Positions 1-42,130 of a DNA stretch of 42,130 nt are shown here, piece by piece. The DNA is taken from NCBI GenBank assembly GCA_937138295.1, contig CAKZOX010000210.1:1-42130 (forward strand), written 5' to 3'. Position 1 is the first letter of the stretch. Each line of letters starts with the position of its first letter. The notes under the pieces are model-generated. The model was given only the letters and a program-made list of their open reading frames with translations, made no database searches and was not told where the DNA came from. Origin of the DNA: an uncultured Campylobacteraceae bacterium (GTDB lineage Bacteria; Campylobacterota; Campylobacteria; Campylobacterales; Arcobacteraceae). The translations under genes were made by a program, and so were the position numbers.

Positions 1-165
1 GGTCACAACCTACAAGAGCACTCTATCGTATTAGTTAGAGGGGGAAGAGTTAAGGATTTACCTGGGGTTAAATATCACATCGTAAGAGGTGCTTTAGATA
101 CTGCTGGTGTTGCTAACAGAACTGTTGCAAGATCTAAATATGGTACTAAAAGACCAAAGAAATAA
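1..165 (+). CDS. rpsL: Ribosomal protein S12, C-terminal part
   Basis: The first 54 codons of the window, open at the left edge, encode the C-terminal part of small-subunit protein S12, which sits at the decoding centre and affects translational accuracy. The reading contains the family's conserved [17 protein letters not shown] block and ends with KYGTKRPKK and a TAA. It lies 16 nt upstream of rpsG and two genes upstream of fusA, the usual bacterial str operon order, and is presumably co-transcribed with rpsG. The N-terminal half, including the conserved lysine linked to streptomycin resistance, is outside the window. Confidence 0.97.
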
Positions 166-169
166 GTAG

Positions 170-649
<480 letters not shown>

Positions 650-680
650 TCTTTTTGTAATTTTTAATTGCAATTTAAGA

Positions 681-707
681 AAGGGTGTTTTTGCACCCTT
701 TTTTTTT
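681..707 (+). terminator. Rho-independent terminator after rpsG
   Basis: A 7-bp perfect stem AAGGGTG/CACCCTT encloses a 6-nt loop and is followed directly by a run of seven T. It separates rpsL-rpsG from fusA. Confidence 0.9.
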
Positions 708-720
708 ATCTAAATTTAGA

Positions 721-726
721 TATAAT
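721..726 (+). promoter_or_regulatory. -10 box of the fusA promoter
   Basis: A perfect TATAAT lies 38 nt before the fusA start and 14 nt after the preceding terminator's T-run. No convincing -35 hexamer is visible, which fits what is known of campylobacterotal sigma-70 promoters. Confidence 0.65.
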
Positions 727-764
727 CTCCAAAATTTAACATAAACTTAAAAGGAATACTTAAG

Positions 765-2873
765 ATGGCAAGAAAAACACCTCTTAATAGAGTTAGAAAT
801 ATTGGTATTGCTGCGCATATTGATGCTGGTAAAACAACTACTACTGAAAGAATTTTATTCTACACAGGTGTATCTCACAAAATTGGTGAGGTTCATGAAG
901 GTGCTGCAACTATGGACTGGATGGAGCAAGAGCAAGAAAGAGGTATTACTATTACTTCAGCTGCAACAACTTGTAACTGGCCTCACCCAATTACTAATGA
1001 GCAACTACAAGTAAACATCATTGACACTCCAGGTCACGTTGACTTCACAATTGAAGTTGAAAGATCTATGAGAGTTTTAGATGGTGCTGTAGCAGTATTC
1101 TGTTCAGTTGGTGGGGTTCAACCACAGTCTGAAACTGTTTGGAGACAAGCTAATAAATATAAAGTTCCAAGAATGATATTCGTTAATAAAATGGATAGAA
1201 CTGGTGCTGACTTCTTTATGGTTGAAAAGCAAGTTAACGAAAGATTAAAATCAAATGCTGTTCCAATTCAATTACCAATCGGTGCTGAAGAAGATTTCGC
1301 AGGTGTTGTTGACTTAGTTAAAATGAAAGCTATCGTATGGGATCAAGATGCTGCTATGGGTTCTAATTACCACGTAGAAGAAATTCCAGCTGATTTAGTT
1401 GACCAAGCTGAAGAATATAGAGAAAAAATGATTGAAGCAGCTGCTGAAGCTACTGAAGAATTAATGGAAAAATATTTAGAAGAGGGTGAATTATCTGAAG
1501 AAGAAATCATTGCTGGTCTTAAAGCTAGATGTTTAGCAATGGAAATTACTCCAATGACTTGTGGTACTGCATTTAAAAACAAAGGTGTTCAAACTTTACT
1601 TGACGCTGTTGCAATGTACTTACCAGCTCCTACTGAAGTTGCTGATATTAGAGGTGAAACTCAAGATGGTGAAGAAGTTGTTGTTAAATCAAGTGATGAA
1701 GGTGAAGTAGCAGCTTTAGCATTTAAAATTATGACTGACCCATTTGTTGGACAATTAACATTCTCAAGAGTTTATAGAGGTGTATTAGAATCTGGTACAT
1801 ACGTAATGAACTCTACAAAAATGAAAAAAGAAAGAATCGGAAGATTACTTAAAATGCACGCAAATAACAGAGAAGAAGTTTCTGAGTTATATGCAGGTGA
1901 AATCGGTGCAGTTGTTGGATTAAAATCAACAATTACTGGTGATACTTTAGCATCTGAAAAAGATCCTGTAATCTTAGAAAGAATGGACTTCCCAGAGCCA
2001 GTTATTTCTGTTGCAGTTGAACCAAAAACAAAAGCTGACCAAGAAAAAATGGGTATTGCTTTAGGTAAATTAGCTGAAGAAGATCCATCATTCAGAGTAA
2101 ATACTGATGAAGAGTCTGGACAAACTATTATTTCAGGTATGGGTGAGTTACACTTAGAAATCCTTGTTGATAGAATGAAAAGAGAATTCAAAGTTGAAGC
2201 TGAAGTTGGTGCTCCACAAGTTGCTTATAGAGAAACTATTAAAAATGCAGTTAAGCAAGAGTACAAATATGCTAAGCAATCTGGTGGTAAAGGTCAATAC
2301 GGTCACGTATTCTTAGACATTAAACCATTAGAATCTGGATCTGAAGATAACTTCAAATTCAACAACGACATTAAAGGTGGGGTTGTACCAAAAGAGTATA
2401 TTCCTGCAGTTCAAAAAGGTTGTGAAGAAGCAATGGCTGGTGGTATCTTAGCTGGTTATCCAATGGTTGATATTGAAGTAACTTTATATGATGGTTCTTA
2501 CCATGATGTAGATTCATCTGAAATGGCGTTTAAATTAGCTGCTTCTATGGGATTCAAACAAGGTTGTAGATCAGCTGCTGCTGGTGCAGTTATCTTAGAA
2601 CCAATGATGAAAGTTGAAATCGAAACTCCTGAAGATTATATGGGAGATGTTATCGGTGACGTTAACAAAAGAAGAGGACAAGTTCAATCAATGGACGACA
2701 GAGCTGGTGTTAAACTAGTTACTGCAATGATTCCTTTATCTGAAATGTTCGGATACTCTACTGACTTAAGATCTATGTCTCAAGGTAGAGCAACTTATGG
2801 TATGTTATTTGATTCATATGCAGAAGTTCCAAAAAATGTTTCTGAAGAAATTATTAAAAAGAGAAATGGTTAA
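765..2873 (+). CDS. fusA: Elongation factor G
   Basis: A 702-residue translational GTPase that drives ribosomal translocation and, with the recycling factor, subunit splitting. The G domain shows the P-loop [10 protein letters not shown] at about residues 17-26, DTPGH at 87-91 and NKMD at 141-144. The later domains include the conserved [10 protein letters not shown] segment and the domain IV stretch [14 protein letters not shown] at 751-755 precedes the ATG. It is transcribed from its own -10 box and closed by a strong terminator at 2915-2949. EF-Tu (tuf) is not in the window. Confidence 0.98.
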
Positions 2874-2914
2874 TATTTAATTAGAAGATTTAAGTCTTTT
2901 ACTTTTTTAACCCC

Positions 2915-2949
2915 AAAAAGGATGTGCATTTTGCATATCCTTTTTTTTT
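2915..2949 (+). terminator. Rho-independent terminator after fusA
   Basis: A long stem (AAAAAGGATGTGCA pairing with TGCATATCCTTTTT, one G-T pair) has a 3-nt loop and runs into nine T. It separates fusA from nadK. Confidence 0.92.
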
Positions 2950-2952
2950 AAC

Positions 2953-2980
2953 TTACAATTTATAGCTTATCGTGTAAAAT
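2953..2980 (+). promoter_or_regulatory. Candidate nadK-recN promoter
   Basis: TTACAA at 2953-2958 and TAAAAT at 2975-2980 are separated by 16 nt and lie between the fusA terminator and nadK. The -10 is a weak match, so this is a candidate only. Confidence 0.35.
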
Positions 2981-3004
2981 ACTACAAAAATCATGGATAA
3001 GTAA

Positions 3005-3880
3005 TTGAAAAATTCACAGAATAATAATCTTTTAATTAAATCAATAAATAAAGTTGGAATAGTTTTAAGACCAGATTCACCTAAACTTGTTAAAGAGTTT
3101 AATCACATTAAAAAATGTTTATCTCAAAAAAATATAGAAGTAGTTTTAGAAACTAATTCAGCTGCTATGATAAATTATAGTAATGCTAGTTATACTATGG
3201 AATACCTATGTAAACATAGTGATTTTATAATTTCTGTAGGTGGAGATGGAACACTGTTATCTGTAATTAGAGAATCAATTAACTATGGAGTACCAGTATT
3301 AGGAATTAATCTAGGTAATTTAGGGTTTTTAACAGATATTAAAATTGAAAAATTTGAAGACTTTTTAGAAGAGATATTAAATCAAAATTATAGAATAGAT
3401 AATAGAATGATGATAGAAGGAAGTATCAAACTAAATAGTTTTAATGCTTTTAATGATATTGTGATATCAAGAAAATCAATATCTTCAATGATTAAAATAA
3501 ATGCTTATATCAACGGAAAAATTTTTAATACATATTATGGTGATGGAATAGTAATATCATCTCCTTCAGGGTCAACAGCTTATAATTTATCTTTAGGTGG
3601 ACCTATTGTTTATCCATTAACTGAAGCATTCATTATAACTCCAATAGCATCACATTCACTTACACAAAGACCTTTAGTTATGCCTGTAGAATTTGAAATA
3701 GAATTTGAAATTGTAGATTCTCAAGGAGCAGTTGTGATAGTTGATGGACAAGATATATATGAAATTGATGAAAAACAAAAAGTTAAAATAAAAATCTCAC
3801 AAAAGAAAGCAAAAATGATACATAGATTAGATAGAAATTTCTTTGAAGTATTAAATGAAAAATTAAGATGGGGAAACTAA
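3005..3880 (+). CDS. nadK: NAD kinase
   Basis: A 291-residue cytosolic kinase that phosphorylates NAD to NADP. The diagnostic GGDGT motif lies at residues 79-83 inside FIISVGGDGTLLS, and the second conserved block reads GDGIVISSPSGSTAYNLS. The start is a TTG; the nearest upstream ATG (2993) meets a stop after a few codons, and the next in-frame ATG lies more than 50 residues inside, after conserved sequence has begun. The Shine-Dalgarno is weak (GGATAAG). recN starts one nucleotide after the stop, so the two are translationally close; the same neighbours occur together in Campylobacter as I recall. Confidence 0.93.
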   Translation: MKNSQNNNLLIKSINKVGIVLRPDSPKLVKEFNHIKKCLSQKNIEVVLETNSAAMINYSNASYTMEYLCKHSDFIISVGGDGTLLSVIRESINYGVPVLGINLGNLGFLTDIKIEKFEDFLEEILNQNYRIDNRMMIEGSIKLNSFNAFNDIVISRKSISSMIKINAYINGKIFNTYYGDGIVISSPSGSTAYNLSLGGPIVYPLTEAFIITPIASHSLTQRPLVMPVEFEIEFEIVDSQGAVVIVDGQDIYEIDEKQKVKIKISQKKAKMIHRLDRNFFEVLNEKLRWGN

Positions 3881-3881
3881 T

Positions 3882-5420
3882 ATGATTTATAGTTTTTATG
3901 TAAAGGATTATTTGTCATTTGAGGAATCTACTGTTGAATTTTCAAAAGGATTAAATATATTCACAGGTCCAAGTGGAGCTGGAAAATCAATATTTATGCA
4001 AGCTATACTATCATGTTTTGCATTACATGAAGTTAGAAGTTCTATTTGTGAAGTGAATATGAAAAATGCTACATTAGATATTTTAGAATATGATATAAAT
4101 TTAAATGATGAAATATCATTAAAAACAATTAAAAAAGATAAAGTTAGATATTTTTTAAATAATCAATCAATATCAAAAAATTCAATAAATGAACTTTCTC
4201 ACAGATTAATTAAGTATTTAAATTCAAAAAAATCAGATGAATTTTCATCTGAAAATTTATTGGCATTCCTTGATAGAATTGTAAGTAAGAAAGATAAGAA
4301 ATTTATAAAAGAAGTTAGAGAGTACAAAGATTTATATTCTAATTATTTAAAATTAAAAAGTGAATATGAAAAAATTTTAGAAGATGAGAAGAAAGTTGAA
4401 GATTTAAAAGAATTTACAAAATTCGAAATCCAAAAAATAGAAGATATAAATCCAAAAGTAGAAGAGTATGATGAGTTAAGTGAAATTAAATCAAAACTAT
4501 CAAAAAAAGATAAAGTTCAAGATTCACTTACAAAAGTAAATGATATTTTTAACTATCAATCATCTGTTAATCATTTATTAGAATTATTAAATGAAGATAG
4601 TTCATTTTTTGATGATGCAATGAATGAGCTAAATAATATAATAGAAAACTACAATGATAAACTAGATGATTTAAATGAAATAGATATTGAACATGTATTA
4701 GATAGAATTGAAAAACTTGTATCTTTGACAAAAAAATTTGGAAGTATTGAAGAAGCGTTAGATTATAAAGAAAAGAAAAAAATAGAATTAGAAAAGTATG
4801 AAAACATATCTTTTGAAAAAAGTATATTAGAAAAAAATATAAATAAGACAGAAATAGAACTAAAAAAACTTAGTGTTACTATTAGTGACAAAAGAAAAGA
4901 GTATTTATTTACATTAGATGAAAGAGTAAATTATTATTTAAAATATTTATATTTAGATAATGCACATTTTACAATTGAAGAGAAAAATTTATCAATAAAT
5001 GGAATTGATGACATAAAAATAAGCCTTAAAAATACAGATTTATCTAATATTAGTTCAGGTGAATTTAATAGGTTAAAATTAGCGTTAATAAGTGGAATGA
5101 GTGAATATGATATTGTTGAAAATGGAGTATTATTTTTAGATGAAATTGATGCTAATCTAAGTGGTAAAGAAAGCGAGTCTATCGCAAAACTACTTGAGAT
5201 ATTGAGTAAGAAATATCAAATATTTGCTATATCACATCAGCCCCAATTAACAGCTATAGCACATAGTCATTACTTAGTGGAAAAAGTTGATAATAAATCT
5301 AATATTAGACTATTAAATAAAGAAGAAAGAGTAAGTGAAATAGCTAGAATGATAAGTGGTAAAAGTATAACACAAGATGCCATTAATTTTGCTACAAATA
5401 TACTTAATATTAAAAATTAA
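3882..5420 (+). CDS. recN: RecN-like DNA repair ATPase
   Basis: A 512-residue SMC-like protein for double-strand break repair. The Walker A motif GPSGAGKS is at residues 29-36. A long charged coiled-coil middle follows (roughly 135-350). The ABC signature ISSGEFNRLK is near residue 389, and the Walker B block LFLDEIDANLSG follows near 416-427. A conserved AISHQPQLTA switch motif comes after that. It is somewhat shorter than E. coli RecN (about 550), mainly in the coiled coil. It starts one nucleotide after nadK and is the last gene of that pair; no clear terminator hairpin follows it. Confidence 0.9.
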   Translation: MIYSFYVKDYLSFEESTVEFSKGLNIFTGPSGAGKSIFMQAILSCFALHEVRSSICEVNMKNATLDILEYDINLNDEISLKTIKKDKVRYFLNNQSISKNSINELSHRLIKYLNSKKSDEFSSENLLAFLDRIVSKKDKKFIKEVREYKDLYSNYLKLKSEYEKILEDEKKVEDLKEFTKFEIQKIEDINPKVEEYDELSEIKSKLSKKDKVQDSLTKVNDIFNYQSSVNHLLELLNEDSSFFDDAMNELNNIIENYNDKLDDLNEIDIEHVLDRIEKLVSLTKKFGSIEEALDYKEKKKIELEKYENISFEKSILEKNINKTEIELKKLSVTISDKRKEYLFTLDERVNYYLKYLYLDNAHFTIEEKNLSINGIDDIKISLKNTDLSNISSGEFNRLKLALISGMSEYDIVENGVLFLDEIDANLSGKESESIAKLLEILSKKYQIFAISHQPQLTAIAHSHYLVEKVDNKSNIRLLNKEERVSEIARMISGKSITQDAINFATNILNIKN

Positions 5421-5492
5421 TAATATTAAACTTAATTAACTTTTAATAATATGATAAATATTTCTAATATTAGTTATAAACCCCATTAATAC

Positions 5493-5525
5493 TTGCTATT
5501 TTATTGCTATATTGTAGTATAAAAT
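5493..5525 (+). promoter_or_regulatory. Direct repeat and AT-rich box upstream of the sox cluster
   Basis: Two copies of TTGCTAT at 5493-5499 and 5504-5510 are spaced by exactly 11 bp, about one helical turn, and are followed by TATAAA at 5518-5523. This could be a regulator site overlapping a promoter for the sox operon. No transcription factor gene is adjacent, and the assignment is inference. Confidence 0.3.
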
Positions 5526-5581
5526 CTCAAACTCTTATAAGTTAATTTAATATTTTAAGTGTTCTTTTAAGATTAAAAATC

Positions 5582-5587
5582 TATAAT
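5582..5587 (+). promoter_or_regulatory. Candidate -10 box before soxC
   Basis: A TATAAT hexamer lies 42 nt before the soxC ATG. A very strong ribosome-binding site, AAGGAGGGGG at 5619-5628, follows. Either this box or the upstream TATAAA at 5518 could drive the cluster. Confidence 0.4.
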
Positions 5588-5629
5588 TTAGAGTTAATGA
5601 TTATAGTTATCAAATTTTAAGGAGGGGGA

Positions 5630-6976
5630 ATGTTGAATAAAGTCAAAAAGTTTACTGACAGTTTAGTAAAAAAAGAAAATTCTGAAATTGAAACTACAAA
5701 TTCAAGAAGAGATTTTTTTAAAAGAACTGCGGCTTATTCTGCAACTGCTGTAGCTGCATCTGTTTTAGCACCAACAACTGTTAAAGCCGATGACCCAGCT
5801 ATTATGAACGAAGCACCATGGGGACAAAAATTAGGTGACCCTGTAGATAAAAATCTATACGGTATGCCATCACCATATGAGCACAATAATATCAGAAGAA
5901 CACATCCAATTTTTTCATCTGGTGATTATTATGCATCTGTTGCAATGTGTCCAATTCATGAATCTGAAGGAATAATCACACCAAATGGATTATTTTTTGT
6001 AAGAAATCATGGTGGTACAGCGCATATTGATCCTAAAGAATGGAGATTAATGATCCATGGTAAAGTTAAAAGAGAAATCGTTTTAACTTTAGAGGATTTA
6101 CAAAGATATCCAAGTGAAACAAGAATCTATTTCATGGAGTGTCCAGCAAATGGTGCACCTGAATGGAGAGGACCACAATTCAATAACTTACAGTTTATGA
6201 AAGGTCTTATGTCTGCTGCTGCTTGGACTGGAGTTATGTTAAAAGATATTTTAGCTGATGTTGGACTTGAAAAAGATGCAGTATGGATGCTTGCTGAAGG
6301 TAGTGATAATGCATCAAATCCAAGAACAATTCCAGTTGAAAAAGCTTTAGATGACGTAATGGTAGTTTGGGCTCAAAATGGAGAAGCATTAAGAGCTGAA
6401 CAAGGTTATCCAGTTAGATTAATTGTTCCAGGTTGGGAAGGTAACTTAAATACAAAATGGTTAAGAAGATTAGAGTTCTCTGATTCTCCTTGGCATTCAA
6501 AAGAAGAAACTTCTAAGTATACAATGTTACAAAAATCTGGTAAAGCTATCAGATTCTTCTGGGTTAATGAAGTTAACTCAGTAATCACATCTCCATGTCC
6601 TGAAAAACCATGGACACACCTTAAAAAAGGTGATAAAGTTGAGATTGAAGGTATTGCGTGGTCTGGTCATGGTACTATCAAAGGTGTTGATATTTCACTT
6701 GATGGTGGTGACAACTGGGTTGAAGCAAAACTTAAAGGTTTAGTATTACCTAAGTCATGGACTAGATTTAGTTATGTGATTGAGTGGGATGGTAAGCCAT
6801 TATTATTAGCAAGTAGATCATATGACGACTTTGGAAACATCCAACCATCAATTGATGAGGAAACTTCAGCAGTTGGTGTTGAGTCTGTTTACCATAGAAA
6901 CGCAATCGTTACTTGGGAAATAACTGAGAAAGGAGTATGTAATAATGTTCAAGTTAGAAAACATAAAAAAGCTTAA
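5630..6976 (+). CDS. soxC: Sulfane dehydrogenase subunit SoxC (molybdoenzyme)
   Basis: A 448-residue member of the sulfite oxidase family. With the cytochrome SoxD it removes electrons from the sulfane sulfur bound to SoxYZ in the periplasm. A twin-arginine signal SRRDFFK at residues 25-31 is followed by a hydrophobic stretch ending near VKA at 53, as expected for a cofactor-loaded exported protein. The likely molybdenum-ligating cysteine is C171 in MECPANG. The C-terminal half carries the dimerisation domain typical of the family. The N-terminus is unusually long, with 24 residues before the twin arginines, but the start is backed by the strongest ribosome-binding site in the window. soxD overlaps its end by 32 nt. 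Confidence 0.93.
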   Translation: MLNKVKKFTDSLVKKENSEIETTNSRRDFFKRTAAYSATAVAASVLAPTTVKADDPAIMNEAPWGQKLGDPVDKNLYGMPSPYEHNNIRRTHPIFSSGDYYASVAMCPIHESEGIITPNGLFFVRNHGGTAHIDPKEWRLMIHGKVKREIVLTLEDLQRYPSETRIYFMECPANGAPEWRGPQFNNLQFMKGLMSAAAWTGVMLKDILADVGLEKDAVWMLAEGSDNASNPRTIPVEKALDDVMVVWAQNGEALRAEQGYPVRLIVPGWEGNLNTKWLRRLEFSDSPWHSKEETSKYTMLQKSGKAIRFFWVNEVNSVITSPCPEKPWTHLKKGDKVEIEGIAWSGHGTIKGVDISLDGGDNWVEAKLKGLVLPKSWTRFSYVIEWDGKPLLLASRSYDDFGNIQPSIDEETSAVGVESVYHRNAIVTWEITEKGVCNNVQVRKHKKA

Positions 6977-8150
6977 TTCTGCTCTTTTAAGTTTAGGAGT
7001 TTCTGCATTAGTAGCAACTTCTTTATCTGCTGCTACTAATGGTGTATCAGTAGATGGTGCAGTTAAATACCCTTCTGTTGACGGAAAATACTCGGAATAT
7101 TACTATAATGATCAAGACATTAAGTATAACAACGGTAGACCAGCAACTCAAAATGAGATTAATGTTTGGAATATTGATGTTAAACCTAATGGTGAAGGTC
7201 TTCCTATGTATGACGTTGAAAAAGGAAAACCTGTATTAGACGAAAATGGAAACCCTAAAAAAGCAGAAGGTTCTGTAGAATGGGGTGAAGAATTATATGA
7301 TGAACAATGTGTAATGTGTCACGGTGAATTTGGTGGAGGGGGTAAAGGTTACCCTATGTTAGCAGGTGGAAGTGTTGCATCTTTAAAGATTCAAAGACTA
7401 AATCCAGCTGATGAAAATCCAAATCCAGATACACCAATTAGAACTATTGGTTCATATTGGCCATATGCAAGTACAATTTTCTGGTATGTATGGGATTCTA
7501 TGCCTTTCCCTCACCCAAAAAGTTTAACTAATAGTGAAACTTATGCTATTACAGCTTATTTATTATCTGTTAATAACATTAAAATTGATGGTGAAGAATT
7601 AGATGATGAATACGTATTAGATAGAGAAAAATTCTTAAAAATTAAAATGCCAAATGAAGATGGTTTCTACCCAGAAGTAGATACAAAAGATCCTCAAGTT
7701 GGTATTGAAAGAATGAGAGCTTTATTATCAGATCCAACAATATATGGTAAAGGTAATAGATGTATGAGTAACTGTATTGAAGAACAATACGGTAAAGGTA
7801 AAACTGTAGATGATTTATTAATGAAAATTAATATTCCTCTTGATGATGGAATTGTACAAACAGTTTCAACTGAAAGAACTTGGAAAGAGCCTGAAGCTGC
7901 TGGTGCGGTAATGGCTGGTCAAGCTGAATATGAAGCAAAATGTTCTGCTTGTCACGGTAACCCTGCTATTGGTGCTCCTGTAGTTGGAGACAAGGAAGCA
8001 TGGGCAGAGGTTATGGAAAAAGGTATCGAAGCAGTTTACGCGAACTCAATCAATGGAATCAACGCAATGCCACCTAAAGGTGGTCATATGGACACTCCAG
8101 ATGACGAGATCAAAATGATCGTTGATTACATGATTAACGCAAGTAAATAA
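6945..8150 (+). CDS. soxD: Sulfane dehydrogenase cytochrome subunit SoxD
   Basis: A 401-residue exported cytochrome c that takes electrons from SoxC. It has a Sec signal peptide (about residues 1-30) and two haem sites, CVMCH at 122-126 and CSACH at 333-337. A further Cys pair at 273 and 277 (CMSNC) lacks a histidine and is not a haem site; it may form a disulfide. The ATG lies inside the end of soxC with AGGAG at 6931-6935, so the two subunits are probably translationally coupled. Length and diheme layout match SoxD of chemolithotrophs. Confidence 0.92.
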   Translation: MFKLENIKKLNSALLSLGVSALVATSLSAATNGVSVDGAVKYPSVDGKYSEYYYNDQDIKYNNGRPATQNEINVWNIDVKPNGEGLPMYDVEKGKPVLDENGNPKKAEGSVEWGEELYDEQCVMCHGEFGGGGKGYPMLAGGSVASLKIQRLNPADENPNPDTPIRTIGSYWPYASTIFWYVWDSMPFPHPKSLTNSETYAITAYLLSVNNIKIDGEELDDEYVLDREKFLKIKMPNEDGFYPEVDTKDPQVGIERMRALLSDPTIYGKGNRCMSNCIEEQYGKGKTVDDLLMKINIPLDDGIVQTVSTERTWKEPEAAGAVMAGQAEYEAKCSACHGNPAIGAPVVGDKEAWAEVMEKGIEAVYANSINGINAMPPKGGHMDTPDDEIKMIVDYMINASK

Positions 8151-8179
8151 TTGATATTTAATTTAGTAAAGGAGATTAA

Positions 8180-8530
8180 ATGAAAGTTTTAAAATCAATA
8201 CTAGCTGCAACTGCAGTTAGTGGAATGTTAGCAACATCAGCTTTTAGTAATGAAGCATTAATTAAAGAGGGTGAAAAAATTTTTAATAATAAAAATTTAG
8301 GTAACTGTTTAGCATGTCATGGAGCAAATGGAAAAGGTATTGAAAGTCCAGGAAGTATGGGGCCAAAACTTACTGGATTAGCTTACTACCCAGATGAGTA
8401 TCTTTATGATGTGATTTATAACCCTAATAAGAAAAATCCTATTTCTCAAATGCCTGCATTTGGTAAAAATGGATGGTTATCTGATTCACAAATAAAAGCG
8501 GTTGTTGCTTATTTAAAAACAATTCAATAA
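8180..8530 (+). CDS. soxX: Monohaem cytochrome SoxX
   Basis: A 116-residue exported c-type cytochrome with a signal peptide of about 23 residues. The haem site CLACH is at 43-47, and the likely axial methionine is M91 in SQMPAFG. SoxX pairs with SoxA, and the complex oxidatively couples thiosulfate to the SoxYZ carrier. The small size and single haem fit SoxX. AAGGAG lies just before the ATG, and the gene follows soxD by 29 nt. Confidence 0.92.
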   Translation: MKVLKSILAATAVSGMLATSAFSNEALIKEGEKIFNNKNLGNCLACHGANGKGIESPGSMGPKLTGLAYYPDEYLYDVIYNPNKKNPISQMPAFGKNGWLSDSQIKAVVAYLKTIQ

Positions 8531-8553
8531 ATAAATTTTAAGAAGGAATAAAA

Positions 8554-9009
8554 ATGAAAAGAAGAAATTTTTTAAGTTTAGGTTTAGGTGCTATGGCTGT
8601 TGCAGCAGTAGCTCCAGCTACATTAAGTGCAGTTAACTTTAGAGAGACTAAGCCAAAGGCATGGGATGCTAAAAACGTTGACACTGGTTTAAATGAAATT
8701 TATGGAACTTCAGCAGCAACTGAAGGTCAAGTTAAATTATCTGCTCCAGATATCGCTGAAAATGGTGCTGTAATTCCAGTATCTGTTTCTACTAAATTAG
8801 ATGCAAAAACTGTAACAGTATTACAAGATGCTAACCCTGAGTCAGTAGTTGCAGTATTTACTGTACCTGAAAATGGAATTGTTGATTACGATATCAGAAT
8901 CAAAATGATGAAAACTGGTAACGTAGTAGCTGTAGTTGAAACTAAAGATGGTAAATTATATAAAGCTTCTAAAGAAGTAAAAGTTACTATCGGTGGATGT
9001 GGTGGATGA
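8554..9009 (+). CDS. soxY: Sulfur carrier subunit SoxY
   Basis: A 151-residue periplasmic carrier. The C-terminus is the diagnostic swinging arm GGCGG, with C149 as the thiol on which thiosulfate is attached and processed. The N-terminus is a twin-arginine signal (KRRNFLSLGLG) ending near LSA, which in known systems also carries SoxZ across. It lies 23 nt after soxX and 70 nt before soxZ. Confidence 0.97.
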   Translation: MKRRNFLSLGLGAMAVAAVAPATLSAVNFRETKPKAWDAKNVDTGLNEIYGTSAATEGQVKLSAPDIAENGAVIPVSVSTKLDAKTVTVLQDANPESVVAVFTVPENGIVDYDIRIKMMKTGNVVAVVETKDGKLYKASKEVKVTIGGCGG

Positions 9010-9079
9010 TTCGACTTTAAGTCTTCATCTATCAAAACTGTATAAATTATAAAAATAAAATATTATAAGGAATATTAAA

Positions 9080-9379
9080 ATGGCAAAAACAAAAATTAAA
9101 GCAAAAGAAAAAAAAGGTATCGTAACTGTTAAGGCTTTGACTAAACACCCAATGTTAAGTCATCAAGAAGCAAAAAGAGCTAAAAAAGAGCCAAACTGGA
9201 TTACTTATTTAGTAGCTAAAAACAATGGTAATGTTGTATATGAAGTATCTACTTCTCAATTCTTATCAAAAAATCCTTACTTAAAGTTCCAATATAAAGG
9301 AACAAAAGGTGATGAGTTAGAGATTTCTTGGGTAGATTTAAAAGGTAATAAAGATACTTCAACTTCAAAAGTTAAGTAA
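9080..9379 (+). CDS. soxZ: Sulfur carrier subunit SoxZ
   Basis: A 99-residue protein of normal SoxZ length with no signal peptide of its own. It forms the heterodimer with SoxY and is thought to be exported with it. The conserved KALTKHPM and the C-terminal ISWVDLKGN segments fit the family's immunoglobulin-like fold. A strong 12-bp inverted repeat follows it. Confidence 0.93.
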   Translation: MAKTKIKAKEKKGIVTVKALTKHPMLSHQEAKRAKKEPNWITYLVAKNNGNVVYEVSTSQFLSKNPYLKFQYKGTKGDELEISWVDLKGNKDTSTSKVK

Positions 9380-9391
9380 TTAATAACATTT

Positions 9392-9418
9392 ATTATTCAA
9401 CTATTTTAGTTGAATAAT
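9392..9418 (+). other. Intercistronic hairpin between soxZ and soxA
   Basis: A perfect 11-bp stem ATTATTCAACT/AGTTGAATAAT surrounds ATTTT (a twelfth A-T pair is possible). No T-run follows, so it is not a classic terminator. It may protect or process the mRNA between the carrier genes and soxA. Confidence 0.7.
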
Positions 9419-9441
9419 TATGTAGCAATAAAGGAGATTAA

Positions 9442-10356
9442 ATGTTAATGAAATTAGCTAAAACAACTGCATTAGTAGCTGTTGCATCTTGTACGTTGAA
9501 TGCAGCAGACTTTAATGCACAAGCTGAAAAAGATAGATTAGAATTAGTTAAGTATTTTGAAGCAAAATTTGCTGATCCATATGCAAACAAAGGAACTTTT
9601 TTCCCATACTCTACGGATGATGAGTTAAAAAACAACTTTGAAAAAGGTTTAAAACATAATGACTTTAACATCGGTAGTTATTCATATGCTAAAGATGCTA
9701 AAAAGACTTATATACCTTTAAAAGAATTCCCACCATATGAACTAAATGTTGAAGATGGTGAAGCTTTATTTAATAAAGCATTTGCAAATGGAAATACTTT
9801 TGCTAATTGTTTCCCTAATCCAGCAATTGGTGATAAATATCCACACTACAGTGAAGAAAGAGGTGAAGTTGTTACTTTAACTCAAGCTGTAAATGAATGT
9901 TTAACATCAAATGGTGAGAAAGCTTGGAATACAAAAAAAGGTAAAATGGCTGACTTACAAGCGTATATTAACTATGCAACTATGGAAGAAGAAAAAACTG
10001 TAAATGTTGAGATTAAATCTCAAGCTGCAGCTGATGCTTATGAAAGAGGTAAAGCATATTATTATACTCAAAGAGGTTATTTAAACTTATCTTGTGCTGA
10101 ATGTCACGTTCAAGGTACTGGACAAAGAGTTAGAAATGAAAAACTATCTCCACTTTTAGGTTCTGTTACACACTTCCCTGTTTATAGATTAAAATGGCAA
10201 GGTATGGGAACACTTGAAAGAAGAATGTCTGGATGTGTTAAAGATCAAGGTCAAGTTCCACCAGGTGATACTAGTAAAGAAATGAAAGAATTATTATTCT
10301 TCATGACTTATATGTCAAATGGTATGAAAATTGACGGTCCAGATATTAGAAAATAA
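9442..10356 (+). CDS. soxA: Thiosulfate-binding cytochrome SoxA, monohaem type
   Basis: A 304-residue periplasmic protein, catalytic partner of SoxX. It has a signal peptide (about 1-21), one haem site CAECH at 218-222, and the catalytic cysteine C265 in ERRMSGC that carries a persulfide in characterised enzymes. The place of the N-terminal haem of diheme SoxA is taken by C123 (FANCFP) without a CxxCH motif. C123 and C153 could form the disulfide known from monohaem SoxA. AAGGAG at 9431-9436 favours the first ATG; a second ATG two codons in is also possible. Confidence 0.94.
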   Translation: MLMKLAKTTALVAVASCTLNAADFNAQAEKDRLELVKYFEAKFADPYANKGTFFPYSTDDELKNNFEKGLKHNDFNIGSYSYAKDAKKTYIPLKEFPPYELNVEDGEALFNKAFANGNTFANCFPNPAIGDKYPHYSEERGEVVTLTQAVNECLTSNGEKAWNTKKGKMADLQAYINYATMEEEKTVNVEIKSQAAADAYERGKAYYYTQRGYLNLSCAECHVQGTGQRVRNEKLSPLLGSVTHFPVYRLKWQGMGTLERRMSGCVKDQGQVPPGDTSKEMKELLFFMTYMSNGMKIDGPDIRK

Positions 10357-10366
10357 GGAGATTGGA

Positions 10367-10801
10367 ATGAAAAAATTAATTAATTTGTCTGTATTAGGAA
10401 TAACTGCATTAGCTTTTACAGCTTGTACAGCTTCAGGACCAACTCCAGCATCTGCTTTAAAAGCAGATGAAAGAGCATTATGTAATGTTTCTGCAAATGG
10501 AATTGAAAAAGTTCTTGCAACTGCAAAAGAATATAATGCTGTTGCACAAAAAGAGGGTGTTGAATTTAGAAGACTTAGTGTTAATAATTCAGCTTTAATT
10601 GTAGCAGTTGAAGAAGCAATCAAAACTGGTGCAAAAGAAGTAAATCCTTTAGATTTCAAAGGTAAAAAATCTAAAACTGTTTTAGATACTAATTTTGCTG
10701 CTGAAAGAGCTTGTAAATTTGCAATCTCTGCTTTAGCTCAAAAAGAGTATGGTAAAACAAATTGGAAATTAGCTGTACCTGGTGATGGGTACAAATATTA
10801 A
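10367..10801 (+). CDS. Small lipoprotein of unknown function in the sox cluster
   Basis: A 144-residue predicted lipoprotein that I do not recognise. The signal MKKLINLSVLGITALAFTAC gives a lipidated C20, and the next residues T and A do not suggest inner-membrane retention. The mature part is mostly helical and alanine-rich, has two further cysteines (in ERALCNVS and ERACKFA), and ends PGDGYKY. The start is fixed by AAGGAG at 10355-10360, 6 nt before this ATG; an ATG-like upstream extension lies inside soxA and lacks such a site. Position directly after soxA, before a terminator, suggests a partner or assembly factor for SoxAX, but this is inference from location only. Confidence 0.8.
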   Translation: MKKLINLSVLGITALAFTACTASGPTPASALKADERALCNVSANGIEKVLATAKEYNAVAQKEGVEFRRLSVNNSALIVAVEEAIKTGAKEVNPLDFKGKKSKTVLDTNFAAERACKFAISALAQKEYGKTNWKLAVPGDGYKY

Positions 10802-10822
10802 TCTATAAAAGATTAAACATAT

Positions 10823-10856
10823 AAAAAGTCAAGATTAAGTTCTTGACTTTTTTTTT
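10823..10856 (+). terminator. Rho-independent terminator inside the sox cluster
   Basis: A 12-bp stem (AAAAAGTCAAGA with TCTTGACTTTTT) and 6-nt loop run into a T tract. It lies between the lipoprotein gene and the rhodanese-soxB pair, so soxB is expected to be expressed at a different level or from read-through. Confidence 0.88.
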
Positions 10857-10878
10857 ATTTTAAAAAAGGTAATAATCT

Positions 10879-11529
10879 ATGAAATTTTTAAATAAATTAT
10901 TTCTAGCTTGTAGTATTGCTGCCTTATCATCATCTTCACTTATGGCTGAAGGTAATGATAAGTTTGTAGCTATTAGTAGTGGCGTTAAATCTATTGAAAT
11001 GAATTTAAATGATGAAAAATTCACTTTAATGAGAAATCAAAAAGCGGGTAATATTATTTCTGAGCTATATAATACTACAAACAGAGGAACTCCTCAACCA
11101 ATGATTATAGCTCCAGGTGTTGAAACGCTTGGTGAATTAGAATTTATTGAGTTAATGAAAAAAGCTCAAACTGATGATAATATTGCTATAATTGATTCTA
11201 GAAAGCCAGGTTGGTTTGCTAGATTAAGAATTCCAGGTGCCGTTAATGTTCCATTCACGAATTTCAATGAAAAAGATACAGCTATTGAAATGATGGAAGA
11301 TGAAATGGGAGTTGAAGTAAAAGATAATGGTGAATTAGATTTTACAAACGCAAAAACTATAGCTTTATACTGTAATGGATATTGGTGTGGTCAAACACCA
11401 GGTATGGTAAAAAAAGCGAAATTTGCTTTATTAAAAATGGGTTACCCAGCAGAAAAAATAAAATATTATAGAGGTGGTATGCAAGCATGGACATCTTTAG
11501 GTTTTACTGTTGTTGGTGACGGAAAATAA
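10879..11529 (+). CDS. Exported rhodanese-domain protein
   Basis: A 216-residue protein with a Sec signal peptide (about 1-23) and a C-terminal rhodanese domain (about 80-213). The active-site loop is CNGYWCGQ, with C165 in the catalytic position and a second cysteine at C170. It probably handles sulfane sulfur in the periplasm, perhaps feeding or draining the Sox carrier. A paralogue with the same loop (CNGAWCGQ) lies at 17779-18450. It follows the internal terminator by about 20 nt and precedes soxB by 20 nt, so it is likely co-transcribed with soxB. The physiological substrate cannot be read from sequence. Confidence 0.85.
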   Translation: MKFLNKLFLACSIAALSSSSLMAEGNDKFVAISSGVKSIEMNLNDEKFTLMRNQKAGNIISELYNTTNRGTPQPMIIAPGVETLGELEFIELMKKAQTDDNIAIIDSRKPGWFARLRIPGAVNVPFTNFNEKDTAIEMMEDEMGVEVKDNGELDFTNAKTIALYCNGYWCGQTPGMVKKAKFALLKMGYPAEKIKYYRGGMQAWTSLGFTVVGDGK

Positions 11530-11549
11530 TTTAAAAAAGGTTTATATTT

Positions 11550-13325
11550 ATGAGTAAATTAAGTAGAAGAGAATTTGTATATATGATGGCTGCACTTGGT
11601 GCAACTCCTGTATTCGCTAATTCACATACAAGAATGGCAAATCCAAGTAAATTAGAAGATTATTATAAATTAGATAGCTTTGGTAATGCAAGAATTATGC
11701 ATATGACAGATTCACATGCACAATTACTGCCTGTATATTTTAGAGAGCCAAGTGTTAACTTAGGTTTCCATGGTAACTATGGTAAGCCACCACATATTGT
11801 TGGTGAAAAGTTCTTAGATTATTATGGAATTAAAGGTAACAAAAGATTAGAATATGCATATTCAATGGTAAACTTTGAAGAGCATGCTAAAGCTATGGGT
11901 AGAGTTGGTGGATTTGCTCAAATTAAAACTGTAGTTGATTATTTAAAAAACAACTTTGGTGCTGACAAAACATTATTATTAGATGGTGGAGATACTTGGC
12001 AAGGTTCTTGGACTGCATTACAAACAAGAGGTAAAGACATGGTTGGTGCTATGAACTTACTTGGTGTTGATGTTGCTGTTGGTCACTGGGAATTTACTTA
12101 TGAGGCTGCTGAAGTATTAGAAAATGTTAAATTATTAGATGCTGAATTTATTGCTCAAAACGTTAAAGTAAAAGATGATGCACTATTTAATGAAACAGAA
12201 ATTGCTATGCAAGCTTATGATGGAGATACAGGTCATGCATTCAAGCCATATACTATAAAGAAAATGGGTAATGCTAGAGTTGCTATTATTGGTCAAGCTT
12301 TCCCTTATACAACTATTGCAAATCCTCAAAGATTTATTCCTGATTGGACTTTCTCTATTGATGATGATGGAATGCAAGAATTAGTTAACCAAGTAAGAGA
12401 AGAAGAAAAACCAGATGCTGTAATTGTATTATCTCACAATGGTTATGATACTGATAAGAAAATGGCAGAAGTTTGTACTGGTATTGACTTTATCATGGGT
12501 GGACATACGCATGATGGTGTACCTGAAGCTTATCCTGTTAAAAATGCAGAAGGAACTACTTATGTATGTAATGCTGGTTCTAATGGTAAGTTCTTAAACG
12601 TATTAGATTTAGATATTCAAAATGGAAAAATTAAAGACTTTAAATTTACTTTATTACCAATCTTCTCTGATTTAATTCCAGAAGATCCATCAATGAAGAA
12701 ATATATTGAAGATATTAGAGCTCCATTCAAAAAAGATTTAGATAGAGTTATTGCTACAACTGAGCAAACTTTATTTAGAAGAGGTAACTTCAACGGTTCT
12801 TGGGATCAAATTATTTGTGATGCTTTAATTGATGTTAAGGGTGCTGATATTTCATTATCTCCAGGATTTAGATGGGGAACATCTATTATGCCAGGTCAAG
12901 ATATCACATTTGATGATTTAGCAACTCAAACAGCTATGACTTATCCTGAAACATATGCAAGAGATATTAAAGGTAGTGATATCAAAATTATCTTAGAAGA
13001 TGTTGCAGATAACTTATTTAATGCAGATCCATTCTACCAACAAGGTGGAGATATGGTAAGAACAGGTGGAATTTCATATAGAATTAATCCAACTGCTGAA
13101 ATGGGTAAAAGAATTTCTGACATCACTTTAACAAAAACTGGTGAGAAAATTGATGCTAACAAAATGTACAAAGTTGCAGGTTGGTCTACTGTAGGTTCTA
13201 AATCTCCAGGTGAGCCTGTATGGGAAACTGTAGAAACTTACTTACAAAATGTTAAGCATATTGCTAACTTAAAAGTTGATACTCCTGATATGGTTGGTGT
13301 TAAAGGTAACCCAGGTATTATCTAA
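11550..13325 (+). CDS. soxB: Thiosulfohydrolase SoxB
   Basis: A 591-residue dimanganese hydrolase that releases sulfate from SoxY-bound thiosulfonate. The metallophosphatase motifs are MTDSHAQL (D54, H56), LLDGGDTWQGSW (D148), the SoxB-specific GHWEFTY (H179), LSHNGYDTD and GGHTHDG. The C-terminal nucleotidase-like domain follows. The N-terminus SRREFVYMMAALG is a twin-arginine signal. It is separated from the rest of the cluster by the terminator at 10823-10856 and followed by a structured terminator region. Confidence 0.96.
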   Translation: MSKLSRREFVYMMAALGATPVFANSHTRMANPSKLEDYYKLDSFGNARIMHMTDSHAQLLPVYFREPSVNLGFHGNYGKPPHIVGEKFLDYYGIKGNKRLEYAYSMVNFEEHAKAMGRVGGFAQIKTVVDYLKNNFGADKTLLLDGGDTWQGSWTALQTRGKDMVGAMNLLGVDVAVGHWEFTYEAAEVLENVKLLDAEFIAQNVKVKDDALFNETEIAMQAYDGDTGHAFKPYTIKKMGNARVAIIGQAFPYTTIANPQRFIPDWTFSIDDDGMQELVNQVREEEKPDAVIVLSHNGYDTDKKMAEVCTGIDFIMGGHTHDGVPEAYPVKNAEGTTYVCNAGSNGKFLNVLDLDIQNGKIKDFKFTLLPIFSDLIPEDPSMKKYIEDIRAPFKKDLDRVIATTEQTLFRRGNFNGSWDQIICDALIDVKGADISLSPGFRWGTSIMPGQDITFDDLATQTAMTYPETYARDIKGSDIKIILEDVADNLFNADPFYQQGGDMVRTGGISYRINPTAEMGKRISDITLTKTGEKIDANKMYKVAGWSTVGSKSPGEPVWETVETYLQNVKHIANLKVDTPDMVGVKGNPGII

Positions 13326-13334
13326 TATTTGAAT

Positions 13335-13365
13335 AAGTATAAAGAATTTTATTCTTTATACTTTT
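13335..13365 (+). terminator. Terminator after soxB
   Basis: A 13-bp perfect stem (AAGTATAAAGAAT with ATTCTTTATACTT) has a 3-nt loop and ends in TTTT. Its 3' arm overlaps the 5' arm of the next inverted repeat. Confidence 0.8.
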
Positions 13366-13408
13366 CAATCTTATGAATATTTTTACTATTTATAAGATTG
13401 AAAAGTAT
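13358..13408 (+). other. Second, overlapping long hairpin after soxB
   Basis: ATACTTTTCAATCTTAT at 13358-13374 is perfectly complementary to 13392-13408, a 17-bp stem that can extend by about five weaker pairs into its loop. It shares 13358-13363 with the preceding terminator stem, so the two folds exclude each other. There is no T-run after it. Confidence 0.7.
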
Positions 13409-13462
13409 TCATCTCACAAATATTTATTTAAACTACTACAATTTTTTTACTAAAAGGTAATT

Positions 13463-13909
13463 ATGAAACACAAAGGTAAAGTAATTAACACATATAGTGC
13501 TGATATTAATTCAAAGGGTTTACCAAGGCCATTAGTAGATTTCTTAGAACTTAAAGAGGGATTTGGAATTATTAATGACAAGTTTGCAGGAAAAGAGCTA
13601 AATAAAACTGTGATGATTGTTGGAATTAATAGTTATGAATTAGCAAAAGAAAATGAAATACAAATGGAATATGGTAGTTTAGGTGAAAATATTTTATTAG
13701 ATTTCAACCCACATGATTTTGAAGTGGGAACTATTTTTTGTATAGGTGATAGTGAATTTGAAATCACTGAAAAATGTACAATTTGTAACCATTTATCAGT
13801 ATTTGGTAAAAAGTTACCTAAGCTATTAAGACATTGTAGAGGATTGTATTGTAAAATTAACAAAAGTGGTACAATCACTAAAAATGATGATGTTTATATA
13901 AAGGAATAA
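13463..13909 (+). CDS. MOSC-domain protein
   Basis: A 148-residue cytosolic protein that fits the MOSC fold, a beta-barrel found in molybdenum-cofactor sulfurases and related sulfur-transfer proteins. The visible family signature is YGSLGENILLDF (about 70-81) followed by GTIFCIGDSEFEIT. Cysteines lie at 105 and 108 (CTIC) and at 125 and 130. It has no signal peptide. Its closeness to the molybdoenzyme gene soxC suggests a link to cofactor or sulfur handling, but MOSC substrates vary widely. It is followed by the DsrE-like gene one nucleotide after its stop. Confidence 0.75.
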   Translation: MKHKGKVINTYSADINSKGLPRPLVDFLELKEGFGIINDKFAGKELNKTVMIVGINSYELAKENEIQMEYGSLGENILLDFNPHDFEVGTIFCIGDSEFEITEKCTICNHLSVFGKKLPKLLRHCRGLYCKINKSGTITKNDDVYIKE

Positions 13910-13910
13910 A

Positions 13911-14351
13911 ATGAAAAAGATTTTTTTAGTAATGTTACTATCAATTAGTACATTGTTTGCACAATATGATTTTGCTGAACCAAAGCCTAGTTTTGATGAA
14001 CCTAGAAAAGTTATATTGAGTTTATATGATAAAGATTTAGATAAAGCTAATCATATAATTGGAACTGTTTATAATTTATTAAAAGAGTATCCATCTGAGT
14101 CTTTACAAGTAATTGTTGTTGCATATGGACCTGGAATGAGATTAATAAGAAATGATGGCGATGCAAATTTAATTAAAAGAATGCAATCACTTATGGAATA
14201 TGATGTAGAATTTGTAGCTTGTAGAAATACAATGGAAACTATGAATTGGAAAGAAGATGAGTTTATAGACGATTTAAGGTATGTTCAAGCAGGTTTATTA
14301 GAAGTAATTGAAAAACAAGTTGCAGGTTATATTAATATAAATCCTTATTAA
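13911..14351 (+). CDS. Exported DsrE-like protein
   Basis: A 146-residue protein with a signal peptide (about 1-17, ending LFA) and a DsrE/DsrF-like domain. The motif VVAYGPGMRLI and the strand FVACRNTM with C104 are characteristic of this sulfur-relay fold. Classical DsrE acts in the cytoplasm; this one appears to be periplasmic. It is co-transcribed with the MOSC gene (one-nucleotide gap) and ends at a hairpin terminator. It may hold or transfer protein-bound sulfane sulfur next to the Sox system; the substrate is unknown. Confidence 0.75.
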   Translation: MKKIFLVMLLSISTLFAQYDFAEPKPSFDEPRKVILSLYDKDLDKANHIIGTVYNLLKEYPSESLQVIVVAYGPGMRLIRNDGDANLIKRMQSLMEYDVEFVACRNTMETMNWKEDEFIDDLRYVQAGLLEVIEKQVAGYININPY

Positions 14352-14361
14352 TATTAACTAG

Positions 14362-14391
14362 ATAAATCCATCAAAAGATGGATTTATTTTT
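14362..14391 (+). terminator. Terminator after the DsrE-like gene
   Basis: An 11-bp perfect stem ATAAATCCATC/GATGGATTTAT with an AAAA loop is followed by TTTTA. It sits between two convergent genes and may serve both, though the T-run is only on the forward side. Confidence 0.8.
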
Positions 14392-15703
14392 ATTCAAATT
14401 CCATTTGCTCAAATAATATTGAAGCATTTTGAACAGCTAATTCTTTGTATGTGTCAAGGTGTCTATAAGCATCTTGATCTACTTTATAAGCATCTGCTAA
14501 ACCACCATCATTATCTAAAACTTCTTCAATTTTAGCTCTCATATGTTCTAAATAACCTTTAGTGTATTTTGTTACTGTTGGCATATCAGTTACATCACCA
14601 TGACCAGGAATTACAATTTTTGCATCCAGTGCTTCTATTTCATCCCATAACTCTATCCAATGGGCTGTATCTGTGATTTTGAAAATTGGTAACATTCTTT
14701 GATGAAATGCTAAATCTCCAGCAAATAAAATTTTCTCATTTGGCATCCATAATGCAATATCATCATATTCATGTGCATGTCCAAAGTATAATAATTCAAT
14801 TTTTTTATTTCCTAAATCTAACACCATTTTATCTTTGAAAGTTTCATCTGGTAAAACAATTTTAGTTCCAACAATTTTATCTTTCATAATTCTTGTATGT
14901 CTTTTTAGTATAGCTTCACCATCTCCTGCTAATTCTTTTTTAGAAATTTCATGGGCGATGATAGTTGCACCTTGTTCTTTCCAGTAATTAGAACCAAGCA
15001 TAGCATGACTTTGAGAGTTTTCAAGTACTACATATTTTATAGGTTTATTTGAAATTTTTTTGATCTCTTCATGTAATGCTTTTGCTAACATATAATTACC
15101 ACTTGCATTCCATACAACACCAAAATCTTTACCTTCAATAAAACCTAAGTTATTGTTATGACCATTGTTTTCATATCTTGGAGGTTGAGTTGCACCAATT
15201 GAAGTGTAAACACCTTCACTTACTTTTTTTAGTTTGTTGTATAAAGGCGATTCTAAATAAAAGTCTAATGAACTAATTTTTTGATTAGCTTCACTCCAAC
15301 CTTTATAAGAATCTTTGTAATGAATTACATTTTTATAACCCATATCTTTTAACTGTTTTGCAGCAAGTAAACTAATATTTCCTGTGTAACAATAAACAAC
15401 AAATTTATCTTCAGGTTTAACAGAATCCTCAATCATAAATTCTAGTTTATCCCTTGAAATAAAATCAAGATTGTTTGTTTTAATATAACCACCTTGAGCT
15501 AGAATATCACTTTTATTTCTAACATCAATTACTTTAATGTTTGGTTCTTTTTCTAATAGTTTTACAAGTTCACTTGTACCTATACTATTCATTTGGCTTT
15601 GAACATTAGCAACTAAATCTTTTGAAGTTACTACATCAGCACTTGAGATTACTGGAAACAGTAATGATGCTGCGAAAATTGGTTTAATAAGTTTTTTTAA
15701 CAT
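14390..15703 (-). CDS. Exported rhodanese / metallo-beta-lactamase-fold fusion
   Basis: A 437-residue protein with a signal peptide (about 1-22), a rhodanese domain (about 40-140, active-site C105 in VVYCYTGN) and a metallo-beta-lactamase domain (about 160-400). Later metal-site positions are kept: H311 in FGHAH, D330 in LFAGDLAF and H368 in IPGHGD. The first motif, normally HxHxDH, reads N229-S-Q-S-H-A234, so four ligands appear replaced. The architecture resembles SoxH-type hydrolases seen near sox genes, but catalysis by the usual binuclear zinc site is doubtful. AAGGAT precedes the ATG. It is convergent with the MOSC/DsrE pair and divergent from the hydrolase gene. Confidence 0.8.
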   Translation of the reverse strand: MLKKLIKPIFAASLLFPVISSADVVTSKDLVANVQSQMNSIGTSELVKLLEKEPNIKVIDVRNKSDILAQGGYIKTNNLDFISRDKLEFMIEDSVKPEDKFVVYCYTGNISLLAAKQLKDMGYKNVIHYKDSYKGWSEANQKISSLDFYLESPLYNKLKKVSEGVYTSIGATQPPRYENNGHNNNLGFIEGKDFGVVWNASGNYMLAKALHEEIKKISNKPIKYVVLENSQSHAMLGSNYWKEQGATIIAHEISKKELAGDGEAILKRHTRIMKDKIVGTKIVLPDETFKDKMVLDLGNKKIELLYFGHAHEYDDIALWMPNEKILFAGDLAFHQRMLPIFKITDTAHWIELWDEIEALDAKIVIPGHGDVTDMPTVTKYTKGYLEHMRAKIEEVLDNDGGLADAYKVDQDAYRHLDTYKELAVQNASILFEQMEFE

Positions 15704-15728
15704 ATAAATCCTTTTAATATAAAAAAAT

Positions 15729-15734
15729 ATTATA
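15729..15734 (-). promoter_or_regulatory. -10 box for the rhodanese/MBL gene
   Basis: TATAAT read on the reverse strand, 25 nt upstream of the start codon at 15703. Confidence 0.5.
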
Positions 15735-15745
15735 TATTACAATTC

Positions 15746-15775
15746 TTGAAAGCAACTTTATTTTTGTGATATAAT
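15746..15775 (+). promoter_or_regulatory. Promoter of the exported hydrolase gene
   Basis: TTGAAA at 15746-15751 and TATAAT at 15770-15775 are separated by 18 nt, one of the few near-consensus two-box promoters in the window. The start codon lies 35 nt downstream. Confidence 0.7.
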
Positions 15776-15810
15776 CAAAATGTTAATATTTTTTAAGCAA
15801 AGGATTTATA

Positions 15811-16590
15811 ATGACAAAGAAAATTTATGCAACTATGGCCCTAATTTCAGGTATCTCTTTATCAGCAGCTTCAGTTACACAGAATCAATGTAACGCAAAA
15901 GGTGATGATTTTATTTTTGCTGGTGGAGAGTGTATTGAGTATAGAGCTTTTGAAGGAGATAGTGAATCTATCAATTTTATTGTACATGGTACATGGCCTG
16001 AGGGTGCAAATACATTAGGTAGATATGGACCATTCGCTGAAACAGTAAACTTTAATACGGATATAACAACTATTGCTGTAGCACTTCCTGGATATTCAGG
16101 TTCATCTACTAATAACTTTACAGCACTTGCACATGAAGGTGTAAAAAATTTAGCTGCAAAAAAAGAGTATGTTTTATTCTTAGGTGAATTAATTCAAGCA
16201 TTTAAAGATAAATATGAGGCGCAAGGAGTTAATTATATAGGACACTCTGCAGCTGCACTTATGGGTGGAACTTTAACAGGGTTAAAACCTGAATTAATAA
16301 ACAATGCTATGTTAGTTGGTGGTAGATATGATATTCAAAAAGAAACAGGAAACAAAGATTTAATTTCAATGTCTAATGTTTTAGATAATGTTAGTAAAGA
16401 CACGAATTTTGTTTTTGTATATGGTACTGCTGATAAAATCTCAAAACCAGAAGTTACAACATCTTTTTATGAAATAGCAAAAAATAGTGGTTTAAATGCT
16501 ACATTAGTAAAAGTACAAGGTGCTGAACATGTTGATCTTGATATGACAGATCCTGCAGTTGAGGCATTTACTAATTTAGTAAGTGAATAA
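15811..16590 (+). CDS. Exported alpha/beta hydrolase
   Basis: A 259-residue protein with a signal peptide (about 1-20) and an alpha/beta-hydrolase fold. The likely triad is S146 in the nucleophile elbow GHSAAA, D208 in YGTADK and H240 in GAEHVD. An oxyanion-hole HG is present in VHGTWPEG. Esterase, thioesterase or lipase activity is possible; the substrate cannot be inferred. It is divergent from the rhodanese/MBL gene across a short shared promoter region and stands alone, closed by a terminator. Confidence 0.75.
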   Translation: MTKKIYATMALISGISLSAASVTQNQCNAKGDDFIFAGGECIEYRAFEGDSESINFIVHGTWPEGANTLGRYGPFAETVNFNTDITTIAVALPGYSGSSTNNFTALAHEGVKNLAAKKEYVLFLGELIQAFKDKYEAQGVNYIGHSAAALMGGTLTGLKPELINNAMLVGGRYDIQKETGNKDLISMSNVLDNVSKDTNFVFVYGTADKISKPEVTTSFYEIAKNSGLNATLVKVQGAEHVDLDMTDPAVEAFTNLVSE

Positions 16591-16596
16591 TATAAT

Positions 16597-16632
16597 TTTT
16601 ATGAAGGATTTAACTCCTTCATAAAACTTTTT
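16597..16632 (+). terminator. Terminator after the hydrolase gene
   Basis: A 12-bp perfect stem TTTTATGAAGGA/TCCTTCATAAAA with a 6-nt loop is followed by CTTTTT. Confidence 0.88.
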
Positions 16633-16689
16633 AGTTAATAACAATCTTATATATAGTACTATTTGATTCCCAAAACAAATAGGACTCAT

Positions 16690-17763
16690 ATGGAAAATAC
16701 AATTAAAATAGACAAAAAGAAACAAATAGCATTTAATTTAAACAATTTTTTATTAGCTACATCAAATGTATTTGATATCTTTTTAGAAGACTTATATAAA
16801 ACTAACAAAAACTTTTTAAAAAAGAACGCATATCTATCAATAAAGCTTGGTGAAGCTTTAGGATATGATGAAAAAAAACTTTCAGATTTATGTTCATTAG
16901 CACTTTCATATAATTTAGGTTTATATCATTCAAAAAGTATTGATTTAGAAAAATTTCCCTTTAATGACTTAAATTCATTAGAAGAACTTAAAGGTATTGT
17001 TTTATTAAATGATCAATTATTGAAAAAATTTGATTTTGATGATTCTAGTTTAGAAAATAAAAACAATATAAAAAACTATTTAGAAACATTAATGGAATAT
17101 GATGAAGTTAATAAAGAGATATTATCTGCATATATAGAAGATTATGTTTTATGGTGTGATTTAAAAAATGACAACGATATTATATATTATATTTATAGTG
17201 CTTTAAGTGATTTTACAAAAATATTAGATTTTGAAGAATTATTAGAATTTACAACTTATTTTAATACTTTAATAAACGAAAATTCAAATATAGTTGAATA
17301 TGCAAATATTGTTAGTGACTACTTTGAATTTGAGCATAAGGATAAATACATTTTTATGATAGCTTCATCCTTAAAAGACATTGGTAAAATTACTATAAGT
17401 AAAGATATTTACTACAAAGAAGAACCTTTAAGTATAAGTGAAAGCGAAATTATCAAGGAGTATCCTTACTACACAAAAAAAGTATTAAATAACATACAAG
17501 CATTTAATGATATCTCCGCTTTAGCTTATAAAGTTCAAGAAAGATTAGATGGTGATGGTTATAGTATAGGTTTAGATGCAAAAAGTATTAGCTTTAAAGA
17601 TAGAATTCTACAGATTATATCTGTATATGATTCCTTAAGAAATAATAAGCCTTTTAGAAGTGCATTTAATAAAGATGATGCATTTAAGATTTTAGAAGAA
17701 TTATCTGATGAAGGGTTTTTAGATAAAACTATTATTGAGCAATTAGTAACAGTATTAAAGTAG
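16690..17763 (+). CDS. Degenerate HD-GYP-like protein
   Basis: A 357-residue cytosolic protein whose C-terminal half (about 205-355) follows the HD-GYP pattern of cyclic-di-GMP phosphodiesterases, including ERLDGDGYSIGL and a later DRILQIISVYDSLRNNKPF. The metal ligands are lost: the HD pair reads K229-D230 in SLKDIGK, the mid-helix His is Y258 in IIKEYP, and the HHE triad reads V282-Q-E284. Catalysis is unlikely; binding or scaffolding is possible. The N-terminal half is unrecognised. I chose this ATG over a TTG 27 nt upstream because AGGA at 16681-16684 sits just before it. Confidence 0.72.
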   Translation: MENTIKIDKKKQIAFNLNNFLLATSNVFDIFLEDLYKTNKNFLKKNAYLSIKLGEALGYDEKKLSDLCSLALSYNLGLYHSKSIDLEKFPFNDLNSLEELKGIVLLNDQLLKKFDFDDSSLENKNNIKNYLETLMEYDEVNKEILSAYIEDYVLWCDLKNDNDIIYYIYSALSDFTKILDFEELLEFTTYFNTLINENSNIVEYANIVSDYFEFEHKDKYIFMIASSLKDIGKITISKDIYYKEEPLSISESEIIKEYPYYTKKVLNNIQAFNDISALAYKVQERLDGDGYSIGLDAKSISFKDRILQIISVYDSLRNNKPFRSAFNKDDAFKILEELSDEGFLDKTIIEQLVTVLK

Positions 17764-17780
17764 AAGTAAACTTCTACTTT
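17757..17780. terminator. Compact shared hairpin between convergent genes
   Basis: A 10-bp perfect stem AAAGTAGAAG/CTTCTACTTT with a TAAA loop spans both stop codons of the convergent genes on either side. It probably ends transcription from both directions. Confidence 0.7.
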
Positions 17781-18450
17781 ATTCAGGTTTTATAGTTGGA
17801 AATCCCAAACTAATCCAAGATTGAATTCCACCTCTATACCATTTTAATTTTTCTTCTGGATATCCATGTCTTATGTATTGTTTCATAGCCTCAGGAGATT
17901 GTCCACACCATGCACCATTACAAAATAACAACAACGTTTTAGCTTCAGAATAATCATATTTACCATCAACAATTTTTACATTAAATAATTCCATCATAGC
18001 ATCATATTCTTTTGCAAATTGTACTTTATTTGCATATGTATATGGAGCATTAATAGCACTTGGAATTGTAGAGTGGTAGAACCAGTCTTCTGTTCTTGAA
18101 TCAACTAATAAATAGTTATCATCAAAAGTTGCTTTTTGAATGAATTCTAATACTTCAACTTCACCATATGTTTCAACTTTATCTGAGAATTTAATGGGAG
18201 ATACTTTTCCCATATACGTAACAAAATCTCTTTTACACTTTTCAGGAATTTTACTACTTGCAGCATTTCCACCTAAAACTACTGTAGGGTCAAATTTTAT
18301 ATTAAAACACTCAGCAGGTTTCTCTCTTTTTATAATTATATTTTTATCTTCACCATTAACATCTGTATAGCTAGTTTCAACACCTATTGTTTCTAATCTT
18401 GATGAGAATAAAAATGTTGTAATTAGTAATATAATTGATAATATTTTCAT
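17779..18450 (-). CDS. Exported rhodanese-domain protein, second copy
   Basis: A 223-residue protein with a signal peptide (about 1-17) and a C-terminal rhodanese domain. The active loop CNGAWCGQ (C177, C182) and the following WYRGGIQSWISLGF closely match the rhodanese next to soxB (CNGYWCGQ, YYRGGMQAWTSLGF). The N-terminal part differs and carries two extra cysteines (C48, C72). AAAGGAT lies before the ATG. It stands alone between the HD-GYP-like gene and the chemoreceptor. Likely a periplasmic sulfane-sulfur enzyme or binding protein; its partner is unknown. Confidence 0.82.
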   Translation of the reverse strand: MKILSIILLITTFLFSSRLETIGVETSYTDVNGEDKNIIIKREKPAECFNIKFDPTVVLGGNAASSKIPEKCKRDFVTYMGKVSPIKFSDKVETYGEVEVLEFIQKATFDDNYLLVDSRTEDWFYHSTIPSAINAPYTYANKVQFAKEYDAMMELFNVKIVDGKYDYSEAKTLLLFCNGAWCGQSPEAMKQYIRHGYPEEKLKWYRGGIQSWISLGFPTIKPE

Positions 18451-18640
18451 AATAATCCTTTCTTTAATAATATCTATAAATATAATTTAATAATTATTAA
18501 AAATTGATTAATTCAAAGTCAATAATTTCGCAACAAAAAGTAATAAATAATATGCCAATATTAAAAGTAAACACAATATTAATGGTAAATTTAAAGATTT
18601 TATGGATAATATATAACAGTTATATTCTCAGGAGTAGTTT

Positions 18641-21559
18641 ATGTTCAACAATCTAACAATAAAGCAGAAAATATTAGGATTATCTATATTTATAATCATA
18701 ATTATTTCTGGAGCACTATCTTTAAATTCAGTGAGTAGTATGAACTCTTTTTCTCAAAAAAGTGTAGATACATATTCAAGTCAAGCTTACCAGAACAAAG
18801 AAATTGAGCTAAAAAATTATATATCTTTAGCTATGAAAACAGTTCAAAGCTATCATGAAAGAACATCAATTGAAAAAATAAAAGTCGAAGTACAAGATGA
18901 TTTAAAAGGTCAAACTAACTTTTTATTCTCAATTTTAGAAGCAGAGTACAAAAAATTTAATGGAGTATTATCTGAAAAATCTTTAAAAATGAGATTAAAA
19001 GAGATAGTAGAAAGCTCTAGATATGGAGAAAATGGATATTTTTGGATAAATGATTTAGATGCAGTTATCGTTATGCATCCTATTAAACCACAATTAAATG
19101 GTAAAAATCTTTATGACTACAAAGACAAAGGCGGAAAGCAAATATTTAAAGAGTTTGCTGCAGTTGCAAAAGCTAATGGTGATGGTTTTGTTGATTATGT
19201 ATGGCCAAAGCCAGGATTTGAAACTCCTCAACCAAAGGTTTCATATGTAAAATTATTTGAGCCATTTGGTTGGGTAATAGGAACAGGTGAATATGTATCT
19301 GATGTAACAACAAAAATGAAAGCTGAAGCTTTAAAAACTATATCTGAAATGAGATTTGGTGAAGATGGATATTTCTGGATAAATGATTCTAATCCAAAAA
19401 TGATAATGCATCCTATTAAACCTTCACTAGATGGTAAAGATTTATCAAATGTTGTAGATAAAGCAGGGAAAAAACTTTTTGTAGAGTTTGCTAAAGTTGC
19501 AAATGAAAAACAAGAGGGTGGTCTTGTTGAATATATGTGGCCAAAACCTGGTTTTGAAAAACCACAAGTAAAATTTTCTTATGTTCAAAAATTTGAACCG
19601 TGGGATTGGGTAATAGGAACAGGAGCATATGTTACTGATATTGAAGCTGAAATCAGTGTAATAGAAAAAGCTACAGAAAAGACTATTTCTGAAGTTGTTT
19701 TTACTACTTTAATTTTTGGTTTAATTGCTATTGTTATAGCTATTATAATTTATAGTTTTGTTATAAATAGAACAATTACAGTTCCATTTAATCTTTTAAA
19801 TAGTGCTATAAAAGATATGACAAATTCTAATGAGAATGAAAATAAAAAAATCGAAAAAATTTCCAATGATGAAGTTGGTCAACTAGTTGATAATTTTAAT
19901 GGCTATATTCAAAAACTTCAAGATGGAGTAAAAGAAGATGCAAAAGTTATTGAAGAAGTAGATGATGTAATTACAAAAGTAATTAATGGGTTCTATGTTT
20001 ACAAAATTGAAAATGATTCAGATAATCCGTTAGTTAAAAAACTTAAACATTCGATTAATTCAATGATTGAAGAAACTAATCAAAATTTAATTACTTTAAA
20101 TAATATATTAATTGAATATGGAAATTCTAACTTTACAGAAAATGCTTCAAATAGTATTGATTCATCAAAAGTAAGTGGAGTTGTTTCATCTATTATTAGT
20201 TCAACTAGATTAGTTGGAGCTACTGTTTCAGAATTCTTAACTATGATAACTCAAAGTGGAAGAAAATTAAATGATGATACAAAAATTCTTTCTAAATCTT
20301 CAGAAGAATTATCAGCATCTGCAAACCAACAAGCAGCAGCTTTAGAAGAAACAGCAGCTTCAGTTGAAGAAATAACTTCAATTATTAAATCAAATGTTGC
20401 TAGTGTTAAACAGATGTCAAACTTAGCAAGTGAACTTCAATCTTCATCATCTCAAGGACAAAACCTTGCAAGTAAAACTACAATTGCTATGGAAGAGATT
20501 GACTCTCAAGTTAAATCAATTAATGATGCGATTACAGTAATTGACCAAATTGCTTTCCAAACAAATATTTTATCACTTAATGCAGCTGTTGAAGCGGCAA
20601 CTGCAGGTGAAGCTGGTAAAGGATTTGCAGTTGTTGCTCAAGAAGTTAGAAACCTGGCTAATAGAAGTGCAGAAGCTGCAAGGGAAATTAAAAATATAGT
20701 TGAAATTGCAACTACAAAAGCAAATGAAGGTAAAGATATTGCTAATGAGATGATTGGTGGATATAATAATCTTAATGAAAAAATCAACCAAACTATTGAA
20801 TTAATTGCTAATGTATCTGATTCAAGTAAAGAAGAAGAAAAAGGTATCATTCAAATAAATGACACAATAAATGACCTTGATAAAGCTACTCAAGTAAATG
20901 CAAACTCTGCTACTGTAATTAGTAATTTAGCAAGTGAAGTATCTTCTCTGTCTGAAAACTTATTAGCTATTGCAGATAGAGCAAAATTTAATGAAAAAAC
21001 AAAACAAGAAGTTGAAGATGTTGATTTGGTATTTAAAGTTGCTAAATTAAAAAATGATCACATTAAATTCAAAAATACAAACTTTGATAAATTAGGGACA
21101 ACTAATACCTCTTGGCAAGTTACAAAACCTACTGAATGTGATTTAGGAAAATGGATACTTGAACAACAAAACTTAGGAAAAGAGTTTACTAAGACATCAA
21201 ATTGGCAAGAGTTAAAAAAATATCATGACAAAGTACATAATTCAGTTCAAGAATATGTTGATCAAAATGCTAAAGATAAAAATGAAAATAGTGTATTGTT
21301 AAATATTTCAACGCAACTTGATTCTGCTACATCAAATGTATTTAGATGTTTAGATCAAATTAAAAGAGACAATAAAGTAGAAGAAAAAGAAGTTAAAGCT
21401 TTAAGTGAGAGTTCACAAAAACAAACTTATACACCTAAAGTTCAATCAAGAACTAATACTATTAAAACAACTCAAAGTAGTAGTACTTCTTTTGAACCAA
21501 AAAAACCAACTATTATTAAACCTACTGAAAACAATGATGATGAATGGGAAAGCTTTTAA
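18641..21559 (+). CDS. Methyl-accepting chemotaxis protein with double Cache and CZB domains
   Basis: A 972-residue inner-membrane chemoreceptor. A transmembrane helix (about 11-30) leads into a periplasmic part with two homologous Cache modules, each with GYFWIND, MHPIKP, WPKPGFE and WVIGTG, starting near residues 125 and 237. A second transmembrane helix lies at about 352-376. A cytoplasmic signalling hairpin has its tip around 633-687 ([20 protein letters not shown]). A CZB zinc-binding domain follows (H807, C833, H862, H866). The C-terminus is EWESF, the WxxF-type pentapeptide that tethers CheR and CheB in other bacteria. GGAG precedes the ATG. The ligand is unknown; zinc, pH or oxidant sensing is known for CZB domains. 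Confidence 0.92.
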
Positions 21560-21568
21560 AAGCTTTCC
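21547..21568 (+). terminator. Palindromic hairpin at the chemoreceptor stop
   Basis: GGAAAGCTTTTAAAAGCTTT plus CC is a perfect 22-nt palindrome spanning the TAA stop. It can fold into a stem with a tight loop, but only two T follow, so its termination strength is uncertain. Confidence 0.5.
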
Positions 21569-21619
21569 TTAAATTAAGACAAAAACTCTCCACTTTTTAA
21601 AATATTCAGCTATTTTTGC

Positions 21620-21625
21620 TATAAT
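21620..21625 (+). promoter_or_regulatory. -10 box upstream of the U32 gene
   Basis: TATAAT preceded by TTTTTGC, 55 nt before the start at 21681. Confidence 0.5.
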
Positions 21626-21680
21626 TCCAAAAAAAGAACTATTAAAAATTAAATATTTAATGATTACTTGAAGGAAATTT

Positions 21681-22970
21681 ATGACAAATAACAAGGTTGA
21701 ATTACTATCACCTGCTGGAAATCTTGAGAAGCTAAAGATAGCTATTAACTATGGTGCTGATGCTGTATATGCAGGTGTATCACACTTTAGTTTAAGAATT
21801 AGAGCAGGAAAAGAGTTTACTTTTGAAACTTTTAAAGAAGGAATTGATTACGCACATGCTAGAGGAAAAAAAGTATATGCAACTATCAATGGTTTTCCAT
21901 TTAACTCTCAAATTGATTTATTAAAAAAACACATTAAAAAAATGGCTGAGTTAAAGCCCGATGGATTTATTGTAGCAGCTCCTGGAGTTGTAAGGTTATG
22001 TAGAGAAATTGCTCCTGAAATTGATATTCACTTATCAACTCAAGCAAATGTATTAAACTATCTAGATGCACAAGTATTTTGGGATATGGGTGTAAAAAGA
22101 ATTGTAGTTGCAAGAGAAATATCTTTAAAAGATGTAAAAGAGATTAAAAAACATTTACCTGAAATGGAAATAGAAATTTTTGTTCATGGTTCAATGTGTT
22201 TTGCTTATTCAGGAAGATGTTTAGTATCTGCTGTTCAAATGGGAAGAGTTCCAAATAGAGGAAGTTGTGCAAATGACTGTAGGTTTGAATATACTTTATA
22301 TGCAGCTAATGAAGATCATAGTAGTTTATTTAGATTAGAAGAAGAACCTGGTGTTGGAACATATATCTTTAACTCAAAAGATATGAACTTAGCTTCTCAC
22401 TTAGAAGAGATTTTAGACTCAGGTTGTGTAGATTCTTTAAAAATTGAAGGTAGAACTAAATCTCCTTATTATGCAGCTGTTACAGCTAAAGCATACAGAA
22501 ATGCAATTGATGATTATTATGAAAAGAAATTTGATGCTAATAAATATCAAAAAGAGTTACATACAACTAAGAATAGAGGATTTACAGATGCATATTTAGT
22601 TCATAGACCATTTGAGAAAACAGATTCTCAGAATCATGAATATGCATTAAGTAAAGGTTCATATGAAGTAAGTGGATTAGTTACTGAAGATGAAGAACAT
22701 TTTATGTGTAAGTATAAAACATATCCTGGTGTTGATGTTGAAATTTTTGCACCAAATGGAATAGAATTCGATGAAATTGATAATGAAATAGGTAAAATAT
22801 ACAAAGGTGAAGATGGTATTTACTATATTAACTTTAAAAAGATTTTAACAGAAACAAATAAAGAGTTAGAATCTGTTCACAGTGGAAATACTAATAAAAT
22901 TAAATTACCAGGTAAATTACCATATCTTACAATGTTTAGAGTAAAAAATGAAGAAAAAGTAGAGGCGTAA
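21681..22970 (+). CDS. trhP: Peptidase U32-family tRNA hydroxylation protein (TrhP-like)
   Basis: A 429-residue cytosolic protein of the U32 family, closest in pattern to E. coli TrhP (YegQ), which helps make 5-hydroxyuridine at tRNA position 34 using prephenate. Shared features are LLSPAGNLEKLK at the start, FVHGSMCFAYSGRC, GSCANDCRFEY, GTYIFNSKDMNL and LKIEGRTKSPYYAA. The clustered cysteines probably bind an iron-sulfur cluster, as inferred for the family. Length fits TrhP rather than the longer RlhA. AAGGAAA precedes the ATG. The next gene starts 8 nt after its stop. Confidence 0.82.
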   Translation: MTNNKVELLSPAGNLEKLKIAINYGADAVYAGVSHFSLRIRAGKEFTFETFKEGIDYAHARGKKVYATINGFPFNSQIDLLKKHIKKMAELKPDGFIVAAPGVVRLCREIAPEIDIHLSTQANVLNYLDAQVFWDMGVKRIVVAREISLKDVKEIKKHLPEMEIEIFVHGSMCFAYSGRCLVSAVQMGRVPNRGSCANDCRFEYTLYAANEDHSSLFRLEEEPGVGTYIFNSKDMNLASHLEEILDSGCVDSLKIEGRTKSPYYAAVTAKAYRNAIDDYYEKKFDANKYQKELHTTKNRGFTDAYLVHRPFEKTDSQNHEYALSKGSYEVSGLVTEDEEHFMCKYKTYPGVDVEIFAPNGIEFDEIDNEIGKIYKGEDGIYYINFKKILTETNKELESVHSGNTNKIKLPGKLPYLTMFRVKNEEKVEA

Positions 22971-22978
22971 AAATTTAA

Positions 22979-24280
22979 ATGATTTTTTTTAGGGTTACGG
23001 ATAATATTAATATTAAAACTACCGATGGTACTTTAGTAAAATACAACAAGTATAAGTTTGCAGTGGCGCATGAAACTGCATACTTAACAACACTTGATGA
23101 TTTTGATGATTTACAAGAAGTACTTTCAAATGTTGATAAAGATAAATATGTTGCAAAACCTCTTATTGAAGAAAAATTTAGAAACCACGATAATTTTCCA
23201 ATTGAATTAGGTATCTCTAATGCTTTTGAATATGACAAGTATAAGAATTTCCAAGATCAAATTGGAGATAGTGTAGTTATAAATAAACAAGATGTTGAAA
23301 ATATGTTTTTTACAACTAAAAAAGTTGACTTGTATAATCAATTAAAAAATTTAAACAAAAAAGAGATTTCAATTGCAATTATTGGAAAACTGGGAAACTC
23401 AATATCTGAGATGACAGCATCTTGTGCTGCATTAAAAATTTTATATGATAAATTAAATGAAATATATGAAACTGTACATATGGATTTATATATAAATGCT
23501 TCAAATAACTCATACTTTACAAGGGATAAACAAATTTTTGAAACTCAAAAATATTTAAGAGCAGTTTTACCTTTGAGTATTACTGTTAAAAGACTTTGCA
23601 ATTATGATTATTATATTGACAATAGTTCATTTTTTCAAAGAAGTTCTTTATTTGAAGATTTAAATATTGTTGATGCATGGTTATGTAAATTTGGATTAGA
23701 TTATAAAAAGATTCCTGATATTTTCAAACATAATGAACTTAATTTAGATATTTCAGAGATATCATCTGTACTAAAAGAAAAACTTTCATCTATTAAGAAA
23801 AATAGTAAAATTCTTATGTATCATCCATATTCAGCAAATATAGAAAAGTCAATTCCTCAAGAGTATGCAGTTCAATATCTAAAAGAGTTATTAGAACAAC
23901 AAAGCGATTATGTAATAATTTCTTCACTTAAAATAGACAATAAAATTGTTGATGATAGATATATAGAACTATCAAAATATTCTAAAACATACAATGACTT
24001 TGTTTATATAGTTTCAAATGCTGATAAAATTGTGACTGTTGATACTTGTACATATCATATTGCAGATAGCTTTTTAATTCCAACTGTTGTAATTACAAAA
24101 GATGAAAATATACAAACAAAAATGAAGTATTATAATTATGCTAAAGCATTTCATATAAAAGATGAAACTAAAAAGATTTCAAATCTTATTTTTGAAAATG
24201 AGAACTTAACTTATTATAGATTTGAGTCTTGGAAAAAGCTTAAAACAAAAGAGATTATAAAAGTATTAGAATCTTTTTGA
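22979..24280 (+). CDS. Possible glycosyltransferase family 9-like protein
   Basis: A 433-residue protein I cannot name. The C-terminal half (about 270-400) resembles the GT-B fold of heptosyltransferase-like GT9 enzymes: a nucleotide-sugar-type loop near LMYHPYSANIEKSIP, then VSNADKIVTVDTCTYHIADS, which recalls the GT9 pattern of a guarded acceptor/donor site, and a following IPTVVI strand. The N-terminal third is unassigned, and the first 130 residues look unlike a usual GT9 domain. It lies between trhP and glyQ with no LPS genes adjacent except waaA downstream. The Shine-Dalgarno is weak, so expression may depend on coupling to trhP. Confidence 0.55.
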   Translation: MIFFRVTDNINIKTTDGTLVKYNKYKFAVAHETAYLTTLDDFDDLQEVLSNVDKDKYVAKPLIEEKFRNHDNFPIELGISNAFEYDKYKNFQDQIGDSVVINKQDVENMFFTTKKVDLYNQLKNLNKKEISIAIIGKLGNSISEMTASCAALKILYDKLNEIYETVHMDLYINASNNSYFTRDKQIFETQKYLRAVLPLSITVKRLCNYDYYIDNSSFFQRSSLFEDLNIVDAWLCKFGLDYKKIPDIFKHNELNLDISEISSVLKEKLSSIKKNSKILMYHPYSANIEKSIPQEYAVQYLKELLEQQSDYVIISSLKIDNKIVDDRYIELSKYSKTYNDFVYIVSNADKIVTVDTCTYHIADSFLIPTVVITKDENIQTKMKYYNYAKAFHIKDETKKISNLIFENENLTYYRFESWKKLKTKEIIKVLESF

Positions 24281-24286
24281 TATAAT
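24281..24286 (+). promoter_or_regulatory. -10 box of the glyQ promoter
   Basis: A perfect TATAAT abuts the stop codon of the preceding gene, 45 nt before the glyQ start. Confidence 0.55.
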
Positions 24287-24330
24287 CACGAAATTTTAAG
24301 AAATAAACTTTTTACTAGGAATTATTAATT

Positions 24331-25212
24331 ATGATAAGCTTTTCAGAAATGTTAATCAAACTTCAAGAATTTTGGGCGAAACAAGGTTGTAATATTGTAC
24401 AACCTTACGATATCCCAGCAGGAGCAGGTACATTCCATCCTGCAACACTTTTAAGAAGTTTAGACTCAACTCCATGGTCTACAGCTTATGTTGCTCCTAG
24501 TAGAAGACCAACTGATGGTAGATATGGTGAAAATCCTAATAGATTAGGTGCATATTACCAGTTCCAAACACTTATTAAACCAAGCCCTGATAATATTCAA
24601 GATTTATATTTACAATCTTTAGAATACTTAGGTTTAGATTTATCTAAGCATGATATTAGATTTGTTGAAGACAACTGGGAATCTCCAACTCTTGGAGCTT
24701 GGGGACTTGGTTGGGAAGTTTGGCTTGATGGAATGGAAGTTACTCAGTTTACTTATTTCCAACAAGTAGGAGGTCTTGCTTGTGATCCTGTAGCTGTAGA
24801 AATTACTTATGGTACAGAAAGATTAGCTATGTATTTACAAGGTGTTGATTCAGTATTTGATATTGTTTGGAATGAAAATGAACATGGTAAAACAACTTAT
24901 GCTGATGTTCACAAAGAGAGTGAATATGAGTTTTCAAAATATAACTTTGAAGTAGCAAATGTTGATATGCTATTTAAACACTTTGATGATGCATTTGATG
25001 AGTGTAAAGTTTGTTTAGAAAAAGGATTACCTCTTCCTGCATATGACCAGTGTATGATAGCTTCACATGCTTTTAATACATTAGATGCAAGAAAAGCAAT
25101 ATCAGTTACACAAAGACAAAACTACATCTTAAGAGTTAGAGAACTAGCTCAAGGTTGTGCTGTTTTATACAAAGAGCAAGAAGAAGAAAGATTAAAAAGA
25201 ATAGGTAAATAA
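24331..25212 (+). CDS. glyQ: Glycyl-tRNA synthetase alpha subunit
   Basis: A 293-residue class II aminoacyl-tRNA synthetase subunit of normal length. With the beta subunit GlyS (not in this window) it charges tRNA-Gly. Highly conserved segments include [43 protein letters not shown] and [18 protein letters not shown], which hold the catalytic core. AGGAA precedes the ATG. It begins a long co-directional run down to rimM. Confidence 0.97.
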
Positions 25213-25215
25213 ATC

Positions 25216-25974
25216 TTGAAAATTAAAGATATTTATAACTTTTTAGATGAATTATCACCCTTCGAATTACAAGAAAAATGGGATAACTCAGGATTACTTG
25301 TTGGTAATTTTGATGATAGTTTTTCTAAAGTTTATATAAGTATTGATTTAGATGAAGAGTTAATAGATACATTTGAAGAGAATTCACTTGTTATTACTCA
25401 TCATCCTTTGATTTTTTCAGGACTAAAAAAAGTTAATTATAACACTTACTCAACTAAGTGTTTACAAAAATTAATTAAAAAGAATATTTCTTTAATCTCT
25501 ATGCATACAAATATTGATAAAACTCATTTAAACAAATATGTTGTAGAAGAAATCTTAGGATTTAAGATTATTAATCAAAATGAGTTTATATCAAATGTTG
25601 AAATTAATATGAGTTTTGAAAAGTTAGTTCAACATGTTTCATCTAAACTTGGTTTAAAAACTTTAAAAGCTGTTAAATGCCAAGAAAATATAAAATCAGC
25701 ATCAATAGTTACAGGTGCGGGAATGTCACTTTTAGATGAAATAAACACAGATTGCTTTTTAACAGGTGATATAAAATATCACGATGCAATGGAAGCAAAA
25801 TCTAGAGGAGTGTCTTTAATTGATATAAGACACTATGAAAGTGAAAGACACTTCAATACCCTAGTTGCGGGATTATTGGAAGAATATTTGAAAAAAAATG
25901 ATTTACAAGCTATAATAACAGCTTCAAAAAATCCATTTGATTTTTTTACAGAACAAGGAGAAACTATTGAATAA
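25216..25974 (+). CDS. Nif3-like dinuclear metal-centre protein
   Basis: A 252-residue member of the Nif3/YbgI family (GTP cyclohydrolase I type 2-like), hexameric proteins with a two-metal centre and no settled function. Family marks are FELQEKWDNSGLLVG near the start, VITHHPLIF and SMHTNIDK for metal binding, and DIRHYESER near the end. The start is a TTG only 3 nt after glyQ, which matches the usual family N-terminus MKIKDI. Translation is probably coupled to glyQ. The family's neighbours here match the Campylobacter order. Confidence 0.85.
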   Translation: MKIKDIYNFLDELSPFELQEKWDNSGLLVGNFDDSFSKVYISIDLDEELIDTFEENSLVITHHPLIFSGLKKVNYNTYSTKCLQKLIKKNISLISMHTNIDKTHLNKYVVEEILGFKIINQNEFISNVEINMSFEKLVQHVSSKLGLKTLKAVKCQENIKSASIVTGAGMSLLDEINTDCFLTGDIKYHDAMEAKSRGVSLIDIRHYESERHFNTLVAGLLEEYLKKNDLQAIITASKNPFDFFTEQGETIE

Positions 25975-26689
25975 GTATTTACAGGATTTAGTCAAGTTAT
26001 CAAAATATGATCAATCGATTAGTATGTTTGAGCCTCAAATTGAGAATGAAAAAGCTAAATTAGCTACATTTATTGAAACAGCTGAGGCTATTAAAAGTCA
26101 AATTAATGGCATTTATTTAGAGATTGATGATACTAAATCTAAAAGAACTAAGAACAACATTCATTTAGCTGAATTAAAAACTAAACTAGAAAGTGTATCT
26201 AAAAAGAGCACTGAAATTTCTACAGAAAAAGAGATGAAAGCTTTACAATTAGAAGAAGAAATTGCTAAAGAACAAATTGATTTTGCTAATGAAGAAATTG
26301 AAAGATTAGATAATTTAGCAGAAGCTAAAGAAGAACAATTAAAAGAATTACAAGCTACATTAGCTGAAGAAGAAGAATCAATAAAAGAGATTCAAGTTGC
26401 AGTTGATAATAAAATTGAAGAAATAAACAAAGATAGAAATACTGTGTATGAAGATAGAAGTACATTACTTGAAAAAATGGATTCTAAAATTTTAACATTC
26501 TATGAAAAAATCAAGAGATGGGCAAATGATACAGCAGTTGTTCCTGTAAAAAAACAATCTTGTTATGGTTGTTTTATGAAAATTAATGATAAAACTTATT
26601 CTGAAGTAATTAAATCTGAAGAGATTGTAAACTGTCCACATTGTGGTAGAATTCTTTACAAAGAAGACGAAGAAATTCAAGAGGCCTAA
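25967..26689 (+). CDS. Coiled-coil zinc-ribbon protein (HP0958/FlgZ-like)
   Basis: A 240-residue cytosolic protein with a long coiled coil (about 15-180) and a C-terminal zinc ribbon with two CxxC pairs, CYGC and CPHC. Architecture, length and gene context match Helicobacter HP0958, a chaperone-like protein that stabilises the flagellar sigma factor RpoN and binds flagellin mRNA there. Whether that role applies here is open. The start is the TTG at 25967, 6 nt after AAGGAG at 25955-25960 and overlapping the previous stop by 8 nt; a longer reading from 25937 lacks such a site. Confidence 0.8.
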   Translation: MNKYLQDLVKLSKYDQSISMFEPQIENEKAKLATFIETAEAIKSQINGIYLEIDDTKSKRTKNNIHLAELKTKLESVSKKSTEISTEKEMKALQLEEEIAKEQIDFANEEIERLDNLAEAKEEQLKELQATLAEEEESIKEIQVAVDNKIEEINKDRNTVYEDRSTLLEKMDSKILTFYEKIKRWANDTAVVPVKKQSCYGCFMKINDKTYSEVIKSEEIVNCPHCGRILYKEDEEIQEA

Positions 26690-26690
26690 T

Positions 26691-27845
26691 TTGGGTCCTT
26701 TTGGTTTCGTATACTATTTACTATTATTAATAGTATACATACTTGCTATTCCTTATTTAATTTTTAAATCTAAAAAAGAAAAATATAAAGTATCAATTCC
26801 AGCAAAATTTTTTTTAAAAAGAAATCCAAAATTTCAAAATGAAGGTATATGGTTTCACTCATGTTCATTAGGTGAAACAAAAGCATTATCTGCAATTACA
26901 TCAAGGTTAAAGAACAAGGTTATTAATATATCTGTAATGACAAATACAGGATATGAAGAAGCTAAGAAAATTACTAATAATGTAAGGTATTTGCCTTTTG
27001 AGATTTTTATGCCATTTTGGATTACAAAACAAAAAGTTTTATTGGTTATGGAAGCTGAACTTTGGTATTTACTTTTTTTGTTTGCTAGAAAAAAGGGAGC
27101 AAAAACAGTTTTAATTAATGCAAGAATTTCAGATAAATCTTATAAATCTTATGAAAAGTTTTCTTTTTTGTATAAAAGAATTTTTCAAAATATTGATAAG
27201 GTTTATGCTCAGACTCAAAAAGACAAAGAAAGATTAGAAGTTTTAGGTGCAAGAAATATATATGTTACAGGTAATATAAAACTTTCACAGATGCCAAAAA
27301 TTGAAAACATTTTTAAAAACTTAAATGAGAATGTAATTACAGCTGCTAGTACTCATAAAAATGAAGAAGAACTGATATTAAAGGCATATAAAAAAGAGTT
27401 TGGGAAATTAATTATTGTACCAAGACACCCTGAAAGATTTGATAGTGTCTATGAAATTATTAAAGATTATTCTAAAAAAAATAGTTTAACTTTTAGTAGG
27501 TTTTCTAAAGATTCTAGTTTTAATTCAGATATAATTTTAATAGATAAAATGGGTCTATTAAATGAAATTTATGCAATAAGTGACTTAGTTGTTTTAGGTG
27601 GTGCATTTGAAGATAATATAGGTGGTCACAATCCAATTGAGCCTGCATACTTCAATTGTAAGCTTATAAGTGGAAAAAAGATTTTCAATCAATATGAACT
27701 ATTTGAGTGTGTTGATGATTATTATTTAATTGATAATGATCAATTAAAAGAAAAATTTGAAGAACAAGACAAATTAAAAAAATCGAAAATTACAAAAGTT
27801 GGTGATATAGAACCAATACTAAAGGATATAAATGAGTGGATTTGA
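26691..27845 (+). CDS. waaA: KDO transferase (lipid A 3-deoxy-manno-octulosonate transferase)
   Basis: A 384-residue GT30 enzyme that attaches KDO to lipid IVA at the inner membrane. An N-terminal membrane anchor (about 1-22) is followed by the GT30 motif FHSCSLGETKAL with the catalytic glutamate, MEAELWYLL, and the later block HNPIEPAYF. I chose the TTG at 26691, one nucleotide after the previous stop and with AAGAGG 6 nt upstream. A GTG at 26643 would add 16 charged residues before the anchor and overlap the previous gene by 47 nt, which is unlike the family. Confidence 0.88.
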   Translation: MGPFGFVYYLLLLIVYILAIPYLIFKSKKEKYKVSIPAKFFLKRNPKFQNEGIWFHSCSLGETKALSAITSRLKNKVINISVMTNTGYEEAKKITNNVRYLPFEIFMPFWITKQKVLLVMEAELWYLLFLFARKKGAKTVLINARISDKSYKSYEKFSFLYKRIFQNIDKVYAQTQKDKERLEVLGARNIYVTGNIKLSQMPKIENIFKNLNENVITAASTHKNEEELILKAYKKEFGKLIIVPRHPERFDSVYEIIKDYSKKNSLTFSRFSKDSSFNSDIILIDKMGLLNEIYAISDLVVLGGAFEDNIGGHNPIEPAYFNCKLISGKKIFNQYELFECVDDYYLIDNDQLKEKFEEQDKLKKSKITKVGDIEPILKDINEWI

Positions 27846-28584
27846 TAAAGCATATAAAGTATTAGCAAAACAAGAGAATATTTCTAATTCAAAAGCAAAA
27901 GATTTAATCGACAGAGGTTTAGTAACAGTTGGTACAAAGAAAGTAACAATTGCAAGGGGTGAAATTAAAACTGATACAAAATTCAAAGTAAAAAAAGTTG
28001 CTGATGTAAAAGTTATTTTTCAAGATGATGATATTCTAGCTGTAAATAAACCACCATTTTTAACAGCAGATGATGTTAGTAAACAATTTCCGAAAGCTAT
28101 TTTATTAAACAGATTAGATAAAGAGACTAGTGGTGTTATGCTATTTGCAAAAACTGAAGAGTTTAGAAGAAAAGCAATTAAAGAGTTTGCAAGTGAAAGA
28201 GTTTATAAAGAGTATGTTGCAATTGTAGATGGAAAAGTAATTGAAGAAATTGAGATTAATCAACCTATTTTAACAATCAAATCAAAGGGTAGAGCAATAT
28301 CAAAAGTTGACCATTTAAATGGTAAAATGGCAAAAAGTACAGTTTATCCTATGTTTGTAGAGGGTAATAAATCTAAAGTTAAAGTAGTAATTGAAACAGG
28401 AAGAACTCACCAAATTAGAGTACACCTTAATTATGTTGGTTATCCAATTATTGGTGATGCTATGTATGGTAAAACAGTAAAAAATGTAAATAGAGTTTTA
28501 TTACACTCTAAAAAGACTAAAATTTTTGATTATGAATTTGAAGCTAGAGAACCTTCTGAATTCACAGTTTATGAATTTAATTAA
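27832..28584 (+). CDS. RluA-family 23S rRNA/tRNA pseudouridine synthase
   Basis: A 250-residue enzyme with an N-terminal S4-like RNA-binding domain (about 1-55) and an RluA-type catalytic domain. The catalytic aspartate is in LLNRLDKETSG. The first position of this motif is N where most family members have H. Downstream motifs ETGRTHQIRVHL and YPIIGDAMYG fit RluA/RluD. It overlaps the end of waaA by 14 nt, so translation is coupled. The exact uridine target cannot be told from sequence. Confidence 0.88.
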   Translation: MSGFDKAYKVLAKQENISNSKAKDLIDRGLVTVGTKKVTIARGEIKTDTKFKVKKVADVKVIFQDDDILAVNKPPFLTADDVSKQFPKAILLNRLDKETSGVMLFAKTEEFRRKAIKEFASERVYKEYVAIVDGKVIEEIEINQPILTIKSKGRAISKVDHLNGKMAKSTVYPMFVEGNKSKVKVVIETGRTHQIRVHLNYVGYPIIGDAMYGKTVKNVNRVLLHSKKTKIFDYEFEAREPSEFTVYEFN

Positions 28585-28615
28585 AATTTAAGTTTATAAA
28601 TTTCTTATAAATCAA

Positions 28616-28643
28616 ATAAAATCCCTATTTTATGGGATTTTAT
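28616..28643 (+). terminator. Terminator before ffh
   Basis: A 10-bp stem ATAAAATCCC/GGGATTTTAT encloses an 8-nt loop. The T-rich part lies within the 3' arm, so strength is moderate. Confidence 0.6.
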
Positions 28644-28723
28644 CTCAAGTTAAAATAAAAAATAAGATTAAAAAAAACTTAAAAAGAAACTTTTGATTAA
28701 ACTGTATTAAAGTTTAATTTATA

Positions 28724-28729
28724 TATAAT
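28724..28729 (+). promoter_or_regulatory. -10 box of the ffh promoter
   Basis: A TATAAT lies 31 nt before the ffh start and downstream of the preceding terminator. Confidence 0.6.
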
Positions 28730-28760
28730 CCCAAACTTTTAAAATAAATGGAGAAGTATT

Positions 28761-30128
28761 TTGTTTGATTCAATAACCGGTTCGATAAAAAATGTAGTTA
28801 ATAAAATAAGACATCAAGACGATGCGGCTGCTTTAAAAAAAGCTGTTACAGAGTTAAAAAAATCTTTATTAAAAGCTGATATTCATCACAAAACTGCAAA
28901 AGAATTAGTAAACAATGTTGAATTAGAAACAAAAAAAAATGGAATAGGACAAGATTCTTTTTTAAATGCTTTAAAACAAGAATTAACAAACCTGCTTACT
29001 ACAAATGGTAATCAAGGTTTTGTTTTTTCAAGTACTCCTCCAACAACAATATTAATGACAGGACTTCAAGGTTCTGGTAAAACAACAACAACAGGTAAAT
29101 TAGCAAACTATTTAAAACTAAGAAAGAAAAAAGTTTTAGTAGCCGCAGCGGATTTACAAAGACTAGCAGCGGTTGAACAATTAAAGCAAATTGCAGCACA
29201 AGTTGAAGTTGATATTTATTTTGATGATAATGAAACTGATCCTGTAAAAATTGCAAAAGCAGCAAAAGAAAAAGCAACAAAAGAGCTTTATGATGTACTT
29301 TTAATAGATACAGCTGGACGATTAGCAATTGATGAAGAATTGATGGATCAATTAAAGGATGTACAAAACTCTGTATCTCCAGATGAAATATTTTATGTTG
29401 CAGACTCATTAACAGGTCATGATGCAACAAAAACAGCAACTACATTCAAAGAAAAAATTGGAATAGATGGTGTTATTTTATCTAAATATGATGGTGATAC
29501 AAAAGGTGGGGTTGCTTTATCAATTTCTCATCAAGTTGGTGTTCCTTTAAGATTCATAGGTACAGGTGAGAAGATGCCTGATCTTGAAGTTTTTATTCCA
29601 GATAGAATTGTATCAAGATTATTAGGTCTTGGTGATATTGAAGGTTTAGCTGAAAAAACTTCAACTATTATTGATGAGAAAAAAGCAAAAAGTGTTGCTA
29701 AAAAAATCAAAAAAGGTCAATTCAATTTTAATGACTTCTTAGACCAATTACAAATGATGAGTAAATTAGGTTCTATGAAATCTATTATTGGAATGATTCC
29801 AGGTCTATCACAAATGGCTGGACCAATAAAAGATATGGACTTTGAAAATTCTGATGAGATTAAAAGAATTAAAGCGATTATCTCTTCTATGACTCCAAAA
29901 GAGAGAGAAAATCCTGATTTAATGAATCCGTCAAGAAAGAAAAGAATCGCAAAAGGTTCTGGTGTAACCGAAGTTCAAATCAATAAAATTTTAAAGCAGT
30001 TTAAAAATGCTTCTAAAATGGCTAAAAAACTTTCAAGTAAAGGTGGTATGAAAGGTCTTCAAGACATGATGTCACAAATGAAAGGTGGCGGTGGTATGCC
30101 AGGCGGAATGGGTGGTTTACCTAGATAA
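28761..30128 (+). CDS. ffh: Signal recognition particle protein Ffh
   Basis: A 455-residue SRP GTPase that binds 4.5S RNA and signal sequences and delivers ribosomes to FtsY. The NG domain shows GLQGSGKTTT at residues 101-110, DTAGRL and TKGGVAL. The methionine-rich M domain ends GGMPGGMGGLPR. The start is a TTG with GGAG 7 nt upstream; the only nearby ATG (28748) reads into a stop. A structured spacer of 95 nt separates it from rpsP. Confidence 0.96.
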   Translation: MFDSITGSIKNVVNKIRHQDDAAALKKAVTELKKSLLKADIHHKTAKELVNNVELETKKNGIGQDSFLNALKQELTNLLTTNGNQGFVFSSTPPTTILMTGLQGSGKTTTTGKLANYLKLRKKKVLVAAADLQRLAAVEQLKQIAAQVEVDIYFDDNETDPVKIAKAAKEKATKELYDVLLIDTAGRLAIDEELMDQLKDVQNSVSPDEIFYVADSLTGHDATKTATTFKEKIGIDGVILSKYDGDTKGGVALSISHQVGVPLRFIGTGEKMPDLEVFIPDRIVSRLLGLGDIEGLAEKTSTIIDEKKAKSVAKKIKKGQFNFNDFLDQLQMMSKLGSMKSIIGMIPGLSQMAGPIKDMDFENSDEIKRIKAIISSMTPKERENPDLMNPSRKKRIAKGSGVTEVQINKILKQFKNASKMAKKLSSKGGMKGLQDMMSQMKGGGGMPGGMGGLPR

Positions 30129-30148
30129 TCTAGGTAGCATAATTTTAA

Positions 30149-30200
30149 ATAGTATTGAGTTGTAAACTCGCTTTTTGTGGAGTTTAGAATTCAATACTAT
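30149..30200 (+). other. Long stem-loop between ffh and rpsP
   Basis: ATAGTATTGA pairs perfectly with TCAATACTAT, and an inner stem TAAACTC/GAGTTTA continues across a short interruption, giving a roughly 20-bp hairpin with a 10-nt loop. No T-run follows, so it looks like a processing or leader structure upstream of rpsP rather than a terminator. Confidence 0.65.
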
Positions 30201-30223
30201 CAAAACAATAAAAGGAAAAAAAT

Positions 30224-30451
30224 ATGACAGTAATTAGATTAACTAGAATGGGTAGAAACAAAAAACCATTTTACAGAATCGTTGTAACAGACTCAAGAAA
30301 AAGAAGAGATTCAGGTTGGATTGAATCAATTGGTTATTATAACCCAGTTGCAGAGCCAAAAGTATTAAAATTAGATGAAGAAAGATACAACTACTGGTTA
30401 AGTGTTGGTGCTAAGCCATCTGATAAAGTTAAAAAATTAGCATCTAAATAA
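30224..30451 (+). CDS. rpsP: Ribosomal protein S16
   Basis: A 75-residue small-subunit protein of the usual length that supports 30S assembly. It begins [19 protein letters not shown] and includes the conserved [11 protein letters not shown] and IGYYNP blocks. AAAGGA precedes the ATG. It heads a tight group with khpA and rimM, the order seen in many bacteria where trmD and rplS usually follow. Confidence 0.97.
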
Positions 30452-30467
30452 TTCTAAAGAGATAAAA

Positions 30468-30707
30468 ATGATTACAGATTTCATCGAAAACTATGCAAAG
30501 TTAATAGTTAATTATCCAGAAGATGTTCAAGTATCTATTGATTATATTGAAGATACTTTTGCCGAGATTACTGTTGTTGCTCATGGAGATGATATAGGTA
30601 AATTAATTGGAAAAAATGGGAACATGATTAATGCTTTAAAAACTATTGCAAATGGTTGTAAAGCAAAAGATGGTGTTTCATATAAAATCCAAGTAATTGC
30701 AAAGTAG
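30468..30707 (+). CDS. khpA: KH-domain RNA-binding protein KhpA
   Basis: A 79-residue protein made of one KH domain. The GxxG RNA-binding loop is in GKLIGKNG. It binds RNA broadly and, in some bacteria, works with KhpB in control of cell size and ribosome maturation. It sits 16 nt after rpsP and 8 nt before rimM, which is the standard neighbourhood. Confidence 0.9.
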   Translation: MITDFIENYAKLIVNYPEDVQVSIDYIEDTFAEITVVAHGDDIGKLIGKNGNMINALKTIANGCKAKDGVSYKIQVIAK

Positions 30708-30715
30708 TCATTTTT

Positions 30716-31246
30716 ATGAATAAAGAAGTATATGTTGCAAAACTAGGGAAAACTGTTGGATTAAAAGGTCACTTAAGACTTATTATGGATACAGACTTTC
30801 CTGAACAATTTAAAAAAGGTGCGACTTACGTATCTAATAAGAATTTAAATCTAACTATTAAAGAATTTAATAATTCAACTCAAACAGTACAATTTGAAAA
30901 TTTTGAGAATATTGACTTAGCAAAGAAATTAACTAATCAACAACTTTTTACTACGTATGAAGAAACTAGAAAAAATTGTCAATTAGGTGAAAATGAGTTT
31001 TTTTGGTTTGACTTATTAAATTGTAAAATTATTGAAGACGACAAAGAATTAGGTGAAGTTATTGATATTAATAGATATCCATCATGTGATTATTTTGAAG
31101 TTAAAACCGCCTCAAATTTGGTAGAAGAGGGTTTACCTAAAACTTTTTTAATACCTAAGATATTTGATACGTATATTTTAAATGTCGATATTGACAAGAA
31201 AAAAATTACTGTACAAAAATCATTAGAAATTTTAGAAAACTCTTAA
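30716..31246 (+). CDS. rimM: Ribosome maturation factor RimM
   Basis: A 176-residue protein that binds S19 and helps mature the 30S head. The conserved N-terminal pattern VAKLGKTVGLKGHLRL is present, and the C-terminal PRC-barrel region follows, with FLIPKIFDTYI. No good Shine-Dalgarno is visible, so translation is probably coupled to khpA. The stop codon lies in the loop of a hairpin that ends the transcript. trmD and rplS, the usual next genes, are absent here. Confidence 0.93.
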   Translation: MNKEVYVAKLGKTVGLKGHLRLIMDTDFPEQFKKGATYVSNKNLNLTIKEFNNSTQTVQFENFENIDLAKKLTNQQLFTTYEETRKNCQLGENEFFWFDLLNCKIIEDDKELGEVIDINRYPSCDYFEVKTASNLVEEGLPKTFLIPKIFDTYILNVDIDKKKITVQKSLEILENS

Positions 31247-31260
31247 TTTAGAGTTTTCTT
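31234..31260 (+). terminator. Terminator at the end of rimM
   Basis: A 10-bp stem AGAAAACTCT/AGAGTTTTCT encloses a 6-nt loop that contains the rimM stop. It lies between convergent genes; the T content is in the 3' arm. Confidence 0.65.
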
Positions 31261-31271
31261 ACATATTTAGT

Positions 31272-32342
31272 TTAGTAATTACACTGTTTATCAAATTCAT
31301 CTTTTGATAAAGTAGTATTAAAAGAATTTTTAAAATCTTTATTTCTAAAAATCTTCAGCATTTCATCTCTATTGTTAATATTTTCATAAGGACCAGAATA
31401 TATTACAATTCTGTTTTTATCATCTCTACATAGTTTAATTTCTGTATCAATTCTAAGCACTCTATCTAGATAATCTTTGTAAAGTTTATCTTTTATTGTA
31501 GATACAGTAATAAAGTATAGTTCTCTTTCTTTAGCTTCTTCTTCCGCTACAATCAAGGCTTCTTTAATAGCCTCATTACTTTCTTTAAGTGCTAATTCTT
31601 TTTTCTTTTCAATCTTTTCTTCCTCTTCTAAAGCTTTTTTCTCTAGTTGAGTCATTCGATTTTCAATCTCTTCTTTTTCTTTTAGAATCACATCTTTAAT
31701 CTTTAATGCTTCTTCTTTTAATGCTAGCAATTCATTTTTTTGCTCTTCTAATTCTTTCTTTCTTTGCTCAATTAGTTTTTTCTCTTCATTAAGTACTTCC
31801 TCTTGTTTTTGAAGTTCAGTTAATTGAATTTCTTTTTGATCTTGAAGAATTTGTTGTTCATCCTCTTTTTTTTCTATTTGAGTTGCTTTTTGTTCAATAA
31901 CCAAGTTTCTACTTGTTAGTTTTTCTAGTTCTTTATTTAACTTAACTGTGTTTAATTTATTAATATCAAATGCATTCATAGTTTGCATATTTATTCTAGA
32001 TTGAGGTTTTGATACTTCTTTTTTTGTTGTTGTAGTTTCTTCTTTTGGTAATTCTTCTTGTTCTGGATCAAAGAAACCTGTAAAAAACAGGATTGTAAAA
32101 GTTAAGATTATTAAAACTAAGAATCCAATGATTCCAAATAGTATTTTCTTTATTAATTTCTTTTTTTTAAGAGCTTTTTCTTCTTCAATATCTTGTTCAG
32201 GATTTTCGATTTCTATGTCTAAATTCTGTTCTTGATTTGTTTGATTATCTTCATTATTAGTTTGAGTATTATCATCTGATTGCTCTTGCTGCTGTGTTTG
32301 CTCTTCTTGAGTTTCTTCTACTTTTTCAATTTCTTCAGCCAT
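31272..32342 (-). CDS. Membrane-anchored coiled-coil protein with SPOR-like C-terminus
   Basis: A 356-residue protein I do not recognise by name. An acidic, glutamine-rich cytoplasmic head (about 1-55) precedes a KKKK patch and one transmembrane helix (about 66-90). A long periplasmic coiled coil (about 130-270) leads to a compact C-terminal domain of about 80 residues with two cysteines. That domain's RIVIYSGPYENINNRDEM resembles the second half of SPOR peptidoglycan-binding domains. It overlaps the upstream gene by 8 nt and forms an operon with flgG, which suggests a role at the flagellum-cell wall interface, by location only. Confidence 0.7.
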   Translation of the reverse strand: MAEEIEKVEETQEEQTQQQEQSDDNTQTNNEDNQTNQEQNLDIEIENPEQDIEEEKALKKKKLIKKILFGIIGFLVLIILTFTILFFTGFFDPEQEELPKEETTTTKKEVSKPQSRINMQTMNAFDINKLNTVKLNKELEKLTSRNLVIEQKATQIEKKEDEQQILQDQKEIQLTELQKQEEVLNEEKKLIEQRKKELEEQKNELLALKEEALKIKDVILKEKEEIENRMTQLEKKALEEEEKIEKKKELALKESNEAIKEALIVAEEEAKERELYFITVSTIKDKLYKDYLDRVLRIDTEIKLCRDDKNRIVIYSGPYENINNRDEMLKIFRNKDFKNSFNTTLSKDEFDKQCNY

Positions 32343-32775
32343 TTTCTTTCTCTTTTAGTTTAGATCTTCTTTCTTTTTGCTTTTGCAATATTTGAGCTTT
32401 ATTCTTCTGATAATACTCTCTTCTGTATTTTTTTAAGTCTTCTTTTTTTCTTTCTCTATATTGTTTATCATATTGAAGTCTATGTTCTTTGTTGTTTTCA
32501 TAATACTCCTTTTTAATATTTTCATATTCTTTAATTTTTTGTTTTATTATTTCATGTCTATCATCAACATGTTTTTTTTGAGCTTTTGCTATTTCTTTTA
32601 TTTTTTTATTAAAGTTTTCTTCTGAAAAGTCAGAGTTGTAATCATAAACTTTTCTTTTTTCAATTTTCTTTTTAGTTTCTTCTTGTTGTTTCTTTTTTAG
32701 GTAATATTCTCTTTTTTTCTTTTTGTGTTCTTTTTGTTTTTCTTGTCTAAGTTTTTTTAATTCTTCAAGATTCAT
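32335..32775 (-). CDS. Lysine/glutamate-rich coiled-coil protein
   Basis: A 146-residue, very highly charged and strongly basic protein without signal peptide or membrane segment; function unknown. It contains three related segments, REYYLKKKQQ, KEYYENNKEHRL and REYYQKNKAQIL, so the coiled coil is built partly of a repeated unit. It lies 23 nt after flgG and overlaps the next gene by 8 nt, so all three are probably co-transcribed. Low complexity makes homology hard to judge, but its operon position and clean start argue that it is a real gene. Confidence 0.65.
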   Translation of the reverse strand: MNLEELKKLRQEKQKEHKKKKREYYLKKKQQEETKKKIEKRKVYDYNSDFSEENFNKKIKEIAKAQKKHVDDRHEIIKQKIKEYENIKKEYYENNKEHRLQYDKQYRERKKEDLKKYRREYYQKNKAQILQKQKERRSKLKEKENG

Positions 32776-32798
32776 TTTATTTACCTAAAAAATTATTA

Positions 32799-33587
32799 TT
32801 AATTTTTCAACCTATTTGTAGTATCAAGCATTGCATCTGCTGTTGTAATTGCTTTAGAATTAGATTCATAAGCTCTTTGTGCAGTAATTAAATCAATCAT
32901 TTCATTTACAAGCTTAACATTAGATAGCTCTATCATACCTTGTCTAACAGCTCCAAATTGAGCAGTTGTTGGATTACCTTCTAGCACAGCACCTGAAGCT
33001 TCTGTTTCACTAAATAATGATTGCCCTAAAGGTGCTAATCCCGCTGGATTAATAAAGTCATAAAGAGTTATTTGGCCTATTTCAACTGTATCTTGTGTTA
33101 CTGGATCTGTGGCTGTAACTAATCCATCTGTTCCAATTGTAACATCAACCAAATTATCAGGTATTACTAATTGTGGAGTTAAAGGATATCCTGCACCATT
33201 TACAACTACACCCTCTGAGTTTAATTTAAATGTTCCATTTCTTGTGTAAGCAACTTCACCACTAGGTAATTCTATTTGGAAGAATCCCTTACCTTCAATT
33301 GCCATATCTAAAGGATTTGATGTAAGTTTTAAATCACCTTCACCAAAATTTTTCTGAATACCTGTTAGTACAGTACCCATTCCCACATCTATACCTGTTG
33401 GATTAACAGAAACTTGAGAAGTTCTACCCGCTGTGTAATTCAATTGGTCATACATTAGATCTGCAAATTCAGCTCTATCTTGCTTAAACCCTGTAGAATT
33501 AACGTTTGCAATGTTATTTGAAGTCACATCAATGTGATGTTGCATTGATGTCATTCCTGTTGATGCTGTGTAAAGTGCTTTTATCAT
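32799..33587 (-). CDS. flgG: Flagellar distal rod protein FlgG
   Basis: A 262-residue axial protein of normal FlgG length that builds the distal rod outside the MS ring. It shows the N-terminal rod motif SNNIANVNSTGFKQ, the central NPLDMAIEGKGFFQIE, and the C-terminal ELSNVKLVNEMIDLITAQRA. AAGGAT precedes the ATG. It is the first gene of a reverse-strand operon with two coiled-coil genes and is divergent from cheY. Confidence 0.95.
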   Translation of the reverse strand: MIKALYTASTGMTSMQHHIDVTSNNIANVNSTGFKQDRAEFADLMYDQLNYTAGRTSQVSVNPTGIDVGMGTVLTGIQKNFGEGDLKLTSNPLDMAIEGKGFFQIELPSGEVAYTRNGTFKLNSEGVVVNGAGYPLTPQLVIPDNLVDVTIGTDGLVTATDPVTQDTVEIGQITLYDFINPAGLAPLGQSLFSETEASGAVLEGNPTTAQFGAVRQGMIELSNVKLVNEMIDLITAQRAYESNSKAITTADAMLDTTNRLKN

Positions 33588-33683
33588 TATTTAATCCTTA
33601 TGGCCATAATATTAGATTATATTTTAACATTATTTAAAATTAGATAAATTAATACACTATTTGTTATGTAATATTAAGTTATT

Positions 33684-33706
33684 ATTTAATTCAAATTAAA
33701 TATAAT
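33684..33706 (+). promoter_or_regulatory. cheY promoter region with inverted repeat
   Basis: TATAAT at 33701-33706 lies 40 nt before cheY. An inverted repeat ATTTAATT-CA-AATTAAAT at 33684-33701 overlaps its first base and could be an operator, although AT-rich palindromes are common in such DNA. Confidence 0.45.
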
Positions 33707-33746
33707 GACCTTTAATATGAAAATTATTTTGATGAAGGCATGATAA

Positions 33747-34118
33747 ATGAGAATCTTGATAGTCGATGATAGTTCTACAATGAGAAGAATTATTGGAAAT
33801 GTTGTAATGCAGTTAGGTTTTAGTAAAGAAAGTTTTGATGAAGCAGAAGATGGCTTAAAAGCTTGGAAGTTATTAAGTGAAAAATCTTATGATGTTATTT
33901 TAACAGATTGGAATATGCCAAATATGAACGGTCTTGAATTAGTAAAAAAAATAAGATCAGAGGGTACTCACACTAAAACACCAATAATAATGATTACTAC
34001 TGAAGGTGGTAAGGGTGAAGTGATTACTGCTTTACAAGCAGGTGTAAATAACTACATTGTGAAACCTTTTAGTGCGGAAGTTTTAAAAGAAAAATTAGAT
34101 GGTGTTCTAAAAAAATAG
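33747..34118 (+). CDS. cheY: Chemotaxis response regulator CheY
   Basis: A 123-residue single receiver domain. When phosphorylated by CheA it binds the flagellar switch. The acidic pocket is D7-D8, the phosphoacceptor D54 in LTDWNMP, the switch residue T84 in MITTEGG and the conserved K106 in VKPFSAE. The next gene encodes its likely phosphatase CheZ, 37 nt downstream. Confidence 0.93.
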   Translation: MRILIVDDSSTMRRIIGNVVMQLGFSKESFDEAEDGLKAWKLLSEKSYDVILTDWNMPNMNGLELVKKIRSEGTHTKTPIIMITTEGGKGEVITALQAGVNNYIVKPFSAEVLKEKLDGVLKK

Positions 34119-34155
34119 ATTATAAGTACTTACATAATTAACATAAGGCGCAAAA

Positions 34156-35193
34156 ATGAGTATGAGTCAAGAAGAAATTGAAGCTTTGATGAATGGTCTT
34201 GATATATCTGAAGAGGAAGAGACAACTGAAGAAGCACAAGATGAAACACTTTCAATGGAAGAGATTGAAAATTTAGTTTCACAATCTCAAGATGATAATG
34301 AAGAATCAAATAATTTAAGTGAAGATAGTAGTGATGATGAAGAGTTTGATATAGACTCTTTAGTAAATGAATTTTCAAACGATGAAAATGAAGAATCTTC
34401 TGAAGAGATAAGTAATGATGAAATTGATGATTTAATTAATTCTCAAAGTTTAGAAGTATCTAATGAGTCATTAGAAGATTTGGTTGGAGTTGTAAATGAA
34501 ATAGATTCGTCAAGTAATGATGATACTGAAGATATTTTAGGAAATAATGAAGAACTTTCTCTTGAAGAAGAAATTACAAAAACAGAAACTCCAAGTCAAA
34601 GTAAAAATGAATCTGACGACCATTTTAAAAACTGGGCAGATAATCAAATTAATGAAGGGAAAATTCCTATTCCAGCTGAAAACGATGCAAAAGTTGTAAA
34701 TCAATTAACTCAAGTAGCAAATGATTCTGAAGAAAAAGTATCTCAAATCTTTGATGTTTTAAGTTCTACATTAGATACAAATAATGAAATTAGAGGTATC
34801 TTGGCTCATACTACAGAGGTACTTGAATCTCAAAAAAAATTAATGGAAACATTAAGTGTTAAATTTCCTAATGTTAATGTATTTTCTTCAAATCTTAATG
34901 AAATTCAATCTTTAAATGGTGATATTGATAATATCAATAATCATTTAATGAATGAAGACAACCAGATATTCCAAGCTATGGAACTAATGCAATTTAATGA
35001 TATTAATAGACAAAAAATTGAAAGAGTAATGTCTGTTATTAGGAAATTATCTATATATTTAAACAACCTTTTTGAAGATGAAGGTTCTAAAGAAGATATT
35101 GTTGTTGCAAAACATATTCATGGTGATGATAATGAAATCGTAGATGGTGATGATTTAGAAAAACTTATTGATGAATTCAATAAGAGAGTATAA
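34156..35193 (+). CDS. cheZ: CheZ-type CheY phosphatase with long acidic N-terminus
   Basis: A 345-residue protein. The C-terminal helical part (about 165-310) matches CheZ: QFNDINRQKIERVMSVI aligns with the E. coli catalytic helix DFQDLTGQVIKRMMDVI, giving D282 and Q286 as the catalytic pair that dephosphorylates CheY. The acidic N-terminal half carries several copies of a short motif like the FliM/FliY CheY-docking peptide: SQEEIEALM at 4-12, SMEEIENLV at 33-41, SNDEIDDLI at 86-94 and a weaker SNESLEDLV at 102-110. It lies between cheY and flgF. It belongs to the distant CheZ branch known from Helicobacter (HP0170) by motif, not by search. Confidence 0.8.
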   Translation: MSMSQEEIEALMNGLDISEEEETTEEAQDETLSMEEIENLVSQSQDDNEESNNLSEDSSDDEEFDIDSLVNEFSNDENEESSEEISNDEIDDLINSQSLEVSNESLEDLVGVVNEIDSSSNDDTEDILGNNEELSLEEEITKTETPSQSKNESDDHFKNWADNQINEGKIPIPAENDAKVVNQLTQVANDSEEKVSQIFDVLSSTLDTNNEIRGILAHTTEVLESQKKLMETLSVKFPNVNVFSSNLNEIQSLNGDIDNINNHLMNEDNQIFQAMELMQFNDINRQKIERVMSVIRKLSIYLNNLFEDEGSKEDIVVAKHIHGDDNEIVDGDDLEKLIDEFNKRV

Positions 35194-35208
35194 AAGTAGG
35201 AGAACAAT

Positions 35209-35928
35209 ATGAATCAAGGTGTATATCCATTAGCTGCTTCTATGGTAAATCAAGTTAATAGACTTGATATGATAAGTAATAATTTAGCTAATATGAATTC
35301 TTTTGGCTTTAAACAAGAAGCTATGGTAGAAGGGACTTTTAACAAATATCTTGAAAAAGAAAATGCAAGTAGAAATGTTAATAGTGAAAATAGAATTTTA
35401 AATGATATACCTAAATTAAGTGCAAAATATATAGACCAAACGAATGGTCCAATTGTTCAAACACAAAATGAGTTAGATTTTTCTTTAAATAAACCAGATC
35501 TGTTTTTTAAAGTTCAAGATCAAAATGGTGATATAGTTTACACTAGAAATGGTGCGTTTAAGTCAAGTGATGGTTTTTTATCTGACGCCTTTGGAAATAC
35601 AGTATTAAATGCTGACAATGAACCAATTGTTTTAGAAGGTAATATAGCTGAAAATTTAGGAATAGTAAGAATTGATTTTCAAAACCTTGAAGCATTAGGT
35701 GAAAGTAAGTATATGCTAAAGCCAAATACAAATATTGAAGAAATTATGGCTGATCCTATTACTTTTGTGAATCAAGGTAGTGTAGAAAAATCAAATGTAA
35801 ATCCTGTTAGAGCTATGGTTGATTTAATTGATGCTCAAAGAAGATTCGAGCAATCGCAAAAAGCAATTACTACTATTGACCAATTAAATGGTAGTCTAAT
35901 TGAAAAAATTGGAAGTAATACTAAATAA
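35209..35928 (+). CDS. flgF: Flagellar rod protein FlgF-like
   Basis: A 239-residue flagellar basal-body rod protein. It has the N-terminal rod motif SNNLANMNSFGFKQEAM, a central YTRNGAFKSSDGFL and the C-terminal SNVNPVRAMVDLIDAQRRFE. Length and sequence suit FlgF (proximal rod), sometimes annotated flgG2 in this phylum. AGGAG precedes the ATG. Its stop overlaps the flgB start in TAATG. Confidence 0.85.
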   Translation: MNQGVYPLAASMVNQVNRLDMISNNLANMNSFGFKQEAMVEGTFNKYLEKENASRNVNSENRILNDIPKLSAKYIDQTNGPIVQTQNELDFSLNKPDLFFKVQDQNGDIVYTRNGAFKSSDGFLSDAFGNTVLNADNEPIVLEGNIAENLGIVRIDFQNLEALGESKYMLKPNTNIEEIMADPITFVNQGSVEKSNVNPVRAMVDLIDAQRRFEQSQKAITTIDQLNGSLIEKIGSNTK

Positions 35929-36341
35929 TGGAAGCAAGTTCAGTAACAAATTTACTATTCAAAAATCTTAATTTTAGAGGTGAAAGACAAAAAGTAATCT
36001 CTAGTAATATAGCTAATATCAATACTCCTGGATATAAAACTCAAGAATTGGTATTCAATGATGAAATGAAAAAAGCAAATGAAAATATGCAAGTAAAGTT
36101 ACAACTTAGTCAAACAAATAATAATCATTTACCAATTGCTTCAAATGTAAATGATAAAAATTTATATAAAGCTGTTGAAATAAAAGGTTTAAAAGAACAA
36201 AATGACGGAAATAATGTAAACTTAGATTCTCAAATGGCTGAAATGTCAAAAAATAAAATGTTGTTTGATGCAATTCAATCTTCTATAAAAAAAGATTCAA
36301 GACTATTTAGATCTGTAATTGAATCTTCATCAAAAAATTAA
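35928..36341 (+). CDS. flgB: Flagellar proximal rod protein FlgB
   Basis: A 137-residue rod protein, normal for FlgB. It contains VISSNIANINTPGYKTQE near the N-terminus and a C-terminal NVNLDSQMAEMSKNKMLFDA segment that is typical of FlgB. Translation is coupled to flgF by a one-base stop/start overlap. flgC and fliE, its usual partners in this phylum, are not next to it. Confidence 0.92.
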   Translation: MEASSVTNLLFKNLNFRGERQKVISSNIANINTPGYKTQELVFNDEMKKANENMQVKLQLSQTNNNHLPIASNVNDKNLYKAVEIKGLKEQNDGNNVNLDSQMAEMSKNKMLFDAIQSSIKKDSRLFRSVIESSSKN

Positions 36342-36359
36342 TATAAGGCCTCATAAGTA

Positions 36360-38063
36360 ATGGATCAACTTCTTAAATTTATTAATAATTTAAATACTGC
36401 ACAAAGAGCTGTAATATTAGGAGGATTCTCATTATTACTTATATTTTTAATTGGACTATTAATATTTAGTAATATTAAAGCTGAAGATAAAAAACTAAGC
36501 TACACAATAGCAACTAATCTTACAAAATCACAAGTAATGTCTGCAAGTAGTGAACTTGAAGCTTCTGGAGTACCATTTTCTGTAGTTGGGTCAGGTGATA
36601 ATTTAACATTAAAAACATCAAAAGATTTTGTAAATATTGCAAAAATAAAACTTGTTACTAGTGAAGGTGCTACAAGTCAACATGTTGGTTGGGAAATATT
36701 TGAAAAGTCATCATTAGGAACTACAAACTTTGAAAATAAAGTTAAATATCTTAGAGCCCTTGAAGGAGAGCTTTCTAGATCTTTAGAATCTCTATCAAAT
36801 GTTATAAAGGCAAATGTAAAAATTGCTATTCCAAAAGAAACAATTTTTGTTGAAAAAAGAGTTGATCCTACAGCATCTGCTGTTTTAAATTTAAGACAAG
36901 GTGTATATTTAACTCAAAAACAAATTAATGGTATCAAGAATTTTATTGCTAGTGCAATTCCAAATTTAAAAGAAGAAAATATTCAGCTTATTGATCAAGA
37001 TGGGACACTTTTAGAAAGAACAGAAGAGGATGTGAATTCACAAAAATCATATGTTCAAGAAAAATATAAGCAAAAAGTTGAAAATGATTTTGAAAGAAAA
37101 ATAATAGCTTTACTTGAGCCATTTGTTGGTAATGAAAGAGTTGTAGCAAAAGTCTCTGTTAATATGGATTTTATGAGTAGAAATATTGAAGAAGAGATAT
37201 TTCAACCAGAAGGTACTGTAAGATCTCAACAGGTTATTGAAAATGTTTCAGCATCTCAAGGTACTAGTGGTGAACAAAATGGTGTTGCTGGTGTTGAGGG
37301 CAATATTGAAGATAATGCAAATAATACAAATGGTACTACAAGTTCAAGTAATGAGGGTACAAACACAGTTACTAATTATGAAATATCTAAGAAAATAATT
37401 AGACAACAAGATAATAACTATTCTAAAATAAATAAAATATCAGCTGCAGTTACATTTGATAGTACTGTATTAGAAAATGTTGATAATAAAGAACAATTTC
37501 TACAATCAATTACTCAAGTAGTTCAAGATACAATTGGATATGACCAAACAAGAGGGGATACAATTACTGTTAAAGATTTTAAATTTATAAACTTAACACC
37601 TGTATCTCAAACAAATTTAGATGAAAATGGAGAACCTGTTGTTGCATCTGAATCTAGTACTGATACACTAGGAATGGTAAAAACTATTCTTCAAGAGTTT
37701 GGGACATATATTCAATATATTATTGCAGGTATAATACTGTTAGTATTTTATAAGAAATTTATAGCAAATCATCAAGTTGTAATACAAGGTGGTACAACAA
37801 CTGATCCTAATAATCCAAATGCTAAAGTTGATATTGGAGATGTTGGATATGAAGATGAATATAATATTGAAGATGCAAAAGGTAGATTAAAGAGTAAAAT
37901 TAAAAGCCAGATTATGAATAATATTGAAGGTTTAGATGAAGAAAGTGCAGCTAAATATGAAATTTTAATTGAAGAGTTAGATAAGCAGGTTCAAAACAGT
38001 CCAGGAGAAGTAGCTCAAATGATAGAACTACTACTTGCTGAAGGTAATAAAAATTTTAAGTAG
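36360..38063 (+). CDS. fliF: Flagellar MS-ring protein FliF
   Basis: A 567-residue inner-membrane protein that forms the MS ring, the base of the flagellar motor and export gate housing. Transmembrane helices lie near 18-40 and 447-465. The conserved KVKYLRALEGELSRSL, IPKETIFVEKR and ASAVLNLRQG motifs are in the periplasmic part. A low-complexity N/G/T-rich insert (about 305-330) is typical of the variable loop. The cytoplasmic tail binds FliG, encoded 8 nt downstream. Confidence 0.95.
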   Translation: MDQLLKFINNLNTAQRAVILGGFSLLLIFLIGLLIFSNIKAEDKKLSYTIATNLTKSQVMSASSELEASGVPFSVVGSGDNLTLKTSKDFVNIAKIKLVTSEGATSQHVGWEIFEKSSLGTTNFENKVKYLRALEGELSRSLESLSNVIKANVKIAIPKETIFVEKRVDPTASAVLNLRQGVYLTQKQINGIKNFIASAIPNLKEENIQLIDQDGTLLERTEEDVNSQKSYVQEKYKQKVENDFERKIIALLEPFVGNERVVAKVSVNMDFMSRNIEEEIFQPEGTVRSQQVIENVSASQGTSGEQNGVAGVEGNIEDNANNTNGTTSSSNEGTNTVTNYEISKKIIRQQDNNYSKINKISAAVTFDSTVLENVDNKEQFLQSITQVVQDTIGYDQTRGDTITVKDFKFINLTPVSQTNLDENGEPVVASESSTDTLGMVKTILQEFGTYIQYIIAGIILLVFYKKFIANHQVVIQGGTTTDPNNPNAKVDIGDVGYEDEYNIEDAKGRLKSKIKSQIMNNIEGLDEESAAKYEILIEELDKQVQNSPGEVAQMIELLLAEGNKNFK

Positions 38064-38071
38064 GATAGATT

Positions 38072-39073
38072 ATGTCAGATAAAAGTGAATTAATTAAAGG
38101 TCTATCTATGATGGATAAAGTAGCTAGATTTATGGTTCTTATTGGGGAAGATGCTACTGTAAAAATTTTTCAACATTTACCAAAAAATTTAGTTGAAGAT
38201 ATATCTACTGCTATTACACAAATTCAATCTGTAAATAAAGATGAATCCTTAGCTATACTTGAAGAATTTCATTTATATACTAAATCAAAAGGCTTTATAT
38301 CTTCTGGTGGTTTTGAATATGCGAGGGAAATTTTATATAAATCTTTAGGTAAAAGTGAAGCAGATGAGGTTCTTAGAAAACTATCTAAATTAAGGATGGC
38401 TTCTCAAAGTTTTGCATACTTAGATTCAATTAATCCTAAACAATTATCAGACTTTATTAAAGATGAATCACCCCATACAATTGCTGTAGTTTTATCTCAT
38501 ATGGATGCAACAAAATCTGCTCAAGTATTAATGGAATTAGATGAAGCTATCAAAGTTAAAGTTACCATGCAAATAGCAACTATTAAAGATGTATCACCTG
38601 ATGTAGTAAGAACTATATCTCAAGTTCTTGAAAAAAAACTTCAATCATTGTTATCATCTATTGTTGATGTTGGTGGAGTTAAAGTTGTTGCTGATATGTT
38701 AAATAGAGTTGGTCCAAAATCTCAAGATATTCTAAAAAATATTAATGGTATTGATACAGCATTAGCAAGTAAAATTAAAGAGAATATGTTCGTATTTGAA
38801 GATTTATTAAATTTAGATACAGAATATGTAATGAAAATTTTACAAAATGTAGATGCAGGTGATGTTGCAGTTGCTATGAAAAATGCACCTGAAGAAGATA
38901 TGGAAAAAGTTACTAGTGCAATGTCACAAAGAGCAAGAGATAGATTCCTTGAAGAGTTTGAAATGCTTAATAAGGTTAAAATCAAAGATATTGAAGCTGC
39001 ACAAAGAAAAATGCTTGATGTTGCTCAAAAAATGATTGAAGATGGAATAATAGATAGGGATATGGACGAATAA
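38072..39073 (+). CDS. fliG: Flagellar motor switch protein FliG
   Basis: A 333-residue C-ring protein that links the MS ring to FliM and contacts the stator. Conserved features include the middle-domain ESPHTIAVVLSHM and the C-terminal MFVFEDLLNLD, where the charged torque helix lies. Its stop shares a base with the fliH start (TAATG). Confidence 0.95.
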   Translation: MSDKSELIKGLSMMDKVARFMVLIGEDATVKIFQHLPKNLVEDISTAITQIQSVNKDESLAILEEFHLYTKSKGFISSGGFEYAREILYKSLGKSEADEVLRKLSKLRMASQSFAYLDSINPKQLSDFIKDESPHTIAVVLSHMDATKSAQVLMELDEAIKVKVTMQIATIKDVSPDVVRTISQVLEKKLQSLLSSIVDVGGVKVVADMLNRVGPKSQDILKNINGIDTALASKIKENMFVFEDLLNLDTEYVMKILQNVDAGDVAVAMKNAPEEDMEKVTSAMSQRARDRFLEEFEMLNKVKIKDIEAAQRKMLDVAQKMIEDGIIDRDMDE

Positions 39074-39735
39074 TGGCTACAAATAATGTTTACTCAAATG
39101 CAAAGATTTTAAATAGTTCAGATCAAGTCCAAGATTACCAACTTGGAACATTTTCTAATAGTTCTGCAAACGAAGAACAAAGTGAATTTAAAGAAACAAA
39201 ATTAATTAGACCAACTGAAGTTCAGTCAAATGATGGATTGATGAATGAGATTAAAAATCTTAGTAATCAAATAAATCAAATAAATCTAAAAATCACAAAT
39301 ATAGAAAATGATGGTATAAAAGGTAAAGATATTGATGCTCAAGTAATACAAGCAATTAAAGATCTTAAACATTATGCTGCATTTTTTGAACAAGCAACTT
39401 TTCAAATGGAAACAAAACTTTTAAAGACTTCCATTTCAATTGCTCAAAAGATCATTTCTGTTGAAATTGGTGAAAATTCTGCAAAAATTGCTGCCCAAAC
39501 TATAACTCATATTATGGAAAAAATTAAAACTGCTTCAAAAATAAAGATACATCTTAATCCAAAAGATTATGAGATTTTAAAAGATCAACTTAACTTAGAA
39601 CCCTTCATAGAACTACATCAAGATGCAAATGTTGCAGCGGGTGGAGTTGTAATTGCAAGTGACTTAGGAAACTTTGATGGTAATATTGAATCAAAAGTTT
39701 CTTCAATGCTTGAATCCCTTGATAATGTAATGTAA
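39073..39735 (+). CDS. fliH: Flagellar export ATPase regulator FliH
   Basis: A 220-residue protein that fits FliH: a variable N-terminal half, a coiled coil, and a C-terminal domain with KIISVEIGENSAKIAAQTI and KIHLNPKDYEILKDQL, which binds the ATPase FliI in known systems. It overlaps fliG by one base. fliI itself is not in the window, so the ATPase must be encoded elsewhere. Confidence 0.85.
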   Translation: MATNNVYSNAKILNSSDQVQDYQLGTFSNSSANEEQSEFKETKLIRPTEVQSNDGLMNEIKNLSNQINQINLKITNIENDGIKGKDIDAQVIQAIKDLKHYAAFFEQATFQMETKLLKTSISIAQKIISVEIGENSAKIAAQTITHIMEKIKTASKIKIHLNPKDYEILKDQLNLEPFIELHQDANVAAGGVVIASDLGNFDGNIESKVSSMLESLDNVM

Positions 39736-39776
39736 ATAATATTTATTTTTTATTTTGTAATTAGTATCTTTTATGA

Positions 39777-39782
39777 TATAAT
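39777..39782 (+). promoter_or_regulatory. Internal -10 box before fliN
   Basis: A TATAAT lies 34 nt before the fliN start in the 80-nt gap after fliH. It suggests that fliN, flgD and the hook gene can be transcribed separately. Confidence 0.5.
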
Positions 39783-39815
39783 GAATGTTAATAGATATTA
39801 TCGTAAAGATTACAT

Positions 39816-40103
39816 ATGGAAATAACTGAAAGAACTTATGATTTATTAGTAGATACAGAGATTGTAGTAGATGTTAATTTAGGCACTACAGAAATCTCAA
39901 TTGAAGAGTTTTTAAAATTAAGCGAAGGTGATATTATATCTTTGCAAAAGCCAGCAGGTTCTGGTGGCGACATATATGTAAACTCAAGAATAATAGGTAC
40001 AGGCGATATAATAGTTATCGATGAAAAACTAGCTGTTAGAATACTAGATGCAATGAATTCTGATAGTGTAGTTAAATACTTCTTTGAAGAAAGCTCAAAT
40101 TAG
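39816..40103 (+). CDS. fliN: Flagellar switch protein FliN
   Basis: A 95-residue protein consisting of one SpoA domain, as in FliN of the C-ring. Typical stretches are LLVDTEIVVDVNLGTTEISI, LKLSEGDIISLQKPAG and DIIVIDEKLAVRI. It lacks the longer N-terminus of FliY. Its start has no strong Shine-Dalgarno. flgD follows after 9 nt. Confidence 0.9.
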   Translation: MEITERTYDLLVDTEIVVDVNLGTTEISIEEFLKLSEGDIISLQKPAGSGGDIYVNSRIIGTGDIIVIDEKLAVRILDAMNSDSVVKYFFEESSN

Positions 40104-40112
40104 GAGAGTATT

Positions 40113-40796
40113 ATGGCAACAGTAGATAATGTTTCAGTTTCAAGTGCTGTTGGAGTTGATGGTAATAGCTTCACAACTTCAATCGCTAATGATCAACTAA
40201 CAAATGAAGACTTTTTAAAACTTATGATTCAAGAGTTAAAGCTACAGGATCCAACAAAACCTATGGATTCTCAACAAATGCTTGCTACTCAAATGCAAAT
40301 GTCGACTATTGACACAAATCAACAAATGCTTGCAGCAATGAACAATTTAAGTAATGCTTATACTCAAAGTTCATTAGCTAGTGCTTCAAATATTATTGGA
40401 AAAAATATAGAAGATGGAAATATTTCAGATTCTGGAGTTAATAAAGCATATACAGTAAGATCTGTGGAAAATTATGATGGAGTAACTCAAGTTGTTGCCC
40501 AAGAGATTTTATATATGGAAGATAAAATTATGATGACTAATGAAGACGGTAGTACTTCTTATGTTGATTATGATGTTGATGGTTCGATTATTGGTCCAGA
40601 TGGAGAATTGACAGGATATAAAGTTGCTTTACAAAATGTAGGGGAACCTTTAATAAATAATGGAGAATTAGTAATCTTAGATGAAACTAATGATCAAGTT
40701 TCAGATCATCCTTATGTATTAAGTGGTGTAACTGGTCCTGTGTATTCAGATGTTTTAACTACATTACCATTTGAATCTATTCAGAAAATATTCTAA
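40113..40796 (+). CDS. flgD: Flagellar hook assembly protein FlgD
   Basis: A 227-residue hook-cap protein needed for hook polymerisation. The N-terminal signature LTNEDFLKLMIQELKLQDPT followed by KPMDSQQMLATQMQ is diagnostic. The C-terminal part has the fibronectin/tudor-like region seen in the family. AGGAG precedes the ATG, and the hook gene begins 11 nt after its stop. Confidence 0.93.
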   Translation: MATVDNVSVSSAVGVDGNSFTTSIANDQLTNEDFLKLMIQELKLQDPTKPMDSQQMLATQMQMSTIDTNQQMLAAMNNLSNAYTQSSLASASNIIGKNIEDGNISDSGVNKAYTVRSVENYDGVTQVVAQEILYMEDKIMMTNEDGSTSYVDYDVDGSIIGPDGELTGYKVALQNVGEPLINNGELVILDETNDQVSDHPYVLSGVTGPVYSDVLTTLPFESIQKIF

Positions 40797-40807
40797 AAGG
40801 ATAAACA

Positions 40808-42130
40808 ATGATTGGTGCTATTTGGAATGGACATATTGGATTAAATGTATTTGATAAAGCAATAGCAATTGAATCAAATAATATATCTAATACAACAACA
40901 GTAGCAAACAAGTTAGATGTTGTTAGTTTTCAAGATATGTTTTATGATCAAAGAGGTTTTGGTAATGGAGTAGAACTTGACACTGTTACAAAAATCTTCA
41001 CTCAAGGTGAACTCCAAGTTACTAATGTAGCAACTGATGTGGCTATTGAAGGTAAAGGTTTTTTTGTAGTAGAAGATTTAGTTACAAATAATTTATATTA
41101 TACTCGAGCTGGAGATTTCCAAAAAAATGGTGAATCATTTTTGGAAACACAACAAGGAATGCTTGTAAAAGGTTTAAGTCCTCAGGAAAAAGAAATAGTT
41201 TCAACAGATGAAAATGTAGATAAATTTAATAATGACTATTCAAATTTTGTAACATCAATTAATTTAGAAGTAGAAGATAGTTTAAGTAATGTGAATATTA
41301 AAACTACAAATTACAATGAAACAGCAATAGATGATAATTTAGATTTAAGTGGAAACAATTACAAAACAGCAAGTTCCAAATTAGTTGATACTGAATTGTT
41401 AAAAGTTGATTTCATTGAAAAACTTAGTTTATTAAGTTCAAACCCTACAACTGAAAGTGTATCATCTACTACTCAGATTTCAAAAGTTGATTTTTCAAAT
41501 AATTTGTCACAATTAAATGATGAAAATGATTACTTAAGCATTACTTTAGAGGGCAATGTTATTAGACAAAATTTTACAGGGAATTTGGAGGAAACATTAA
41601 ATTTACTTTCTGATAAAATTTCTAATACTCCTGGTTTTAATTCAGTTAGTGATATAACTGAAGGTAGTTTAAATATTGAGAATATAGTATTAGGAGACAA
41701 GTTTAATTTAACTGATGCAACAGTAAATGGACAGTTTGTTTCTGTTTTAAATATCCAAGAAGCTACATTGGGGTCAGGTTTGGCAATGGTAGATAGTGCT
41801 AGACAAGCTTTTATTGAATCTGTTCAAGATGCTGGTGGTGAGTATTTAGAAATAACAAATACTTTGACAACAGAAAATATAGATACTTTAACCCTAGAAA
41901 ATATTAATCTAAATTTAAACGATTTAGAATTATATGAAAATTCATTTGGAAAGTTAGAAATTGACAATGACGGATATGTATTTTTAGTTGAAGATTCTAA
42001 TAGATTTTTAATAAGTAAACTACAAACGGCAGCATTTACAAATGAACAAGGACTAAATCCATTAGGAAGTAATATATTTGCTGCAACAAAAGATTCAGGT
42101 GATCCTTTTAATGCTGATTCCCTAAATACT
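40808..42130 (+). CDS. flgE: Flagellar hook protein FlgE-like, partial
   Basis: An open frame of 441 codons that runs off the right edge. It begins MIGAIWNGHIGLNVFDKA and has ESNNISNTTTVANKLDVVSF in place of the usual NNIANxNTxGFK rod motif, then NVATDVAIEGKGFFVVED and YYTRAGDFQKNG, which are typical of hook and rod proteins. Position after flgD supports a hook subunit. The N-terminal motif is atypical, so a minor hook-like or hook-filament protein is possible. AAGGAT precedes the ATG. The C-terminus is outside the window. Confidence 0.8.
   Translation, partial: MIGAIWNGHIGLNVFDKAIAIESNNISNTTTVANKLDVVSFQDMFYDQRGFGNGVELDTVTKIFTQGELQVTNVATDVAIEGKGFFVVEDLVTNNLYYTRAGDFQKNGESFLETQQGMLVKGLSPQEKEIVSTDENVDKFNNDYSNFVTSINLEVEDSLSNVNIKTTNYNETAIDDNLDLSGNNYKTASSKLVDTELLKVDFIEKLSLLSSNPTTESVSSTTQISKVDFSNNLSQLNDENDYLSITLEGNVIRQNFTGNLEETLNLLSDKISNTPGFNSVSDITEGSLNIENIVLGDKFNLTDATVNGQFVSVLNIQEATLGSGLAMVDSARQAFIESVQDAGGEYLEITNTLTTENIDTLTLENINLNLNDLELYENSFGKLEIDNDGYVFLVEDSNRFLISKLQTAAFTNEQGLNPLGSNIFAATKDSGDPFNADSLNT

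Follow-up and report, generated by a model that had tools for sequence, protein, structure and literature searches.

Rhodanese-fused SoxH with an altered metallo-beta-lactamase motif beside the sox genes of an Arcobacteraceae genome

A gene lying beside the sox genes of an uncultured Campylobacteraceae bacterium (Arcobacteraceae in the GTDB taxonomy) almost certainly encodes SoxH, a protein of the metallo-beta-lactamase (MBL) fold, here carrying a rhodanese domain fused to its N-terminal side. The aligned relatives show the altered first metal motif of this protein, E-N-x-Q-x-H, to be a hallmark of the SoxH clade, in which the putative pocket is strictly conserved. On balance, we favour the reading that the protein is a rhodanese-fused SoxH with a rewired metal site, which would serve as a periplasmic accessory enzyme of sulfur oxidation. 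The stretch of DNA that was analysed, referred to here as the window, comprises 42,130 nucleotides (contig CAKZOX010000210.1 of assembly GCA_937138295.1; C210 of genome G000 in our numbering), and its source genome is a draft, 86.75% complete and 6.33% contaminated.

The fusion gene and its sox neighbourhood

The open reading frame (ORF) at 14390-15703 on the reverse strand, stop codon included, starts with ATG and encodes 437 amino acids, which form a clade with the SoxH of Paracoccus pantotrophus. Its N-terminus resembles a Sec signal, and a putative export signal, judged by eye, covers approximately residues 1-22 (15638-15703, reverse strand), with a pLDDT below 50 at residues 1-16 in the AF2 model. 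The rhodanese domain occupies residues 45-138 (15290-15571, reverse strand; Pfam PF00581, 44.1 bits against a cut-off of 22.2), and its active loop reads C105-Y-T-G-N-I110; the catalytic cysteine is intact, as the first-pass annotation had it, with the qualification that Ile110 stands where the loop-closing arginine is usual among relatives. The MBL-fold (SoxH) domain, residues 157-437, takes up 14390-15235 of the reverse strand together with the stop codon, and is defined by a match to the TIGR04559 profile, the AF2 model, and Foldseek and VIA matches. Furthermore, Lactamase_B (Pfam PF00753) matches residues 188-368 with 34.1 bits against a cut-off of 22.7, which places the domain in the MBL-fold superfamily.

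The position beside the Sox system, also claimed at first pass, is borne out by the neighbouring genes. The forward strand carries, in this order, soxC, a soxD-like cytochrome, a small cytochrome c, soxY, soxZ and soxA (5630-10356), a 156-residue ORF, a rhodanese gene, soxB (11550-13325), a MOSC-domain gene and a DsrE-like gene. SoxB matches TIGR04486 with 833 bits, above cut-off, at 11562-13298 (G000:C210), and soxC (TIGR04555) and soxA (TIGR04484), both upstream, likewise exceed their cut-offs, while the names of soxY, soxZ and the cytochromes come only from gene order and visual reading. The genes for the MOSC-domain protein (13463-13909; Pfam MOSC, 36.2 bits) and the DsrE-like protein (13911-14351; Pfam DsrE, 37.7 bits) also lie close to SoxH in several Campylobacterota. 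The dsrE and soxH genes converge, and between them is a terminator-like hairpin (14360-14389; -14.4 kcal/mol, z -4.5, none of 200 shuffles being as stable), and an alpha/beta-hydrolase gene (15811-16590) is divergent from soxH. The 156-residue ORF (10331-10801), which has a TTG start overlapping the end of soxA and gave no Pfam match, sits between soxA and the rhodanese gene and was found in five sox clusters. Two more rhodaneses of the window (10879-11529 and 17779-18450) have a CNGxWCGQxP loop and, by eye, putative export signals; the latter also has a weak match, below cut-off, to TIGR03865 (PQQ-associated CXXCW).

The first motif and its conservation among SoxH proteins

Canonical MBL metallo-hydrolases carry the dinuclear zinc motif HxHxDH. 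At its expected place the window protein has N229-S230-Q231-S232-H233-A234, preceded by E228, within the segment E-N-S-Q-S-H-A-M (residues 228-235; 14999-15022, reverse strand); His311, Asp330 and His368 are still present, as had been stated at first pass. The non-canonical reading of this motif stands, as it aligns without gaps both to CphA (3sw3; phmmer) and to L002 (THVHDDH) and L003 (SHEHDDH), two canonical paralogues encoded in the window's genome. In the CphA/MBL numbering, we take N229 to lie under H/N116, Q231 under H118, H233 under D120, A234 under H/R121, H311 under H196, D330 under position 221 and H368 under H263. In the first motif, the two zinc-1 histidines have thus given way to amides and the usual aspartate to histidine.

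The homologue search returned 65 loci, 49 of which (L009-L057) match the MBL domain wholly or partly and 16 the rhodanese part only. Our alignment of 46 rows contains the window protein and 45 of these 49, and omits L044 and L053 (truncated at contig ends), L055 (in-frame stops) and L052 (divergent C-terminus). The 46 proteins, with a median pairwise identity of 0.51, come from Campylobacterota and from Alpha-, Beta- and Gammaproteobacteria, and E-N-x-Q-x-H is invariant across them: E228, N229, Q231, H233, A234, H311, D330, H368 and the loop H182-N-N-N185 (15149-15160, reverse strand), a candidate pocket element, are the same in every row. Invariance extends to 42 of the 281 MBL-domain columns and to all seven of the mapped pocket positions (hypergeometric P 1e-6, with phylogeny ignored and columns treated as independent though they are not), which argues against decay. 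In the wider set, 60 of the 61 longer rows having Q231 and H233 show E-N-x-Q-x-H. Among the 13 positions inspected in these 61 rows, A234 is replaced by Gly in L093 and by Ser in L075, and the distant L076 deviates at seven. In L052, Asn replaces D315 and Pro replaces H368 within the divergent C-terminus, which counts against the reading of H368. The histidine at position 182 occurs in none of the 33 rows of canonical or N-H-D-R type. Two tandem SoxH ORFs (L028, L029) were seen in Gammaproteobacteria.

HxHxDH is ancestral in the MBL superfamily. A maximum-likelihood tree, which is unrooted, was built from 94 MBL domains out of 98 aligned rows, leaving out L053, L055, L080 and L095, each shorter than 230 residues. 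The E-N-x-Q-x-H proteins, including those of the window and of P. pantotrophus, form one clade of 60 rows (support 98/98), which grows to 61 rows with L076 (100/100). The 24 rows of the canonical HHDH type lie on one side of one branch (99/95), as do the nine of the N-H-D-R type on that of another (100/99). The tree program flagged L076 as a long branch of unsure placement and L074, the P. pantotrophus locus, as one of the rows of unusual make-up. The first-pass annotation had described the motif as lost by this protein; a private loss in the window genome is rejected, as the altered motif is family-wide and common to SoxH, that of P. pantotrophus included. A third class of Campylobacterota MBL proteins, T/S-N-x-H-D-D-R (L113-L116, L118, L131, L097, L101, and L007 of the window's genome), is another supported clade with a rewired pocket, in which Glu or Asn stands where SoxH has H311, and Asn where it has D330; no sox gene was detected in the four regions of this class that were examined (L133, L134, L145 and L152).

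A rhodanese domain was matched in 57 of 73 SoxH ORFs and in none of the other 16, duplicate genome records included. The rhodanese cysteine is kept in 53 of the 57 fused ORFs and replaced in four (Ser in L049; Asp in L033, L037 and L039); since it is absent from these and the whole domain is unmatched in 16 of 73, the cysteine is not essential to the SoxH family. Among the 34 rows covering position 110, 30 have Arg, three have Ile (the window protein being one of them) and one has Lys. The fused rows are confined to one clade of 47 rows (98/96), of which L052 and L057 are the sole members with no matched rhodanese; a single fusion event is therefore the simplest reading of these sequences. Unfused SoxH proteins have the same pocket as the fused ones.

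The AF2 model, computed on the 46-row alignment, has a mean pLDDT of 92.5, with 95-98 reached in those 10-residue blocks that include motif residues. Its strands stop just ahead of the first motif, D330 and H368; strands ending just before the metal motifs are usual in MBL proteins. In the best 50 of 986 Foldseek matches, 8d2z ranks first (E 3.9e-23), followed by chlorothalonil dehalogenase and CphA and, lower, by alkylsulfatases; the VIA Z scores are 32.4 for 8d2z, 32.2 for chlorothalonil dehalogenase and up to 27.4 for CphA. The presence of alkylsulfatases, which are sulfate-releasing MBL proteins, among these 50 matches of the predicted model may be taken as a weak hint of a sulfur role.

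MBL proteins beside soxB and in related systems

In the Arcobacteraceae, SoxB exceeds its cut-off in 80 of 104 genomes, and SoxH is found at more than 50% identity in 19 of 104, the window genome counted; 18 of these 19 also have SoxB, the exception being G072 (84% complete). Adjacency of soxB and MBL genes was tallied by hand within 10 kb on one contig, and the counts, which take every genome singly, related ones included, are lower bounds, given that they depend on the matches listed and that contigs end. On this basis, SoxH lies by SoxB in at least 12 genomes (G000, G037, G039, G065, G067, G083 and G093-G098), another MBL does so in at least 25, and both do in at least one (G083, seen at L149), while among the matches listed neither was by SoxB in 44 of the 80 SoxB genomes. 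All 25 of the non-SoxH MBL proteins by SoxB read T-H-x-H-D-D-H. At L139, soxB and a canonical MBL are followed by two ORFs that resemble this MBL and alternate with others of dsrE-like type; neither of the two MBL-like ORFs showed the first motif. In the rest of the phylum, 25 of 397 genomes matched at 1e-30, and seven of them have SoxH, with the motif read in six and the seventh (G045) being a fragment. G418, of another family, has the genes from soxC to soxB, dsrE, MOSC and SoxH in line. Of 11 examined regions with non-SoxH matches in other families, nine contain soxB, a canonical MBL and dsrE, and in the two of N-H-D-R type no sox gene was detected. The canonical Campylobacterota protein by soxB (L099, L100, L121, L124) shares with the window protein the MBL fold and the place near soxB and dsrE, but has H-x-H-D-D-H, belongs to a separate clade, and is encoded by ORFs near 310 residues with no room for a rhodanese. 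In the Campylobacterota, the name SoxH may therefore cover two proteins.

Within reach of SoxH, soxB was found at five (L012-L015 and L017) of ten Campylobacterota loci (L009-L017 and L044), and soxB or soxC at five Rhodobacterales loci (L040, L043, L074, L075, L174) and one of Marinobacter (L051). No sox gene was detected within 7 kb at 22 other Pseudomonadota loci (L018-L039), several of which are on short contigs. Besides SoxH, 21 neighbour families are common to at least four of 39 Pseudomonadota loci, and as almost all are restricted to a Thioglobus-like or a Neptunomonas-like group, they point to shared lineage rather than function.

The closest described counterpart is SoxH of P. pantotrophus (L074:11926-12876). 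Its cluster runs soxX, soxY, soxA, soxB, soxC, two cytochromes, a pyridine-nucleotide-disulfide-type protein, a canonical MBL and SoxH, the five named sox genes exceeding the NCBIfam cut-offs. The canonical MBL (303 residues, THGHPDH) directly precedes SoxH (317 residues, ENGQGHA), and these are what we take to be the lengths of SoxG and SoxH. The window protein shares with this SoxH the supported clade, a sox cluster, and E-N-x-Q-x-H-A with the His/Asp/His set (H233, D330, H368) and H311, but differs in its rhodanese domain, none being matched in P. pantotrophus SoxH; the two are 43% identical over the MBL domain. Comparing homologues near sox genes at the first motif, as the first-pass annotation had proposed, yields the same altered motif among SoxH proteins, also in the P. 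pantotrophus cluster. In a 2001 study in J. Bacteriol., purified P. pantotrophus SoxH reportedly contained sub-stoichiometric zinc and copper.

Other relatives stand further off. The best NCBIfam profile for the window protein is TIGR04559 (SoxH_rel_PQQ_2, quinoprotein relay system zinc metallohydrolase 2), at 162.6 bits over residues 157-437; this is below the curated cut-off of 280, as are the 136.6 bits of P. pantotrophus SoxH, and filing the protein under this family was rejected. The Sinorhizobium plasmid relative in this comparison, with a putative PQQ role, is 27.5% identical and has the canonical THMHPDH. CphA, a subclass B2 metallo-beta-lactamase, resembles the window protein in fold and in Asn at position 116, but has His118, Asp120 and a native Cys221 where the latter has Gln, His and Asp. 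The TGGQDHR-type proteins encoded on plasmids of the Alphaproteobacteria Hoeflea and Pannonibacter (L076, L173) share Q231 and H233, but N229 is replaced by Gly and A234 by Arg, the HNNN loop is absent and identity is about 30%; L076, the only one in the tree, sits at the base of SoxH on its long, unsurely placed branch. The Hoeflea gene has neighbours for ArsR, a permease, thioredoxin and OsmC, and a rhodanese gene is near that of Pannonibacter.

It has been proposed that SoxH takes over from SoxB in releasing sulfate from SoxY (PMC11237559, PMC10045233 and PMC9122950), and PMC11237559 considers this improbable for a symbiont which, like the window genome, carries soxB as well. These proposals concern Campylobacterota, in which the gene next to soxB or soxCDYZ may be of the canonical MBL class. 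PQQ-alcohol-dehydrogenase clusters also bring together genes for a rhodanese and for SoxYZ-like and SoxH-like proteins (PMC12997753), in keeping with a functional connection of rhodaneses to SoxH-like proteins. Within the literature at hand, mainly titles and abstract openings, the altered motif is not described and no item unites SoxH, metallo-beta-lactamase and rhodanese.

The probable metal site, alternative explanations and implications

SoxH probably has an altered but real metal site, judging from its conserved residues. Such a site is likelier than none because H233 takes the place of the aspartate, leaving H233, D330 and H368 together with H311. The claim of a lost metal motif therefore stands insofar as HxHxDH is absent, and is overstated insofar as the conserved histidine at the aspartate position leaves a His/Asp/His set. 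In the mechanism we propose, one metal would be bound by His233, Asp330 and His368, with His311 and perhaps His182 nearby, at a single new-made site instead of the usual two-zinc site. As a periplasmic enzyme that assists sulfur oxidation, SoxH might cleave or otherwise process a sulfur or sulfonate moiety borne by SoxYZ or by a small persulfide; where a rhodanese is fused, its Cys105 could give sulfane sulfur to the SoxH metal site or take it from there. The changed chemistry suggested at first pass is plausible; any particular sulfur chemistry can be put forward only tentatively.

The alternatives bear on whether this pocket binds metal and what it does with it. The MBL domain might be a non-catalytic pseudo-enzyme, a sulfur-binding protein or scaffold with the rhodanese doing the work beside Sox, given that Asn and Gln fill the zinc-1 positions of the first motif, that the usual aspartate is absent and that most fused ORFs keep the rhodanese cysteine; yet the invariance of every mapped pocket position in the 46 rows, and the same pocket in unfused SoxH, speak against it, so that we regard it as rather unlikely, and the pure sulfur-binding partner envisaged by the first-pass annotation loses ground. 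A persulfide-oxygenase-like enzyme, using one iron or copper in the altered site to oxidise a persulfide supplied by the rhodanese, would suit an MBL fold whose His/Asp residues may hold a single metal, as well as the rhodanese fusion and the sulfur-oxidation context, and some persulfide dioxygenases do carry fused rhodanese domains. These ETHE1-type enzymes, however, take one iron ligand from the first histidine of the first motif, where the window protein has Asn229, and no persulfide dioxygenase is among the best 50 of the 986 Foldseek matches; this explanation appears improbable. As for the idea of an ordinary zinc hydrolase with a motif misread because of faulty alignment or a frameshift, nothing was found in its favour, and the ungapped register, the intact ORF and the clade-wide motif reduce its probability to almost nil; misalignment, which had been raised at first pass as a ground for withdrawing the reading, is thereby out.

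The rewired, metal-binding SoxH that we favour could also be pictured as an MBL subclass with a mononuclear site, perhaps of copper or iron, performing sulfur-sulfur or redox chemistry on rhodanese-delivered sulfur, at a sox-cluster position occupied in other Campylobacterota by a canonical HxHxDH MBL. This is a speculative picture that we hold to be doubtful; if true, two different active sites would serve one pathway step. The rhodanese-fused SoxH is a variant of a known family: the facts are real, their meaning is modest, and the non-canonical pocket deserves biochemistry. If the SoxH site is rewired, the SoxH annotation would be misleading, and models in which SoxH replaces SoxB would have to state which MBL is meant, both types occurring beside soxB in Campylobacterota. 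The fused rhodanese offers a clue to the SoxH substrate, and the swapped histidine is a single testable residue.
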